A DNA stretch of 64,000 bases. Source: Eleginops maclovinus (Eukaryota > Chordata > Actinopteri > Perciformes > Eleginopidae). Below are positions 1 to 64,000 of this stretch, one piece after another. A model generated the notes under the pieces. It did not search any database. It saw only the letters and a program-made list of their open reading frames with translations, and was not told the DNA's origin. The DNA lies in contig NC_086357.1 of assembly GCF_036324505.1 (NCBI RefSeq), positions 26,791,793 through 26,855,792 of the forward strand, written 5' to 3'. Position 1 is the first letter of the stretch. Each line of letters opens with the position of its first letter. The position numbers were made by a program, and so were the translations under genes.

Positions 1-98
1 CCTTCACCTCCGCAAGCACGTACATGCGTCCGGGGTCCAGCCCGAGCGCCACCGCAGCGTCCGAGATCACGGAGGCTGCCGTTGCATCCTTCTGCACC
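1..98 (-). CDS. myo9b: Class IX myosin (myo9b-like), second coding exon, partial
   Basis: Minus-strand exon entering the window from its acceptor: a pyrimidine-rich stretch ending CTCCTCAG precedes the exon, whose first base is position 98. It completes a split AGG codon with the upstream exon and then reads 32 open codons, ending in residues VLAEVK at the window edge. The peptide resembles the Ras-association-like domain at the N-terminus of class IX myosins (MYO9A/MYO9B), where a YVLVEVKE or YVLAEVKE stretch is typical. Class IX myosins are single-headed actin motors with a C-terminal RhoGAP domain that restrains Rho in cell migration. Motor, IQ and RhoGAP parts must lie left of the window. 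The assignment is from remembered family similarity, not a search. MYO9B is preferred over MYO9A because of the MSV start in the upstream exon. Confidence 0.8.
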
Positions 99-136
99 CT
101 GAGGAGCAGGAAGTAATATCTTTGATCAGTGCTGGG

Positions 137-240
137 TACAGCAGTTCTTCTCAGAATAACTTGAATCGTCCCACAGAGGGGACATTTGCATTATTACAGC
201 AGAAAGAGCCACAGACAGCTTAATGTTACACCCAGGTACT
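137..240 (-). mobile_element. Retroposon 3'-end remnant in myo9b intron 1
   Basis: The reverse complement carries TGCAAAT followed by TCCCCTCTGTGGGAC, the same 3'-tail motif found at 15.46 kb and 50.23 kb in this window and common in teleost LINE/SINE tails. The A-rich sequence to about 330 may belong to it. Only the tail is recognisable. Confidence 0.45.
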
Positions 241-607
241 TAAAAAAATACACACACAAGAATCACACAATAGCAAAATACACAAAAATAAAAGTATAGC
301 AGCCAGATATGTACTGCACAGTCATTAACACAACAGGGGGTGTTATGCTTTAATGACTTTAAATGCTTTAATTGAATTAGTTCTGCTTTAAGTACTTCAA
401 TTAAATTATATCTGCAGCTGAAATGTTGGGTTGGTTGATGGAAAAGTCATTCCCAACTATTTTTGATATAAATTTAAGTTGTTTTTTCATGCAGAAAAGG
501 CAGAAAAAGCAGAGCTCAGTCTTAAAAAACACGGAGGTTTTCTGCTTTTCTCAGTTTATTTTACATGAAAGTCATTTCTATTTAATATTTAAAGATATTA
601 TTAAAAT

Positions 608-775
608 GTTTAAAAATAAGAAATAAATACTTAATAATTATGTGATGATCGGTTTTGCAAGATGTGCAAAAAGAAGATGTTCACTCTGCTTTACATGCAC
701 ATATATAAATACATACATAAACCATTACAGTATGAAGTATACACAACGACCCAAAGAGAAAGAAGTATATATTTA
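608..775. repeat. Direct repeat copy 1 flanking myo9b exon 1
   Basis: An A/T-rich block starting AAAATAAGAAATAAATAC and containing CATTACAGT, then GTATACACAA, recurs in the same orientation at 1812-1920. The copies flank the first coding exon. Probably fragments of one interspersed retroposon. Confidence 0.5.
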
Positions 776-1292
776 CACAATAACTTTTAGGTTTGCTTTT
801 AATATGTGCCAAAAAAACACAAAATACACAAAGTTGAAAATGTATTGTTTTTCATGTTTACTTTACTTCATATTAAAGTCATTCTACACGTTTTTGAATG
901 ACCAACCACACTGACAGGCATCACCTTGGACTTTAAGAAACTAGGATGGACAGTGTTAAAGCTGTTTAGTGACAGTAAGCTCTTATTATAGCCTAACCTA
1001 AACTGTCAATGCTACATCTGCAATTACGTGATGCAGTAAGGAGTCTCAAAACCGGACCTTAATTAACATTTGGGACTTTTTTATCGATGTGCTTTTGGTT
1101 AGAAACCTAAAATAAGGTCTGAGTTCAACACCAGCTGAAGCCGTGGAATGCAGAAGAAGGAACCCTACCCAACCCTACCCTACATTTCTGGAGCTGAAGT
1201 ATCTGAATGACTGTGGTTCCTTACAAGTGACTAAATGAGACCCTTAACGTCGCCATGCCAAAGCGTAGCGGCGAAGTGAAGTGACCTCTCAC

Positions 1293-1450
1293 CTGAGGTT
1301 GCAGTAGGTGGAGGTCTGAGCAGCGAGTCGAGGGTAGATCTGCAGCAGGTACGAGCGGTCGTCCAGATCGACGGGGCTAGCTGGCCCGCCTCCCCCCCCT
1401 CCTCCACCTGCGTTCGTTGCCATGGTGGCAGCGCCATCTCTGACACTCAT
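1293..1450 (-). CDS. myo9b: Class IX myosin (myo9b-like), first coding exon with start codon
   Basis: Minus-strand exon of 52 codons plus two bases, followed by a GTGAGAGG splice donor (GT at 1292-1291). It joins in frame to the exon at 1-98 over an intron of 1194 bp. It starts MSVRDGAAT, has a run of eight glycines, then SYLLQIYPRL, which opens the Ras-association-like domain. Human MYO9B also begins MSV followed by a short linker and an HLHIYPQL-type stretch. A TGA lies in frame 18 bases upstream of the first ATG, so the reading frame cannot extend. A second in-frame ATG at 1423 (Met10) sits in a perfect GCCACCATGG context and could be the main start. The poly-glycine is GC-rich and may vary in length. 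The gene would be transcribed leftward, away from s1pr4. Confidence 0.82.
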
Positions 1451-1478
1451 CCTGGGCCAGGGGGAGTGGCCTCAGCAT
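1377..1478 (-). other. Overlapping upstream ORF in the myo9b leader
   Basis: A 33-codon frame starts at the ATG whose first base is 1478, upstream of both candidate myosin starts. It runs through them in another frame and ends at TAG 1379-1377. If the 5' UTR exon includes it, it would overlap the main start and could lower translation. A plausible acceptor (CTGTGTCTCCAG) would begin this exon at 1513, so the leader probably has a further upstream non-coding exon. Seen in sequence; function is inference. Confidence 0.4.
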
Positions 1479-1811
1479 GCCGCACCCAGCGCTCCCCTCT
1501 CACCACGCAGCTCCTGGAGACACAGGGTCAATATCATCAGGGACGGTCACTTTGCTTTCATACATCGAGATGGACAAGGGAGGCATTTTCCACTGGGGGT
1601 GTCGCTCTAAGGTTTCACGTACAATTGTTTTTCACAATGCAATATAAATAATAGCAAACGTGCAAAAGTCAAGGTGCAAGAAATATATATATATATACAA
1701 AAATTCAATACAAAATATATAGATTTTAATTAAAGAAAATTACAAAAATAAAGTATTAAATATTTAAATATTTAAAAATATGAAAAAATAAAAAATGCAA
1801 TAAAATAAATT

Positions 1812-1920
1812 TAAAAATAAGAAATAAATACTTTTAAAAAATGATGTGATGACTAGTTTTGTGCAGGAATGTGCAAATCATTACAGTGTGAGGTATACAC
1901 AATGACCAACAGAGAAAAAC
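1812..1920. repeat. Direct repeat copy 2 flanking myo9b exon 1
   Basis: Shares AAAATAAGAAATAAATAC, ATGTGATGA, CATTACAGT and GTATACACAATGACC-like segments with 608-775. It is shorter because of internal deletions. The A-rich stretch 1680-1810 before it, with a short AT dinucleotide run at about 1686, is low complexity. Confidence 0.5.
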
Positions 1921-1959
1921 TCAAAATGCAGTTATTTAGAATATAAACTCTTCAATACT

Positions 1960-3570
1960 TATTTGGTTTACACGTGAATAAAGCTGCAGATTCTGTTCAT
2001 TATTAGCATTATTATTCATTTCAAATGTTCTATAGATTTAGCTATAATATCCTTGTCGTGGTCAGACTCTATCGAGGTCTTTCAGACGTGATACAAGTGA
2101 AAATCTGCAACTATAACAACCTTTTATTCATATGTTTAGCAGACTTGATAGGACTCAGGCCTCACAAGTACTCTGGAGCTAATTCATAAGTTCTGTATTT
2201 GATATTGGCATTGGAACAGGGGAGGCTTCCCGAGGCAACAGCTAAACCCTCTGTAGTAACAGCACTTGTATAAGAGAGGAGGGACCGCCAACAATGAGCT
2301 ATTGTCTTCCAATAAACACTCAGCACTAATGTGATGCCAGAGGAAACACAGCGAGATAATGAACGCCTTCCAACATAAAGCTCTCTCTGAAAGCCTAAAC
2401 AATGACTCAGCGCAGCTCAGAGTAAATATTCCAAAATGCAAACAAAATAGTTGCTTTTCAAACAAAATCTCCGACCTCATGGGAAGCTCATCCTCTGGAT
2501 TGGACGATCTGGACATAATTTAACTCTGTTAGAGATGTCTGTCTCATATTAGCCTAGTTTCAAACATAAGTTGATAGAATAAAGAGCTTATTAATCAGAG
2601 GCTTTGTGAGGCCTGTGTTTCATCACGTTGCCTAAATATCTTCCTTTGTAATCCGTGGCTCATCATAGCAAGATGTTAAAGTCTGAAGAGTACGGTGAGA
2701 AAAGAAACCACACCAAACACGTACCAAGCAACGCCGAACTGTGGAAATGTGGGAGAGAAATCACAAACTGTGAGGTGAGAAACCCTGTAGTTGCTCTCCT
2801 CAGATAGGTGATAAGACAAGTGATAACTGCAACGCTAAAACCTAAAACAACTACAAGAAATCTTCAAGATGTTTAGATTCTTAGACATCTAACTGAGGAG
2901 GAGGCTCATGGTTCAGTGGAGTGAATGTAAAGTTACTGTCCAACAAAATAAAGACATGATTATCCTCATTGCTTTATGAAACACACGGGTCTGACTGCAG
3001 GGTTCAGACATGTGCATCACATTTTAAAAACACTGCTGTGCATTGTTATCACTACACTCATAAATAACTTCACCGCTGAGAGTTTACCGTCAGCTGCGTG
3101 TGCAGAGACTGAATGCTTCCGCTCGATGGTTGCAAACAAGACACCAAAACAAGAGACAATTCAAACCACAAATGGTGTAATGAGTGTGTGTTATTCACTC
3201 CCACAGACAGCAACAGGACTGTGACGTTAGCTTCGGTGACAGGATAACGTGTTGAGCAACTTTTCATTACAACAACTTGGATACCTCTCAGCCTGGCAAG
3301 GTTCCAACTCTAGATCACAGAGCAATGAGAAGAACGCTTACAGAAAACAAAGAAGAGGTTTGTTTATTCTTCACTACGGATATCTCTGATATCTATCTCT
3401 GCAGCACTTTTTGAGTAACAGTTTCTTTCAGTCAGCGCTCAAAACGCTTCCGTTTTTGTGGAGATAAAACATAGTTACACTTCTGAACCACCCGCAGGAT
3501 CAATGGTATCTCCAGGTTCAAGTTAATCTTCTCTCTCTTTTATTAGTAGTCTTGTTTCTGTTTTGTTTCC
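1960..3570. other. Gene-free stretch
   Basis: No coding exon, RNA gene or clear repeat boundary was recognised on either strand. The frames here are short and have no family signature. Confidence 0.5.
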
Positions 3571-3875
3571 CTTGTTGATTAATCTGCTTATTTTCTCCAC
3601 TGATTTATTATCGGTCCATATAGTATCAACAATATGATGATCCATCCAAAGCCCAAGCTGGCGTTTATAAAATGTCTTACTTTGTCCGCAGCTCAGACAT
3701 ATTGGTTGACTCGCACTCTTCAGCTTCAAGCTCTAAACAAGAATGCTTTCCTTTCTCCTTTTAAAAACTAAGAGATTAATCAGACTGATTTATTGATTAT
3801 CAAAACAGTTGGCGTTAAATTGAATCATACACAACTAAGAGATGTATCGAATAATCTTTGCAGCTCTATAAAACT
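3571..3875. mobile_element. MITE of the GAGCTGCAAAGATTA family, copy 1
   Basis: The right end (reverse complement TAGAGCTGCAAAGATTATTC) and internal pieces such as TTGATTAATC, ACATTTTATA-type sequence and TTGATTATCAAAA match a short interspersed element also present at about 10.70 kb and 21.5 kb. Such elements with GAGCTGCAACGATTA ends are abundant in teleosts. No coding capacity. Confidence 0.5.
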
Positions 3876-4298
3876 TGACACACAAATCTAGAACTTCACC
3901 ATCAAGACGTGGCTTTCTGGAACCTGCACAAAGAGCAAGAGGTGTCCAATGTTCAAGGACTTCTTCTATCTACTATTATGAGCCATCCAGAACTCTCGGG
4001 TTTGCTTTCTGTCCCCAGAGTCAGAACGAAACATGGAGAAGTTATTCTGCTCCAAATATCTGGAACAAACTCCCAGTACCCCGCAGGTCTGCTCTTACGA
4101 CCTGTAAATCCAGGCTGAGACTTTCCTTTTTGTCGCTGCTTTTAATTGAACGGTTCATGTCTTAAACTGCACTGTAGCTTTCATTCTTGTATTTTAGAGC
4201 TGTGTTATTCATATTGTATGTTTATTTTACTCCTACTTTGCTTTTTAATCACTACTGCACTATTTCTGAATGCTCTTTACTTTGTGTAAAGCACTTTG
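3875..4298 (+). mobile_element. L2-type LINE 3' end (5' part, interrupted by a SINE)
   Basis: The frame at 3875-4165 encodes YSAPNIWNKLPVPRRSALT then KSRLRL, a decayed version of the C-terminus of L2/CR1-type reverse transcriptase proteins, where an SFSVAAPKLWNSLP ... FKSRLK pattern is usual. The 3' untranslated part runs to a GTAAAGCACTTTG end at 4298. The matching 3' tail resumes at 4550. An old, non-functional copy with the 5' portion missing. Confidence 0.7.
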
Positions 4299-4549
4299 GG
4301 CGGTGGTGGCGAAGTCCATAGGGGCTTGGCCTGGGAACTGGAAGGTCACCAGTTCAAGTCCCCGAAAGACCAAGTGCCACCGTGGTGTCCCTGAGCAAGA
4401 CACTGGTTACCTACACTGCTCCCCGGGCGCCGTACATAATGGCAGCCCACTGCTCCTAACACTAGGTTGGGTCAAATGCAGAGACCGCATTTCGTTGTCC
4501 TAGTACTTGTACTCTGTGCAATGACAATAAAGTTGAATCTTCATCTTTG
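4299..4549 (+). mobile_element. tRNA-derived SINE nested in the L2 element
   Basis: The head resembles a tRNA gene: a degenerate A box (TGGCGAAGTCCATAGGGG, from about 4306) and a B box AGTTCAAGTCC (4351-4361). The body follows (CCCTGAGCAAGACAC ... CTCCCCGGGCGCCG ... GGCAGCCCACTGCTC), then an AATGACAATAAAG tail. CTTTG occurs at both ends (4294-4298 and 4545-4549), a likely short target duplication. The L2 3' tail continues directly after it. Pol III promoter boxes are visible; activity is unlikely given the divergence. Confidence 0.75.
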
Positions 4550-4600
4550 AATTGCCTTGTGTTGAAAGGTGCTTTATAAATAAACTTGCCTTGCCTTGCT
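4550..4600 (+). mobile_element. L2-type LINE 3' tail (continuation)
   Basis: AATTGCCTTGTGTTGAAAGG and GCTTTATAAATAAACTTGCC are the characteristic end of teleost L2 elements. This completes the copy that begins at 3875 once the SINE is removed. Confidence 0.7.
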
Positions 4601-4740
4601 ACACATGCTAAATGTAGATGTGCATGTTAAAAATGGAGCTCCACTAGAGACCTAAGGCATACAACACAAACCCTTAAAAAATAATAATACTTATCCACTA
4701 GTTTGCTGTTATGTTAAGGAGCTCACATAAAGTCATGGGT

Positions 4741-5360
4741 TAAAATCATTAAGTGTGTTAATTAATAAAACTGTTTCCCCTTTAATTTAAAAGCTTTCAT
4801 TTCAGTTAAATCAGTTTATTTATTATTTGTATTTATTAAGATGTCTTTAATATTTCTTATGCTTTTATTTATTTGAAATATTTGTTATTTTATTTATTTA
4901 TTAGAATCATCATTTCCTTTATCTCTGTTAATTAATAAAACGGTTTCCACTTTAATTTAAGTGCTTTCATTTCAGGTCATGTGTTATATATTTAACAATT
5001 ATCTTTGGTGTAGGTTATTGGCTGTTTGTTGTTGTTTTCGGTGCGCCTATCTGTGTAAAAAACAGCCAATAACCTACACTAAAATAAATGTTAAATATAT
5101 AAGACATAAAGCACTTAAATTAAAGTGGATGCAGTTTTATTGACTAACAGAGGTAAAGGTAATGATGATTATAATAAATAAAAGCATAACAACTATTTAA
5201 AAATCTTAATAAATCTTAATAATAAATAAACAGATTTAACTGATATGAAACATTTCAATTGAAGTGAAACAGAAAAACAGATTTCTCAAATTAGCCTTAC
5301 TGAAGCATCAATGAGTACGATCGATTTTGTAGTAAAACGACTAATTGATGTGTCATCAAT
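4741..5360. mobile_element. Foldback element with about 250-bp inverted arms
   Basis: The left arm (about 4741-5027) and right arm (about 5060-5290) are inverted copies. The innermost 20 bp, 5008-5027 and 5060-5079 (GTGTAGGTTATTGG core), pair perfectly around a 32-base loop. Pairing continues outward with small mismatches, for example GTTTATTTATTATT against AATAATAAATAAAC. The left arm also carries an internal direct repeat (TTAATTAATAAAAC at about 4758 and 4928). The tail after the right arm (5283-5352) recurs at 8702-8783. Confidence 0.75.
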
Positions 5361-6489
5361 GCATCACCATTAGTCTGATTCATCTTTGTTTATCTTTGTG
5401 TATTCTAAGACAGAAAAACAACAACTTTTAGAGTCTTATCAAACACTATTATGGGTCTCCTGTTCCCCAATGACACAGAGGGAAAAGCACCGTTGGGTTC
5501 ATCCTCACCACAGTCTACTTTACAGCTGCCGGTACACGGCCATGTGGGGCTACTCTGTCATTAGCCTTCAAATCCTCGTACCGTCATTCTTATGCTTGGT
5601 ACAACTGCACGTTATCTTCGCTCCACGCCCAAACGGCTGACAGTGCGGTCACTGCACCAGACTGACATGACGACAGCTTTACAGAAAAGATGGCCGACAT
5701 TACAGATTCGTTTAAAGGCTTTGAAGACGTGCCGGGATATTTCAGGTGCGAGTCAGAGGAGTGTGAATAACAGAGACAGCAGCTGGGGGAAGTGTGGTCT
5801 AATGATGGATCATGTAGCATCAGTAATGTGGTCTGTGCACACTGTAAGTCCCCCCCCCCCCTTGGGAAACAGGAACCTGGTTTAAATCACTGCAGACGGC
5901 CCTGCTTTGGTAACATGATCCCGGGTCGAGTCCTAACAGCACCGAGCCCCACAGTTTATCACTTTTATCATCTGAGCAGAGACAGTTTATTTTCTCAAAC
6001 TGAAAAATAAGAGTCTGAGATATGCCCGAAAAAGCAGGCGGAGGGGGGGGGGATCCTAACAGATTTTTGCACTCCTTACCAAATCAAAACCGCCATTCCT
6101 ACATGTTAATGTTTGTTTGTACTGGAACTTTCCAATGACTGATAAAACCAAACGGAGTGATGCTGGATGATACACACAGCGTTCCTAAATCCTAAAATGG
6201 CTTCTTAAGAGGACTGGCTAATTCTTCAATCATGTGCAAACAAATGTGGCTGTGTAATGGAGGCAAAGATCATTTGCTATACTGCCAAACCATCGGATGT
6301 TTTGTAGAGAAAGAATAACAAAACCAATCTCAGCCAACGGTTTCTATATTTAGGGGAAATGTAAGGGGCCCTTACATGCTCTTTGGGGTTTTCCCTTTCC
6401 TGTAGTGTGTTGTATAGGTTTGTGTGCATGTAAATGGTCTGCAAAGGCTAAAATCCCCCACCTTGAAACGCCTGCATTGGACTCCTTCT

Positions 6490-6560
6490 CCGGCGCCGTA
6501 CATATGGCAGCCCACTGCTCCCAACACTAGGACGGGTCAAATGCAGGATGCACTATTCCC
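6490..6560 (+). mobile_element. SINE fragment
   Basis: GGCGCCGTACAT, GGCAGCCCACTGCTCC and GGGTCAAATGCAGGA match the body of the SINE at 4299-4549. The tRNA-like head is missing. Confidence 0.6.
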
Positions 6561-6604
6561 CCTCTGTGGGACGCGTCAGGCTTCCTTTACTTCAGTGACA
6601 TCAC

Positions 6605-6705
6605 TATGCAACACTCTCGCTCCTATTGGCTAGCGCTCCAACACATTGTCTGTGATAGGCTAAGGGGCGGGACCTCTCTAAGCGGTTGACCAATCACAGC
6701 CATTA
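6605..6705 (+). mobile_element. MITE fragment sharing a core with the 45.8-46.0 kb copy
   Basis: ATTGGCTAGCGCTCCAACAC, GATAGGCTAAGGGGCGGGAC and a GACCAATCACA stretch recur in reverse orientation at 45.95-46.03 kb. A short interspersed element without coding capacity. Confidence 0.6.
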
Positions 6706-6726
6706 TCCATCACTCCATCACGTCCA

Positions 6727-6980
6727 GCAGTGGCTCAGTAAGTAGGGGCTTGGCCTGGGAATCGTAGGGTCGCCGGTTCAAGTCCCCGAACAGACTTGAA
6801 AATATGGAAAGTGGACTGCTACTTGGAGAGGTCCCAGGTCCCACCTCCTAGGCCCTGCTGTGGTGCCCTTGAGCAAGGCATCGGACACCTCCAATCCCCC
6901 CTCCCCATTGCTCCCCGGGCGCTGCACAATAGCTGCCCACTGCTCCTAGTACTAGGATGGGTTTAATGCAGAGGACAAGA
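6727..6980 (+). mobile_element. tRNA-derived SINE, full head and body
   Basis: The A-box region TGGCTCAGTAAGTAGGGG starts at 6731 and the B box GGTTCAAGTCC is at 6775-6785. The body contains GTGCCCTTGAGCAAGGCAT, CTCCCCGGGCGCTG and a GCCCACTGCTCCTAGTACTA stretch, ending near GCAGAGGAC and a T run. Very similar to the copy at 27.5 kb. Confidence 0.8.
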
Positions 6981-7770
6981 GCATTTTTTTTTTTACCGGC
7001 TGAAATAATGAATTGCGTTTTTGTCACAGATCCATTAGTTACGGAATATTTCATTGAGATAATAAAAGTATTATGTTGAATAATATCTTAAATAAAGCAG
7101 AGCTAAATGTGAAACAATATTATTGTAATGTACTGATTAGTAAATGTAGGCCGAAAAACCACTGAAGAAGTCTTTATCTGGGAAAGATTTGCTTTCAGAT
7201 GTCAGACTCGTACAGTGATGGTTCAGCATTAGCCAGTAGTATGGTCATGTGTCTTGTACGTTTTTTGTATTCATAAATACTTGCAGATAGCCTCTTTACT
7301 CGCAAGAATGGAAAAGCTAAGCTCAGTCGGGATTAACGGGTGTTTGCGTCAGACGCTGTGTTCTAAAATACTGTTTTCCTCTTGTGTTTGTGATGCTGTA
7401 AGGATTATCCATCTGCGTATCCTCGACATGAAAAAAGAATACCGTGTTGTTGAAAGACATACAAAGAGACAAAGATATCAAACGGCTCTTATAGAAAACA
7501 GCAACAACAAAGACATCTTCACAAATCCCTCTCTGGAATCATTTAGCAGAAATGGAGGAAAAACGGAGCAGCTCGAGAGTCATGAGCTTGTGTCTGTGCC
7601 AGCCGGCTGACCACAGTCCCAAAGACATGCACGCCTGTGAAATGCCTAGGCATGCAAAACTGCACTGACCACAAAAGAGAGTTTCATTATTATCCCTGAT
7701 CATGAGCCCTGTCTGGTTTACATCTGTGACTTTAACTCCTGAGCTGCTCTCCAAAGAACATCTATAAAGT

Positions 7771-7799
7771 ACAGTGTGTGTGTGTGTGTGGCTGTGTGT
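7771..7799. repeat. Short (GT)n microsatellite
   Basis: GT dinucleotide run interrupted once by GGC. Confidence 0.8.
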
Positions 7800-8309
7800 T
7801 CTTTCGAGGGCAGGGAGAAAAACTGACTGAACAAAGGAAACGAGAGGAAGGCGGAATGACACACAGAGAGGAAAGTAAACCTCTAAAAGTGACACAGAAA
7901 AAAGAGAGGGGTCCCAGGAGACAATCAAAGGAGACGGAGGCTTTGAGATAATTCCCCTTCCTCCCTGCCGAGGAGACGCTCTGCAAGGATACGCAGAATT
8001 CCTCAGATAAGACCCCGGGCTGTCTGCTTTGCGTTGGCTTAGCCTGGCACTTCAGCTGCTTACTGAGGGCTGAGGGGACAGAGCGACCACTCAGGGTGGA
8101 GAGGTGGGGGGGGGCGGCATTAACAAACAACAAGCTCCTTAAAGCAGACCTTTTTATTAACGGCGGTACCACTCATCCCTATTGGACTCACTAACCCCAC
8201 CCCACCTTAACTCCTCATTATCCAGTACAGGAGAACAGGCTATCAATAAACTAACTCCACTACATTTAGAAGTAGGATAATAAAGACTGACCCTTTAAAT
8301 TCACCTGGA

Positions 8310-8785
8310 ATCTTAAGTGCATTTTATTCATTATTTTTTATGCTTTTATTTATTCTTTATAATTACCATTACGTGTGTTAATAAGTCAAACTGTACCCAC
8401 TTTCATTTAAATGCTTTCAAATCAGTTTATTTATTTATTATTTTTGATTTATTTGGATTTTTTGAGGTTTTGCTTTTATTTATTTTCAATATTTTTTATT
8501 TATTTCATTGATTTATTATTATCATCATTACCTTTATCTACGTTAATTAATAAAACTGTATCCACTTCCATGTAAGTGCTTTCATGTCAGTTAATGTCTT
8601 TCATATTTAACTATTTTTCCCATGCTTGTTGTCTGCTGTTCTTTCTTTATTCGCCTGTCTGTGAGGAAATCTATAAAAACCGGCCTATAAACAAATGAAC
8701 ACATTTTCCAAAATAACCTTACTGAAGCATCAATGGGTGCAATCAATTTAACAGCGTTGAAAGTAAAACGACTTATTGATATGTG
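8310..8785. mobile_element. One-armed relative of the foldback element
   Basis: Has the left-arm sequence (TTAATTAATAAAACTG, AAGTGCTTTCATGTCAGTTA), the loop-like CGCCTGTCTGTG and the terminal segment (CTTACTGAAGCATCAATGGG, AAAACGACTTATTGAT) of 4741-5360 in the same orientation. It lacks the mirrored right arm. Either that arm was lost here or it was gained in the other copy. Confidence 0.65.
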
Positions 8786-9171
8786 TATTTCTCTCTGTAT
8801 TTTTAGTATTAGACCACACATGATCATGTCTGGATCCTCTGTCACAGGGGAACCACTACACAGATGTCATGTGGGGGTCAATACCCACTGAGCCGTGCTG
8901 TACACACTGAAGGTTACGGGCCATTTTACTGTACATGACGCCATTCTGACCGGCACAGATTCAGGAAAAGGCCCACCACGAATAAAAGTCTCTTCATGCA
9001 TGTGCACAGGAAGAATGGCTCCTGCCAAACTGGAAAAGAAATATGTAGCTTGGAGAAAAAACCTTCTTTTTTGAAGCGTCATTATAGCCGAGGGCAAGGT
9101 GGAGCTGGCAGTCAGAGCAGGATTTTCTTTTTGACAATCACAGGCAGGAGTGAAACAGGTCTTACTCCAAT

Positions 9172-9201
9172 GGAGGAGGAGGAGGAGGAGGAGGAGGAGG
9201 A
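9172..9201. repeat. (GGA)10 microsatellite
   Basis: Ten perfect GGA triplets followed by an imperfect AGGAGGAGG. Purine-only on this strand. Confidence 0.9.
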
Positions 9202-10702
9202 ATAGGAGGAGGCGTAGTTATAGTAAGTTTAGAGTGCCAATTAGCGCACAGAACAGAAATATTTTGCCTTTATATGGCCAGTTGTAGTGTTTATGCTCTC
9301 ACTTAGAGTTGTGTGAAAGCCTCCAAAGTTCAGTGTGCCACAGACGCTAAACTATCTTCCTCGTGGACCTCCCAGCACTCTCACACAGTGTATACACAGA
9401 GAGGCCAGTCAGTGCTGAGACACCAGCAGCTGACTGTGTGATGTGGCAGGATGTGAGTGACCCAGTGACACACAAAGGGTCAATGAGCTTCAACTGGAAT
9501 ACTATATACGCATTTCTCTCTCTGTTTCTCACACCTCACACTCCCATTGGAGGTGATCAGAAAGGAATGCTGTCAGCTGGTAATGCGGAGACTCCCCGAA
9601 TGTGTGGCGATCTAAAGTGACTGATCTGTAAATGACAGCAGGAACACATTTCAGTCTAATAAAGGGATATCCAGAGGTTGTGGTTTGCACATTACACAAG
9701 GGATCGGCACCAGGGGAGTCATACTTTACACAACATTTCACAAGAAGTCTGTCTCTGAACAAACTCAAAACACATACAAGAAGTTGTTCAGGAAAAGAAG
9801 CACAAAACCTCACATGAGATGGAGTGATGTTGGAGGTATTTGCAAAAAAAGTAGAGACTCAAGTTGCTCAAAGAGGACAGAACTGTACCAGACGTTTGGC
9901 TGTAAAGATGGTCTGTTCTGCAGGAGGATAATATAGAACTCATTGCCCTGATATTTGTATTTTTCGGCTTTAAAATCAGGGCTAAATGAACTCGTCATTA
10001 GAGGACCCAGACGGGTGTTGGTTGGACTTTTAGGAAGTGAATCACTATGATGATTTTCAAACTGTAAATCTGAATACAAAGCTGTAAGCATCTATAAATG
10101 TATACCAGCTTTAGAGAAGCAGTTATTGTATGTGGTTTCAGAGTCATTGAAATAATGGTTGGTTATCCATTTACATCACAGAAACCCTTCAGTGATTTGG
10201 TGAATGTGAAATGATTTGTCAGACAGAGACAGGAAGTAATGACTTGTGATAAATGAAACACTAGCGCTGAACAAATGAATCAAAGTGATTAAAGAACAGC
10301 AGAGGGATAAGAGGGGTCCTTCAGGGCTCAATGACATCAGACGGTATTTAGATTCCTTATAAGAGATATTTAAACATCAAGAGCATTTTGTATTAGTTGA
10401 AAACAAGCCACATACAGGAATTTCTTCACCTTTGTTCAGGAGGTCTCATCCCTCTGATGTGCTGATGAGTTTTGTAGAGCATGTGACTCAGAAAGATGAG
10501 CACGTTAGGAGCAATTCTAAAGACAAGTAATTAGGACCATTGCGCAACAATTGGTGCGTCAGGGAGACACAAAAAGACACGTCTGCCTGCTTCATCACGC
10601 AGTCGAGACATTGGACTGGCAGGGAAGGACATAGCTAGTTCAGAGGCTGAGGTTGAAGCTATTCCTCTTCAGGGATTGTTCAAATTATTCCGCAAAAGTG
10701 AA

Positions 10703-10990
10703 AGAAATTCCAATTAGAGCTACAAAGATTATCAGACAAGGTTTTTGATAACTGATTAATTGGTTTGAGTAATTGGTCTGCTCAATGTCATTATTTTCCA
10801 GTTCCTTTAGTCTTCAATGACTGTGGATATCTTTCAAGGACACATTTAAAGAGGTCATCTCTGGTTTGGGGAGAAACTGAGACATTTATCCCGATTTTCT
10901 GACATTTTATGAAGCAAACAACTAATCGTTTAATCCAGGAAATCATCGACAGATTAATCAACAAAGAGAACAATTGTTATTTGCAGCTCT
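10703..10990. mobile_element. MITE of the GAGCTGCAAAGATTA family, copy 2
   Basis: Begins AGAGCTACAAAGATTATCAG and ends with the inverted TTATTTGCAGCTCTTA. Inside are TCTGACATTTTATGAAGCAA, CAACTAATCGTTTAATCCAG and ATCGACAGATTAATC, typical of this teleost element. No coding capacity. Confidence 0.65.
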
Positions 10991-11327
10991 TACTCTGATC
11001 TCTTTGGAAAATCTAAAGACCTTGATTAGGATTTAAACAAAGCTCTGTGGGTTATGACTACATGTGCTCGAGATAATGGAGTGGAGGTTAAACATTTGAA
11101 CATTTTTGTGTAATCAAACAGAATTTCAAACATTGCAAAGTCCTCAGGTCCACTTCCTCTGAGTGCCTGGCTTTCAGACCTTCCTCTCCCAGGGGGGAAA
11201 GGTATCCATCACCAGCGCAGCTCTCTCTGCGTGACCTCATGGAGATGAGAGGGGCTGGCTCTCAGCCAGAGCAGCCTGGAATTGTCCTCGGGGGGCTCAA
11301 TGTGAGGCAGAGGCAAGGGAAGTACAG

Positions 11328-11331
<4 letters not shown>

Positions 11332-11415
<84 letters not shown>

Positions 11416-11431
11416 TGTGAGTGTGAGTGTG

Positions 11432-11482
<51 letters not shown>
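11332..11482. repeat. (GT)n microsatellite with a GTGTGA higher-order block
   Basis: Long GT run interrupted at about 11410-11440 by five GTGTGA hexamers, then pure GT again. Confidence 0.95.
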
Positions 11483-11483
<1 letters not shown>

Positions 11484-12122
11484 CGCTCAGGGATTCACCC
11501 TCTGCAGACAGAGAGCAACAGAGAGAGACAGAGAGAGAGGCTCCTGGTGCTGCAGACTGAGCGGTGGTAAATCAGCCTCTCTGCTGAGACTCTATAGGAA
11601 GTGCAGATGAATTCCCCCCCCCCCCTGCAGTCATGTGGCCTATTCAAAGATGCAGCCTTTTGTTTAAAGAGACCTAAAGCTCAATCAGGGAATTAAGTTA
11701 TCCAGCAGACCGGGCTCAGAGAGACAGACGCAGAGAGAGTGAAGGAAAGGGAGGAAAAAAGAGCCTCTAAAAGCTCATCTCCTCCCCCTCCCTGTTTTAA
11801 GTCGAGCCATGGACAATAAAACCAGAGCTGAGGAGCATCTGCTGCCTCCGTCTAAAGAGCGGGATAAAGGAGCAGCAGGGATCCAGTCTCTGACTTGTTG
11901 ATATTACCCTTTTCATTCAGTATGGAGCCCAAGCTCACGGTCAAAACCCTCCTCTCTTTCACAACTGAGCTGCGAGAAAAAGGAGCATAAAAAACATAGA
12001 TGTTGTTTGGTGCAATCTGCAGAGTGTGAGTTTTATTTAAGACACATAAAACCTGTTTGATATCAGAATCGGAAACAGGTTAAGGAGGTTTACACACCCG
12101 AGGAAATTGCATTGGTGTATAT
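11483..12122. other. Gene-free stretch
   Basis: A purine-rich GA stretch (11520-11540) and a short poly-C run near 11616. No exon or RNA gene recognised. Confidence 0.5.
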
Positions 12123-12468
12123 CAGGGGTGTCCAAACTGCGGTCTGTTGCGGGCCTTATCAAAACGTACCTGAAACCTGTGCTTGTCTAATATTGTACTT
12201 CTTAAATATATATGTAAAAACATTTGACACAGTATTATTCATGTGTTAATAAGCCAACATTTCAAACAAATAGTCAATTAAAGTTGACCAACAAATCTTA
12301 GCTGGTAAAAAAAAGTCCCAATAACTCATTTGCATATTAAGCTTGAAATAGAACCTTCATTTTTCTGTGAGATTTCCTGACGCAAATTCAAGTATGACGA
12401 ATAATTGGCCTATATTTGATTGATTTTGCTCATGTATAACGTGTATGTTTTTCTGTCTGTGGCCCCTG
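12123..12468. mobile_element. Non-autonomous hAT-type element
   Basis: Starts CAGGGGTGTCCAAACTGCGG, the usual 5' end of hAT/Charlie-type elements, and ends in the inverted CCCCTG. An 8-bp target duplication is visible with one mismatch: GTGTATAT (12115-12122) and ATGTATAT (12469-12476). Length 346 bp with no transposase frame. Confidence 0.75.
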
Positions 12469-12769
12469 ATGTATATGGAGCTTACATCTGACACAGTTAA
12501 GGAAGATAAAAAGTAAGAAAAACAACCAAAAACTATATTTTACGTAAAAATACAGACAAATATTTACCTGAAAACTCGATATATCCCAAAACTACGTACA
12601 GAAATGACTAAATATAATATCAAATCTGTACATTATTGGTATGAAAAGCTGTGCAGAGGTAGCTTGTGTACAAAACCTTCATGACTTTATGTCCCTGGTT
12701 TCCAACTTGCCAGCTGTCTGTGCGAATAAATCAGCGTAGCAACCGTTGCTAATCAATCACAACATCTAA

Positions 12770-13060
12770 GTGCACTGCATTGATCCGCCTCTCCCGATCT
12801 CACGCGCCTGAGTCCCGTATCGACAGACTGAAGCGAGCTGCTGTCGGTTTGACATCGCTCCGAGGAGAGGATGACCCTGAATCACGCTCCACTCATCCAG
12901 CTGTAAACACGCCGGACTTTCACTTCCAAACAGCCGCAAATCAGCCGTCTCCACGAGTCAGCCGGTCCCTCTGTAGCTTCAGGCTTCAGCCGCAGCTTTA
13001 TGGACTCCCGCCTGATGCTCCTTTCCCAGCGGGGTCAGTAATCCTGCAGGGTCCGGGTAC
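12770..13060. promoter_or_regulatory. CpG-rich candidate promoter
   Basis: About twenty CpG dinucleotides lie within roughly 290 bp, while the surrounding sequence is CpG-poor. A GCAACCGTTGC palindrome sits just outside at 12738-12748. No TATA box, start site or exon could be fixed, so direction is unknown. It might serve a 5' non-coding exon of myo9b (leftward) or s1pr4 (rightward), or an lncRNA. CpG density is observed; function is inference. Confidence 0.4.
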
Positions 13061-13569
13061 AGCCTTGCACTGATTCCCCCCCCCCACTGCCCCGTGTCTC
13101 GCCACCCGCCTGCTGGGGTTTCCACTGCTTTCTTACCCCACCCCCACTCCCCTGTCATACCACTGTCTTTAACAGATCTCCACCCAGTGCCTCTCCGACC
13201 CCCTGCTGATCACCCCCCTCCGCACTGCTGCTTTAACTCGATCCAGATGCTAAACCACACCGAGAGTGGAGGAATTGGAGAATCAGTGTTGAGGAAACTT
13301 GTCTTACTATTAAAAAAACCCCTCCTCCTGAGTCCTGGTGGTTTTGGTTAGCCCATTTACTGTTCTGTCAGCCAGTCCATCACACATGAGGGCAGGACCA
13401 GTGAGCATAGTTCAATAAAACAGTTTGAAAGCTATTAAATAAGTGCTTTTCAACAAACCGATCCAAACAACGTGAGGCCGAGCCCTGCAGCAGTGGAGCT
13501 CACATGCAAACACACATGCAAATCCTGCAGTAACATCCCAGCACACACCAGTGCACACTTCTTATTTTG

Positions 13570-13765
13570 CCTAATGGCCCATTTTGGAAGTATATGTCAT
13601 ATTACGTGATGAAGTTTTTGTATTAGCTTATAACGTGCAAAGTAACCAGTAACTTAGGGGATTAAAAAGTACAAGACTGCCTTTCAAAGTGGAATAAAGT
13701 CAAAGTACCTCAAAATTGTACAATACTTGAGTAAAAGTACTTCAATACATCCCACCAGAGCCTTG
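13570..13765. repeat. Interspersed TACTTGAGTAAAAG repeat, copy 1
   Basis: Contains AAAGTACCTCAAAATTGTAC and ACTTGAGTAAAAGTACTTC, the signature of a very common teleost repeat also present at about 25.87, 38.77 and 63.31 kb. Confidence 0.6.
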
Positions 13766-14816
13766 CACAGAATCAGACTAGCAAAGGTCTTTCATCCACG
13801 AGTTAATGCTAAGGTTGAGATGATGCACAACCAAGATGGTGTACAGAAATATATGTTTTCAATCAGCGTGAAGAGCTGAAACTGGAGACCCAAAGCAGCA
13901 GCAGCAGCAGCAGCATCGTCCACATGAGACACGCCAGAGCCTGCCTTAATGCGACCCAGAAGGCCCTGCGGAGACTCCATGGCTGTTCTGGGATTCCACA
14001 CTGGTTGGTGCTGACAGGAGATTCCGGAGAGTTTTCCGGACCAGTCATCTCCGACCATGTCAGACTAATAAATAGACTATAGTTCGGACCGGCGGCCGAC
14101 AAATAAGACACTGAATTAAGACAGGCATGGTCCTAATTTGTATTGCGGATAATCAGGGCAACATAAACACCACTGAGATCTAATGTACCCTTCAAATAAA
14201 TTCCAGATGTACAAACTACTTGCAGAGTTGTTGGTCATTGTTTATCCAGGTGGAAATGATGTAATGATTTCTATAACAGTCAGCAATCAATCAAAGCAGC
14301 ACAATCTGAAATATGAGCAATAAAAGGGACCAACATTCGAGCAAGCGTTGAATGTTAACTCGCCAGAAATGCAACATTTTGATCGATTTTAATTAAATCT
14401 CTTTCAAAAATGCCCAAACTTCACTGTTTCCACTTTCTAAAATGGGAATATTTGCCCGTACTCTTTGTGTTGTATGAGAGTAAATACATATGTTGTGGTT
14501 TGTTGGTATTCCCAGTCAGACAAACACGTAATGTGATCTGATTTAATGTCATTTCTTCTGCTTTGAGGGGATTTTAACGCCCATTTTGTAGAATTTCCCA
14601 ACATTTTATAGAGGGATTTATTAATCAATTGTTCAAAAATAGAATCCCCAGATTAATTCATAATTCAAATGATTGTTATTTACATCCAGCATGAATTAAA
14701 GCTTTCACATACTACAAATGCAGCGTGTTGATCTAATTCAGGTGCGTTCAGATCGGAGGCCGCTCTACGGTTACGGAAACACTTCCTTCCCAATCAGCAT
14801 GACACAAACACATGCA

Positions 14817-14820
<4 letters not shown>

Positions 14821-14870
<50 letters not shown>
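14821..14870. repeat. (CA)25 microsatellite
   Basis: Uninterrupted CA dinucleotides. Confidence 0.95.
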
Positions 14871-14871
<1 letters not shown>

Positions 14872-15461
14872 CATGTCTGGAAGGGCAGCTGCAGTCAGAA
14901 ATCAGGAAGAGGAAAAAATGAAGAGAGGGGAAGGCGGCAGACAGAGAGGATTATTGTACACGCTCACTCATGTGGGCTACCCTGCTCTCAAAACATTTCC
15001 TAAACACATGACTCCATTGTGGCCCCAGAATAGTCCCTGAGCTGCACCGAGTTCACACACACTTTAAAGTCCCTTTGCCCTGCCGCCCGTTACACACACT
15101 TTTCTTTATTCCTTACGGGGGGAAAAAGATCAGACAGCAGGGTGCGAGGCCAAACAGCGTCTGACTGAAAGCACACGTCACAGAAAGGAGAATTCTAACA
15201 CAAACTAAGGCCTCTGCTTCCTCTGCTGTGGCACCACGTTTTAAGCTGTGTCTCAATGTGGATACTTGCATGTCAGAAACTGTGAAAACTTGTTAAGTGT
15301 GTGAATTTTAAACGTGTAGCATCGTCTCAAATCTCACACGGCTTCTGTACCATCAGCAGAAGTGATGATATTTTGTAAATCGTGAAATTTGTATTTCTTT
15401 AGATTTACTTTCTTGGTTAATATTCAGCTGTCTTTGACTCTTTTGTTGCTGCAACAAATGC

Positions 15462-15502
15462 AAATTTCCCCTCTGTGGGACCAATAAAGGTGTTCTGATT
15501 CT
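15462..15502 (+). mobile_element. Retroposon 3' tail (plus)
   Basis: TTTCCCCTCTGTGGGACC, then AATAAAGG and TTCTGATTCTGAT, a typical teleost LINE/SINE 3' terminus. Confidence 0.55.
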
Positions 15503-15529
15503 GATCGCAGCTGTTAGCTACCCACTTCC

Positions 15530-15572
15530 GATAAGATACCTTTATGAATCCCTGTGGGGAAATTCAAGCGTT
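15530..15572 (-). mobile_element. Retroposon 3' tail (minus), facing the plus copy
   Basis: The reverse complement reads TTTCCCCACAGGGATTC then ATAAAGGTATCTTAT. It points toward the copy at 15462-15502, so two related 3' tails lie tail to tail 27 bases apart. The body extends rightward to about 15660. Confidence 0.55.
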
Positions 15573-15664
15573 TATACAGCAATAGATTGAAAAGAGAAGA
15601 AACAGTACACACAAGGATATCAAATAAAAATACACACTATAAAGATTATACACAGACAAGTTAC

Positions 15665-18600
15665 GGTTAGATAGTTAACTAGTAACGGTATCATTCTAGC
15701 TAGCATGTCATTAAACACAGTCCATTAACCCGATAAAAGTAACGGAGGCCTCCTTTAGACATCAGCATACTGTTATATTTAGTCAATAATCACGATCATG
15801 GCTGTCCGCACAACGTCTGTTTAGTAGCCAAGATGGCGATTGTTGATTTTGAGAAACGTCCAGTGTTCCAAACTCAGCTTTTTGACCCTGAATGCACCAT
15901 CTGGTTTATCATAGCACACTGCCTTTTGCCATACTTAGCATTGGGGTGGTCTTGTGCACTCAAATATCACATCTAAGCCCAGAAGTATACGTGGATTCAG
16001 GCACAGAAACAGTGCTTTAAGCTGTGCCAAAATCCCAAACTAGCAACTGAAAGAAGAAGAAGCGCCGGTATGTCAGTAATATTACTCATGCTACATATTT
16101 GATTCATGCCTTGACTTCAGTTGGAACTTAAAAGTGGGGCAGAAAGCAACGGGAGGGCTAGCGAAAAGAGCTTATAATGAATGATGTGTTATGAAGAGGC
16201 GGTAAAAAAGCATAATCTCAGACACTGTAATATAAATCTGATTACATGTGGAAGAGTCATCTGGTGAATCAATCTTCAAACACTAAGGTAGTGAGGATGG
16301 TAAGCATCTTAGGGCAGGATAATGTACTTCTAACATCTAGACCCAGGGTAACCATCTGTTCTGGGGACTGGACAGCAACAAAACTGATGCTGTGAGACGT
16401 CCAAAAAACACCAGTCAAGCTATTTTCCAAAGATCTGTCCCTTTCTTCTATTCTGCACGGATCACATCCCTCTCCTTACACTCCCACGTGGGCCGCCCTT
16501 TGTGAAGGATTCCTGTCAGATGAAATGTAACTTGCATATGGACTTATTCAGCAGGGACCACAGTCAGACTGCAGAGTAAAAATAGAGCAAAAGCAAACAG
16601 AAGAGAGAGGAGACCGGCCAATGTGGAGCGCACAGCCAAGGTCTACTGTTCCCGCTCCCTCCAGCCTCAGCTTGTCTCTTTCTTTCCATCTTTCTCCCCC
16701 CTTCCCCCCATCTGTGCCTCCCTTGTCTGCTGGGCTTTGCCTTTTCACTTCCCTTGTCACTCTCCACGGCTCCTCAGGCATCCAGAGCTAAGACATGGCT
16801 GGGTCCAGTCCTAAAGCTGAACAGAAAGGGCTAAAAATGTCCTAAAAATACGTGCCTTTAATTCAGATGCTTGAACTTGAAATAAAAAAACGAGTTCACA
16901 TTCATTATTTTCCGTGCTATTTGCCAAAGAACATCAAGCTTTGTCACATAATTACCTACATTTAATTATTTCCACGTTGTGTTCATGCGATCCAACTGTA
17001 ATCAATGCAACATGGAGGAAAGTGGAGGAGAAACCAGGCTTTGTTTTGTGAATGAAATGTATTTCCTCCACCAAGGAACGTATTTTCTTCTTTGGTCTGT
17101 CAGCAGGATTACGCAGGATAACCATCATGCATTGTGTGTATTTGATCTGCCTCATGCAGGAAAAAGTTGTTGTTCTGCAGAACATGCGCAACTGTAACGC
17201 ATGGCGGGTGTTTTCTGTGGTTTCAAGTGAAACATAACGCAGGTAAGATTAGGTAGATGACGGTTATTTCAGGTGCTGGTTGAAGGCCAGGTTTTAAATG
17301 AGAAAATAAGTCCAATTCAACCCAAACACTGCCAGATGAAAGCTGTAACGGCTGGTTTCTGAGGACTTTCTTGGTATATTGCTAGTTTCTTAGCTGGTTG
17401 GTTTCCTCACACTACAGGAATAACTCACAGGTGTCTTTGAGTTAATATTCATGACAAACTCAAGACACTGCCTCTGCCCCGGCGCTGCCTAATGATGGAG
17501 TTTTGACAGATGGACCCTCGTGCAGAGCAACAGTAAATTAGAGCCTCAGGGTGTGCCTCTCTCTGCCCATAATCCAGAGCCGAGGGACAGGATCAATGAC
17601 CGCAGAGAGGATGGAGGGGGAGGCTGCAGCTCTCACCACAGCCATCAAGAGGTCCATCACTCTGGATCCACAACACAGCCCTTCCCGGGGGAGAGCAGTG
17701 CAGCCGAGGGGCAGAAAGGCTTCAACATGTCAGCTTGTTCTGTCTCGACGTCATGATTATGTCACCGTTAGCCGGAGGCGAAGTGGAGGAAAAACTGGAG
17801 GCAAGAACAGATCACCTCAGAGTAGTTGGCTGATGTCAGAATGGAAAATGCCATCTTGCTGTGTTGTTTGGCCTGTGTGCCAGAACCAAAAGATTAATGG
17901 GTTTACTTAATTAAATCCACAGAGACGGCTGGGATTAAAGGTGATGAGAGGTACTGATTGGGGCGATCATTAAAGAAGCTCGAGCGCACATCAGATAAGG
18001 TTCAGTAAGTATCGTCTGTGTGGATGCTAGTGTTGGATGAGATGGAAAAGAATCAAATAACTCAAAATCGATATTGCAGCAACCTTTTTGATTGATAATC
18101 ACCAATTATGTGGTTAAAGGCGAATAACAGAACAGAGAGCTGGTCAATTCCAGAATTACACTTGACTGTAAAGATTAAAACCAGGGAAACACTTTTTGTA
18201 AAACTGCGTAATCATAAATCAAAGACGATATCTCGCCAGGAATCACAAGTCGTATTACATATCTATATTGTTCAGCCATAATGGATTTAACGGCCTCTCG
18301 ATTCAGCTAATTCTGTCGGTGTGTTCAGAGTCGGTCCTGTAAATTACATAAGTCATTATTTGGGCAAGACGACTTCTTCTTCTTCACTGGAAATCCAAAA
18401 AAAGCTCCTCAGTGGCTCAGGGTCTTTTCTACAACTGGAGAAAATGTAATAAACCTCTAAGTGGCAACCCTTATCCTTCTACTGCTAATTAATGGACACT
18501 CCCCCCCCCCCTCCCCTCTTTATTATGTATTTATTTGTTGTCTTTGTATTGTTTTAGTATTATTATTTATTTGCCACAGACTCTCTGCTCTGTTCTAGTT

Positions 18601-20180
18601 ATGGAGGTGCTTTAAATGGCTGGTCAGTGGATGTACTGCAGTAGAGACTAAGCTGATCACTAGCAGCTTTGAACTGTTGGGACATTTCTAACTGCGGTTC
18701 CTATCATTGTACCAAATGTCTTTTCTATGTGTCTGCAAAGACTCGGTCCTGAAAGTTGTATTTTCTGGTTGACGCAGTCTGGGAATTGTTCTGTGCTACA
18801 GCAACACAATATGCCCTCATGTTTACTTGCAAAAAAAAGATCTGATTGGACATTCTTTAGAAAAAGGTAGCATGTGTTCTTGATCAGCGGTGATATTCAT
18901 GCATGGAACACTTCCAAGAGAATCAAACTGTGGAGTGATGCAAAGCATATTGAAAACCATTGTCGACAGTTTGACTCTGTCCGTGTGCTTCTGAAATGTT
19001 TTCTGTTTGCCGGCCGATGCTCTGGTGGTTTTTGTCTGAAAAGTTGCAGTCTCTCTCTGAGACAGATCTCCAACCACAGGAGAGAAAGGGCTAACGGAAA
19101 GCAGTAACTCATACTGTTTCCTCTCAGAGAAGTATAAATACCCCCAACATAACCGGCTAAATAATTCAGTAAAAAAGCTGTAATCCTGGAAATCAGTGCT
19201 GTGAGGCAGCATGGAGAGCTAGTAAAGCGGGTTTACGGTTTGCATCTGTTCCTTTACAATCCCTCAATTGAATGTAATGAAAGCGTGTCATGTAAACACA
19301 ACTACACAGAGGACTTTTACATGTATATTTGAATTTAAATACCATATAAAGTCCTTGTGTTTAAGCTGCATGAGTGGTTTGAATCTGCTCCCTGACGTTG
19401 ACACATCTCTGTGGAAAATCCCTGCAGAGTTGTATATTTCGGTTCAACTTTTGGCTTATGACGGTGCCTGTAATCAGAATTTCAACAGGCAGATTTGGCA
19501 TAATCACAATCATCCAAATCAAGCTTTGACGCCAATCACCTCGACTTGAATCCTGCGATGATTGCAGAGTGGAGACTAAGGGACGCACCAAACAGACGCA
19601 GAGTAAGTAGGCCATCCCTAAACAGTCGCTCTGCATTTTTCCTCACTTATACCCTATCATTACTGCCGAGTCTATTTATAAAGCCCATAAACTCCAGCCT
19701 GCCACATGGAAAAAGCCAAGTTACCAAGGAGTTGGTGGATTTTAAAACAGCATCACTCTCCCTCTCTGCTGTAAGTCTCCCTGTGTATTCACTGCGGGTG
19801 TAAATCCCAAGTTTGATCACAATACCATGTTGGTTGAAAGTCTGCCCGGCAACCATTTCAATTTGATTCAATTCAGCGTCCTGCCATCAATCATATGCCC
19901 CTTTACTTAATCACTAATGCTTTTTCAGCCATTTAAATGAATAACAATCTATTGATTCTAATAAATAACAGTATAAAGCTTACTACAGTGCCACATTTAC
20001 CATGTTTAAGCACTTGAAGCAGATCCTAAACATGATGATATGTATTGAATCGATGCTTTACCTTGCATAAATGATATTGGACCCCTACTTCCCACTACTT
20101 CCTTTTCTTTGCCTCTCAATCTGGTCCAGTCTCTACCAAATACAGGTCACTGCAGCTTCCTGAAGACGCAGGGCTATTTT
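15665..20180. other. Gene-free stretch of mostly unique DNA
   Basis: No protein family was recognised in either strand. The stretch 17450-17930 is richer in GC and has overlapping frames, but its codon pattern shows no known domain. Short poly-C and CTT runs occur at 18490 and 18375. Confidence 0.5.
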
Positions 20181-21156
20181 TTTCCTCCTGGTGTTCGGCC
20201 TCAGAAAGGCGGACCCTGGAGCATTCCTGTCCCAGTGTTGGACTAGGCGCACACACACTGTATGTACACAAAAGCTCACAAATACCGGTGTCCCATTTCT
20301 CCTTTCTGACCTCCTTCTTCAGTCCTCCGAGTCTGTGTACACCTCAACAGCTAGCTTTACTGAACAGGTCAGCTTGGGCGATATGACGGTGTACACCATG
20401 CAGCACCATGTCTACTGTGGACGCTATCTGGAGTTATCTTGCCAATTCCAAATAATCACATATGATGAGGTACAGTATGGTTATTTAAAGCAGTGTAGCA
20501 TTTGAATTAACAGAACAATTACTGTATAGTACATGCACTTACAAGATGTAAAATTAGATATACCCTGTACTGAAACAGCCCATGTACAGCTATCACAGCC
20601 TATTCATATCCGCTGTCAACATCTGTTATGAGGAGATATGGAGATAGCGCTCTTTCAGCTCCACTGAAACAGCCTATACGTTAACAAAATAAAGACTGAC
20701 ACATTACCCAGCCCATCCTGATGTTCCTGGGCATCAGTAACACTGACATGTTCTTGGTGAGCACACATGTGGTAACACAAGCCTTTACATGTCTCCCTGT
20801 CAGCAGTCAGCCTTTACCTCCCGCAGCAGCGTTCTTATTGAAACTCATTTCCCTCCCTCCGGTGCTCTGCAGGGCTGCAGGTGTCTGCGTCAGCGCACAA
20901 GTAACCTACATCACCAGCAGCTGCACAGAGAACGTGCACGCTGCTCAGGGAGTCATTAGAAAGCTGCTGCAACACCTGAGCTATGCCTGTTCCTCCGTCA
21001 GGGACCTCTGTCCTGACTCTGCAGCAAAAGTTAAAAGAGGAACACAGTAGACTAGCTCTGAACTTTGATAGCAGCCTTACACAACAGTAGACACATTCTG
21101 CATGTCTGCTGAGAACTATCCAGAAAGAGGAAACACAGTAAGGTGTATTGCACACA

Positions 21157-21354
21157 TACAGCCGTGGAAAAAATTAAGAGACCACTCCAATTGTTTCTTA
21201 AATCTTCATCTCTACATGTATGGCAGCCTTTCCAGTGTGTGTTGAATTCCAACACAGAGATAGTTTAAACATTTAACTCAAAAGACAAACTTATAAAAAA
21301 CAAGAGAACCTGATCATTCTGAAGTGGTCTCTTCATTTTGTCCACGGCTGTGTA
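21157..21354. mobile_element. Short Tc1/mariner-like MITE
   Basis: Inverted ends: TACAGCCGTGGAAAAAATTA with AGAGACCACT on the left, and the inverse of AGTGGTCTCTTCATTTTGTC then CACGGCTGTGTA on the right. TA dinucleotides flank it. About 198 bp, no transposase frame. Confidence 0.75.
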
Positions 21355-21479
21355 TTGGGGTTTCATTATCAATTCACAGAGGAGAAAGTCAGTAGGCTTG
21401 CGGTATGCAGATAATACATACAGCCAAAGCAGAAGGAAATGTTTCACAAGCTGCCAACTGTAAATCAATCGCCACCCAT

Positions 21480-21680
21480 GTTGATAATCGATGTATAAGT
21501 TTGCGTAAAGTCTTAAATTCTCCGATTCCAGCTTCTTAAATTTGAATATTTTCTGCTCTCTATAAAAATCTATCCATTCAAATTCATATTTTCAAGATGT
21601 GAATAAAACAAGACACTTAAGGACTTCATTGTTGGGAAGAACCGTCACAGTTTTCTGTGGTTTTAGAGGCCGAACCACTA
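21480..21680. mobile_element. MITE of the GAGCTGCAAAGATTA family, copy 3 (partial)
   Basis: TGATAATCGATGTA, TCCGATTCCAGCTTCTTAAA, TGAATATTTTCTGCT and AAACAAGACACTTAAGGAC match the internal order of this family. The terminal GAGCTGCA ends are not clear. Confidence 0.5.
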
Positions 21681-21689
21681 TCCAGTATT

Positions 21690-23690
21690 TAGTTTCATAA
21701 AAAACTCTAATCCTGATGTCTGTATTCAGGACCGTATAAAAGGACTACAATTCCCACAGCGCCAGACTTTAAAGAGACAGACATGGACAACCTTTTTATC
21801 AACCGTGAGTTACCGTTAAATTTACACAAGGTTACACAAAGAAAGAAAAAATATCGCACAATACCAACACACCACCGCCAAGCAAGTCATCCCAATGTGA
21901 GGAAAACAGATCTGACTGAAGGGACTGAGTGCCCTGAGAGAAGGCAAAGGAAGGAACGACACCATCGTTTAATTGATCAACAGATTGAACAACAAGTCAA
22001 ACTGGTTGGTTGTAGCCCAACACATATGCACCCAACTGTATTTCCCACACCTATCCCGCTTCATCAAACAGTCGTGAGAAATAAAAGTTGTGTTTCCTAG
22101 AAGTCAGAGGTGTTGAGAAATCAAATGCAGTTTCTACTTTCTGCAATGCAAAGAACGCCCTCTTAAATCATCAGCCAAAAATAAAACTGTCATATGTCGC
22201 TAACCCCAAGAAACCTAAGACGTCAGTGTATTCAAATAAAAGCCAACACACGCTTCAATAACCTCATTCTCACTTGATTATAGCTGCCTTCTCAATGCAG
22301 CTTATCTCGCTGGCTGCAGTCGTGGTGTCGCAGCAGCTGAAGTTTGAGAGGCCTTGTATCGGGAAACGACAGTTCCTCTAATGTGGTTCAAGTTATGATC
22401 CACACCAGCTACTAGAAATATTAGGAGACACACACATACGCAGGACACTGGCACGACACATAAAACCAACCGCTCTGCTACAACACAGAACCTTTGCCAG
22501 GATAAAAACTGATTCGTGGTGCCATCCGTTTGGGATTTAATATTTAATAACACTTGGTTAGATTTAGAGGCTGAAAATAAGACGAGTCTGGGCCAACCCT
22601 TGAGCGTGTCCTCTGAGAAATATCGGCTCTGATTGAAGCAATTATCTTTTCATCCGCTGTTTCACACAGTTGCATCCGCCAGGACGCGAGGACCAATCAC
22701 ATCTCAGGGCTGAGCTGGAGATGTAATTGGTCCTTCCTTCCCCCAACCCCCTACTCTTCCTTCACCACTGTCAGCTCTGAAGTATGTGTGTGTGTGGGGG
22801 GGGGGGTGCAGAGTACCAGCCATTAGCAGGGGGCCATATGGTCCTTTTCTTTCAGAGATGGCAGAGAGCCTTTCTGGGGACGGCCTAAGTGTTTCTAAGT
22901 ACTTTGAGGAGGATGTGGGATAAACGTGGCTGCATGGCAACATCGTTAGTGGGGGGTTTTGTTTACAACCTTTGGAGGATAGTGAGATGTGTGTTTTTAA
23001 GTGAATAATTAAGTGGAAGTTAATATTTCAGCTACAGCTAACAAACCATTTGTACTTGTTTAGACAGCATTACGTGTCAGGGCTGCGTTATATATTGTTT
23101 TAGCATCGACTTAACGATACGCACAATACTCAAGGCCTTCAATTGGAAGCAAGGAAGATAAAAATGTAGGCGTTAATCTACAAATTGGTCTCCGTGATAC
23201 AGACGGTAAACATTTGCAGGATTCCTCATTTTCATGACTAAAAAGGATGCGTTTTGACATTATTTACTACAGTGTAAGGGTTCTAAAATACAGAGTGTGT
23301 TGCTAATGAGTCAAATGCAAGCTCTGCATGCATAGCCAGCAACCAATCACAGTGATTATTGATTAACTCCTCACTCAATCTCGAAATGAACATGAGAAAA
23401 ACGACCAAAACTGCAGATTTAGTCGTTCAAAACAATGCAACAGAAGGTCCCTTCTATGGAAAAATCCAATATGTTTGTCATTGTTGTCAAATTCAACATT
23501 CTTTAATATTGCAATAAATAACCTATGGCTGAAAACAAAACATCAGTCCCATCGACCGTATGAGCTTTTATCCAATACTGTGCCGCCCTATATCGTACCT
23601 GAATAATATCCTTATTCAGTAACATCTGTTCCCTTTCACATTTCTAAATAATGTCTTTAATTAAACCTGTGAGACAGGACGCATCTGAGG
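21690..23690. other. Gene-free stretch
   Basis: A small plus-strand frame (21783-22100) is basic but shows no recognisable domain. A GTGTG/poly-G run lies at 22783-22807. No RNA gene seen. Confidence 0.45.
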
Positions 23691-23697
23691 TCCGACT

Positions 23698-23858
23698 GTA
23701 TTTTTGGGGGGCTGTTTGCCTTTAATCGGATAGGACAGTGGAGAGTGGGAGAGAGAGTCGGGGTGGGATCCGGAAAGGACCACAGGTCGGGAATCGAACC
23801 CGGTGTAGCCAGCGTACGGTGCATGTGCCCCAGCTAGTCGCGCCACGGCCGGGGCCGG
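23698..23858 (-). mobile_element. tRNA-derived SINE, reverse orientation
   Basis: On the minus strand the tRNA-like head GGCCGTGGCGCGACTAGCTG carries an A box at about 23845-23828. A perfect B box GGTTCGATTCC (plus 23790-23800) follows. The body is CCTGTGGTCCTTTCCGGATC, then CCACTGTCCTATCCGATTAA and AGGCAAACAGCCCCC, typical of another abundant teleost SINE family. Different from the GAGCAAGGCA family elsewhere in the window. Confidence 0.8.
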
Positions 23859-23864
23859 AAATTA

Positions 23865-25865
23865 GATTTTGGATGTGACACATGGGGATCTTGACTGTAT
23901 TGGATGTGCTGATGCTCGATCCAAAGAGTCGTTAGCAGGTCGTACACACCAGCAGGATTACAGATGCTGCGCACGCACGCACGCACACACAGCCCTCCTG
24001 TTTCACTCCAACCATCACAGCTGAGATGCAGTGTTTCAGCAGAAGAACTCTAGTAAGGTTAATATTTAATGCGTATATCATGTAGCTACTATTACATCTC
24101 TTAAATATATAATACCATGCCAAGGTCAATCATAATTTTCTTCAATGTCACTCGTGAAGCCTCAGTTCGAAGAGGCGGTCTGACTGCGCTCGTCTGTTTT
24201 AATGAGATGTCTCTTTAATGAGATGTCACTTGCATTTATATTCTACACACACGCTTTGTAGTTCAATGAGGAAGTGTGGCATGCATAACATCTGAGGAAA
24301 AGTGCTGGCCGTCTGTTTTGTTATGGTTATTATTTGGTATAATTATGTACTCATTTGTGGTAAAGAAATGACGTGTGTTCCGTGGACTACAGCAGAGAAA
24401 TACAACTTCAATATGTGACTAAATAGACTTTACAACACTGTCACTTGCTCAGAGAAATACACTTAAACTAATTTAAAAATCTAATTAAATAGGAAAGGAT
24501 CGTAACAACCACCTCATGTTTTGCAGGGTCACATTACACCTCCCACACCCGTCATTTTTAAAGGTTTCCACTCTTTAGTCTTACGTGATTTAAGTCATTC
24601 TGAGTCAAAACATGTGGCTTATAAAACACGTAATGATATCAATTACAAATACTTGCTACTTGTTCCACTTTATATGTGCACAACACAGACCAAAGTGAAT
24701 CAGAGAAATGGAAAAAGGGAAACGAGGAGGGAGAGGAACTCCGAAGTGAAGTGCAAACCCGCCTAATTTTAATGTTCCTACGTATGATTACTTTTTTCCA
24801 CCACCCAGACATTAGTCATGTAGCGAGAGAGCCCGGTCCTGCAGCCTGCGTGGAAGACTTGGTTCAGGTTTGGCTAATGTCATACTGTATGGGATAAAGT
24901 TACCAAAGAAATCACTGCACTTTGATAAGTAGAAACGTGGTTCTGAACAGATTTGCCATGTCCAAAACACTGGAAATATATCCTTCAATTCAGTTTGTGA
25001 TTTGGATCTCAGACATCCTCTTGAGTGAAGACCTCTTTGAATTAATTTGGTGACAGAAGTTTCACATGATCACAGACAAACATGTGTGGGTGGTATTTTT
25101 ATGAGTGGGTAGTGTACTGACAGTGAAAGCAAGAAGAGACAGTGACTGCTGATATTACTCAGCTAGACAGACAGTCAAATATGTTTAGAAAGTCGACTGT
25201 TCTGGGAAAAACAGACTCCAACCTACTGTATGTCATGTAACATCATATTAGTAAAAAAGGAACAGGCATTACCTTTTCCATACAGTGTCAAAAACAAAAT
25301 CAGGCACAAGTGGCAGAATAAACCTCCATATTCAAGGTTCAGAAAACACAAACAAGGAGGCCAAAGAAAGTGTGTGATGTGTATGTAATGTATGTAAATG
25401 CCTTTAAATGCCACAAAAAAAGGGGAAATATTCAATGAATTCAATTTCTACAAAAGAAAAACCTCTAATTTCGAACTGAAGTCTGAACTGGTCTGTTGCT
25501 GTATTACAATACCTCACTGGAAACCATGGCTGTGCTCTTCTGTTGACATAAACTGTGCACCACCACTACCATTGAGGGCCGATAATAACAGTAATAATAC
25601 ACTGGTAATTTGGGTAAACGGTGCTTGCCCTCTTTCTAGAAAATTCTGGTTAGGATTCGATTTAAGGCCTAAAGTCTAAAATGTGGAGCTTTTTCTGAAA
25701 TCCAAGTGACAAAAACAGCAAGGCACTAATGTAGGTTAGACACATTTACAACCAGGCCTGGGCACATTGCACTGCAACTAGTCAGCCTACATTTTCAGCC
25801 CACACACACACACACACTATGCTGTATTGGCCCTGACCAGACAGGCAACATGCTGTAACCAACAA
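23865..25865. other. Gene-free stretch
   Basis: A short ACGC/CACA run at 23970 is the only simple repeat. No exon or RNA gene recognised. Confidence 0.45.
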
Positions 25866-25867
25866 TC

Positions 25868-26372
25868 AGAGGTGGAAGAAGTACTCAGATGTGTTACTTA
25901 GTAAAAGCAGCAACACAACAGTTTCAAAAATACTCAGTCACAAGTTTAGTCCTGCATTCAAAACTGTACTCGAGTAAAAGTAAAACACGTATTAGCATCA
26001 CGATGTACTTTAAGTACCAAAAGTACAAGTACTAGTATGCAGAATGGCCCTTTTGAGCTCCATATATTTTGAATAGTTGTATCACTTTGATTAAAGCATG
26101 TGTTCATCACTTCAGTGTGGTAAAAGTGGGGTTTATTTTAAGAACTTGATATACTACTTGGTAGCTTAACCTATACGACAACACATGAGTTGATTTAGAT
26201 TGTGTATTCATAATCTAAATCTGCAAAGTACCTAGAGACTAAATCTGCTAAATGAATGTAGTGGAGTAAAAAGTACAACATTTGTCTAGTAAAGTCAAAG
26301 TATAAAGGAGCATTATTGTGAAAATACTCACGTTTGTACTTCATTTTGTACTTCGTTACTTCACACCACTAA
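25868..26372. repeat. Interspersed TACTTGAGTAAAAG repeat, copy 2
   Basis: Begins AGGTGGAAGAAGTACTCAGA and contains CTCGAGTAAAAGTAAAAC, TAGTGGAGTAAAAAGTACAA and TTACTTCACACCACT, in the inverse orientation to the copy at 63.31 kb. Confidence 0.7.
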
Positions 26373-26506
26373 CACATACACACTCACTAACTAGACACAA
26401 CTCTGCTGTAGTTAGCACCGATGGGAGGGGAAACATGCTGTTACCGACAATCTACCTGATACTGTAGGTACCAAGTGAGCTACGAGCCTCCGCGTTGAGT
26501 GACGGT

Positions 26507-26640
26507 GGAACGTTACATTCGGAAACGTTACATTCGGAACGTTACATTCGGAACGTTACATTCGGAACGTTACATTCGGAACGTTACATTCGGAAACGTT
26601 ACATTCGGAACGTTACATTCGGAACGTTACATTCGGAACG
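26507..26640. repeat. 14-bp minisatellite, 9 units
   Basis: Units are GGAACGTTACATTC. The second and seventh have an extra A (15 bp). Unit lengths 14,15,14,14,14,14,15,14,14 plus a partial unit suggest duplication of a five-unit, 71-bp block. Each unit contains the AACGTT palindrome with a CpG. Confidence 0.95.
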
Positions 26641-26837
26641 TTTGAAATGGAGCTGAATTCAACGAGTGGTCGTTAATTCACTAAAGGCAGTACACATTAA
26701 CTCCCTGTAACAGCTCTGTCAATGCCTCGTGGCCATAAAACACACATCTGTCGAAATAAACACACACAAACAAGTCGATACACACATTAGAGTGCCATAT
26801 AAACATCCACAGCTCGTACAGCTGAACAGTGTTTTAC

Positions 26838-26897
26838 CTTCAGCGGCTGTTTGTCTCATTGTCCTGGTGTAATCCTGGTTTGCATTCCGCCGACCGG
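26838..26897 (-). other. Possible small exon on the minus strand
   Basis: On the minus strand TTACCTTTTTTCAG is followed by about 60 bases ending AAG, then a GTAAAAC donor. One frame is open throughout and includes an ATG (MRQTAAE). It could be a 5' leader exon of the leftward myo9b gene or chance. Only splice-like signals support it. Confidence 0.25.
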
Positions 26898-27307
26898 CGA
26901 GAACTGAAAAAAGGTAACCAAGAGGTGGTTTTTCAAGTGTGTAGTTCTCCTTTTGTAAATGGATAAAAATGACTTGTTTGAAGCAGGCTAACAGCGGAGT
27001 GGAGTCCCAACACAGACAAAGCTGGAGTCAGATTGAAGGTTTGAAATCCGGGTTGAAAGACACAAAAAAACGACCCCGTTTCAACTGCGTATATTAAACA
27101 AAGAAGAGCAGGTTCTTGAGGTTATACGATATACTCTTCTCTTTCCTGACAGACTGTTTCACGCCGGCTAACCAGCTAGCCTGTCGCTACTTCCTTTCTC
27201 TCAGACCAAATAACAGAAGCAGTCTGGGCGGTGAAAAAAAAAAGTTGAGGAAAAAGGCTCAAACAGATTCAATGAGGCACCCTGTTGATCCGGGTCTTTT
27301 CCTGCAC

Positions 27308-27325
27308 AGCAGCGCCCCCTGCTGG
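27308..27325 (-). promoter_or_regulatory. CTCF-type binding motif
   Basis: The reverse complement is CCAGCAGGGGGCGCTGCT, an almost ideal match to the vertebrate CTCF core (CCASYAGRKGGCRS). It lies between the myo9b and s1pr4 loci, so it could mark a domain boundary. Motif seen; occupancy is inference. Confidence 0.65.
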
Positions 27326-27488
27326 GACACAGCGGCGGTACTACAGGCTCACTGCAATTACCCGTCACTACCAACAGGTGAACAACAAAGACATGTAGTT
27401 AGCAAAAAATGATAGGAGTTTTATGGAGTGTGGGTGCTGGTTTGCTTTAGAATCAGAATTTGGTTATTTATATTTTATAGCATTAGGG

Positions 27489-27765
27489 TTAGCAGTGGCT
27501 CAGTAAGTAGGGGCTTGGACTAGGAATCGTAGGGTCGCCGGTTCAAGTCCCCAAACAGACTTAAAATATGGAAGGTGGACTGCTACTTGGAGAGGTCCCA
27601 GTTCACCTCCTAGGCCCTGCTGTGGTGCCCTTGAGCAAGGCACCGGACACCTCCAATCCCCCCTCCCCATTGCTCCCCGCGCGCTGCACAACAGCTGCCC
27701 ACTGCTCCTAGTACTAGGATGGGTTAAATGCAGAGGACACATTTCACTGTGTGTGCTCTGCTGTG
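27489..27765 (+). mobile_element. tRNA-derived SINE, full head and body
   Basis: The A-box region TGGCTCAGTAAGTAGGGG is followed by the B box GGTTCAAGTCC (27540-27550). The same body as 6727-6980 follows, with few differences (CCCGCGCGCTG for CCCGGGCGCTG). It ends in GCAGAGGACACATTTCACTG. Confidence 0.8.
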
Positions 27766-28090
27766 TGCATGTATGTCTCAGTTCAAATAGAATAAACAGC
27801 TCATTTGATATCATACTTTAAATACGTATGTTTTACATTAAATAGGATTAGATAAATAAATAAACACATCAATAAATATTAAAACATCCATTTATTTATT
27901 TCTATTGATCACATTTTGGGAAATAGTTTTGTCATAGCGTCATGTTAACAAGGCATTGGTAATTATTTAAAATATATTAAATAGAAGAAATAAACATAAG
28001 CAGAAAAAACTAACATAACAACAATAAATTATAATCAACATATTTTAAAAATAGAACAAGTTAGTATGTTTATATAAATATCTTTATTCT

Positions 28091-28460
<370 letters not shown>

Positions 28461-29523
28461 AAAATATAATCAAAGTATGTATGTTTATATAAATAGCTCT
28501 ATTGTATGTTGTTTAAATCTTCATACTGCTTTTTCTTATTCAAAATTATTATATTTTATCCTATTTTTTATTATATTTTGTTCTATTATTATTTTTGGTT
28601 AAAAAATGATTCTGTTTGGGCTTGTCTGATCATCAAAATCAAAATCATTAAACTTCGATTTCCTCCCAGTAATGCTATATTGACTTGTGTCTGCCATTCT
28701 TATTTATAAAAATTACAATTCTCAAAAACTTAATTTGGGCATTTGGTGATTTCAGAGAGCTGTTCATCATCTTCCAGTGTCGCTAAATGATCTTCCCTTG
28801 ACAGGAAATCGTCTGTAATACTGCTTTCTGGCCACCAGATGTTGACTGAACACCATGCAGGTCAGCATCTTCTCCTCAAAGACTGTAAGCAAGACACAAA
28901 CAACCACATTCATTGTTTCATAAATTACAGCAATTGGCCAGATGGTGTCCCCATAACGACCTAAAGCTCTGAGTTGTGACTCTGGCCTTGTTTGGTCCAC
29001 TACTTTTACTTGGGGTCATGAGGGTTCACTCACATATCTGCTAGCTGCACCTTTGCTGCAGTCTAAGGGCTTTTATGGAGGTAATCCTATACCCGCAGGA
29101 TAGAATAATTGCAATATACCATGAAGATACAAACTCAGAACAGCAAGAGTCCTGCAAGGACATCAGCAGTTGATAAGCCAACATAGTTTAAGAACTACAA
29201 TTATTTATATTTTGAAAAAGCACAGTTGAAATGGATGGATATTTAGTCTATAGTGAGAGACGTGTAGACTTTGTGCAGTCCTGATATCTATGAGAGACAT
29301 ATCTTTGTATTAGTTAAAGCCCAGGTCAAATCCACTAAACAGGGTCTTGAGTGATTGTGATGTGTTGAAGGTCTGTTTCCGTTGTGTAAAATGTTTCCTT
29401 GTTGGTTTTGCAAATGAAATTGCTGTGATGCAAGAACGATTTGATCAGACAACACAGTGTTATGGCACCAAATGGTTTCTTATCGTATCAAAATGTATGG
29501 TATCTTATTGTAAAATATATCTG

Positions 29524-29830
29524 ACCTTTATTTAACCAGGACATTTCTCATTGAGATTAAAAATCTCTTTTTCAACAGAGTCCTGGCCTAAGATAGGTAG
29601 CAGCACAGTTACAGACAAATGGAAAACAGTCGTAGAGCAAGATCAGCCCAAGCGTTTGCAGACACACTGCTTCAAAGTCATTGAGAGTCTCTTTGAGACT
29701 GCTTAAAGAAACCAGCTCTCTGAGTTTCAGCTCATTCTGCAGCTGGTTCAAAGCCACAGGAGCAGCGTCACTAAACGCCCTCTTCCCCAGTTCAGTACGG
29801 ACTTTTGGTGCAGCAAGAAGAAACAAGTCC
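29524..29830 (-). mobile_element. LINE 3' end with reverse-transcriptase C-terminus relic
   Basis: A minus-strand frame (29826-29572) encodes APKVRTELGKRAFSDAAPVA then LNQLQNELKLRELVSLSSLK, the conserved end of L2/Rex1-type LINE ORF2 proteins (PRVRTELGKxAFxxxAPxxWNxLQ pattern). The 3' end reads CCTGGTTAAATAAAGG, a common LINE tail. The 5' part is missing, so it is not functional. Confidence 0.75.
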
Positions 29831-29839
29831 TCGGTTGAT

Positions 29840-29975
29840 GTAGATCCTTACAGTATCTTATCATATCTTGTCGCGTCGTACGGTTTTGCTTTGTGTCGTA
29901 AGATATCGTATCGTAGTGTTTTGTATCATATCACAAGTTATCAAATCGTATTGCATCTTATCGACTGCATCGAAT
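29840..29975. repeat. Degenerate ATCGT/ATCTT simple repeat
   Basis: Loose repetition of TATCTTATC, TCGTATCGTA and TATCATATC units, characteristic of decayed pentanucleotide arrays after LINE tails. Confidence 0.5.
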
Positions 29976-30179
29976 CTTACAATGAGCAACATCAGTCAAC
30001 ATAAATGAAATGACACATGCTGTCCTTTTGTGTTTGCAACCCTCACGTCTCTCCGCATCGTGACATTTACACAGCTGATGGGTTTACATCCCGCCTTTAC
30101 ATCAAGGGCTTCAATTTGCAAAGTTTGCATTTGAGTTTCCTCCACAGGAAACCTTTTTTCTATGCTCTTATCTTTTTAT

Positions 30180-30292
30180 GTTATATGTTCTTTTATATTT
30201 GCACTGTGGGACTGCCAGAAACGGTATGTCAATGTTCTGTATGTATAACACGTGGAGACTTTGACAATAAAGTGGACTTTGACTTTGACTAA
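30180..30292 (+). mobile_element. Retroposon 3' tail
   Basis: TTTGCACTGTGGGACTG ... GAGACTTTGACAATAAAG then TGGACTTTGACTTTGACT, a teleost LINE-type 3' terminus with short terminal repeats. Confidence 0.55.
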
Positions 30293-30496
30293 TGCATGTA
30301 GGTCTGACACACCTGTCTGCATGCATTCTGGGATTGACTTCACCCTCTGGCAGCTGTCAACAGGATGAACACATCCAAAAGAGCATTGTGGTGGCCCTCA
30401 TTGGACAAGCAATTCAATCCTTGGACTGAATTTAGAGCAAGAGCACAATCTTGCTACGGTCCACTACAGCAAAGGGCTGGATATGCTTATCAGATT

Positions 30497-30500
<4 letters not shown>

Positions 30501-30577
<77 letters not shown>
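30501..30577. repeat. (CA)n microsatellite
   Basis: Uninterrupted CA run of 77 bases. Confidence 0.95.
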
Positions 30578-30580
<3 letters not shown>

Positions 30581-30589
30581 CAGATACAC

Positions 30590-32030
30590 AGTTGTGGTTT
30601 ATACTACGTAGTTTGTGTTTGAAATTGTATTTGTTTTGTAAGGGCGTTTCCAACAGTCGCGGGTGTTTTTGACACCTCGCGTTGCAGCCGCTTCTTGTGA
30701 ATTTAATCCCATTTATTTACAAAAACATGCTCACCTCAGTGCTCAAATTTAGATAGAGGAACTTCTCTCCTATATCAAAAGGCTCACTATATGGTCTATT
30801 GATGTGTGACTTATTTAAACATCTCAATGCTAAAATGGAGAAGTTGTTTGAAATGAGATACTGTGGGTTGACGAGGGGAAGGCCTGTGAGTGTAATGCCT
30901 CCTTTGCGTTTCACAATATGGGTCTACAGTTTCACAGTTAGATTACCTTTGTATTGTTTCTGTCTTCATATGTAATGCCCTCTCTTGCTCTGGAACAAAG
31001 ACACCATGCAAACTGTTCAGTAAAACCAGAGAAACTCACGAATGTGACGACCAAAAAGACACGTTCAGTGGTTTCGTATGACTGCAATAATGTCTTTCTC
31101 CAGGAGAAAAACTCTATTTTCCTGGAGACACATTTGGGTTAATGGCATGATTATAGTCCTGTCTTCTCAAATGTTTCTTTTGGATTTATTTTCGGACCAC
31201 CCTTGCATGCTTTTGAAGAACTGGTATTGGAAAATTAGAGTGCAGAGATAGAATTAGAGCTTGCTGAAAGCTGGAAATATATAATCACAAGTCTTTGATG
31301 CAAATGTGTTCTGGTTTGCTCATATTTTCAAAAGTGGCTTTCTTGATTTTGTGGGGACTGGCATCACTTTCAGTTGTTTGCAAACTGCCCTGTATGCTGA
31401 TTCTCCATATATTATGTGTCTATGGTTGACTTGAAAGTGGTCTGTCTCATGTTCTGTGGTTATAGTTGGTTGTTTGCTGAAGACAAGTGTGCCATGGCTG
31501 GTGATCATAAGAGCACGGAGCAGAGAGTGTGACTGCCTCTGTACCCAGACTCACAACCACAGCTGCGAGTGATAAACGAGTGAAACCCTCTATTGGCAGG
31601 GAGGGGCACTTTACATGTGATGGGAGTTCCTGTTTTTCTATTTTCTGAGAAATATTGAAAAAAAAAAATCTAATTTGAGGTTGTTGTAATAACCTGGCCC
31701 TGGCGAGATGCCAAAGCCAGATGTAGTGCAAGTGAATTTCTTGCGACACATCCTTAAAAATATTGAGTCACTGTATTTTACAAAACATTTACAACTCTCC
31801 AGCGTGACACACGTGTGTTGAAAGAGCCTTTTCCCGTATAATTTATCTTAGGACAGCTTGAGCAATGTGATTTGATGTGCTGAATGTGCGAATGTGTGCA
31901 ACGTCCTGGGAAAACATAACGAACTTAATGATCCAGAAACGTGCAAGAAAAACAGATTTTATTCCTTACCTGTCGAACAATTGGACTGTTGATTGTGAAA
32001 TGAAAAAATGCTCCTTCGATCTTCTCACAG
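30590..32030. other. Gene-free stretch
   Basis: No exon, RNA gene or repeat boundary recognised. Confidence 0.45.
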
Positions 32031-32081
32031 TTGATTTTTAAAGGTGATGGAACAAAAGTGTCAGCAATCTCTGTGTTGCGT

Positions 32082-32161
<80 letters not shown>

Positions 32162-32400
32162 TCTGTCTTGGGTGTGACTGACTTAACTTTTGCTTACTTC
32201 CCCATCAAAAAATGCAACATCTTCTCACTCGCTCCCTCACCATCCCCTCCAGCAGAGTAAGTACTCTCCACTGCACAGCTGTCATTACCTTTAATGGGTT
32301 TTATCATCATATAATGGGAGAAATGTAAAAAATGATTTGCTTTTGAGCAGACTTGCTATTTAACTCTCAAGTGCATGCGTTGTTAATGTAAAATTTGCTC
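32031..32400. repeat. Duplicated block B with an internal (GT)n array
   Basis: Second copy of the block at 28091-28460, 3.94 kb downstream in direct orientation. The GT array is at about 32090-32161. The following 210 bases, from GCTTACTTCCCCATC to GCATGCGTTGTTAAT, are almost identical. It lies about 650 bp upstream of the s1pr4 coding exon. Confidence 0.85.
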
Positions 32401-33046
32401 TGTCTTTATTTAAAAATGCTTAAGAATTAGATTTTTCTGTAGATTTTTGTGGTGCATGTTGTCATAGTCCATTTAAAAAACCTCAAATGTTACTGCAGCA
32501 GGGAATCAAACCAAGTGGGGTTGATGATAATGATGAAGATTAACAGTATAGAAATAGCCAATTTCATTCCTAATGCTCTCATTTACTTATGGAGGTCATA
32601 TAGATGCATCAGTATGCATTAAACTGCTTTATAACCAGTTAAAAATCCTTGTAGTAACAATAAAACTTTTATGTTTCTTTAGCCGTTTATACATTTTTTG
32701 ATTGTTTTTCTTAGAGTTTTAGAAGAGAACAAATACAGATTAAATATTGTTCCATATTGAAATATTAAATCTAATAAATGTAATTACATTTAATTTTCCA
32801 GCAGTATTGTAAAGAAAACAAGGTGTTTATTCGACCGTGTGGAGATTTAAAGGGCCCTTGCAGCTGAGTTCCTGTGTTAACCACAGCTGGGTGGAGTGTT
32901 TTCACATGAGGTCGACTTTTAAATGATGCCTTTTAAAGGGATTAAAGCTCCGTGATGAGGAAGCGTACCGTGCTGCCATGTGCATGAGGTGAAGTGAGTT
33001 TTATTTTCCCGTAGATGCTGTATTGAAACCTTTTTCTTCTCCTCAG

Positions 33047-33182
33047 GTGTGTGTGTGTGCACAGGCAGAGCTCCAGAGGTCACGCTGTGTTGATAGCCTG
33101 TGTGTTTGCAGGAGTTTCACACTAATTCCTGTGCAGCTCGTACCCTCCACAACCACCCTCTCTTACCACTTGAACCGCTGCT
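33047..33182 (+). other. s1pr4: s1pr4 5' untranslated part of the coding exon
   Basis: CTTTTTCTTCTCCTCAG ends at 33046 and is a strong splice acceptor, so the coding exon probably starts at 33047 and is joined to an unseen non-coding first exon upstream. This layout (one or more 5' UTR exons, then one coding exon) is usual for S1P receptor genes. No TATA box is evident immediately upstream. Confidence 0.6.
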
Positions 33183-34409
33183 ATGAGCATCTTCAGCTTC
33201 CTCCCCTCCTCCTCCTCCTCCTGCCCCCACTTGTACCACGGTGACGCCACGCCATCGAACGCAACAACCAGCGACATCAACCATATCATCCTGCGGCATT
33301 ACAACCACACAGGCCGCCTGCAGAACCGGACCATCTCCAACCCCCAGAGTCAAATCAGCGCCCCTGTGGTGGTCTTCCTCTGCTTCAGCATCTTCATCAT
33401 CCTGGAGAACCTCCTGGTGCTGGTGGCCGTCATCTCCCGCATCCGCCACAGCCGCCGTTGGGTCTACGTGTGCATCGCCAACATCACGCTCAGCGACCTC
33501 CTCACCGGCGCCGCCTACCTGGTCAACATCTGCCTGTCCGGCAGCCAGACGTTCCGCCTCACCCCGGCCCTGTGGCTCTTCAGGGAAGGGATGCTGTTTG
33601 TGGCTCTTGCGGCGTCCATATTCAGCCTGCTGCTGATAGCGGTGGAGCGGTACACCACCATGATGAAGCCCCTGCCACAGAAGTCCGCCAGGAAGACCTA
33701 CTGCAGGATCTACGGCCTGGTGGCTCTCTGCTGGTTATTGGCTCTGGTGATCGGGTTCCTCCCCCTGCTGGGATGGAACTGTGTGTGCAACCTGGAAGCC
33801 TGCTCCACCCTCCTCCCCCTCTACTCCAAAACCTACATCTTATTCTCCCTCATCATCTTCTTCCTCATCCTGCTGGCTATCGGCGTGCTGTACGGAGCCA
33901 TCTACTGCCACGTTCACAGCAGCGCACACCTAGGTCTTCAGCGCAGCCGCAATCGCTCCCTGGGTCTGCTGAAAACTGTCATCACCATTGTGGGGGTGTT
34001 TCTGGTGTGCTGGGGCCCTCTGTTCCTGCTGTTACTGGTGGATTTCTTCTGTGCCTCCCGCCAGTGTGCGCTTCTGCTCAGCGCTGACTTTTGCATCTCC
34101 CTGGCAGTTCTGAATTCAGGCCTGAACCCCATCATCTATGCGCTGGGCAGCTCTGATATGAGGAAGGACATCGCCAGGCTGCTGTGCTGCTGCTGCCTGA
34201 AGGTGGGCATCTGTCGCCCGGACACCTTCACCTCCAAGGAGACCAGCAGCAACTCGGAGAGCCGGAGGGACAGTCTGAGGAACAGTTTTAACAAAGTCAG
34301 AAATCTGAGCGTGGTCTCCCCACCATCGACGCCCAACAAGCCTCGCAGAACACCCAAAAAATATCGGCTGAGCTCCACCACCAGCTGCCTGTCGGTTTCA
34401 AGTGGTTAA
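33183..34409 (+). CDS. s1pr4: Sphingosine-1-phosphate receptor 4
   Basis: Intact 408-residue class A GPCR in a single exon. S1P receptors bind the lysophospholipid sphingosine-1-phosphate at the plasma membrane; S1PR4 couples mainly to Gi and G12/13 and is prominent in leukocytes. Seven hydrophobic segments lie near residues 60-83, 95-118, 130-153, 174-195, 216-240, 262-287 and 300-321. Visible hallmarks: N-glycosylation sites N26, N41 and N48; N76 and D105; REG (134-136), the ligand phosphate/amine contact of S1P receptors; ERY (155-157); the intraloop cysteine pair C200/C207 and ECL3 pair C290/C295; CWGP (276-279); NPIIY (315-319); a palmitoylatable CCCC (335-338). HYNHTGRL, NITLSDLLTGAAYL, LCWLLA and LYGAIY favour S1PR4 over S1PR1, 3 or 5. 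The tail is serine-rich with an RDSLRNS segment. Human S1PR4 has 384 residues; the extra length is at both ends. The start ATG has G at -3. Confidence 0.92.
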   Translation: MSIFSFLPSSSSSCPHLYHGDATPSNATTSDINHIILRHYNHTGRLQNRTISNPQSQISAPVVVFLCFSIFIILENLLVLVAVISRIRHSRRWVYVCIANITLSDLLTGAAYLVNICLSGSQTFRLTPALWLFREGMLFVALAASIFSLLLIAVERYTTMMKPLPQKSARKTYCRIYGLVALCWLLALVIGFLPLLGWNCVCNLEACSTLLPLYSKTYILFSLIIFFLILLAIGVLYGAIYCHVHSSAHLGLQRSRNRSLGLLKTVITIVGVFLVCWGPLFLLLLVDFFCASRQCALLLSADFCISLAVLNSGLNPIIYALGSSDMRKDIARLLCCCCLKVGICRPDTFTSKETSSNSESRRDSLRNSFNKVRNLSVVSPPSTPNKPRRTPKKYRLSSTTSCLSVSSG

Positions 34410-35490
34410 AACCACAAAGTGCTCCCCTCCCAAACAAACAAGACCTGTGTGCACCGATACACATCTAACCGTTTCCTCCCAGTTTTGGTTTGACTGTTCA
34501 GTGCACTGCCTGCAGGTACTTGCACCATTGATAACACGTCAGAAGGCCTGTTTGCATTGATAAGCAGTTCTTTTTTTTGCATGATCAGACATTTCTTTTC
34601 TCCATGCAAACTCACACAAACTGTCCTCCTCACCTGCAGACAAAGTGCTTTCATAAACACACAGACCTTCAGCAGAGTTCTTTACCAAATAAGAGGACGG
34701 ACAATCTTACAAATGTTGATAGAAACAAGTGGTTCAATCTCTCAAATGCAATCAAATCTCATAAAGCCGTATCTTAAAGGTTTATGTAACCTAAAACCGA
34801 CATAGCAGGACTCTGTTGTTGTGCATTGTTGACCCTTGTTCTTTTCCGATGCACCAATAAACTCAGCTTTTAGACCAATGTGGACTACATTTGCAGAAGA
34901 AGCTAATCAGTAGCTTAATTGCCAGTAAACACCGAGCTCATTATTGTCTGCTGTATTAAATAAACACAGGAGGAAGCTGAACAAGGTGGTTAACCAGGCC
35001 AGAATAATCATAGACATTAATGACTCCAGAAAGTATAACCAGTGCATCCCTCATTATTCAAGCTGCTGCCACAAGTGACATGTGCCCGCTGCTGTGGCCG
35101 TCTTTAACAGAGCATCACAAATATATTGATGTATCACAAGCACTGTTTCAAATGTGTGTATTTTATCTGCCTTTTACTGTATTTTGCGCCTCTTTCACTC
35201 TGTTTTAAATTACATTTCATGTGAAGTAATGGACCATATAGTTCCGTAATGTTGTGTATGTTGTGTATTTGCAGAAGTTCTTCTCATTAATGCATTCATT
35301 CAAATGCTTGTAAAGCTCTGATATTGCACAGTAAACCAAAAAAAAGAGAGTATATTTTTTGATATGAAGGAAGATTTAAGCATGAAGGTATATTTGAAGA
35401 GAATAACAATGTGTGTCTGATTGTGTGTATTGTAACATTTGCTGTAAACTGTTTGATTGAAATGTGAATAAAGTTTATTTTGCTTTATGC
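34410..35490 (+). other. s1pr4: s1pr4 3' untranslated region with poly(A) signals
   Basis: AATAAA hexamers lie at 34856-34861, 34959-34964 and 35467-35472. The last is followed by a GT-rich stretch (GTTTATTTTGC, TGCTGTTGTC), the best cleavage context, giving a 3' UTR of about 1.1 kb. The AT-rich composition with several ATTT pieces is typical of a regulated 3' UTR. Exact end is inference. Confidence 0.5.
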
Positions 35491-36807
35491 TGTTGTCAGT
35501 ATAGTCCCTCTGATTTCCTCTGGAGGGAGACACATCCCAAAGCCTTGACTCACAAATCACTGTAACCCTGAACACAAACACTCTTCTAAATATACAATAT
35601 CCACATTAAAATGAGCTATTTCAACCTCCTCGAAAACAAGATCCCTTTTCTGTCATTATGCAACTGTGCAAAACACTCATGGCACTCCTCAACAGGCCTC
35701 CTTTCTTAGGCTGCTCTCCCCTCCTGCGTTTCTGACAGGATGACAGATTAGAGTTCAGATCGGAGGAGTTGAACACCGGGTCTGCAGCCCCAAGGGCACA
35801 AACATCCAGGGCTAATTCATAAATGCTTTATGACTGCCGGGGTGGAAGGATAAGGTTAAGCAGATTGTATGCAGCCGTAAATTATCCAGGCCGCTGTACC
35901 GCACCACTGGAACAACTGGTTTTTGTCTGGTTGTGTAAAAGTTTTCCCACAAAACATGACTAAGAGTGAGCCATTCTGCAAAGGATGCAAAGCGGGTCTT
36001 TTGCAGTTTGATATGTTATTCCCTTAACCATTCTGCAGTTCGGTGGTGCAGGGGTGGCATCTTTTGTTGGTATGATGCTTAAAAGCAGGTTCATCTCCAC
36101 ATATTAAACAAATGTTATGGTGTTTATAGCTCAAATGCAATCTCCAGAAGAAAATAGCCTATAAATTAACTGCATAATGGCATGTTTTATGTAAAACATT
36201 GAAATATCTTGAGCGTACTTAACCACAGACCTTATTTCAATAATACAAATCAAACACATTGATGGGTTTTTTCAACTCTTCAACAAGGAATGCTGAGTAC
36301 TGGGTTTTAGGACTCATTCATCACTCTAAAAGGTCAAAACCACAGGGTGCAGTCATTACTGTATTACTCCCACTTTCGGTATCATTTGTTTTCTCTACTT
36401 TCTTCACTAGATGCATACTTAACCCCAGTTCTCACGTCATATCTGAAAGGCATTTACACATTAAAGTGATATCTATCTCTATAACATTAAATATGAAGTA
36501 CTAAGAAAGCAAAAACTCAACTTAAAGAAGTTTGTTTCTGAAGCTTTTAACACAAAACATCTCAGTTTGATTTTATTTGATTGACATCAGCAAACAAGCA
36601 ATCACCTGTCATCAGATTCAAATGATGCTGAAAGCTGATTGGTTCCCAGGAGTGGGACATCAGTATTGTACAGCTGTAAGACCCGACCTCTTTAAACAGA
36701 GGAAAGACAGTGCTTTACATACAAATAACACAAAAATGCCATTTAGGAAATATCAAAATGTTAAAGAAAGTGCCGTGACGTGAAGTCCTAAGCCTGGTAA
36801 ATGGCCT

Positions 36808-36810
<3 letters not shown>
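35491..36810. other. Gene-free stretch
   Basis: No exon, RNA gene or mobile element recognised. Confidence 0.45.

Positions 36811-36860
<50 letters not shown>
36811..36860. repeat. (GT)25 microsatellite
   Basis: Uninterrupted TG run. Confidence 0.95.
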
Positions 36861-36862
<2 letters not shown>

Positions 36863-37953
36863 TCATGCTGACTATAGATTAAGCAAGAGGGCGACTTGTT
36901 GAAAACATCCTTAATCCTTTTTTTCTTTCCATAATTAGCAGACTACTGCACAGCGTCCCTGCAGACTGCGGTGATGAGTGATACAGACCCATTAGTGTAA
37001 AACAAAATCCAACATGAAACCGGGATTATCTGTCCGTTGTCGTATGAGTTCTGTTTTTCTACAGCTCTAGTTTTTTAACCGTACTTCTCAGTGTTCTTTT
37101 ACTGAGACAAAACCACTAAATATCTTTAAAACCCCAAAGATTTGATTTAGTTTTATAAGGAAAATGCTATACTACTGGTTCTGATTGGTTTAAATGGTTC
37201 AACTTTCACATTTTAAGATTTCCGCCATGCTTTACATGCTACACTAGGACATACAATGAGCCAAACATTGGAAATACTCCACTACTTGTTGTATTTCTTA
37301 CAGCAAAACCTCACCTGAGTGCCAATTAACGCAAGTCTGTTACACTGATGATACAGAAGCTAGCCGTAGCTACTGTTGCAGTTACAGCTGCACACATAAA
37401 AATGGCCGCCACTCCGGCCTCCTCCTGCTTTGCTTTGAATGGAAAATTACAATTCTGCTTTTATTATTCTATGCTTTGCACCAAGGAGGATCACCTTGTG
37501 TTCCAGTCAACACTGAAAACATAGATTTGATTGTTCCTTGCTTGCACGAGTAGGCTATGCATCACGTCTATTTAACGCATGAGAAACAATCCCTCTGCTT
37601 ATCAATAATGCCTTTTGAGATGTTCAACCTGGCAGCCCTTCATGCAGGCATTCCTGTTCGTGACGTGTGTGAGCTGCTCGGGCTAGTCAATGACGACTGG
37701 AGGAAGGAAACAAGGCGTTGAGGTGAGAAAAGAACCACTTTGCTTTAATCCTTTCTACCTGAAACTGCCGCCCACGCATGCAACGGCTGCTGTGATTGTG
37801 CAGAAACAGCGGGAGAGCAGCCATTCAGATACTTTGGAACACACGTTTTATTATTCAGATGGTATTCTTGGTTTACAAATGTGTGTGCATAACCTTGAGG
37901 CCCACATACTGTACACACTTTAAAGCACCACACTCATAGAAAAACAAGCCCAT

Positions 37954-37955
<2 letters not shown>

Positions 37956-37986
<31 letters not shown>
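37956..37986. repeat. (CA)n microsatellite
   Basis: Short CA run, about 125 bases before a long GT array of opposite phase. Confidence 0.9.
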
Positions 37987-37987
<1 letters not shown>

Positions 37988-38108
37988 TTTAAATCCCGTC
38001 TTTGCAGCCGTTTATGAGGTTTCTTAGAAGTAGGGATTTCTGAGACCCGGCTCTCCTAAAAATCTTTTCCTGTTTTTGTGGCTGGGGAAGTAAACAAGTC
38101 ATTGCTGG

Positions 38109-38246
<138 letters not shown>

Positions 38247-38769
38247 CCATGAATTCCTGCATCTTTACGGTTAAGAGTAGGGGATAAGCCCCTCTCATCC
38301 TTAGTCCTGGCACGGCTCCAGGTCCGGTGCCTGATGAAAAAGCAACATCAAATTCCAGGCTTTATTAGCCTCGAGCCTCAGAAACATTGGTTGAATCACA
38401 TTTGAAATGTCAGGGGCTGACGCTTCCACCCCCCCCCCCCATATAACAACAAGGCCTTTCCCCCGCTCTAAATGAGGTACGATGGGTTAATGATGGTTGC
38501 GTGCAGACGTGGCTATGCCTTCAATAATTACCTCACTGGCTTTGCCTCCAGGTGCTCAGCAGACAGCTAATGATGTACTGTCTGAGGAGAGGGGAGGGCA
38601 GCCGGTGAGGCAGGGAGACGCTTCACGAGGGGAGAGAAAGGGAGAGACGCTGCCATCGGCACTGCGACAACTCGGTGGCACAAAAACTGAACGTAACACG
38701 AACAAAAGAGACACTCAGAAAGGTTGAAAGCTCCAGTCAACAGTGGTAACCAACGTTCACTCAAGAACT

Positions 38770-38880
38770 GTTCAACTTTCAGGTACTTTTAATTTCATTT
38801 TGTTCTTAAACTCCAATACATCTCAGAGGGATCTGTTGTACTTTTTACTCAACTACATTTGTTTGATAACCTTTGGTTGA
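38770..38880. repeat. Interspersed TACTTGAGTAAAAG repeat, copy 3 (partial)
   Basis: CTCAGAGGGATCTGTTGTAC and TTTTTACTCAACTACATTTG match this family (ACTCCACTACATTTCAGAGG-type sequence). Confidence 0.5.
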
Positions 38881-38889
38881 TTAATAAAG

Positions 38890-40990
38890 GGTAAGATAAG
38901 TATTGATTGAGATAAAGAAAATCAAATCAGCTCCATCTTTACCATTTCAATCAAGGTAATGGTGCGTATCATTTGGTCGTCTATACTGGCGACACAACCC
39001 GTCTTGAGCATGCATCAGCATTGTGGCCAGAAACTGTCAGATATTGACTTTTATATTCAAACTTTTTACATCTTTTCTAACTCCATGTTTCAACTGCATG
39101 ATGGATTTTGGTCATCATGGACTAGGAGACCACTGCAGATAATTTGGACACAGGTGAAAAGCTCCTGGATGTTAAATGAGAGGAACAAGCTGACCAAACA
39201 TCCAGAGCAACTCGGTCGTACGCCCCTTCAAAACATCCAGTTAGGAGTGCCAAATAAAAAGGTCTGAAAGGTTAAAATGTCTTATTCAGCGCTTTTACAG
39301 GTTTCAGTAATTGGTTGGTTTGTTTTTGAGAGGAGACCTCCATGGATAATTTGGTTCCTGGTTAAATCCTCCTTAACGACGGACACTGAAAGAATCCTGA
39401 CTGGGAGAAGCAGACTGCAATAACGGCAATTCATTGGAGCCCCCAAGTTGCAGAAAATAACATATTAAAGGTTTTAATCAAAGTTCAGTTGCAAAGCATA
39501 AATGCCCTTTCATGCTTTGTTTGATTACCCGGTGAATGAGAGAACTTAAAACGATGATTTAGTTTGAACACAATTTTGTTCATGCAGCCAAATATGCAGA
39601 AAATGATCCTTCAGCTCCAGAAATATGACTAATGCAACAAAACTCTTTGAATTTTCACAGCAGACAGAAGCCAAATAAAAGACATCAATAAAACCAGTGC
39701 AAGAGTGTCAAAAAAAACACTGCACATTATGTAAAGGCTCAGAGACAAAACACTCCCGCAGTGTAATAAAGGTTTGAAACTATAGGAATGCAGTGATTAA
39801 AAGGAGATTTTCATTCCTGTCTGGTGACATGTTGTCACACAAACAGTGCACGTCATAGGGTAATAAAGAACTGTGAAAGAGACGGTCTGACAACTAGTTT
39901 TACACAGCTCATAAAAAAAGGGAAGGCGAAGGGAGGAATATTGGAGATAGTTCAATTTTGCATGATCTTTGTCTGTCCATTCAAACAGAATGCATAGCTG
40001 ATTAAATACCAATTTGCAAAGAGTTGCTACGGCTTTTTAAGGATCACATTATAAGTGTATGTTAAAAGACGCCATAGCAATGCATCGATTGTTAATGTGT
40101 TCCCTTGGTGTCTGTTGGCCCTCATTATGAGGTGTTTTTGAATCACACACACACACACACACCGAGGAAGATTTTATAAACCGGCGGCGTCGGAAACAAC
40201 TCTCTCTTTATTGAACCCCTGGCAGGACTCGTTCCCTGAGAGAAAAACTCCCCCAGAAAATATCAAGTTTATTTGGCTGCCTGACAGCGTCCCATTCCTC
40301 TTTGAGTCATCAATAATGGCTGAGCAAATATCCAATGTTGTGGTTACAATTAAACCCGATCCATCAAGATGTTTGCCATCTTCCTGGGAGCTGACTTCTC
40401 GCCTACAAGGAGAACAAAAGACCAGGAAGGGCGTTAACTCTGAGCTGCATGTCCAAACCAACAAATCAAACATTTGCTAACAAGAAGAGCCTTTTCTTTT
40501 TCAGTGCGTCTGCGTCTGCCGATACACCTGGCCGACAAATCTGGTCTGTGGAACAACAACGCCCTCTTCTTTTCTGGTGTCAGTGGACCTGATTAAGTGT
40601 TCATACAGGCGCCTGAGCAATGAAGTAATGGAGCAATTCATCCCCATCATTCAAATATTGGGAGCAGAGTAAAAGTTTTGCAACACTTCTTTGTCTTTTT
40701 TGAAAAAGGCTTATCGTCCCATCAGGATGTGATGAGGCTTATATCTAAGCAGCCTATACAAAGGATCCTTTGACTTTAAGTCATCTCTTGTACCTACCTT
40801 TGTGTTATTTTAATCCCCCTGTTGCTGACCATTTGCTACTACATGCTTTGGCTTTTAATCCACAGAGCAGACTGTTTACAGAGGTAAGAAACCTTAAGCA
40901 TAACAGCTAACAGTGAATCAATACAGAACATAGAAATAATAGGCGAGTATTTGCTGAGTAAACTTGCTTTGCCCTCTCACTCCTTCCAAA
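38890..40990. other. Gene-free stretch
   Basis: Only a short (CA)n at 40144-40162. No exon or RNA gene recognised. Confidence 0.45.
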
Positions 40991-40992
40991 CC

Positions 40993-41707
40993 TTAAAGGT
41001 CCCCTATTATGCAAAATGTACTTTTTGCTGTCTTTTATACAGAAATATGTCCCCGGTGTGTAAGGAGACTCCCCAAGTGTCAGAAAATACAACCCTCTCT
41101 CTTTTCCTCCTTACCCACATCTCTAAGAACGGGGGTACAAACGAGCGGATCCAGATTTGCTGCCGATATGACGTCATAACCGAAATGTGGGCTGGCTTTA
41201 CACTGAACTCCTGGCAACGTCCCGCCCACGTGACACGCCTCAACCTATCGTCCCCCATATACAGTCGAGCTGAATCCCCTCCTCAGCACCTCTGTGTGTC
41301 TGTGCAGGATGTCTGCAGGAGGGACTGAGAGTTGTTGTTTATATACAGTCTCTGTTCTATAGGTGAGCTCTGAGAAGTGTTTCAGAAATAATGCTGGATG
41401 TGGTTTGGAACATAATATGGGGTTTAATCACGACAGCGTTTAGCTGAGTTTCTCCGTTAGAAACTCTCTCTTCAGACAGAGAGATCGTGACGCTCCAAAG
41501 GGACGTGGCCAGCTTCCGCTCAGCTCAAATTTAAAGCTACAGTCACTGAATCAGCACTTCAGGAACAGGGCTGAAATAGAGGTGGATGGGGCATGCTACA
41601 ATGAGTGATCTGTTTGTTGTTTTGAGCAAAACACTTCACAGGCATGTTTTGTGTAGATATTGCCCTACAATATATTGTTCAAATAAAGCATGATAGGAGA
41701 CCTTTAA
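40993..41707. mobile_element. TTAA-flanked MITE
   Basis: TTAA occurs at both ends (40993-40996, 41704-41707). Inside it are 16-bp inverted ends AGGTCCCCTATTATGC (40997-41012) and the inverse of GCATGATAGGAGACCT (41688-41703), 14 of 16 matching. About 715 bp including the TTAA copies, no transposase frame. TTAA targets are used by piggyBac and Kolobok transposases; which one mobilised this copy is not clear. An internal CCACGTGA E-box and GACGTCA are part of the element. Confidence 0.75.
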
Positions 41708-41739
41708 ATAAACTAGTAGATATGTAGTCTCGTTCGAAT

Positions 41740-43050
41740 TTGCACATCAACCTGAGCTAACAGCCTGCCAGCTAAGCTAACGTTAGCTTGCTCATCGGAC
41801 AGGAGACAGCTGTCTAGATAGCACTTAATTTTACATTGAGTTTAAGTTTCCTGTAAATAATATGCCGTTATCTGAATGTAGTGGATGATGGATTGAAACA
41901 GATTATGCTGCAGAATCAATGTGTAAGATTTAGTATTGTGGCAAAAAATGCTAGTCAACATTAGCTTACTTTTCCAGCTAGTCCAGCTACCGTTAGCTTG
42001 CTAATCATGCAGATATTTTCTGTGGAGATAGCACATGATAATGGGTTTGAGTATTTGAGTAGATCAGCCAAATGTTACATGACTTCATTCAAGATAGGTG
42101 GTCCAGAAAGAGGACCTCAACACATCCCCCCAAATGATCTTTCTAAGTATGTTCCCCCATTTTAAAACACAACCAGACGCTCATGAGGATTTATGTACGT
42201 TTCATTCAGAGTTTGCATGAATGGTTGCATATAAACACACAATAAACACGTCTGTGATTTGTGGTAAACTGGAGATAAACAGTAGTAGGAGCACAGCTCA
42301 GGAAGGGTGAAGGATGAGAGAACAGAGCAAAACCAATTCAGTTGTTCCCTAATTAAAAGGGAATGCACCGCCACGTCGCCTTCGGTCTGAATAAGAAGAA
42401 TAGCTCAGAGGTGGGAGCACATGTGGAGGAAGAAGGGCTCTTAAAATCTGCTCCATCTCTGGACCCAGCTGTTTCCTCTTTATCAGATTCTAGATAGTGG
42501 GACAGCGGATACAAAAGGCCAGACGTTATGAGTTTTAAAATGATGGAGGCAGACCCGCTGTCAGCACAAATGCTGCTATTAAACACATGTTCCAACAAGA
42601 TGAACAGTTTCCACGAGCACACAAAAGTGTTTTTCATTCCTCCTTTATTGTCAGTGTATGAGACAATGAGCAAAGGCAGAACGTTGTCTCTTCTCGGCTG
42701 GATGTCGGCTGGATGTCCGCCATGTGCGGTGACTTTGCTCTCAACCTTGGAAATGTGTGTGAGCAATTTTTCTTTTTTCTTAATCCTCTCTTTCAATCCT
42801 GCTGTGCGCTGGCTTTGCACCGTGACCACTTAACTAATTGTGTTGTGAAAGATGTTTCGAGTGTGATGATTCAGCTTTAGTTATAAATGTTTCTAAAGCG
42901 AGGATGCAGGTTTTTCTAAAGGAAGGGCTCTCGTTTAGAAACTTTGCAGTGAGATTTTACTTAATGTAGCAGCAGGGCTTTAAGCTAAATGCTAACGTAT
43001 CTATGCTAACAATCACAAAAGAGAAACTGTTTCAAGTTAGGAAATCACAA
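41740..43050. other. Gene-free stretch
   Basis: GCTAACGTTAGCTTGCT-type stretches (41775-41795, 41990-42005) are common teleost repeat pieces. The long minus-strand frame 42829-42353 (158 codons) has no recognisable domain and is treated as chance. Confidence 0.4.
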
Positions 43051-43054
43051 GGGA

Positions 43055-43205
43055 GCCAGCCAGCTAACCAATCAGAGCAGACTGGGCTCTGGTTTCAGAC
43101 AGAGGGTGAAAAGAGGTGCTGCAGCACAGGCAGTATGAGAAACATAAAGAGCTTTTTGAACATTAAAGCATGGAGACGTGTCCCAGGAAAGACACTACAT
43201 ACCTT
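43055..43205 (+). mobile_element. MITE fragment, CAGAGCAGACTGGGCTCTGG family, copy 1
   Basis: CAGCTAACCAATCAGAGCAG, ACTGGGCTCTGGTTTCAGAC, GCTGCAGCACAGGCAGTATG and TTGAACATTAAAGCATGGAG recur at 60266-60408 (same strand) and 45805-46030 (opposite strand). Confidence 0.8.
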
Positions 43206-43209
43206 AAAT

Positions 43210-45770
43210 TGAGAACAATATGGCCCCTTGAACTGCTGATAGTTCAGTTGGAGATCAGGTCGGTTGTGAATAGAGTCTTTGGGAACAACAATTTTAGAAA
43301 AGCACTGCAGACATTTTTAATTTGCAATTCCTTACCGTCAATGTACGTCTACTAAACGTTTTGACACGATTGACATAGATTGTTAAAGGCCTAGCATCAA
43401 TGTGGGAAGGATTCTACAAACATTTCAAACATATGTATTTCCTTTTCCCTTAACCTGATGTTTTTGTTAATGTGTGTCCATTCTTTGAGACATTTTCACA
43501 GAACACACTGCATTTTTCACAGCACAAATCATGAAACTCTGAAAAATGTAATAGCAATACATCCGAAGGTTCATTTATTGGTGCATTTGGGTTTTTGTAC
43601 AGTTTTTAGTTTCCATGCAAGATATAAAATACAATTCAAAAGGTGTATTCTGCAGATATCAATGGGAAAAGCCATCTAGCTGTTTTCCTAGGTTTTCCTG
43701 TCTTTGTGTTATGCTAAGCTAAGCTAATGTCACATGGCCTTAGATTCAAGATGTATGGTAATAATATGTTAAGTCTTATCTTTGCATCTGCCTCAATGTT
43801 TACCCACTCTTTTAAATCCTGACAAGGTGTTTATGTATCAACATTTGTCAAAAGGAAAAGAAATGTAGTTGTTTTTTTGCTAACCAGCTCCCAGGAGCTC
43901 TATGTGGGTTTGGCTGAAGACACGAAATGTGACCATAGATCTCTATCTAAATAATAAGTCACAGAAACCACTATGAATGAATGTCACATAATCTGTATTC
44001 ACATAGTAAATGTACTCCATGTGATTCTTCAGACTGAAGCACTTAGTCTCAGAGTTTGAAACCTCCTTCTGTTCATATGAAATGAATAAAGTATGCTCTC
44101 AATAAATCTTACACGACATCACACTTTTGAACCTCTGGCATCATTCTTCTCCTTGAGATTACTCTGGAAATGGGGTTTGGGTTTGAGTTTGTGACGTGCA
44201 GGTTTGGAGGTCCCGGCTGCGGCTTTGGTTTTTTCCACTGGGCCTGAGGAACGGCAGGAGCTCAAGCTTTGTAGAACAGATGTTCCCGCTCAGCTCTAAA
44301 CCAAATTACGCCGCCGAGCTCACAGCCATCGGCCAGAACCGCACGGAGGCTGATTGGATGGCAAAAAGGGGGCAACAAAGACAGATCAGGCTCAATAAAG
44401 CAGCCACATCAGGAAATCTGGTCAGCCTCTGAGGACAGAAGATAAAAGGAGTATTGAAATCACTATGGAGACTTAAAGGAGAGCTGGAGGGTTTGGTCTC
44501 CGGCTGCGGGGATGCGTGTCTGTTTTCATGGGAACTTGTTTTTGATTTTGATGCTTGAAACAGTTGCGTGGTTTGTATACTCTCATTTGTTCACACAATC
44601 AAAGGTGCTGGTTTCATATGGAGGAAAGGGCTCCTTAATCCATCAATTTAAGGGTCGGAAGGGTTGGTGTGTTGGGGAAGACACCTGTCAATATCTAAGC
44701 ACTCTGTTTTAAGTCGCTTTGGATAAAGTTTCAGCTTAATGCACTGTAATGTTATTTTGGAGCTTTTATACTGCATGAAGTTGGATGTTTGCAGGTTTTC
44801 TTGGGATCTGATTGGTTGAGGAACGCATGTTTTTGCAGGTTTGGAGGGTAATGGATTGCACGTAACAAGATTACGTAATCAGGGTACAAACAAATCAGAT
44901 AACTGTTACATAAAAAAAAGAAAGGGGCGATTACTAGCAGGATTACAGTGTTGCGATACATGTAAAAAGTCATCTCTTCTTCTTTATATTTTTGATGCTT
45001 TGACGAGGTAACTGATTCAATATATATATATTTAAAAGCTCTTTAGGTTTATTTTGTAATCATTTCGGCCACCAGATAGAGTGCACTCTCTCCTGATTTA
45101 GTTCATCTAAAGATAATGTGGAGAGTATGCAGAATTTCAGTCAGCCAAGGTTTCTTTGGTTGACTGAATGGCAGCCTGCAAACCGGGTGTTAAGAAACCG
45201 AAAGTTCAATATGTGGCCTTTTGAAGTTTGCTGGAAATCAGAAAGCTCTTTCACGTTGAGATCTGGTCCCTAGTTTACAATACATTTTGACCGGACCCAA
45301 CACTATCCATAGTAGTCACTTTTAAGGAGCCTCAACTGTAAGATTAATTTCCATTATTTTCTCCTGAAGTCTTTTGAAACCATGAAAACATTTCATAAGC
45401 TTTTCAGCGTTTTTGGATGATGCATTTTTTTAGACAATCCAATTTTCTTCTGTAGCCTAAGAAGTGGAATCATTTTCTCAACCGATAAACAAAAAAAATC
45501 CTCATTCAAGGAAACTGCTTCAATTTATCACATCAAAGTCTGTTTACAGGCCTCCGGGAGTACATTGGAAATTAAATTTGACTTGTAGATTTGATAAATT
45601 GCCTCGAGTGATGACATCACTCAGCGTCTGCCAGAGCTGAAGACTGTGAGTTTGAGAGAAAGTTCAAAAATCTGGAGTTGAGGAGAGGTTTTATCTGTGT
45701 TTGAGGCTAACTGCTACTAGCATAACACACCTGATCTCCAAATGAACTATTCGCTGTTAAAGGGGAAATA
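43210..45770. other. Gene-free stretch
   Basis: No exon or RNA gene recognised. Short TATATA run near 45020. Confidence 0.45.
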
Positions 45771-45804
45771 TATTTCTCAATTTAAGATTCAAATTAGTAT
45801 GTAG

Positions 45805-46030
45805 CTTCTCTCCTGGGACATGTCTCCATGCTTTAATGTTCAAACAGCTCTTTATTGTTCTCATACTGCCTGTGCTGCAGCACCTCTTTTCACCCTCTGT
45901 CTGAAACCAGAGCCCAGTCTGCTCTGATTGGTTAGCTGGCCGGCTCTGTTGTGATTGGTCAAGCGATTGATGTCCCGCCCCTTAGCCTATCACATATGAT
46001 GTGTTGGAGCGCTAGCCAGCATTAGCACGA
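45805..46030 (-). mobile_element. MITE fragment, CAGAGCAGACTGGGCTCTGG family, copy 2 (longest)
   Basis: Reverse copy of the 43.06 and 60.27 kb elements. It extends through GATTGGTCAAGCGATTGATG and CCCGCCCCTTAGCCTATCAC to GTTGGAGCGCTAGCC, which is the part also seen at 6605-6705. It therefore links the separate fragments into one family. Confidence 0.8.
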
Positions 46031-46299
46031 GTGTTACAGAGCGATGTTTGCTATATCCTGGAAGTAATCAAAGGAGTCCAATGGAAAAAGAGTATAATGG
46101 GGTGCATTGTGGGTAATGTAGGCACCAGGTTTTAAAATGAAAGAAGTATGTGGAGAATAAAAAAGACAAGTACGTTCTCCATTGTCTGAAAGTATTATAC
46201 GAGGAGACGATATTACCCCAAAATAACCTTCAGATAACCAAACACTGACCTCAGCTTTCTTAATGGGAGCTTTCATATTGATCACCCAACAATTTGGTA

Positions 46300-47440
46300 A
46301 TTATCTTTTCATCATTTCTCAATAACGCAGCGATCGTTTGTCATTAATTTTCCTATCACGGTTTTGTAACACCATTGCTTTTCTTTTTTCCTCTTTTCTT
46401 CATCTTTGTTCTGCTGCAACATGTTTTCCCTCCCAGGGCCAAACGATGGTATCTTATGAAAACAAAGAAAACCATTTTCAGACTCATTTCAGCTTTATTA
46501 CATTAAACTGGGTATGGATTAGTAATGGAATGGATGCCGGTAACATCAAAAATAAATCATGCTGCAAAGGAAAGTAGTTAGAAACTCACTGACATTTAGA
46601 GTAATGCACTTTATGCACCGCTGTCGCACACATTCAGGTAGATGAAATGCTTACACAAACCACAGCTAACTTATCAGGCAGGAACAAAGCCCTGAAGACA
46701 ATATCACACGCTGACACCATGAGGAACTTTCTATGGTATAATCTGGTCTATGTTTTAAATGATCAATCCCTCTGCAGCAATTTAAATGAACAGGAATATA
46801 ATATTATTGTGCAAACACAAGAGCAGATGCATCGTCTAATAAGCGTTCCTTTCCTCTGGTCTTGTATGCAGTCTTCAACATTTTTCCTTTGGTGGCTGCC
46901 AGTTATCTGCATTGCACACATTCCCAATCACTGATAATGGAGACCGCTGTGTGACATCAATTACACAGACATAGCAGACATTTCGCTGGGATTACCTGAC
47001 AATGAACTCCAGTCTCAGTCTGGCCTTTGACAGGAAAAGACAGAACAAAAGAGAGTCAGAGAGACACGGGCGAAGGGGGGAGACGTGTTTGCAGTGTTTT
47101 TCAAGGGGAACAATGCTGGAATAAACATGAAGGCTGAGCCGAACAACAATCAGTATGTAACAGTATTCACACTCCGGACGCCGGGGCCTACCTATCAAGC
47201 AAAATATGGTAAATCTGCTCATGAAACATTCATGTTACAGCGAAGAATGGGACTGTCATCTAAAGCTGAAGCTGCCTTGCAAACACTTCAGGGTTCAGCG
47301 GCGGCGTCTGACAGGGTGAAGGGTTTGATTTTTCTCAGGGTCAATGACTCGAGGCTAACTCTGTAGTTGATAGGGTCAATTAAAAAAGAGATCGGAAGAG
47401 TTGGATCTGGGTTTTATTGGTCACACAGATGCTGGTGGAA
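46300..47440. other. Gene-free stretch downstream of the miRNA cluster
   Basis: No coding exon recognised. It probably contains the 3' part of the leftward miRNA primary transcript. An inverted TTTATT (AATAAA on the minus strand) lies at 47413-47418, immediately past mir-24, but may be chance. Confidence 0.4.
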
Positions 47441-47446
47441 AGTGGA

Positions 47447-47520
47447 CTTCACTCCTGTTCCTGCTGAACTGAGCCAGTTTTTTGGTAAAACACTGATACC
47501 AGTTCAGTAGGCACGGGAAG
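47447..47520 (-). ncRNA. mir24: mir-24 precursor hairpin
   Basis: Minus-strand hairpin. The 3p arm (47476-47455) is identical over 22 nt to the conserved vertebrate miR-24-3p as I remember it, with seed GGCTCAG. The 5p arm (47513-47492) reads TGCCTACTGAACTGG and onward, matching the miR-24 5p strand. The arms pair through CTGAACTG/CAGTTCAG and CCT/AGG around a 15-base loop at 47491-47477. It is third in the cluster, after mir-27 (about 1.6 kb upstream on this strand). miR-24-3p represses targets in cell-cycle, apoptosis and haematopoietic control (established). The reverse strand also folds, as at mammalian mir-24/mir-3074 loci. Confidence 0.96.
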
Positions 47521-49154
47521 GCACAGCCCGAATATCATTTTGCTTGAAAATCCAGTGTGGAGTCTGCATGAAAGGCTGTTTTTAAAACCTAACAAAAGGG
47601 ATAGTATGATCCACAAAATGTAATGTTAGACGAGTGGCAACACACAATCTCTGAGTGTCTTTTACAAAGCTAACCAGCTGCTACTGTCAAGCTTCCTGTT
47701 CTTGCATCAAATGCATAATAACAAAGTCAGAATACAACATCTTAATTATAGAAGACATAGGCAGCTGCTAAATCAGAGCCACAGACTGTTCATTTCTCTG
47801 GCTGACAAAACTAAATGTCAATCAAAGCTACTTAGCTAATTAAACTTACATTATTAAATGACTAAAACACTGCCTCGGGCTGACTAAAACAAAGGTCTTC
47901 CTCCATATGAATACATCAAGTATATTTTGTGAAACCCTAAGGCTAAGTTTCTAAAAAAGTAAACAGCATTGCATTCATTCATAACATGCAGGGGGAAAGC
48001 ATTATTGCGTTACAGTGAAGTGTTAGCTTTGGTAGTGTTAGCAGCATAGCCTTTGACAGGAAAATGTGACTTATTTAGCAATAACATTCATAACTTTAGC
48101 TTACATACTCGTTGATATCCTTAACCTGTATGTCTTTAATGTTAATGTTACAAGGACATTTCTCTGCTAGCATGTTAACTTGCCCCAAATCATAACTGCT
48201 AACGTTAGCTTAGCCTCGGCTAGCATCCACATAATGGAGAAATAAAACAGCTAGTTGTGAAAAGATGTCTATGTTTCAGATTAGCTTGCAAGACCGTTTT
48301 CTTGATCTTCTAGACATTGATCTCTCTGAAATTGCTTGATTGGATTTTCACCATTTAAACTGTATTTAAAAACATTCCCCCTCTGTTGTTGTTTTGCATT
48401 TCCAACTGTGAAGATAAAACTTACCAATCTCTCACAGTGAGGAGCTTAGACACGCTGTTGCATCTCTCTAGCTTGCGTTAGAGCAGATAAAGCACTGCTT
48501 AATCCATTTTGTTTTATTGGAGTTGTGCACTTCTGCTCAGGTTTTGGGCAACGAAAAGAGATCATACTTCCTAAATTGTGAGGATTTCTCTATAATATAT
48601 CACCTTGAGAACTGCTTAGGCTTGTGGAGAAATTAAAAGCATGCTGACTTTCTCGAGGCCAGGGGGTTATAAACGATGAACCAGGTGTATGCAGGGTTTC
48701 TTCTTGAAGTCCAGGTTTCCGTAGACATGAACTTGGCCTGCTCCAACAGGTCTGCCATTTAGCACCACATTCCTAAAAAATCACAATATAACCTGTGGCA
48801 TTTTGAAGTCCACTGTAAACGTGGGCCGAACCGTCTCACTGGAAGGCAGTCAAATGTATTCGGTATGCATGATTATTCTTGCCACATGTGTGAGGTAAGA
48901 TAAAACAGTTGTTGCTTCAGGCAGAGACGATTAAAGTACAGGTTGTCATACGTCTGGACGGCATTGCATAATGAAGACTTGTGTTTGGCCCATTTAACCG
49001 TGCATAGTTCCACGATCTTCACTCTTTCTTCTCACCTCGCTGCCTCCTTCTCCACCTAATCTCTCCCACTCCTCCCTCCTCCTTTTCTTCATATGCGAGA
49101 TCATAAAGTTCTTTCCGTTCACCGGAACAAATCCCCTCCATCGAATCAACTATT
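47521..49154 (-). other. Spacer between mir-27 and mir-24 in the presumed primary transcript
   Basis: About 1.6 kb with no coding frame or repeat boundary recognised. It is expected to be part of one leftward primary transcript. Mammalian clusters of this family have a spacer of only a few hundred bases or less here, so the region has expanded or the mammalian one contracted. Confidence 0.5.
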
Positions 49155-49238
49155 TCACCTCAGGCACTGAACTTAGCCACTGTGAACAACACATAGCAGG
49201 GATCAATGCTCACCAATTAGCTAAGCTCTGTGCCTTTA
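49155..49238 (-). ncRNA. mir27: mir-27 precursor hairpin (27e-like)
   Basis: Minus-strand hairpin. The 3p arm (49186-49165) has the miR-27 seed TCACAGT and GGCTAAGTT core but ends CAGTG instead of the CCGC of miR-27a or CTGC of miR-27b. This resembles the fish-specific miR-27e form as I remember it. The 5p arm (49229-49208) reads AGAGCTTAGCTAATTGG and onward, close to miR-27b 5p. GAGCTTAGC pairs with GCTAAGTTC and GTGAGC with GTTCAC, loop 49207-49187. miR-27 acts in lipid metabolism, adipogenesis and vascular development. Middle member of the cluster. Confidence 0.95.
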
Positions 49239-49711
49239 GCAAGTGGGTGGCTGGCTTTTTGATGGAATACAGCCGCTGCATGAAGACCTTTACGTGACTA
49301 CTCACTGGTAAAGTTTTTTTAAAAAGGCCTCTGATGGGGATCATTCGTATTACGTTTCAAAGTGTGCTGCCAACGGAGGATCCTAGACTTTATTTGAAAC
49401 ACCAAAATCCTGTCGTTGTTTATTAATCTAAATTCCACGAGCCAAAACATGATCCACTCTCCAAAAAAATGTGTTCATATGCATTTAAATCGACTTCCTG
49501 GCTGTTTTGAAAGTGGAGAATAGTGAAGACAGTTTCAATTTCAGACAGCTGCATATTTAACTGCAGTTTTTTCCATGTGAGAAACTTCAAGTCCGCTGAG
49601 AGAGGTTGATCACCAATATCCGTCCGAGATCCAGTGTCAGATTCTAAAGGAGCAGCCAAGAAGACGACACAAAAGCATCCGAATGTAGAAAAGGGACTCT
49701 GGGTCTGAGCT
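49239..49711 (-). other. Spacer between mir-23a and mir-27
   Basis: About 470 bases with no second hairpin recognised. A minus-strand frame across it has no domain and is not called as coding. Confidence 0.5.
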
Positions 49712-49792
49712 GTGAAGGAGTGGAAATCCCTGGCAATGTGATTTTTGTTTCTCTTTGTGCATCAAATCACGGTGCCAGGAACCCTCCCCGCC
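49712..49792 (-). ncRNA. mir23a: mir-23a precursor hairpin
   Basis: Minus-strand hairpin. The 3p arm (49742-49721) carries the miR-23 seed TCACATT followed by GCCAGGGATTTCC, identical to miR-23a rather than 23b (which ends TTACC). The 5p arm (49784-49763) reads GGGTTCCTGGCACCG and onward. CCTGGCA pairs with TGCCAGG and GTGATT with AATCAC around a 20-base loop. First member of the leftward cluster mir-23a, mir-27, mir-24. In mammals MIR23A~27A~24-2 lies on 19p13 and is driven by one promoter, with roles in haematopoiesis and vessel and muscle biology (established). Confidence 0.96.
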
Positions 49793-50230
49793 ACAGCCGG
49801 GGTTGAAGCTTGATCCACCCGGGACTTCTCCGCCCCTCTGTATCTTCTTCAAAAGTCCTCCTGGGCTCCAGATGCCTGACCTGAAAGAGAAGAGGTAAAA
49901 AAAAACTAGAACTCATGTGAAGATTATCCGTGATGCACTTTAAACCGTGTAACCCTGGGATAAAGGCCTCTGGTAGACCCCCACACGATACAGACTGTTG
50001 AAATCTTGGGCAATAAACCTGCAATGTGCAATACACACTCTTCTTTTAAATTGTGCAATACCCCAACATGTCATTTTTATAAGGTCTCAATACTTTAATA
50101 TTATGTGACTTTTTTAATTGCTGCGACTCATTTTTTAGCCATGGTTTTGTCCTTATTTGTCGTTATTTGCATCTTATCTTTATTATCGCTTGCCTTTTTT
50201 ACCTGCTGTACCACTTATGCTTTAACAGGG

Positions 50231-50280
50231 TACATTTCCCCCCCTGTGGGACTAATAAAGGACGTCTGATCCTGATTCTG
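50231..50280 (+). mobile_element. Retroposon 3' tail
   Basis: ACATTTCCCCCCCTGTGGGA then CTAATAAAGG and CTGATCCTGATTCTGAT, the same tail type as 15462-15502. The body may reach left to about 50040 (GTGCAATACCCCAACATG). Confidence 0.6.
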
Positions 50281-50751
50281 ATCTAAAAAAAGACGTTTAA
50301 ATGTGTGGGAAGTCTCTGCAGACTGCACTGTGCACAGGTCAGCAGGATGTAGCAGATGTGGATTCTGGCTGGAACAAGCAGAGCCAGCTACCTGGTGCAT
50401 TTGTTTAAAGCAAATCAGGGGCAAAAAAGTAAACACCCGCTTGTTTGAAATGGCAAGGGCAAATCTGTCTGGTGGTGCACGTGGATTTCAATACTCCTGC
50501 TATTGAATACCAGCCGAGGAGAACGTGCTACCAAAAAGGAGATCTGTGTCCTGTACAAGAAAGCAAACTATGAAAAGATTCAGTCTCTGTTTCACATTAG
50601 TCTCAGGCCAGGGAGGTGTGTCTGATTTGTTGTCCCATTGTAGGTGGCTGGACGTAGCCTGCTGGGTGGAAACTCTTACAACTTCCTTCTGAAAAAAGTG
50701 AATTTTCGAAGTGAGGAACGTGGGGGGTTTTTTGCACTTGAAGGGCAAGTC

Positions 50752-51787
50752 AAAACGACATTTCAAAAAACACCACAACATTTCAAAAATTACGGAAAGG
50801 GTTTTCCTTTAGGGAGAACACTTCTTGTTTGTGATTGGACAGAGCTAGTCGGAGAAACACTGCTCTGATTGGTTGTTTGACCGCGCTGAGCCGGAAAGAA
50901 CGGACCCTGAAAGTGTGGTTGAAGAGTTTGGTAATTTGTGCACTATATGACAAATGCTAGTATTGCTCGCAGGCTGTTAAAGTATCTGATCTAGTGGGTC
51001 TTAATAACCTACGCCTTCACGGTTCTAAGTGACAGGTCGATGTCGTGTTGGGTTGACAGCATGTCGAGGACAACTCCATATGCATATCCTTTGTTCAAAT
51101 ATTTCCGGTACCACTTTACAATAAGATACCCCTATAAAGGATTCATAAAGGGTTTATAATGAGTTTGTAAACACTTTATTAACCATTAAGAACCAGTTAT
51201 AAACCAGTTCTAACATGGTTTTCATACATCAACACAGGCTCCCTATTTGGCAAGGTGACTAAGCCTTATATTGGCTACCTAGCTTCCTTCCTCTTCTTCA
51301 TCAGCCAGCATCCTTGGTATCTGTTGTTCACTGAGTTGGTTCTCCCCCCATCAATCTTCATGTTTCTTGGCATCTCTTGAGCTAAGTAGCTAATAGCTTT
51401 AAGGCTTAGCAGAACAGATAAATGTGGGCTCACTATTTGGCAAGCCACCGGTCACAGTGGCCTGTTTATCTCTCGTCTGATAAAAGCTGATTGATGATTT
51501 ATAAAGTGTTCACAACCTGATTAATAAATGAATTACAAACTAAACCCTTATAAGGGTAGTGTTATTGTAAAGTGGTACCATATCTCTATAAACTGAGTTT
51601 AAAATGTGTGCAGACACAGCTGAGTAGTACCAAACAGGGAAGACGACCAACCAATCACAGCAGTGTTTCTCCGGTTATCTCTGTCTAATCACAAACAAAA
51701 CGGGTTCTACCTAAAGAAATATACTTTCCGTAATTTTTGAAATGTTTTTTGCAATGTCATTGTGTTTTGTCAAATGTCGTTATGACA
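50752..51787. mobile_element. Long inverted-repeat element with a nested insertion
   Basis: The left arm (about 50752-50882) and right arm (about 51641-51787) are inverted copies. Shared pieces include CATTTCAAAAATTACGGAAA, TTTGTGATTGGACAGAG, GGAGAAACACTGCT and TGATTGGTTG. No transposase frame. A second inverted-repeat element (51107-51579) sits inside. Its right-hand side also lies upstream of the leftward miRNA cluster. Confidence 0.75.
51107..51579. mobile_element. GGTACC-ended MITE nested in the 50.75-51.79 kb element
   Basis: Inverted ends GGTACCACTTTACAATAA (51107-51124) and the inverse of TTATTGTAAAGTGGTACC (51562-51579), 18 of 18 matching. An imperfect 8-bp flanking duplication (ATATTTCC / ATATCTCT) suggests a hAT-type insertion. 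473 bp, no coding frame. Confidence 0.8.
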
Positions 51788-52439
51788 CCATCATTTCTAC
51801 ACCGCATTATTGCAGAATAAATGGCCAACGTAACATCATTTATGTATCTTGTCCTTAATCTGGATCTGTTTCAAAATCAAATGCATTATTTGCTGACCCA
51901 TGCTGCACCTCTCCATGAAGTTTACTGGAAATTGGGCCCGTTTTTTTTTTGTAATTCTGCTGAAAAACAAAACCAAGCTGAAAACCCTGCGATGCTGAGT
52001 GTACTAATAGGCTTTATTCAGTTAGCTTAGCCACAAACACTGGAACCCGTGAAAATGACTGTCTCTTTCCAGAGGTATCTGCAAACCACTCAATGTCTTT
52101 TCTTTTGGAACTCCTTTGCAATCAAGATCATACAAATATTCTGTTTTTATTTGAAGTCAAAAAGACGTATAGCATGAGAACAACTGATCGTAATGAGTGT
52201 TTCCAGTGTTTCCTTAAAAAGGTCTTCATGTTTAGTCTGCTTCACATTAGCGTTAGGTCAGAGAGGTGTGTTTGATTTGTCTTCCCGTTGGATCGGTGCA
52301 CAAGGAAACACTGCCTGGTTGAAAAATGGGAACGTCTGTGTGTGTTATTATCTTCCATTGTTGTTGTTTATTCTGTTCTGCAGGGAAAATTCCAGGCCCA
52401 CCATGCCGGGGAAGGAATAATGACAGGACTGTAGTCGAG

Positions 52440-53735
52440 CAGTGAGGAGGAGGAGGAGGTTCGTCTCAACAGCCTCTCCTTCATCGCTCCCTTAATCATC
52501 AGCTTGTCTTCTCACCTGAGTCATAATGATTTAGTGAACCATATGTGGAGTTTCTTTGTGTGTAGGGAATTAACATTTAGTCCAGTTGTTTTCCTGCTTC
52601 TTATAACCGTTTGTATTTCTTAAAGCATGTCTCATCTGGTTTACTAAGAGCTGCTCAGAACTGAGAAATAAACACAAGGAATTGTACAACTTCAAAAATC
52701 TGTTTTTATGCTACGCTAGGTGGCTACAGGGTTAAGTCTTCCTGTAGATTCAACAGTCATTATGGCCGTATCAATTTTATAACCTGTGACCTCAAAGCAA
52801 AGTGTAATTTGCCATTTGTCATTACCTCTGTTAAGGATATTTGGCTTTGGCTTGGTCTGTGTCTGTTTGCAGGATTATGCAAAAACTACTTGCCCAATTT
52901 TCATAAAAGTTGGTGAAAAGTTGCATCACGGGCCGAGGAAACATCTGTTGAACTTTGGGCCAATCCTAACAACGGAAAGTAAAAAAAATGTCACTTACAG
53001 TACATGTATACCCAACATTGATAATGCACATTAACACACACTCAAATCTTGTTTGAAGCAGCTATACAGAAGACAACCTAATATTTTGTACCCCCCGTGT
53101 GGTTGCCATTATGACTCAAACGTCATGAACACAGCAAAGTCAGAAAAAAACCCTTTCCATCTCATCTGATTCCATCTGAGCATGTCTGCGCTCTCCAAAT
53201 GCCATTCTAGTTGTGTGCTTTAATTATGCTTTTATTATAGAGTACACACCACTGATTAAGAGATTACAATGCCAACGTATGCCAGTTCCAGTAAAGGGAT
53301 TACAAGACAAACCTCTATCTATAAGCGTGCTCATCCCCCATTAGAAGACCTATCATCAGTGCATTTTAAAATCTGGATAATTACAAAGACATTTCTCCAG
53401 ACCGGTCTTTAGAAGTGGCTCTTGTCTGCACATGCAGGTTCATCATAAACAGAACAATGTCTGCTGACAGTAGCTCAATGGCATGTGTGCATTATTTCAC
53501 AAAAGAACTGGATGTCCTCCACCAGCCTGGTGTTTATGAGCGGAGCCGCAGTACATGTTGTGCAGCGAGCAAAGTCTTTCCAGACACGGAGATATGTCTG
53601 TCCTGTCAACCAGCGTTAGCAGCGCACCACTCCCTGCGCAGGAATCATGAATAAATATCTTTGTCTAGGTCGTGAGATGTGGAACGTCAAGTTGTGCTTC
53701 ACTGAGCAGTCGTTGGGAATGGGGAATGAAGGATC
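52440..53735. other. Gene-free stretch
   Basis: A GAG-rich run at about 52446-52460 and nothing else recognised. Confidence 0.45.
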
Positions 53736-53897
<162 letters not shown>

Positions 53898-53924
53898 TTC
53901 ACTCATTCACCAAGTTTAAATGTA

Positions 53925-54165
53925 ATGCTGTTGACAAACTAACCAAGCTGAAAACATTGCTTCCTTACGCCGTGGAAAAACTCTCACAATTGGTATTTAA
54001 AGAATCTCTTGTTTACTTTGCTTTGTGCTTTATTCTCTTAGCTTGACACAAAGACTGGAAGCAATGAAAATGACTTGCCCTGTCCAAAGATATCTGAAAG
54101 CCACGTCTTATTTTTCCAAGTATACAAATATTCTGTTTTTATTTTAGCTCAAGCAAAGAGAATCA
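53925..54165. repeat. Interspersed repeat related to 51960-52165
   Basis: ACCAAGCTGAAAAC, TTAGCTTGACACAAAGACTG, GGAAGC then GAAAATGACTTG, and ATACAAATATTCTGTTTTTA occur in the same order at 51.96-52.16 kb. The AGACTGGAAGC ... GAAAATGACT pattern is common in teleost repeats. Confidence 0.55.
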
Positions 54166-54188
54166 AAGGGAGCGGCCGTGCCCTCTGC

Positions 54189-54190
<2 letters not shown>

Positions 54191-54266
<76 letters not shown>
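54191..54266. repeat. (TG)n microsatellite
   Basis: Pure TG run followed by a short GA run. Confidence 0.95.
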
Positions 54267-54274
<8 letters not shown>

Positions 54275-54650
54275 TGTTTGTTTGCAAGGTGTGAAAAGTT
54301 GATACGGGAAGTGATTGAGTTTTGACAAAATGATTATCGGTTTGAACGGAACAGTGTCAGGAAGTGACATGTTTTTGGCAACCAGCGTGAATTATGGGGT
54401 GGCATACAGAGGTTGGATGTGGTAATGATTACAACGGTACATTATAATTGCGGTGGTTTTACCTGACGCCAATTTTTGGCATCACCTGAACCTTGTTTTT
54501 ACGCCCTGGGTTCATCTTTTTCCTTCAGACATTCTCATGATCACTTCTGGTCATTTGGATTGTCTATAACGTGCATGTATTACCTTTGTTAATCTTCACA
54601 CACAACATCTATTGCATGTTTGTCCATCCTGGGAGAAGGATCGATTTCTG

Positions 54651-54812
54651 TTTCTCTTCCTGAGGTTTCTCACATTTCTTCCAGATTAATTTAGAGGGAG
54701 TTTTTCTTTGTTCTTGCACGGCTCTAAGGACAGAGGGTGTTGTATGCTGTGTGAAACCCTGTGTAACATACGTATTATTTGTGATATGAAGCTGTATAAA
54801 TACAATTAGATA
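54651..54812 (+). mobile_element. LINE 3' untranslated remnant
   Basis: TTCCTGAGGTTTCTCACATT, GGGAGTTTTTCTTTGTTCTTG, CTCTAAGGACAGAGGGTGTT and TGTGATATGAAGCTGTATAA match the 3' end of an abundant teleost L2-type element. Confidence 0.7.
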
Positions 54813-54819
54813 TGTTAGT

Positions 54820-57800
54820 TCTGCCTGTAAAAACGCAGAGAGACATCACAAATAAATGGCCATTGCAATTTCACCTGATTAAAGGCTTTTTAAACTGCAT
54901 ATCAGAGTTCATTGGACTGTGTGTACGTGCGCTACGTTTGTGTATCCAACCAAAAACCATGTTCTGATAAATATCAAAAATGAATATTTGAAATGTTTAA
55001 CAATACCAGCTGTGCTTTCCTGTCTCTCTTTATCTTACTTTCTTTTTTAAATGTTGTTTCCCCTTGCTATCCAAAATATACCAGAGGGGAAAATGTATAT
55101 ATAGCATTTCAATAGATCAGATATCAACATTCTTCAAGGTATTGTATTACATTTAGAAATCTAGTTAGGAGACAAAACTCCTCCAGACTTTTGGTATTTT
55201 TTTCAACACAACCAACAGTCCAAATCCCTATGATTTCATATGGTTATATATATATATTTGGAAAAAGTTGCACCAAGTTACTGTAGATAAATGATCCACT
55301 GCAGGAGGAATTAAATTGTATCAGGACAAGATGATATTCTCTGCAACACTTCAGTTTTACAAGCTTTCCATGACTCCATAGCAACTCAATTGGCCTCTAA
55401 CACAACAGTATGTCATGCTACTAATGTCACTCATTTACAGCCTGATGTAAGTTATTATTTTAACAGGAGGCTGAAGGTGTGAACAGGTCACCACATTTAG
55501 AGAGAGCAACGTTTGGAAACTCAGCCGAACCGAGTGACCTCATTCACACAGCCGGGAGGAACTGCTCGACGGTCAAACGGCAGAAAGAGAGAGCAGATCA
55601 AACTAGGTGATATTCTGTGACCTACAACACTATATTTACAATTAATATACTCATAAAGATCCATAAATATCCCCTCACCGTCTTTGTGTTGCCCTTCCCT
55701 CCCTCTATTTTCTAGTACAGGTGACAAAGTCGCACCATTTGTTGGTTTTCTCGTGTAATTCTCCTGGCAGTTGTCCGTGTTTACCCAGGAGATGTTGAGA
55801 TATTCTGCATGGGGTGGCGTGAGGTTCACATCTGAACCCAGCACTGACGTCACCCTGCATCTCACATGTCCATGCCACTTGGATTTGTCACCCTGCTCTT
55901 ACAAAACACAGGCAAAGTGTCGAGGAGCAGAAACAAGAGAAGTGTAAGTCTGTGAGAATGTGTGCATGATTTGGAGAGACAGAACACGTCGAATTGCATT
56001 AGAGGAGCCTTGCTTTATGGATTCCAGTCTGTAAAGATTGTGACTCGACTCTATAGGGGTTAGTATGCTGTTTGAACACCTGCGTCTGAAAGCACCTTTA
56101 ATAGTTTCTGTTACTTACTCTAAAAACTGACATTTATGCCCACCTCACTATCGCTTAGACGAGAGTTCCTGTCACTTTCAGTGTGTACAAATCTCTGCAA
56201 CACTATACATCCTGCACCCGTATCCCCATATTTTGAAAATATTGCATCTCCTACCTCTATTACGTCAAGCTTTTAACCCTCAATCCGGGTTTGGCCTTTC
56301 AGAAAAAGGTATAAACACATTTGTCTTCCAGACTGTTCGTTTTTTTTCAAATGTTACTTGTCTGAAAGGATTGTGTAGGCTTCAAACAAATCAGCATCTG
56401 AACTATAAATTAGAAACCATTTGTTTTTGCACTAAGCATTGGCGTGTTGGATGTCTCCATCTTGTTGTTTTCTGACCAGAAGTTATATGAGTGAGTGAAG
56501 CTGAGTACAAGCAATGCTTAAAAAACTATTTTTTGGGTAAAGTGAAAACTTAAACGTAGAAAAGGTCAAAGTTGTAAAAGGAAAAACACCCAAACCAGCG
56601 TAAAGGACAAGGTAGCCACACCCTATATAAGTAAGGCCTGCACTATTGTCACTTTTCCTTAATTGGAGTTTACTGAACTGTATTGAATAAGACTAGAAAC
56701 TAATAAACTAGCCAGGAAAACTATTTGTTGAGCTACTTATTCAACTTATGAGAATTGCTAACCTAGCATTCATAGCAAAAAACGTTGTCCTGTATCCTGG
56801 GTTAAATATGCACATTAAGGCTGGCCCCGAGCTCAAGTTCACGTCCATTAACTTATCATTGTGAGGACGTCACAGATTTGTATGTCACTAGTCTTGCTTT
56901 ATGGAAGTTTAACAGTCATTAAAGCTCCATGCTTCAAACGATTCATCATAAAAATGACCAGACTACCAGTTCCTTGAGTTGCCTCTGGGTGTGGAGAAAG
57001 ACTCAGTGGTGCCGTAACTATGTCTTATAAATCATCTTTGGTTGGGACAGAATGCAAAGTAAAGTTCATGTAGAGTTAGTGGAAAGAGAAGTGGTTCAAC
57101 TTGAGCAAAAACTCTTTGAATCTTCTTGAGAAATGTGCAGGAAAACGGAGAGAGAAATAACATAAAACACCAGAGTTTGTGGAGAGTTCAGTCAGAGGCT
57201 GAGTTTCCTCATTTAGCAGAGTTCAAATTGATCAGACAGATAAAACATGAGGCCCCTGTCTCAACCAATCACACCTCTGTAGTAACTAAAGACCCCCTGA
57301 GCATTGAAAAGTCATTACCAGAGCTTGTTGGGTCTGAGCTTCATTATTAAGCTCATTAGATCACTCAGTCCGGATAAACCCGCCCTGCATGTGACTGATG
57401 AGCGAGGCAGACATCAAGCAGGAGCTTTTCCTCATGTCCCATTAACAATAATCCACTTTGCATTGCGTTAATGCAATTTCGGGCGAGGGGATGTAATTCC
57501 ATGCAAAATCAATCATTACCAACCTTTTCTTAGAAATGAAACCGAATAAGACATACGAGACTAAACTGATTTGGGGGGTTTTATGTCAAAAAGTATAAAT
57601 CAAATAATGAATAAATGTTATCTTTTTAGAGAGGCACTGACTCACCTCTTATAGGAAGAATGGAGGAATGAAAAATGATCTTGGCCTCAGCGCTGACAGG
57701 AACATGATCCATTATAATGCATGAGGGGAAATGGCAGCGCTGCATTAAAGCCTGCCATAGGCGATCTCCGAATCTGATAGTAGCTGCTATCTGAGCTATT

Positions 57801-58340
57801 AGCTAATAGCCACGCTGATAACATTAAGACTAGAAGGAAGGAGGTGCAGTCAGGAGAAGTGACGCACGAAATATGGTAAAACTATGAAAGATGATACTGT
57901 TAGTGTGAGAGTGACGTGGGGGAAATGAACACAGACAAAACAACTGTCTGGTTCAGCTGAGGACACAGGGATCTATCAGTGCTGCTATTAGTCCAGCTAA
58001 TGCAATCTCATACCAGACTCAACCCAAGAAACCACTTATTTTCAGAGGCACACCCTGAACAGCTTTCCTGCACCTTCAGAAACAACAGCTTCCTAAGAAT
58101 CCTTTCATCACATCATATTTATAATCTGCATAGAGTAGAGTTAGACATTTTGTAGGCCAACCCAGAAGTTAGCAGCGCTCCCTTGACAAAAAGCAGTGGG
58201 ACGTTTCCATGGGGTTTAAGAATATTGCAGAAAATAATATATGTGTAACCAATGTGTATGCTAAATCTAGTTCAACAGGATGATTTCCACATAGCCTCAC
58301 CACTATTAGGATGAGTAAATGCAATATCCACATGTAAAAA
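54820..58340. other. Gene-free stretch
   Basis: A short TATATA run near 55246 and no recognised exon, RNA gene or element boundary. Confidence 0.45.
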
Positions 58341-58924
58341 GCTAATGTTGGGCTATAAAGGAACTACAGCACGGTCACATGACTTCACGTCACCACCGCT
58401 AAGCTAAAGGTGGCTAACGTTGGGCTATAAAGGAACTACAGCACGGTCACATGACTTCACGTCACCACCGCTAAGCTAAAGGTGGCTAATGTTGGGCTAT
58501 AAAGGAACTACAGCACGGTCACATGACTTCACCTCACCACCGCTAAGCTAAAGGAGGCTAATGTTGGGCTATAAAGGAACTACAGCACGGTCACATGACT
58601 TCACGTCACCACCGCTAAGCTAAAGGTGGCTAATGTTGGGCTATAAAGGAACTACAGCATGGTCACATGACTTCACCTCACCACCGCTAAGCTAAAGGAG
58701 GCTAATGTTGGGCTATAAAGGAACTACAGCACGGTCACATGACTTCACCTCACCACCGCTAAGCTAAAGGAGGCTAATGTTGGGCTATAAAGGAACTACA
58801 GCACGGTCACATGACTTCACCTCACCACTGCTAAGCTAAAGGAGGCTAATGTTGGGCTATAAAGGAACTACAGTACGGTCACATGACTTCACCTCACCAC
58901 TGCTAAGCTAAAGGAGGCTAATGT
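58341..58924. repeat. 72-bp tandem array, 8 units
   Basis: Units start GCTAATGTTGGGCTATAAAG and repeat every 72 bases exactly eight times. The first eight bases of a ninth follow at 58917-58924. Each unit contains a TATA-like CTATAAAGG, an M-box-like GTCACATGAC, and either TTCACGTCACC (units 1, 2, 4) or TTCACCTCACC (units 3, 5-8). The linked change AAGGTGG or AAGGAGG follows the same split. No frame stays open across the array. Confidence 0.95.
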
Positions 58925-58929
58925 GATGA

Positions 58930-60045
58930 CGTTTTGTCGTCTCATTTAGACACTAATTTTGTTATTAATGGGGTATTTACTGATGTTTTTTTGTCATAGT
59001 ACAAAACATAACATCTCTTCAGCTTATGTTAACCACAGATCTTGTTTCAGGCTACAACCAAAAACACATTCAGAAAACCCTTGAGTTCCAGAAAAGGGAA
59101 CCAGAATAGGTAAAAGCTCAGTTCCAGACTATATCTAAAAATAGTCGAAAAAGCTGAGACAAAATCTAGTGATTCATCAATTCAGATAAGGGTTCGGAGG
59201 GAGGGAAGGCGGTTTGGGAGGGATTCCTCTCTGACTATCTGAGATGCATCCGTCAGCATGGCGTGTTCGGAGGCCAGGAGGAGTTGGCGTGATCGGATCG
59301 CGACCTCTGTGACCGGCAACCTCCCTCCCACGCCAAGCATGCAATCTCCCCACAAACCCAGGCCTGTTTTTCCACCACATATGGCTTCAATTGGAGGATC
59401 CTGCTCCTGCTGTGTCTGCAGTAACAGTAAACTAAAAAACAAAACAGCCAGGCGTAGCTCGGCAAACCTGATTATGAAATCAGTGACTGGCAGCTGGCAC
59501 TGTCCCTTAGTTGTGGTTGTTTTCGTGATGAATCGTCAAAAGAAGCGTCTGTAACGATTTTGTTTTCTTCATATTTTTGTGTAAAAATCTGACTATAATG
59601 AAGCCAAGTTAGTGTTGAGTAACAAAGAAAGAAAAGGAAAGTACCTTAAATTCATCCTTTGGTGCCGTACTTTCCACCCCTGCTTTTTATGCATGTGTTT
59701 ATGAGTTAGTGCGTGAACAGGCCGTTATTTAAAATCTCGCTCCAGCGCCAACAAGGCAAGCTGTTTACTACTTGGTTGGTCGTAAAAAGTAAATATGCAT
59801 TGGTCGGGGGCCTATCAAAGGCTCCTTCATTTGGTCCCTGGCTCCGATGGCTCTGGATGTGAGCGGTAATTGCCTCGGCTCAGACTGAAATTCTCTGCGG
59901 TGGACGCATGACCGGCTGAAAGAGCTGAGGGAAACCGTGCTGTCCTGAACACTTAAACCCTCTGCAGCTGATCTGAGGGGAGCCAGCGAACACACTAAGG
60001 TCAGGGAAACCATGAGAGAGGGACGGAAAGGGCCGTGTGGCTGCA
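58930..60045. other. Gene-free stretch
   Basis: The segment 59200-59450 is GC-richer with overlapping frames on both strands but has no recognisable domain or splice pattern. Confidence 0.4.
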
Positions 60046-60048
60046 CAC

Positions 60049-60051
60049 ACA

Positions 60052-60147
<96 letters not shown>
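60049..60147. repeat. (CA)n microsatellite
   Basis: CA run of about 100 bases with one AAAC interruption at the left end. Confidence 0.95.
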
Positions 60148-60148
<1 letters not shown>

Positions 60149-60265
60149 CAAGACACACACGGGAAACTACTGTGGAGTCACACAGGTGCAGGAAAATAGA
60201 CGCAGACATTGGATAGATTAAATCAACGTATCATTTAAGGCCATATTGTTTTTGGTTTTCCCTAA

Positions 60266-60408
60266 CCAGCTAACCAATCAGAGCAGACTGGGCTCTGGTT
60301 TCAGACAGAGGGTGAAACCGAAGAGCTGCAGCACAGGCAGTATGAGAAACATAAAGAGCTTTTTGAACATTAAAGCATGGAGACATGTCCCAGGAGAGAC
60401 TTTACATA
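60266..60408 (+). mobile_element. MITE fragment, CAGAGCAGACTGGGCTCTGG family, copy 3
   Basis: Nearly identical to 43055-43205 through GCATGGAGACATGTCCCAGG; shares both internal deletions at the outer ends. Confidence 0.8.
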
Positions 60409-60419
60409 CTATAATTTAA

Positions 60420-61555
60420 TAGAAATTGAAAAACTACGGAAGTGGCGTGGGAAATAAATCAGTTACACTTTCACACAGGACAAGAACTCCTGTTTCAGAG
60501 TCTGGTGTTTTTTTTTTTTTAAGGCAACCAAATATCAACACAACATTTAGCTGACACTTTTACCTACCAAGAGACCAGGGTTTGATTGACCCCTCCCAAT
60601 GCATACCTACTGACTAGATGCAGCTTTTCTCAGGTATAGCTACAAAGTAATTGTGACTGAATCAGCAGCCGAACCGTAATAACAAACATCTGTTCATTCT
60701 TCTCGAGACAACGCCCACACAACATCTATCACAGGCAGCGAGCGTGCAATATTTAAACTCTTAGAAGTTTAGAGTTAATGATAAAGGGCAAAAGACTCCT
60801 GCAAAACAGAAACTAAGCGTCTATTTATCAGGAATTTACGGCTCACTTGTTTGCCTTTTTCATACTTCAGACATATCCCCATTAGAGATGTATTTTCCCC
60901 TCTGATGCATAATTAATTAGCAATATTCACCGTGTGCACTTAGCTTTATATTACCAGGGTCATTAACTTGATCAATTATATTACTCTCTGCAGCAGCTTT
61001 TGCTTTTTTTGTGTCCAGAATCCGCTCGCTGTAAGAGGTTGCTTACGATTTATTATGGGCTGGGGGTTAATGAGTAAGACTCTACCGTGGAGAAGCATTA
61101 CGTGCAAGCACGAAAATCAAAGAAAATATGCATGAAAGTGAAAACAGAAAGCATATTGGGCAGAGTTGTGGGTTATTTGTCTGCTTAGCATTATGAGTCA
61201 TAGCTATTTGTGGTAATCCTTTATATTCCACCATATCAGTGACATTTCTTTATTTAGATTGCTGTATTTGATGAAGACACTGTCTCAAAAAGAATAAAAC
61301 ACATGCCTTTCCTTCCCGTAACATGTCTTTTAAACGTGGGAACTCTCTGGATTATCAGACCCAGATAAAGACCTGGATCCCGCTCAAATATTTCAGCTAT
61401 TTATCCAGAAGTGTTCTCTTGCACTTGACTTTAGGGGTGAGTTTATCAAATCAAACCTCTGGTGAGATTATGTCGTGGTACAAAAACCCCCCACAGTCAT
61501 GGGTTTGCTGAGAAAAAAAGTGCTGGTGCTGCAGCCTAGCAGTCATGCAGGTGTG
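60420..61555. other. Gene-free stretch
   Basis: No exon, RNA gene or element recognised. Confidence 0.45.
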
Positions 61556-61683
<128 letters not shown>

Positions 61684-62104
61684 ACTTCTAGCATTGACTT
61701 TCAGAAGAGAAGCCTGAATGTGTGTGTGAGGAATGGTACTGTATCTGGTTTTCTTCCACTGATTCCAGCTTAGTCACGCTTTTAATTCGCCTTGACTAAA
61801 TAAAGATTGATCTCTTTTCAGACCCTCATAAACACCAGATTAAAGCACCCGTGTGAAACATTTTGGGTGTGCCGACGCAGTCCGTAACTTCTTGTTTGTC
61901 ATACAAACAGATGCACTTGTCTTCCCATGAGCCATCGGAAAAAAGATCAAAGCTCAACTCTGACAAACTGCACAAACCCTGGAATATCTGAGGCAGGCTT
62001 TGATCTTATCTGTTGTCTTGTGTAAAGTCAGCTGCCAAAAGGATGAGTGGAGACTCAGCAGAACTTAGGCAAATTATGAAATGGAAAGCACATAGGGAGA
62101 GTGA

Positions 62105-62285
62105 AAGATGCAAAGGCTTTATTGTCAGTTGCACAGCCACAGTGTAGATACGCAATGGAAATATGAAGTCCCATGCTCCTCTAACGACGCAACATAAATA
62201 TATAACAATAAAGCAAAAATACAAACTGTGCACGAAGAAACAGAAATAAGTCGTGCAAGAACACTCTCCAAGAATAACGTGCAAG
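62105..62285 (-). mobile_element. Possible retroposon tail remnant
   Basis: CTTTATTGTCAGTTGCACAG and ACAGTGTAGATACGC (plus strand) look like the inverse of a teleost LINE 3' end. Weak. Confidence 0.35.
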
Positions 62286-62289
62286 GGAA

Positions 62290-63300
62290 GGGAAGTGAAA
62301 TATATAAGTGTTAAATGAAATGCTGTACCTTGAAATGGAATACTGCCTCAGGTGTTTAGCAGGGAAAGAGGTAGACGTGTGTGAGGAGAAACAGAGATGT
62401 GTGTGTGTTGCTACTCACCGTGCCCACAGGTCCGATTTGGTGAATCACCTCAAGGGTTCAGATGAGGATATGCAGAGAGGTGACCCTACCCTGGAAAACT
62501 GAAACGTTGACTTTAATTAAATGTGTCCACAGATTTCACTTAACTGTATTAGGTTAGTTGAAAGAAAAACAAATAGGTTCAACTGAATATTCTCCCTTTC
62601 TACTGACCTAATACAATCTGTTGACTTAATACCTTTAATTCAAGTCAACGTTTCCTCTGATTTACCAACAAACTAACTATTTCACATCTCAGATCCAAGA
62701 AATCCTTCAGAAGTCCAAGTCCTGCTCCGCCTGAAAGTGGGGTAAAAAATCAGGATCTGTCCCCCCTTGTTTCCCACAGCCTGGCGGGAGGAGAGGGGCG
62801 GAGGGGAGGCTGTTCCCATGGAGGTCAGATGCGGAGTTAACACACCGAGCCGGCTGCAGACTGGAAGCTGCTGTATGAATGCTACCGGAGAGAGACAGAG
62901 AGAGACTTTCTACCAGTTTCCCCCAGAGATCCACTGTCCATATGAGAGTCTGGAGGCAGTTCTTCCCTTCCTCCCTCCCTCCTCCCTCCTTGCCTCTCCT
63001 CTTTCACTCCCCTCTCCAGTTTTTTTTACAGCCTCCGCTGAGACGCTCTTATTGTGAAAATTGCATTACCCTTTAGCCAGCGAGGAATGGCTCTAAGTGC
63101 CTAATGCAATGTTGTCTCTCTGCCTTTTTCTCCCTTTCTCCTTATCTCTCCCTCCCAAGTGTCTATCAGTTTGACATGTCACACCTCCTCCTCTCCTTCT
63201 TTCTTTCTTTGCAGCTTTTTCTCCCTCCTTAAAGGGACACTGTCTCACTTTTAATCAAACTTACTTTGTATTTTATCACAGGAACAAACATTCAAAATGG
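62290..63300. other. Gene-free stretch with pyrimidine-rich runs
   Basis: CT-rich low-complexity runs at about 62965-63010 and 63120-63225. A donor-like CACGGTGAGTAG on the minus strand near 62420 and an acceptor-like TTGTTTCCCACAG ending at 62780 on the plus strand were seen, but no exon could be supported. Confidence 0.4.
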
Positions 63301-63309
63301 CCATACATG

Positions 63310-63548
63310 AGGTGTAAAGTAACTAAGTACATTTACTTACTAAGTACAATTTTGAGGTACTTGTACTTCTACTCCCTTACAATTGAGAGGTAAATAGAGT
63401 ACTTTTACTCCACTACATTGATTTAGTTGCTAGGCAGATTAGGATTAATGATGGTAAATATAATCTCCTTAAATCAGACTGTAGTTCACCTGCAGTAAAT
63501 CCAGCAGCTACCCTGCAGTATACAAAGCCATTCAAACTAGCTGCACCT
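63310..63548. repeat. Interspersed TACTTGAGTAAAAG repeat, copy 4
   Basis: AAAGTAACTAAGTACATTTA, AGTACAATTTTGAGGTACTT and ACTTTTACTCCACTACATTG are the diagnostic order of this family, inverse to the copy at 25.87 kb. Confidence 0.75.
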
Positions 63549-63786
63549 GTACTTCTACTTTACTCAAGAACAAGACCTGAGTACTTCTACTTTACTCAAG
63601 AACAAGACCTGAGTACTTCTACTTTTACTCAAGAACAAGATCTGAGTACTTCTACTTTACTCAAGAACAAGATCTGAGTACTTCTACTTTACTCAAGAAC
63701 AAGATCTGAGTACTTCTACTTTACTCAAGAACAAGATCTGAGTACTTCTACTTTACTCAAGAACAAGACCTGAGTACTTCTACTTG
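63549..63786. repeat. 32-bp tandem array, 7 units
   Basis: Units start GTACTTCTACTTTACTCAAG and repeat at 63549, 63581, 63613, 63646, 63678, 63710 and 63742, then a partial unit. Unit 3 has one extra T. Units 3-6 read AAGATCTGA and the others AAGACCTGA. The unit derives from the adjacent interspersed repeat. Confidence 0.95.
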
Positions 63787-64000
63787 GCCCTCTCATATTA
63801 AATAAGTACTAAACTCTACGTTATTGTAGTAGCAGAGGCTTTACAGGCATCTATCTCTTCATGCTGTTGTTTGTTTGTTTGGTTGTTCCTGAAACAATAA
63901 GGCATGTGTGGTTTCCTTCAGGTTCACTGTTTCACTCTCTCATCTGAAGGAGTCCAGGTGCAGGATCCTGTTCCTGAGGGAGGCATTGATTGTGTTTGTC

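Follow-up and report, generated by a model that had tools for sequence, protein, structure and literature searches.

The mir-23, mir-27 and mir-24 families are transcribed by RNA polymerase II and cut by Drosha and Dicer, and it is mainly their 3p arms that guide Argonaute by means of their seeds. The closest described systems to the locus reported here are the miR-27e of fishes and the mammalian miR-23a~27a~24-2 (human 19p13) and miR-23b~27b~24-1 (human 9q22) clusters. According to PMC3517579, the human miR-23a cluster is intergenic, has its own upstream promoter and is adjoined by mir-181c/d, C9orf3 is the host gene of the human 23b~27b~24-1 cluster, and a single base separates 23a from 23b. 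The human 23a cluster lies between ZSWIM4 and NANOS3, an order that is reported as conserved across human, mouse and rat (PMC3517579, PMC2632650).

A further member, miR-27e, is given in PMC3156240 for zebrafish, bighead carp, silver carp, fugu and Tetraodon. Zebrafish and both carps have 27a as well as 27e there, fugu and Tetraodon have 27b, 27c and 27e without 27a, and only 27a and/or 27b are given for human, cow, mouse, chicken and Xenopus. In bichir, miR-27e is reported alongside 27a, 27b and 27d (PMC4927183), and tilapia miR-27e has been measured by sequencing and qRT-PCR in published work. A pig cloning paper also prints the 22 letters of the miR-27e arm described below, for a pig microRNA with conservation in dre, fru and tni; each of the five miR-27 entries for pig has a read count of 4, and they may derive from one set of reads (PMC2644714). 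The zebrafish microRNAs tabulated as lying within 3 kb of each other include 23a-3/27a, 23b/27d and 23a-2/27c, with 27e absent from the table (PMC2427041). In the accessible parts of the literature searched, this table included, we found no published 23a~27e~24 grouping.

Here we describe a locus in a 64 kb window, by which we mean the whole stretch of DNA analysed. It is very probably a vertebrate mir-23a~mir-27e~mir-24 cluster of a known kind, whose hairpins are likely co-transcribed and are predicted to be processed to miR-23a-3p, miR-27e-3p and miR-24-3p.

Hairpins, arms and member identity

The whole window was scanned with Rfam at the curated gathering cut-offs and then rescanned at a looser threshold of E <= 1. 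At the cut-offs there are three matches, the mir-23, mir-27 and mir-24 hairpins, all on the minus strand and in the order 23-27-24 (Table 1), and no other Rfam family reaches its cut-off in the 64 kb. The loosened scan gives nine matches: the three hairpins, their three reverse strands, all below cut-off (mir-24 39.8, mir-23 32.6 and mir-27 27.9 bits), and three weak sub-cut-off matches elsewhere in the window, which we read as chance. No additional Rfam family lies amid the three hairpins at E <= 1. Each hairpin combines a full-length covariance-model match to its family with a conserved 3p arm, whose seed is intact, and with pairing between the 5p arm and the 3p arm. The Rfam matches, the folds and the arm strings together establish the hairpins, their arms and the order in which they lie. 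A preliminary description had already proposed a full mir-23~27~24 cluster in the ancestral order on the minus strand, the three 5' ends of the 3p arms listed in Table 1, and a paired mature-like and star-like arm in every hairpin; the three full-length Rfam matches, the exact arm strings and the predicted folds, respectively, bear this out. Its remark that protein-based annotation would overlook the cluster is correct yet trivial, because the Rfam scan detects the hairpins at once.

Measured from the miR-23 5p arm to the far end of the miR-24 3p arm, the cluster is 2330 bases long; its inter-arm gaps are 492 bases between mir-23 and mir-27 and 1650 bases between mir-27 and mir-24. These gaps are wider than what we take to be the spacing of the human 19p13 cluster. 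The three members lie on the same strand, in the order 23-27-24, within the 10 kb given as the cluster distance limit in PMC4144971.

The miR-27 3p arm matches dre-miR-27e-3p at 22 of 22 bases, in the form given by PMC7893006, where small RNAs of zebrafish embryos were sequenced. The 3p arms of miR-23 and miR-24 have exactly the letters that PMC2644714 prints for miR-23a and miR-24. The miR-27e arm makes a fish the likely source of this DNA, although the pig entry mentioned above speaks against taking miR-27e as confined to fishes. The likeness to the miR-27e of fishes (zebrafish, fugu, Tetraodon, carps, tilapia and bichir) is this 22-base identity to the zebrafish sequence. The name mir-23a~mir-27~mir-24 used in the preliminary description fits the miR-23 arm, while its miR-27 has to be specified as miR-27e. 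The cluster kind and its members are already known, and what is corrected here is the miR-27e name and the strength of the claim on 19p13. The locus thereby gains a clean annotation as a regulatory cluster of known type, in which precursors and mature arms have exact positions, and nothing is altered in the current understanding of how miR-23/27/24 work.

Table 1. Positions of the cluster and of neighbouring features in the 64 kb window
Feature	Positions	Strand	Remarks
Myosin IX-like piece (probable), RA domain, 32 residues	2..97	-	cut by window edge
Sphingosine-1-phosphate receptor ORF, probable s1pr4	33183..34409	+	convergent with cluster
AATAAA, possible poly(A) signal	47413..47418	-	37 bases past miR-24 3p arm; may be chance
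mir-24 precursor hairpin	47452..47521	-	Rfam RF00178, 79.2 bits (cut-off 50), E 3.7e-17, full length
miR-24-3p mature arm (predicted product)	47455..47476	-	exact string, once in window; 5' end 47476
miR-24 5p star-like arm (predicted)	47492..47514	-	paired with 3p arm in predicted fold
mir-27 (mir-27e) precursor hairpin	49159..49238	-	Rfam RF00644, 80.2 bits (cut-off 48.5), E 1.4e-16, full length
miR-27e-3p mature arm (predicted product)	49165..49186	-	exact string, once in window; 5' end 49186
miR-27 5p star-like arm (predicted)	49208..49229	-	paired with 3p arm in predicted fold
mir-23 precursor hairpin	49714..49792	-	Rfam RF00642, 66.9 bits (cut-off 52), E 8.1e-13, full length
miR-23a 3p mature arm (predicted product)	49722..49742	-	exact string, once in window; 5' end 49742
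miR-23 5p star-like arm (predicted)	49763..49784	-	paired with 3p arm in predicted fold

Neighbouring genes and relation to the human clusters

A distance of 13 kb separates the cluster from the 3' end of a 1.2 kb sphingosine-1-phosphate receptor ORF, towards which the cluster is oriented. The ORF carries a 7tm_1 domain (Pfam). Among the best 60 of its 518 PDB matches the closest relatives are S1PR3 (E 1.3e-84) and S1PR1 (E 1.2e-83), and no S1PR4 entry is found among these 60. Its identity is 49% to a human S1PR4 sequence and 43% to a human S1PR3 sequence, neither of them taken from a database record. The ORF is probably s1pr4, a reading that is well favoured, not proven, by this side-by-side comparison of S1PR4 with S1PR3. 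In the 2.1 kb that follow the ORF there is one 7-mer match to the miR-23 seed, which may be due to chance, and none to the miR-27 or miR-24 seeds.

At the window edge, a short piece resembles a human MYO9B sequence not taken from a database record (53% over 30 residues, E 0.001) and has no match in Pfam or PDB. The BLOSUM62 scores of 78 against this MYO9B sequence and 71 against a MYO9A sequence of the same kind barely separate the two, and we treat the fragment as a likely myosin IX piece of either the MYO9B or the MYO9A type. The preliminary description had placed the cluster in otherwise gene-free DNA. A Pfam scan that bears on this in part covered 19 of 202 listed ORFs with at least 70 codons, and among these the receptor ORF alone passes the curated cut-off. 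A crude exon predictor based on splice sites and codon usage proposed 18 exons, of which one falls within the receptor ORF; these candidates were inspected by eye and not used further.

The locus resembles the mammalian miR-23a~27a~24-2 cluster in its members and their order, in the miR-23a and miR-24 3p arms and in the minus-strand intergenic setting. It differs from it at the 3p end of miR-27, which reads ..UUCAGUG here and ..UUCCGC in human, and in having no mir-181c/d within the window, where Rfam finds no mir-181 at the cut-off. Orthology to the human 19p13 cluster is plausible rather than established. S1PR4 is located on human 19p, and the preliminary description had called the 19p13 linkage with S1PR4 and MYO9B meaningful. 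The S1PR4 part of this linkage is fairly well supported, but the MYO9B part consists of one edge fragment and mir-181 is not found in the 64 kb. The common chromosome arm of mir-23a, S1PR4 and MYO9B is only suggestive, as weak evidence of orthology, because the immediate mammalian neighbours of the cluster are ZSWIM4, NANOS3 and mir-181c/d.

This raises the question whether the locus might instead be the orthologue of human 23b~27b~24-1 at 9q22, or a third ancient copy that was lost in mammals. We consider this conceivable but less likely than not. When compared with human hairpins, whose sequences were not taken from database records, mir-23 scores 73 against 23b and 56 against 23a, mir-27 scores 91 against 27b and 64 against 27a, and mir-24 scores 90 against 24-1 and 79 against 24-2. 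The greater closeness to 23a/27a/24-2 that a 19p13 orthologue should have is not seen against these sequences. All three hairpins score higher against 23b/27b/24-1, and so the mir-23a name alone is no proof of 19p13 orthology. The likeness may, however, reflect shared ancestry, with the star arms of the human 19p copy perhaps the most changed and the 23b likeness perhaps ancestral; since the human 19p copy may have drifted in this way, the hairpin scores do not overturn the evidence of S1PR4. The mature miR-23 also has the 23a form, differing by one base inside its 21-base 3p arm from that of the 9q22 cluster, and the neighbouring receptor is closer to S1PR4 than to S1PR3. That Rfam finds no mir-181 in the 64 kb, where the human 23a cluster is adjoined by mir-181c/d, is a point in favour of an origin other than 19p13.

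The published distribution of miR-27e can be argued both ways. Zebrafish, the two carps and bichir, whose lineage split before the teleost genome duplication, are each reported to have 27a as well as 27e, which favours 27e as a copy apart from 27a. In contrast, fugu and Tetraodon are reported with 27e and without 27a, so 27e could be their 27a; moreover, published microRNA names follow the mature sequence and not gene trees. A more specific proposal treats this s1pr4-linked mir-27e cluster as a third ancient vertebrate copy, apart from both 19p13 and 9q22 and lost in mammals, whose pairing with an S1P receptor would predate the vertebrate genome duplications. We regard this as unlikely. For the matching of fish mir-23~27~24 copies to the human clusters, the s1pr4-like neighbour offers one gene-order marker. 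We found no paper on this gene order (s1pr4, myo9b and mir-23~27~24; synteny or duplication) in the literature searched.

Hairpin stability, transcription and processing

The preliminary description had suggested folding as a check on the hairpins. Each of them folds into one main hairpin, but the margin over shuffled sequences is modest for mir-24 (z -1.93, 8 of 200 shuffles as good), compared with none of 200 shuffles as good for mir-23 (z -3.75) and for mir-27 (z -4.44). In a 400-nt context the mean probability of their own pairs is 0.69 for mir-23, 0.97 for mir-27 and 0.83 for mir-24. When 12784 segments of 80 nt from the two strands were scanned blind, 362 merged single-loop hairpins of at least 24 pairs were left; mir-27 ranks 8th and mir-23 21st among them, and mir-24 failed the filter. 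With stem-loops this common in the window and 8 of 200 shuffles equalling mir-24, hairpin energy is too weak alone as proof of reality. Stability by itself neither singles out the hairpins nor decides mir-24; the Rfam family models do.

The modest result for mir-24 would fit a silent or decayed copy in which processing has been lost. This is very improbable, for each 3p arm agrees letter for letter with a printed mature microRNA, the Rfam matches are full length, and the conservation of three separate hairpins would be unexpected in a dead copy. Stable stem-loops are common in the window, but that chance stem-loops merely resemble the families is refuted by E-values of 8e-13 to 4e-17 for three families on one strand in the expected order. 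The locus is an ordinary and probably functional example of a familiar type of gene cluster whose members are known.

The reverse strands have fold z values of -3.01 for mir-23, -1.31 for mir-27 and -4.68 for mir-24. The plus strand opposite mir-24 (47450-47519) has a more stable fold than mir-24 itself (z -4.68 vs -1.93). An antisense mir-24 gene at this position was considered and rejected, as the match of 39.8 bits is below the cut-off of 50 and came without further support. In human, mouse and rat, mir-3074 sits opposite mir-24 (PMC4144971).

By the established biology of these families, the three hairpins would share one minus-strand primary transcript that Drosha and Dicer would cut, the 3p arms would be loaded into Argonaute and their seeds would guide the repression of mRNAs. 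A putative promoter of the cluster's own is likely to lie upstream of 49792, since the cluster stands 13 kb past the s1pr4-like ORF and faces it. A point against a single transcript is the 1650-base gap between mir-27 and mir-24, which is wide enough for mir-24 to have a transcript of its own. Taking assumed positions for the processing motifs, we find a CNNC 16-18 nt past the 3p arm for mir-24 (at 17 and 18), which could be chance, and none for mir-23 or mir-27; a UG before the 5p arm is found for none of the three at the three positions tested in each. A possible poly(A) signal follows mir-24 (Table 1), and in mammals the signal is given as 669 to 1751 bases past mir-24-2 (PMC2632650). On the minus strand at 49881-49905, about 90 bases upstream of mir-23, a pyrimidine run ending in CAG was noticed by eye. 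It resembles a 3' splice site, and the primary transcript might be spliced.

Repeats and other features of the window

About 1 kb upstream of mir-23 lies an inverted repeat (50749-51786) with arms of 112 nt at 83% and 41 nt at 83%, separated by 746 and 956 nt, which resembles a short DNA transposon or a remnant of one. Three plus-strand open frames (4270-4503, 6742-6966 and 27507-27821) are alike, with VGAWPGNRRVAGSSP or near it followed by ..ALHNSCPLLLVLGWV; they resemble a dispersed repeat, perhaps a SINE, and ARAGORN, run with the bacterial code, finds no tRNA in them or elsewhere in the window. At 5001-5083 there is a long near-perfect palindromic hairpin with arms TGTAGGTTATTGGCTGTTT; its Rfam match to mir-3613, at 24.5 bits, is far below the cut-off of 91. 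The hairpin scan also picked up a short tandem array with a GTAACGTTCCGAAT-like unit at 26551-26630.
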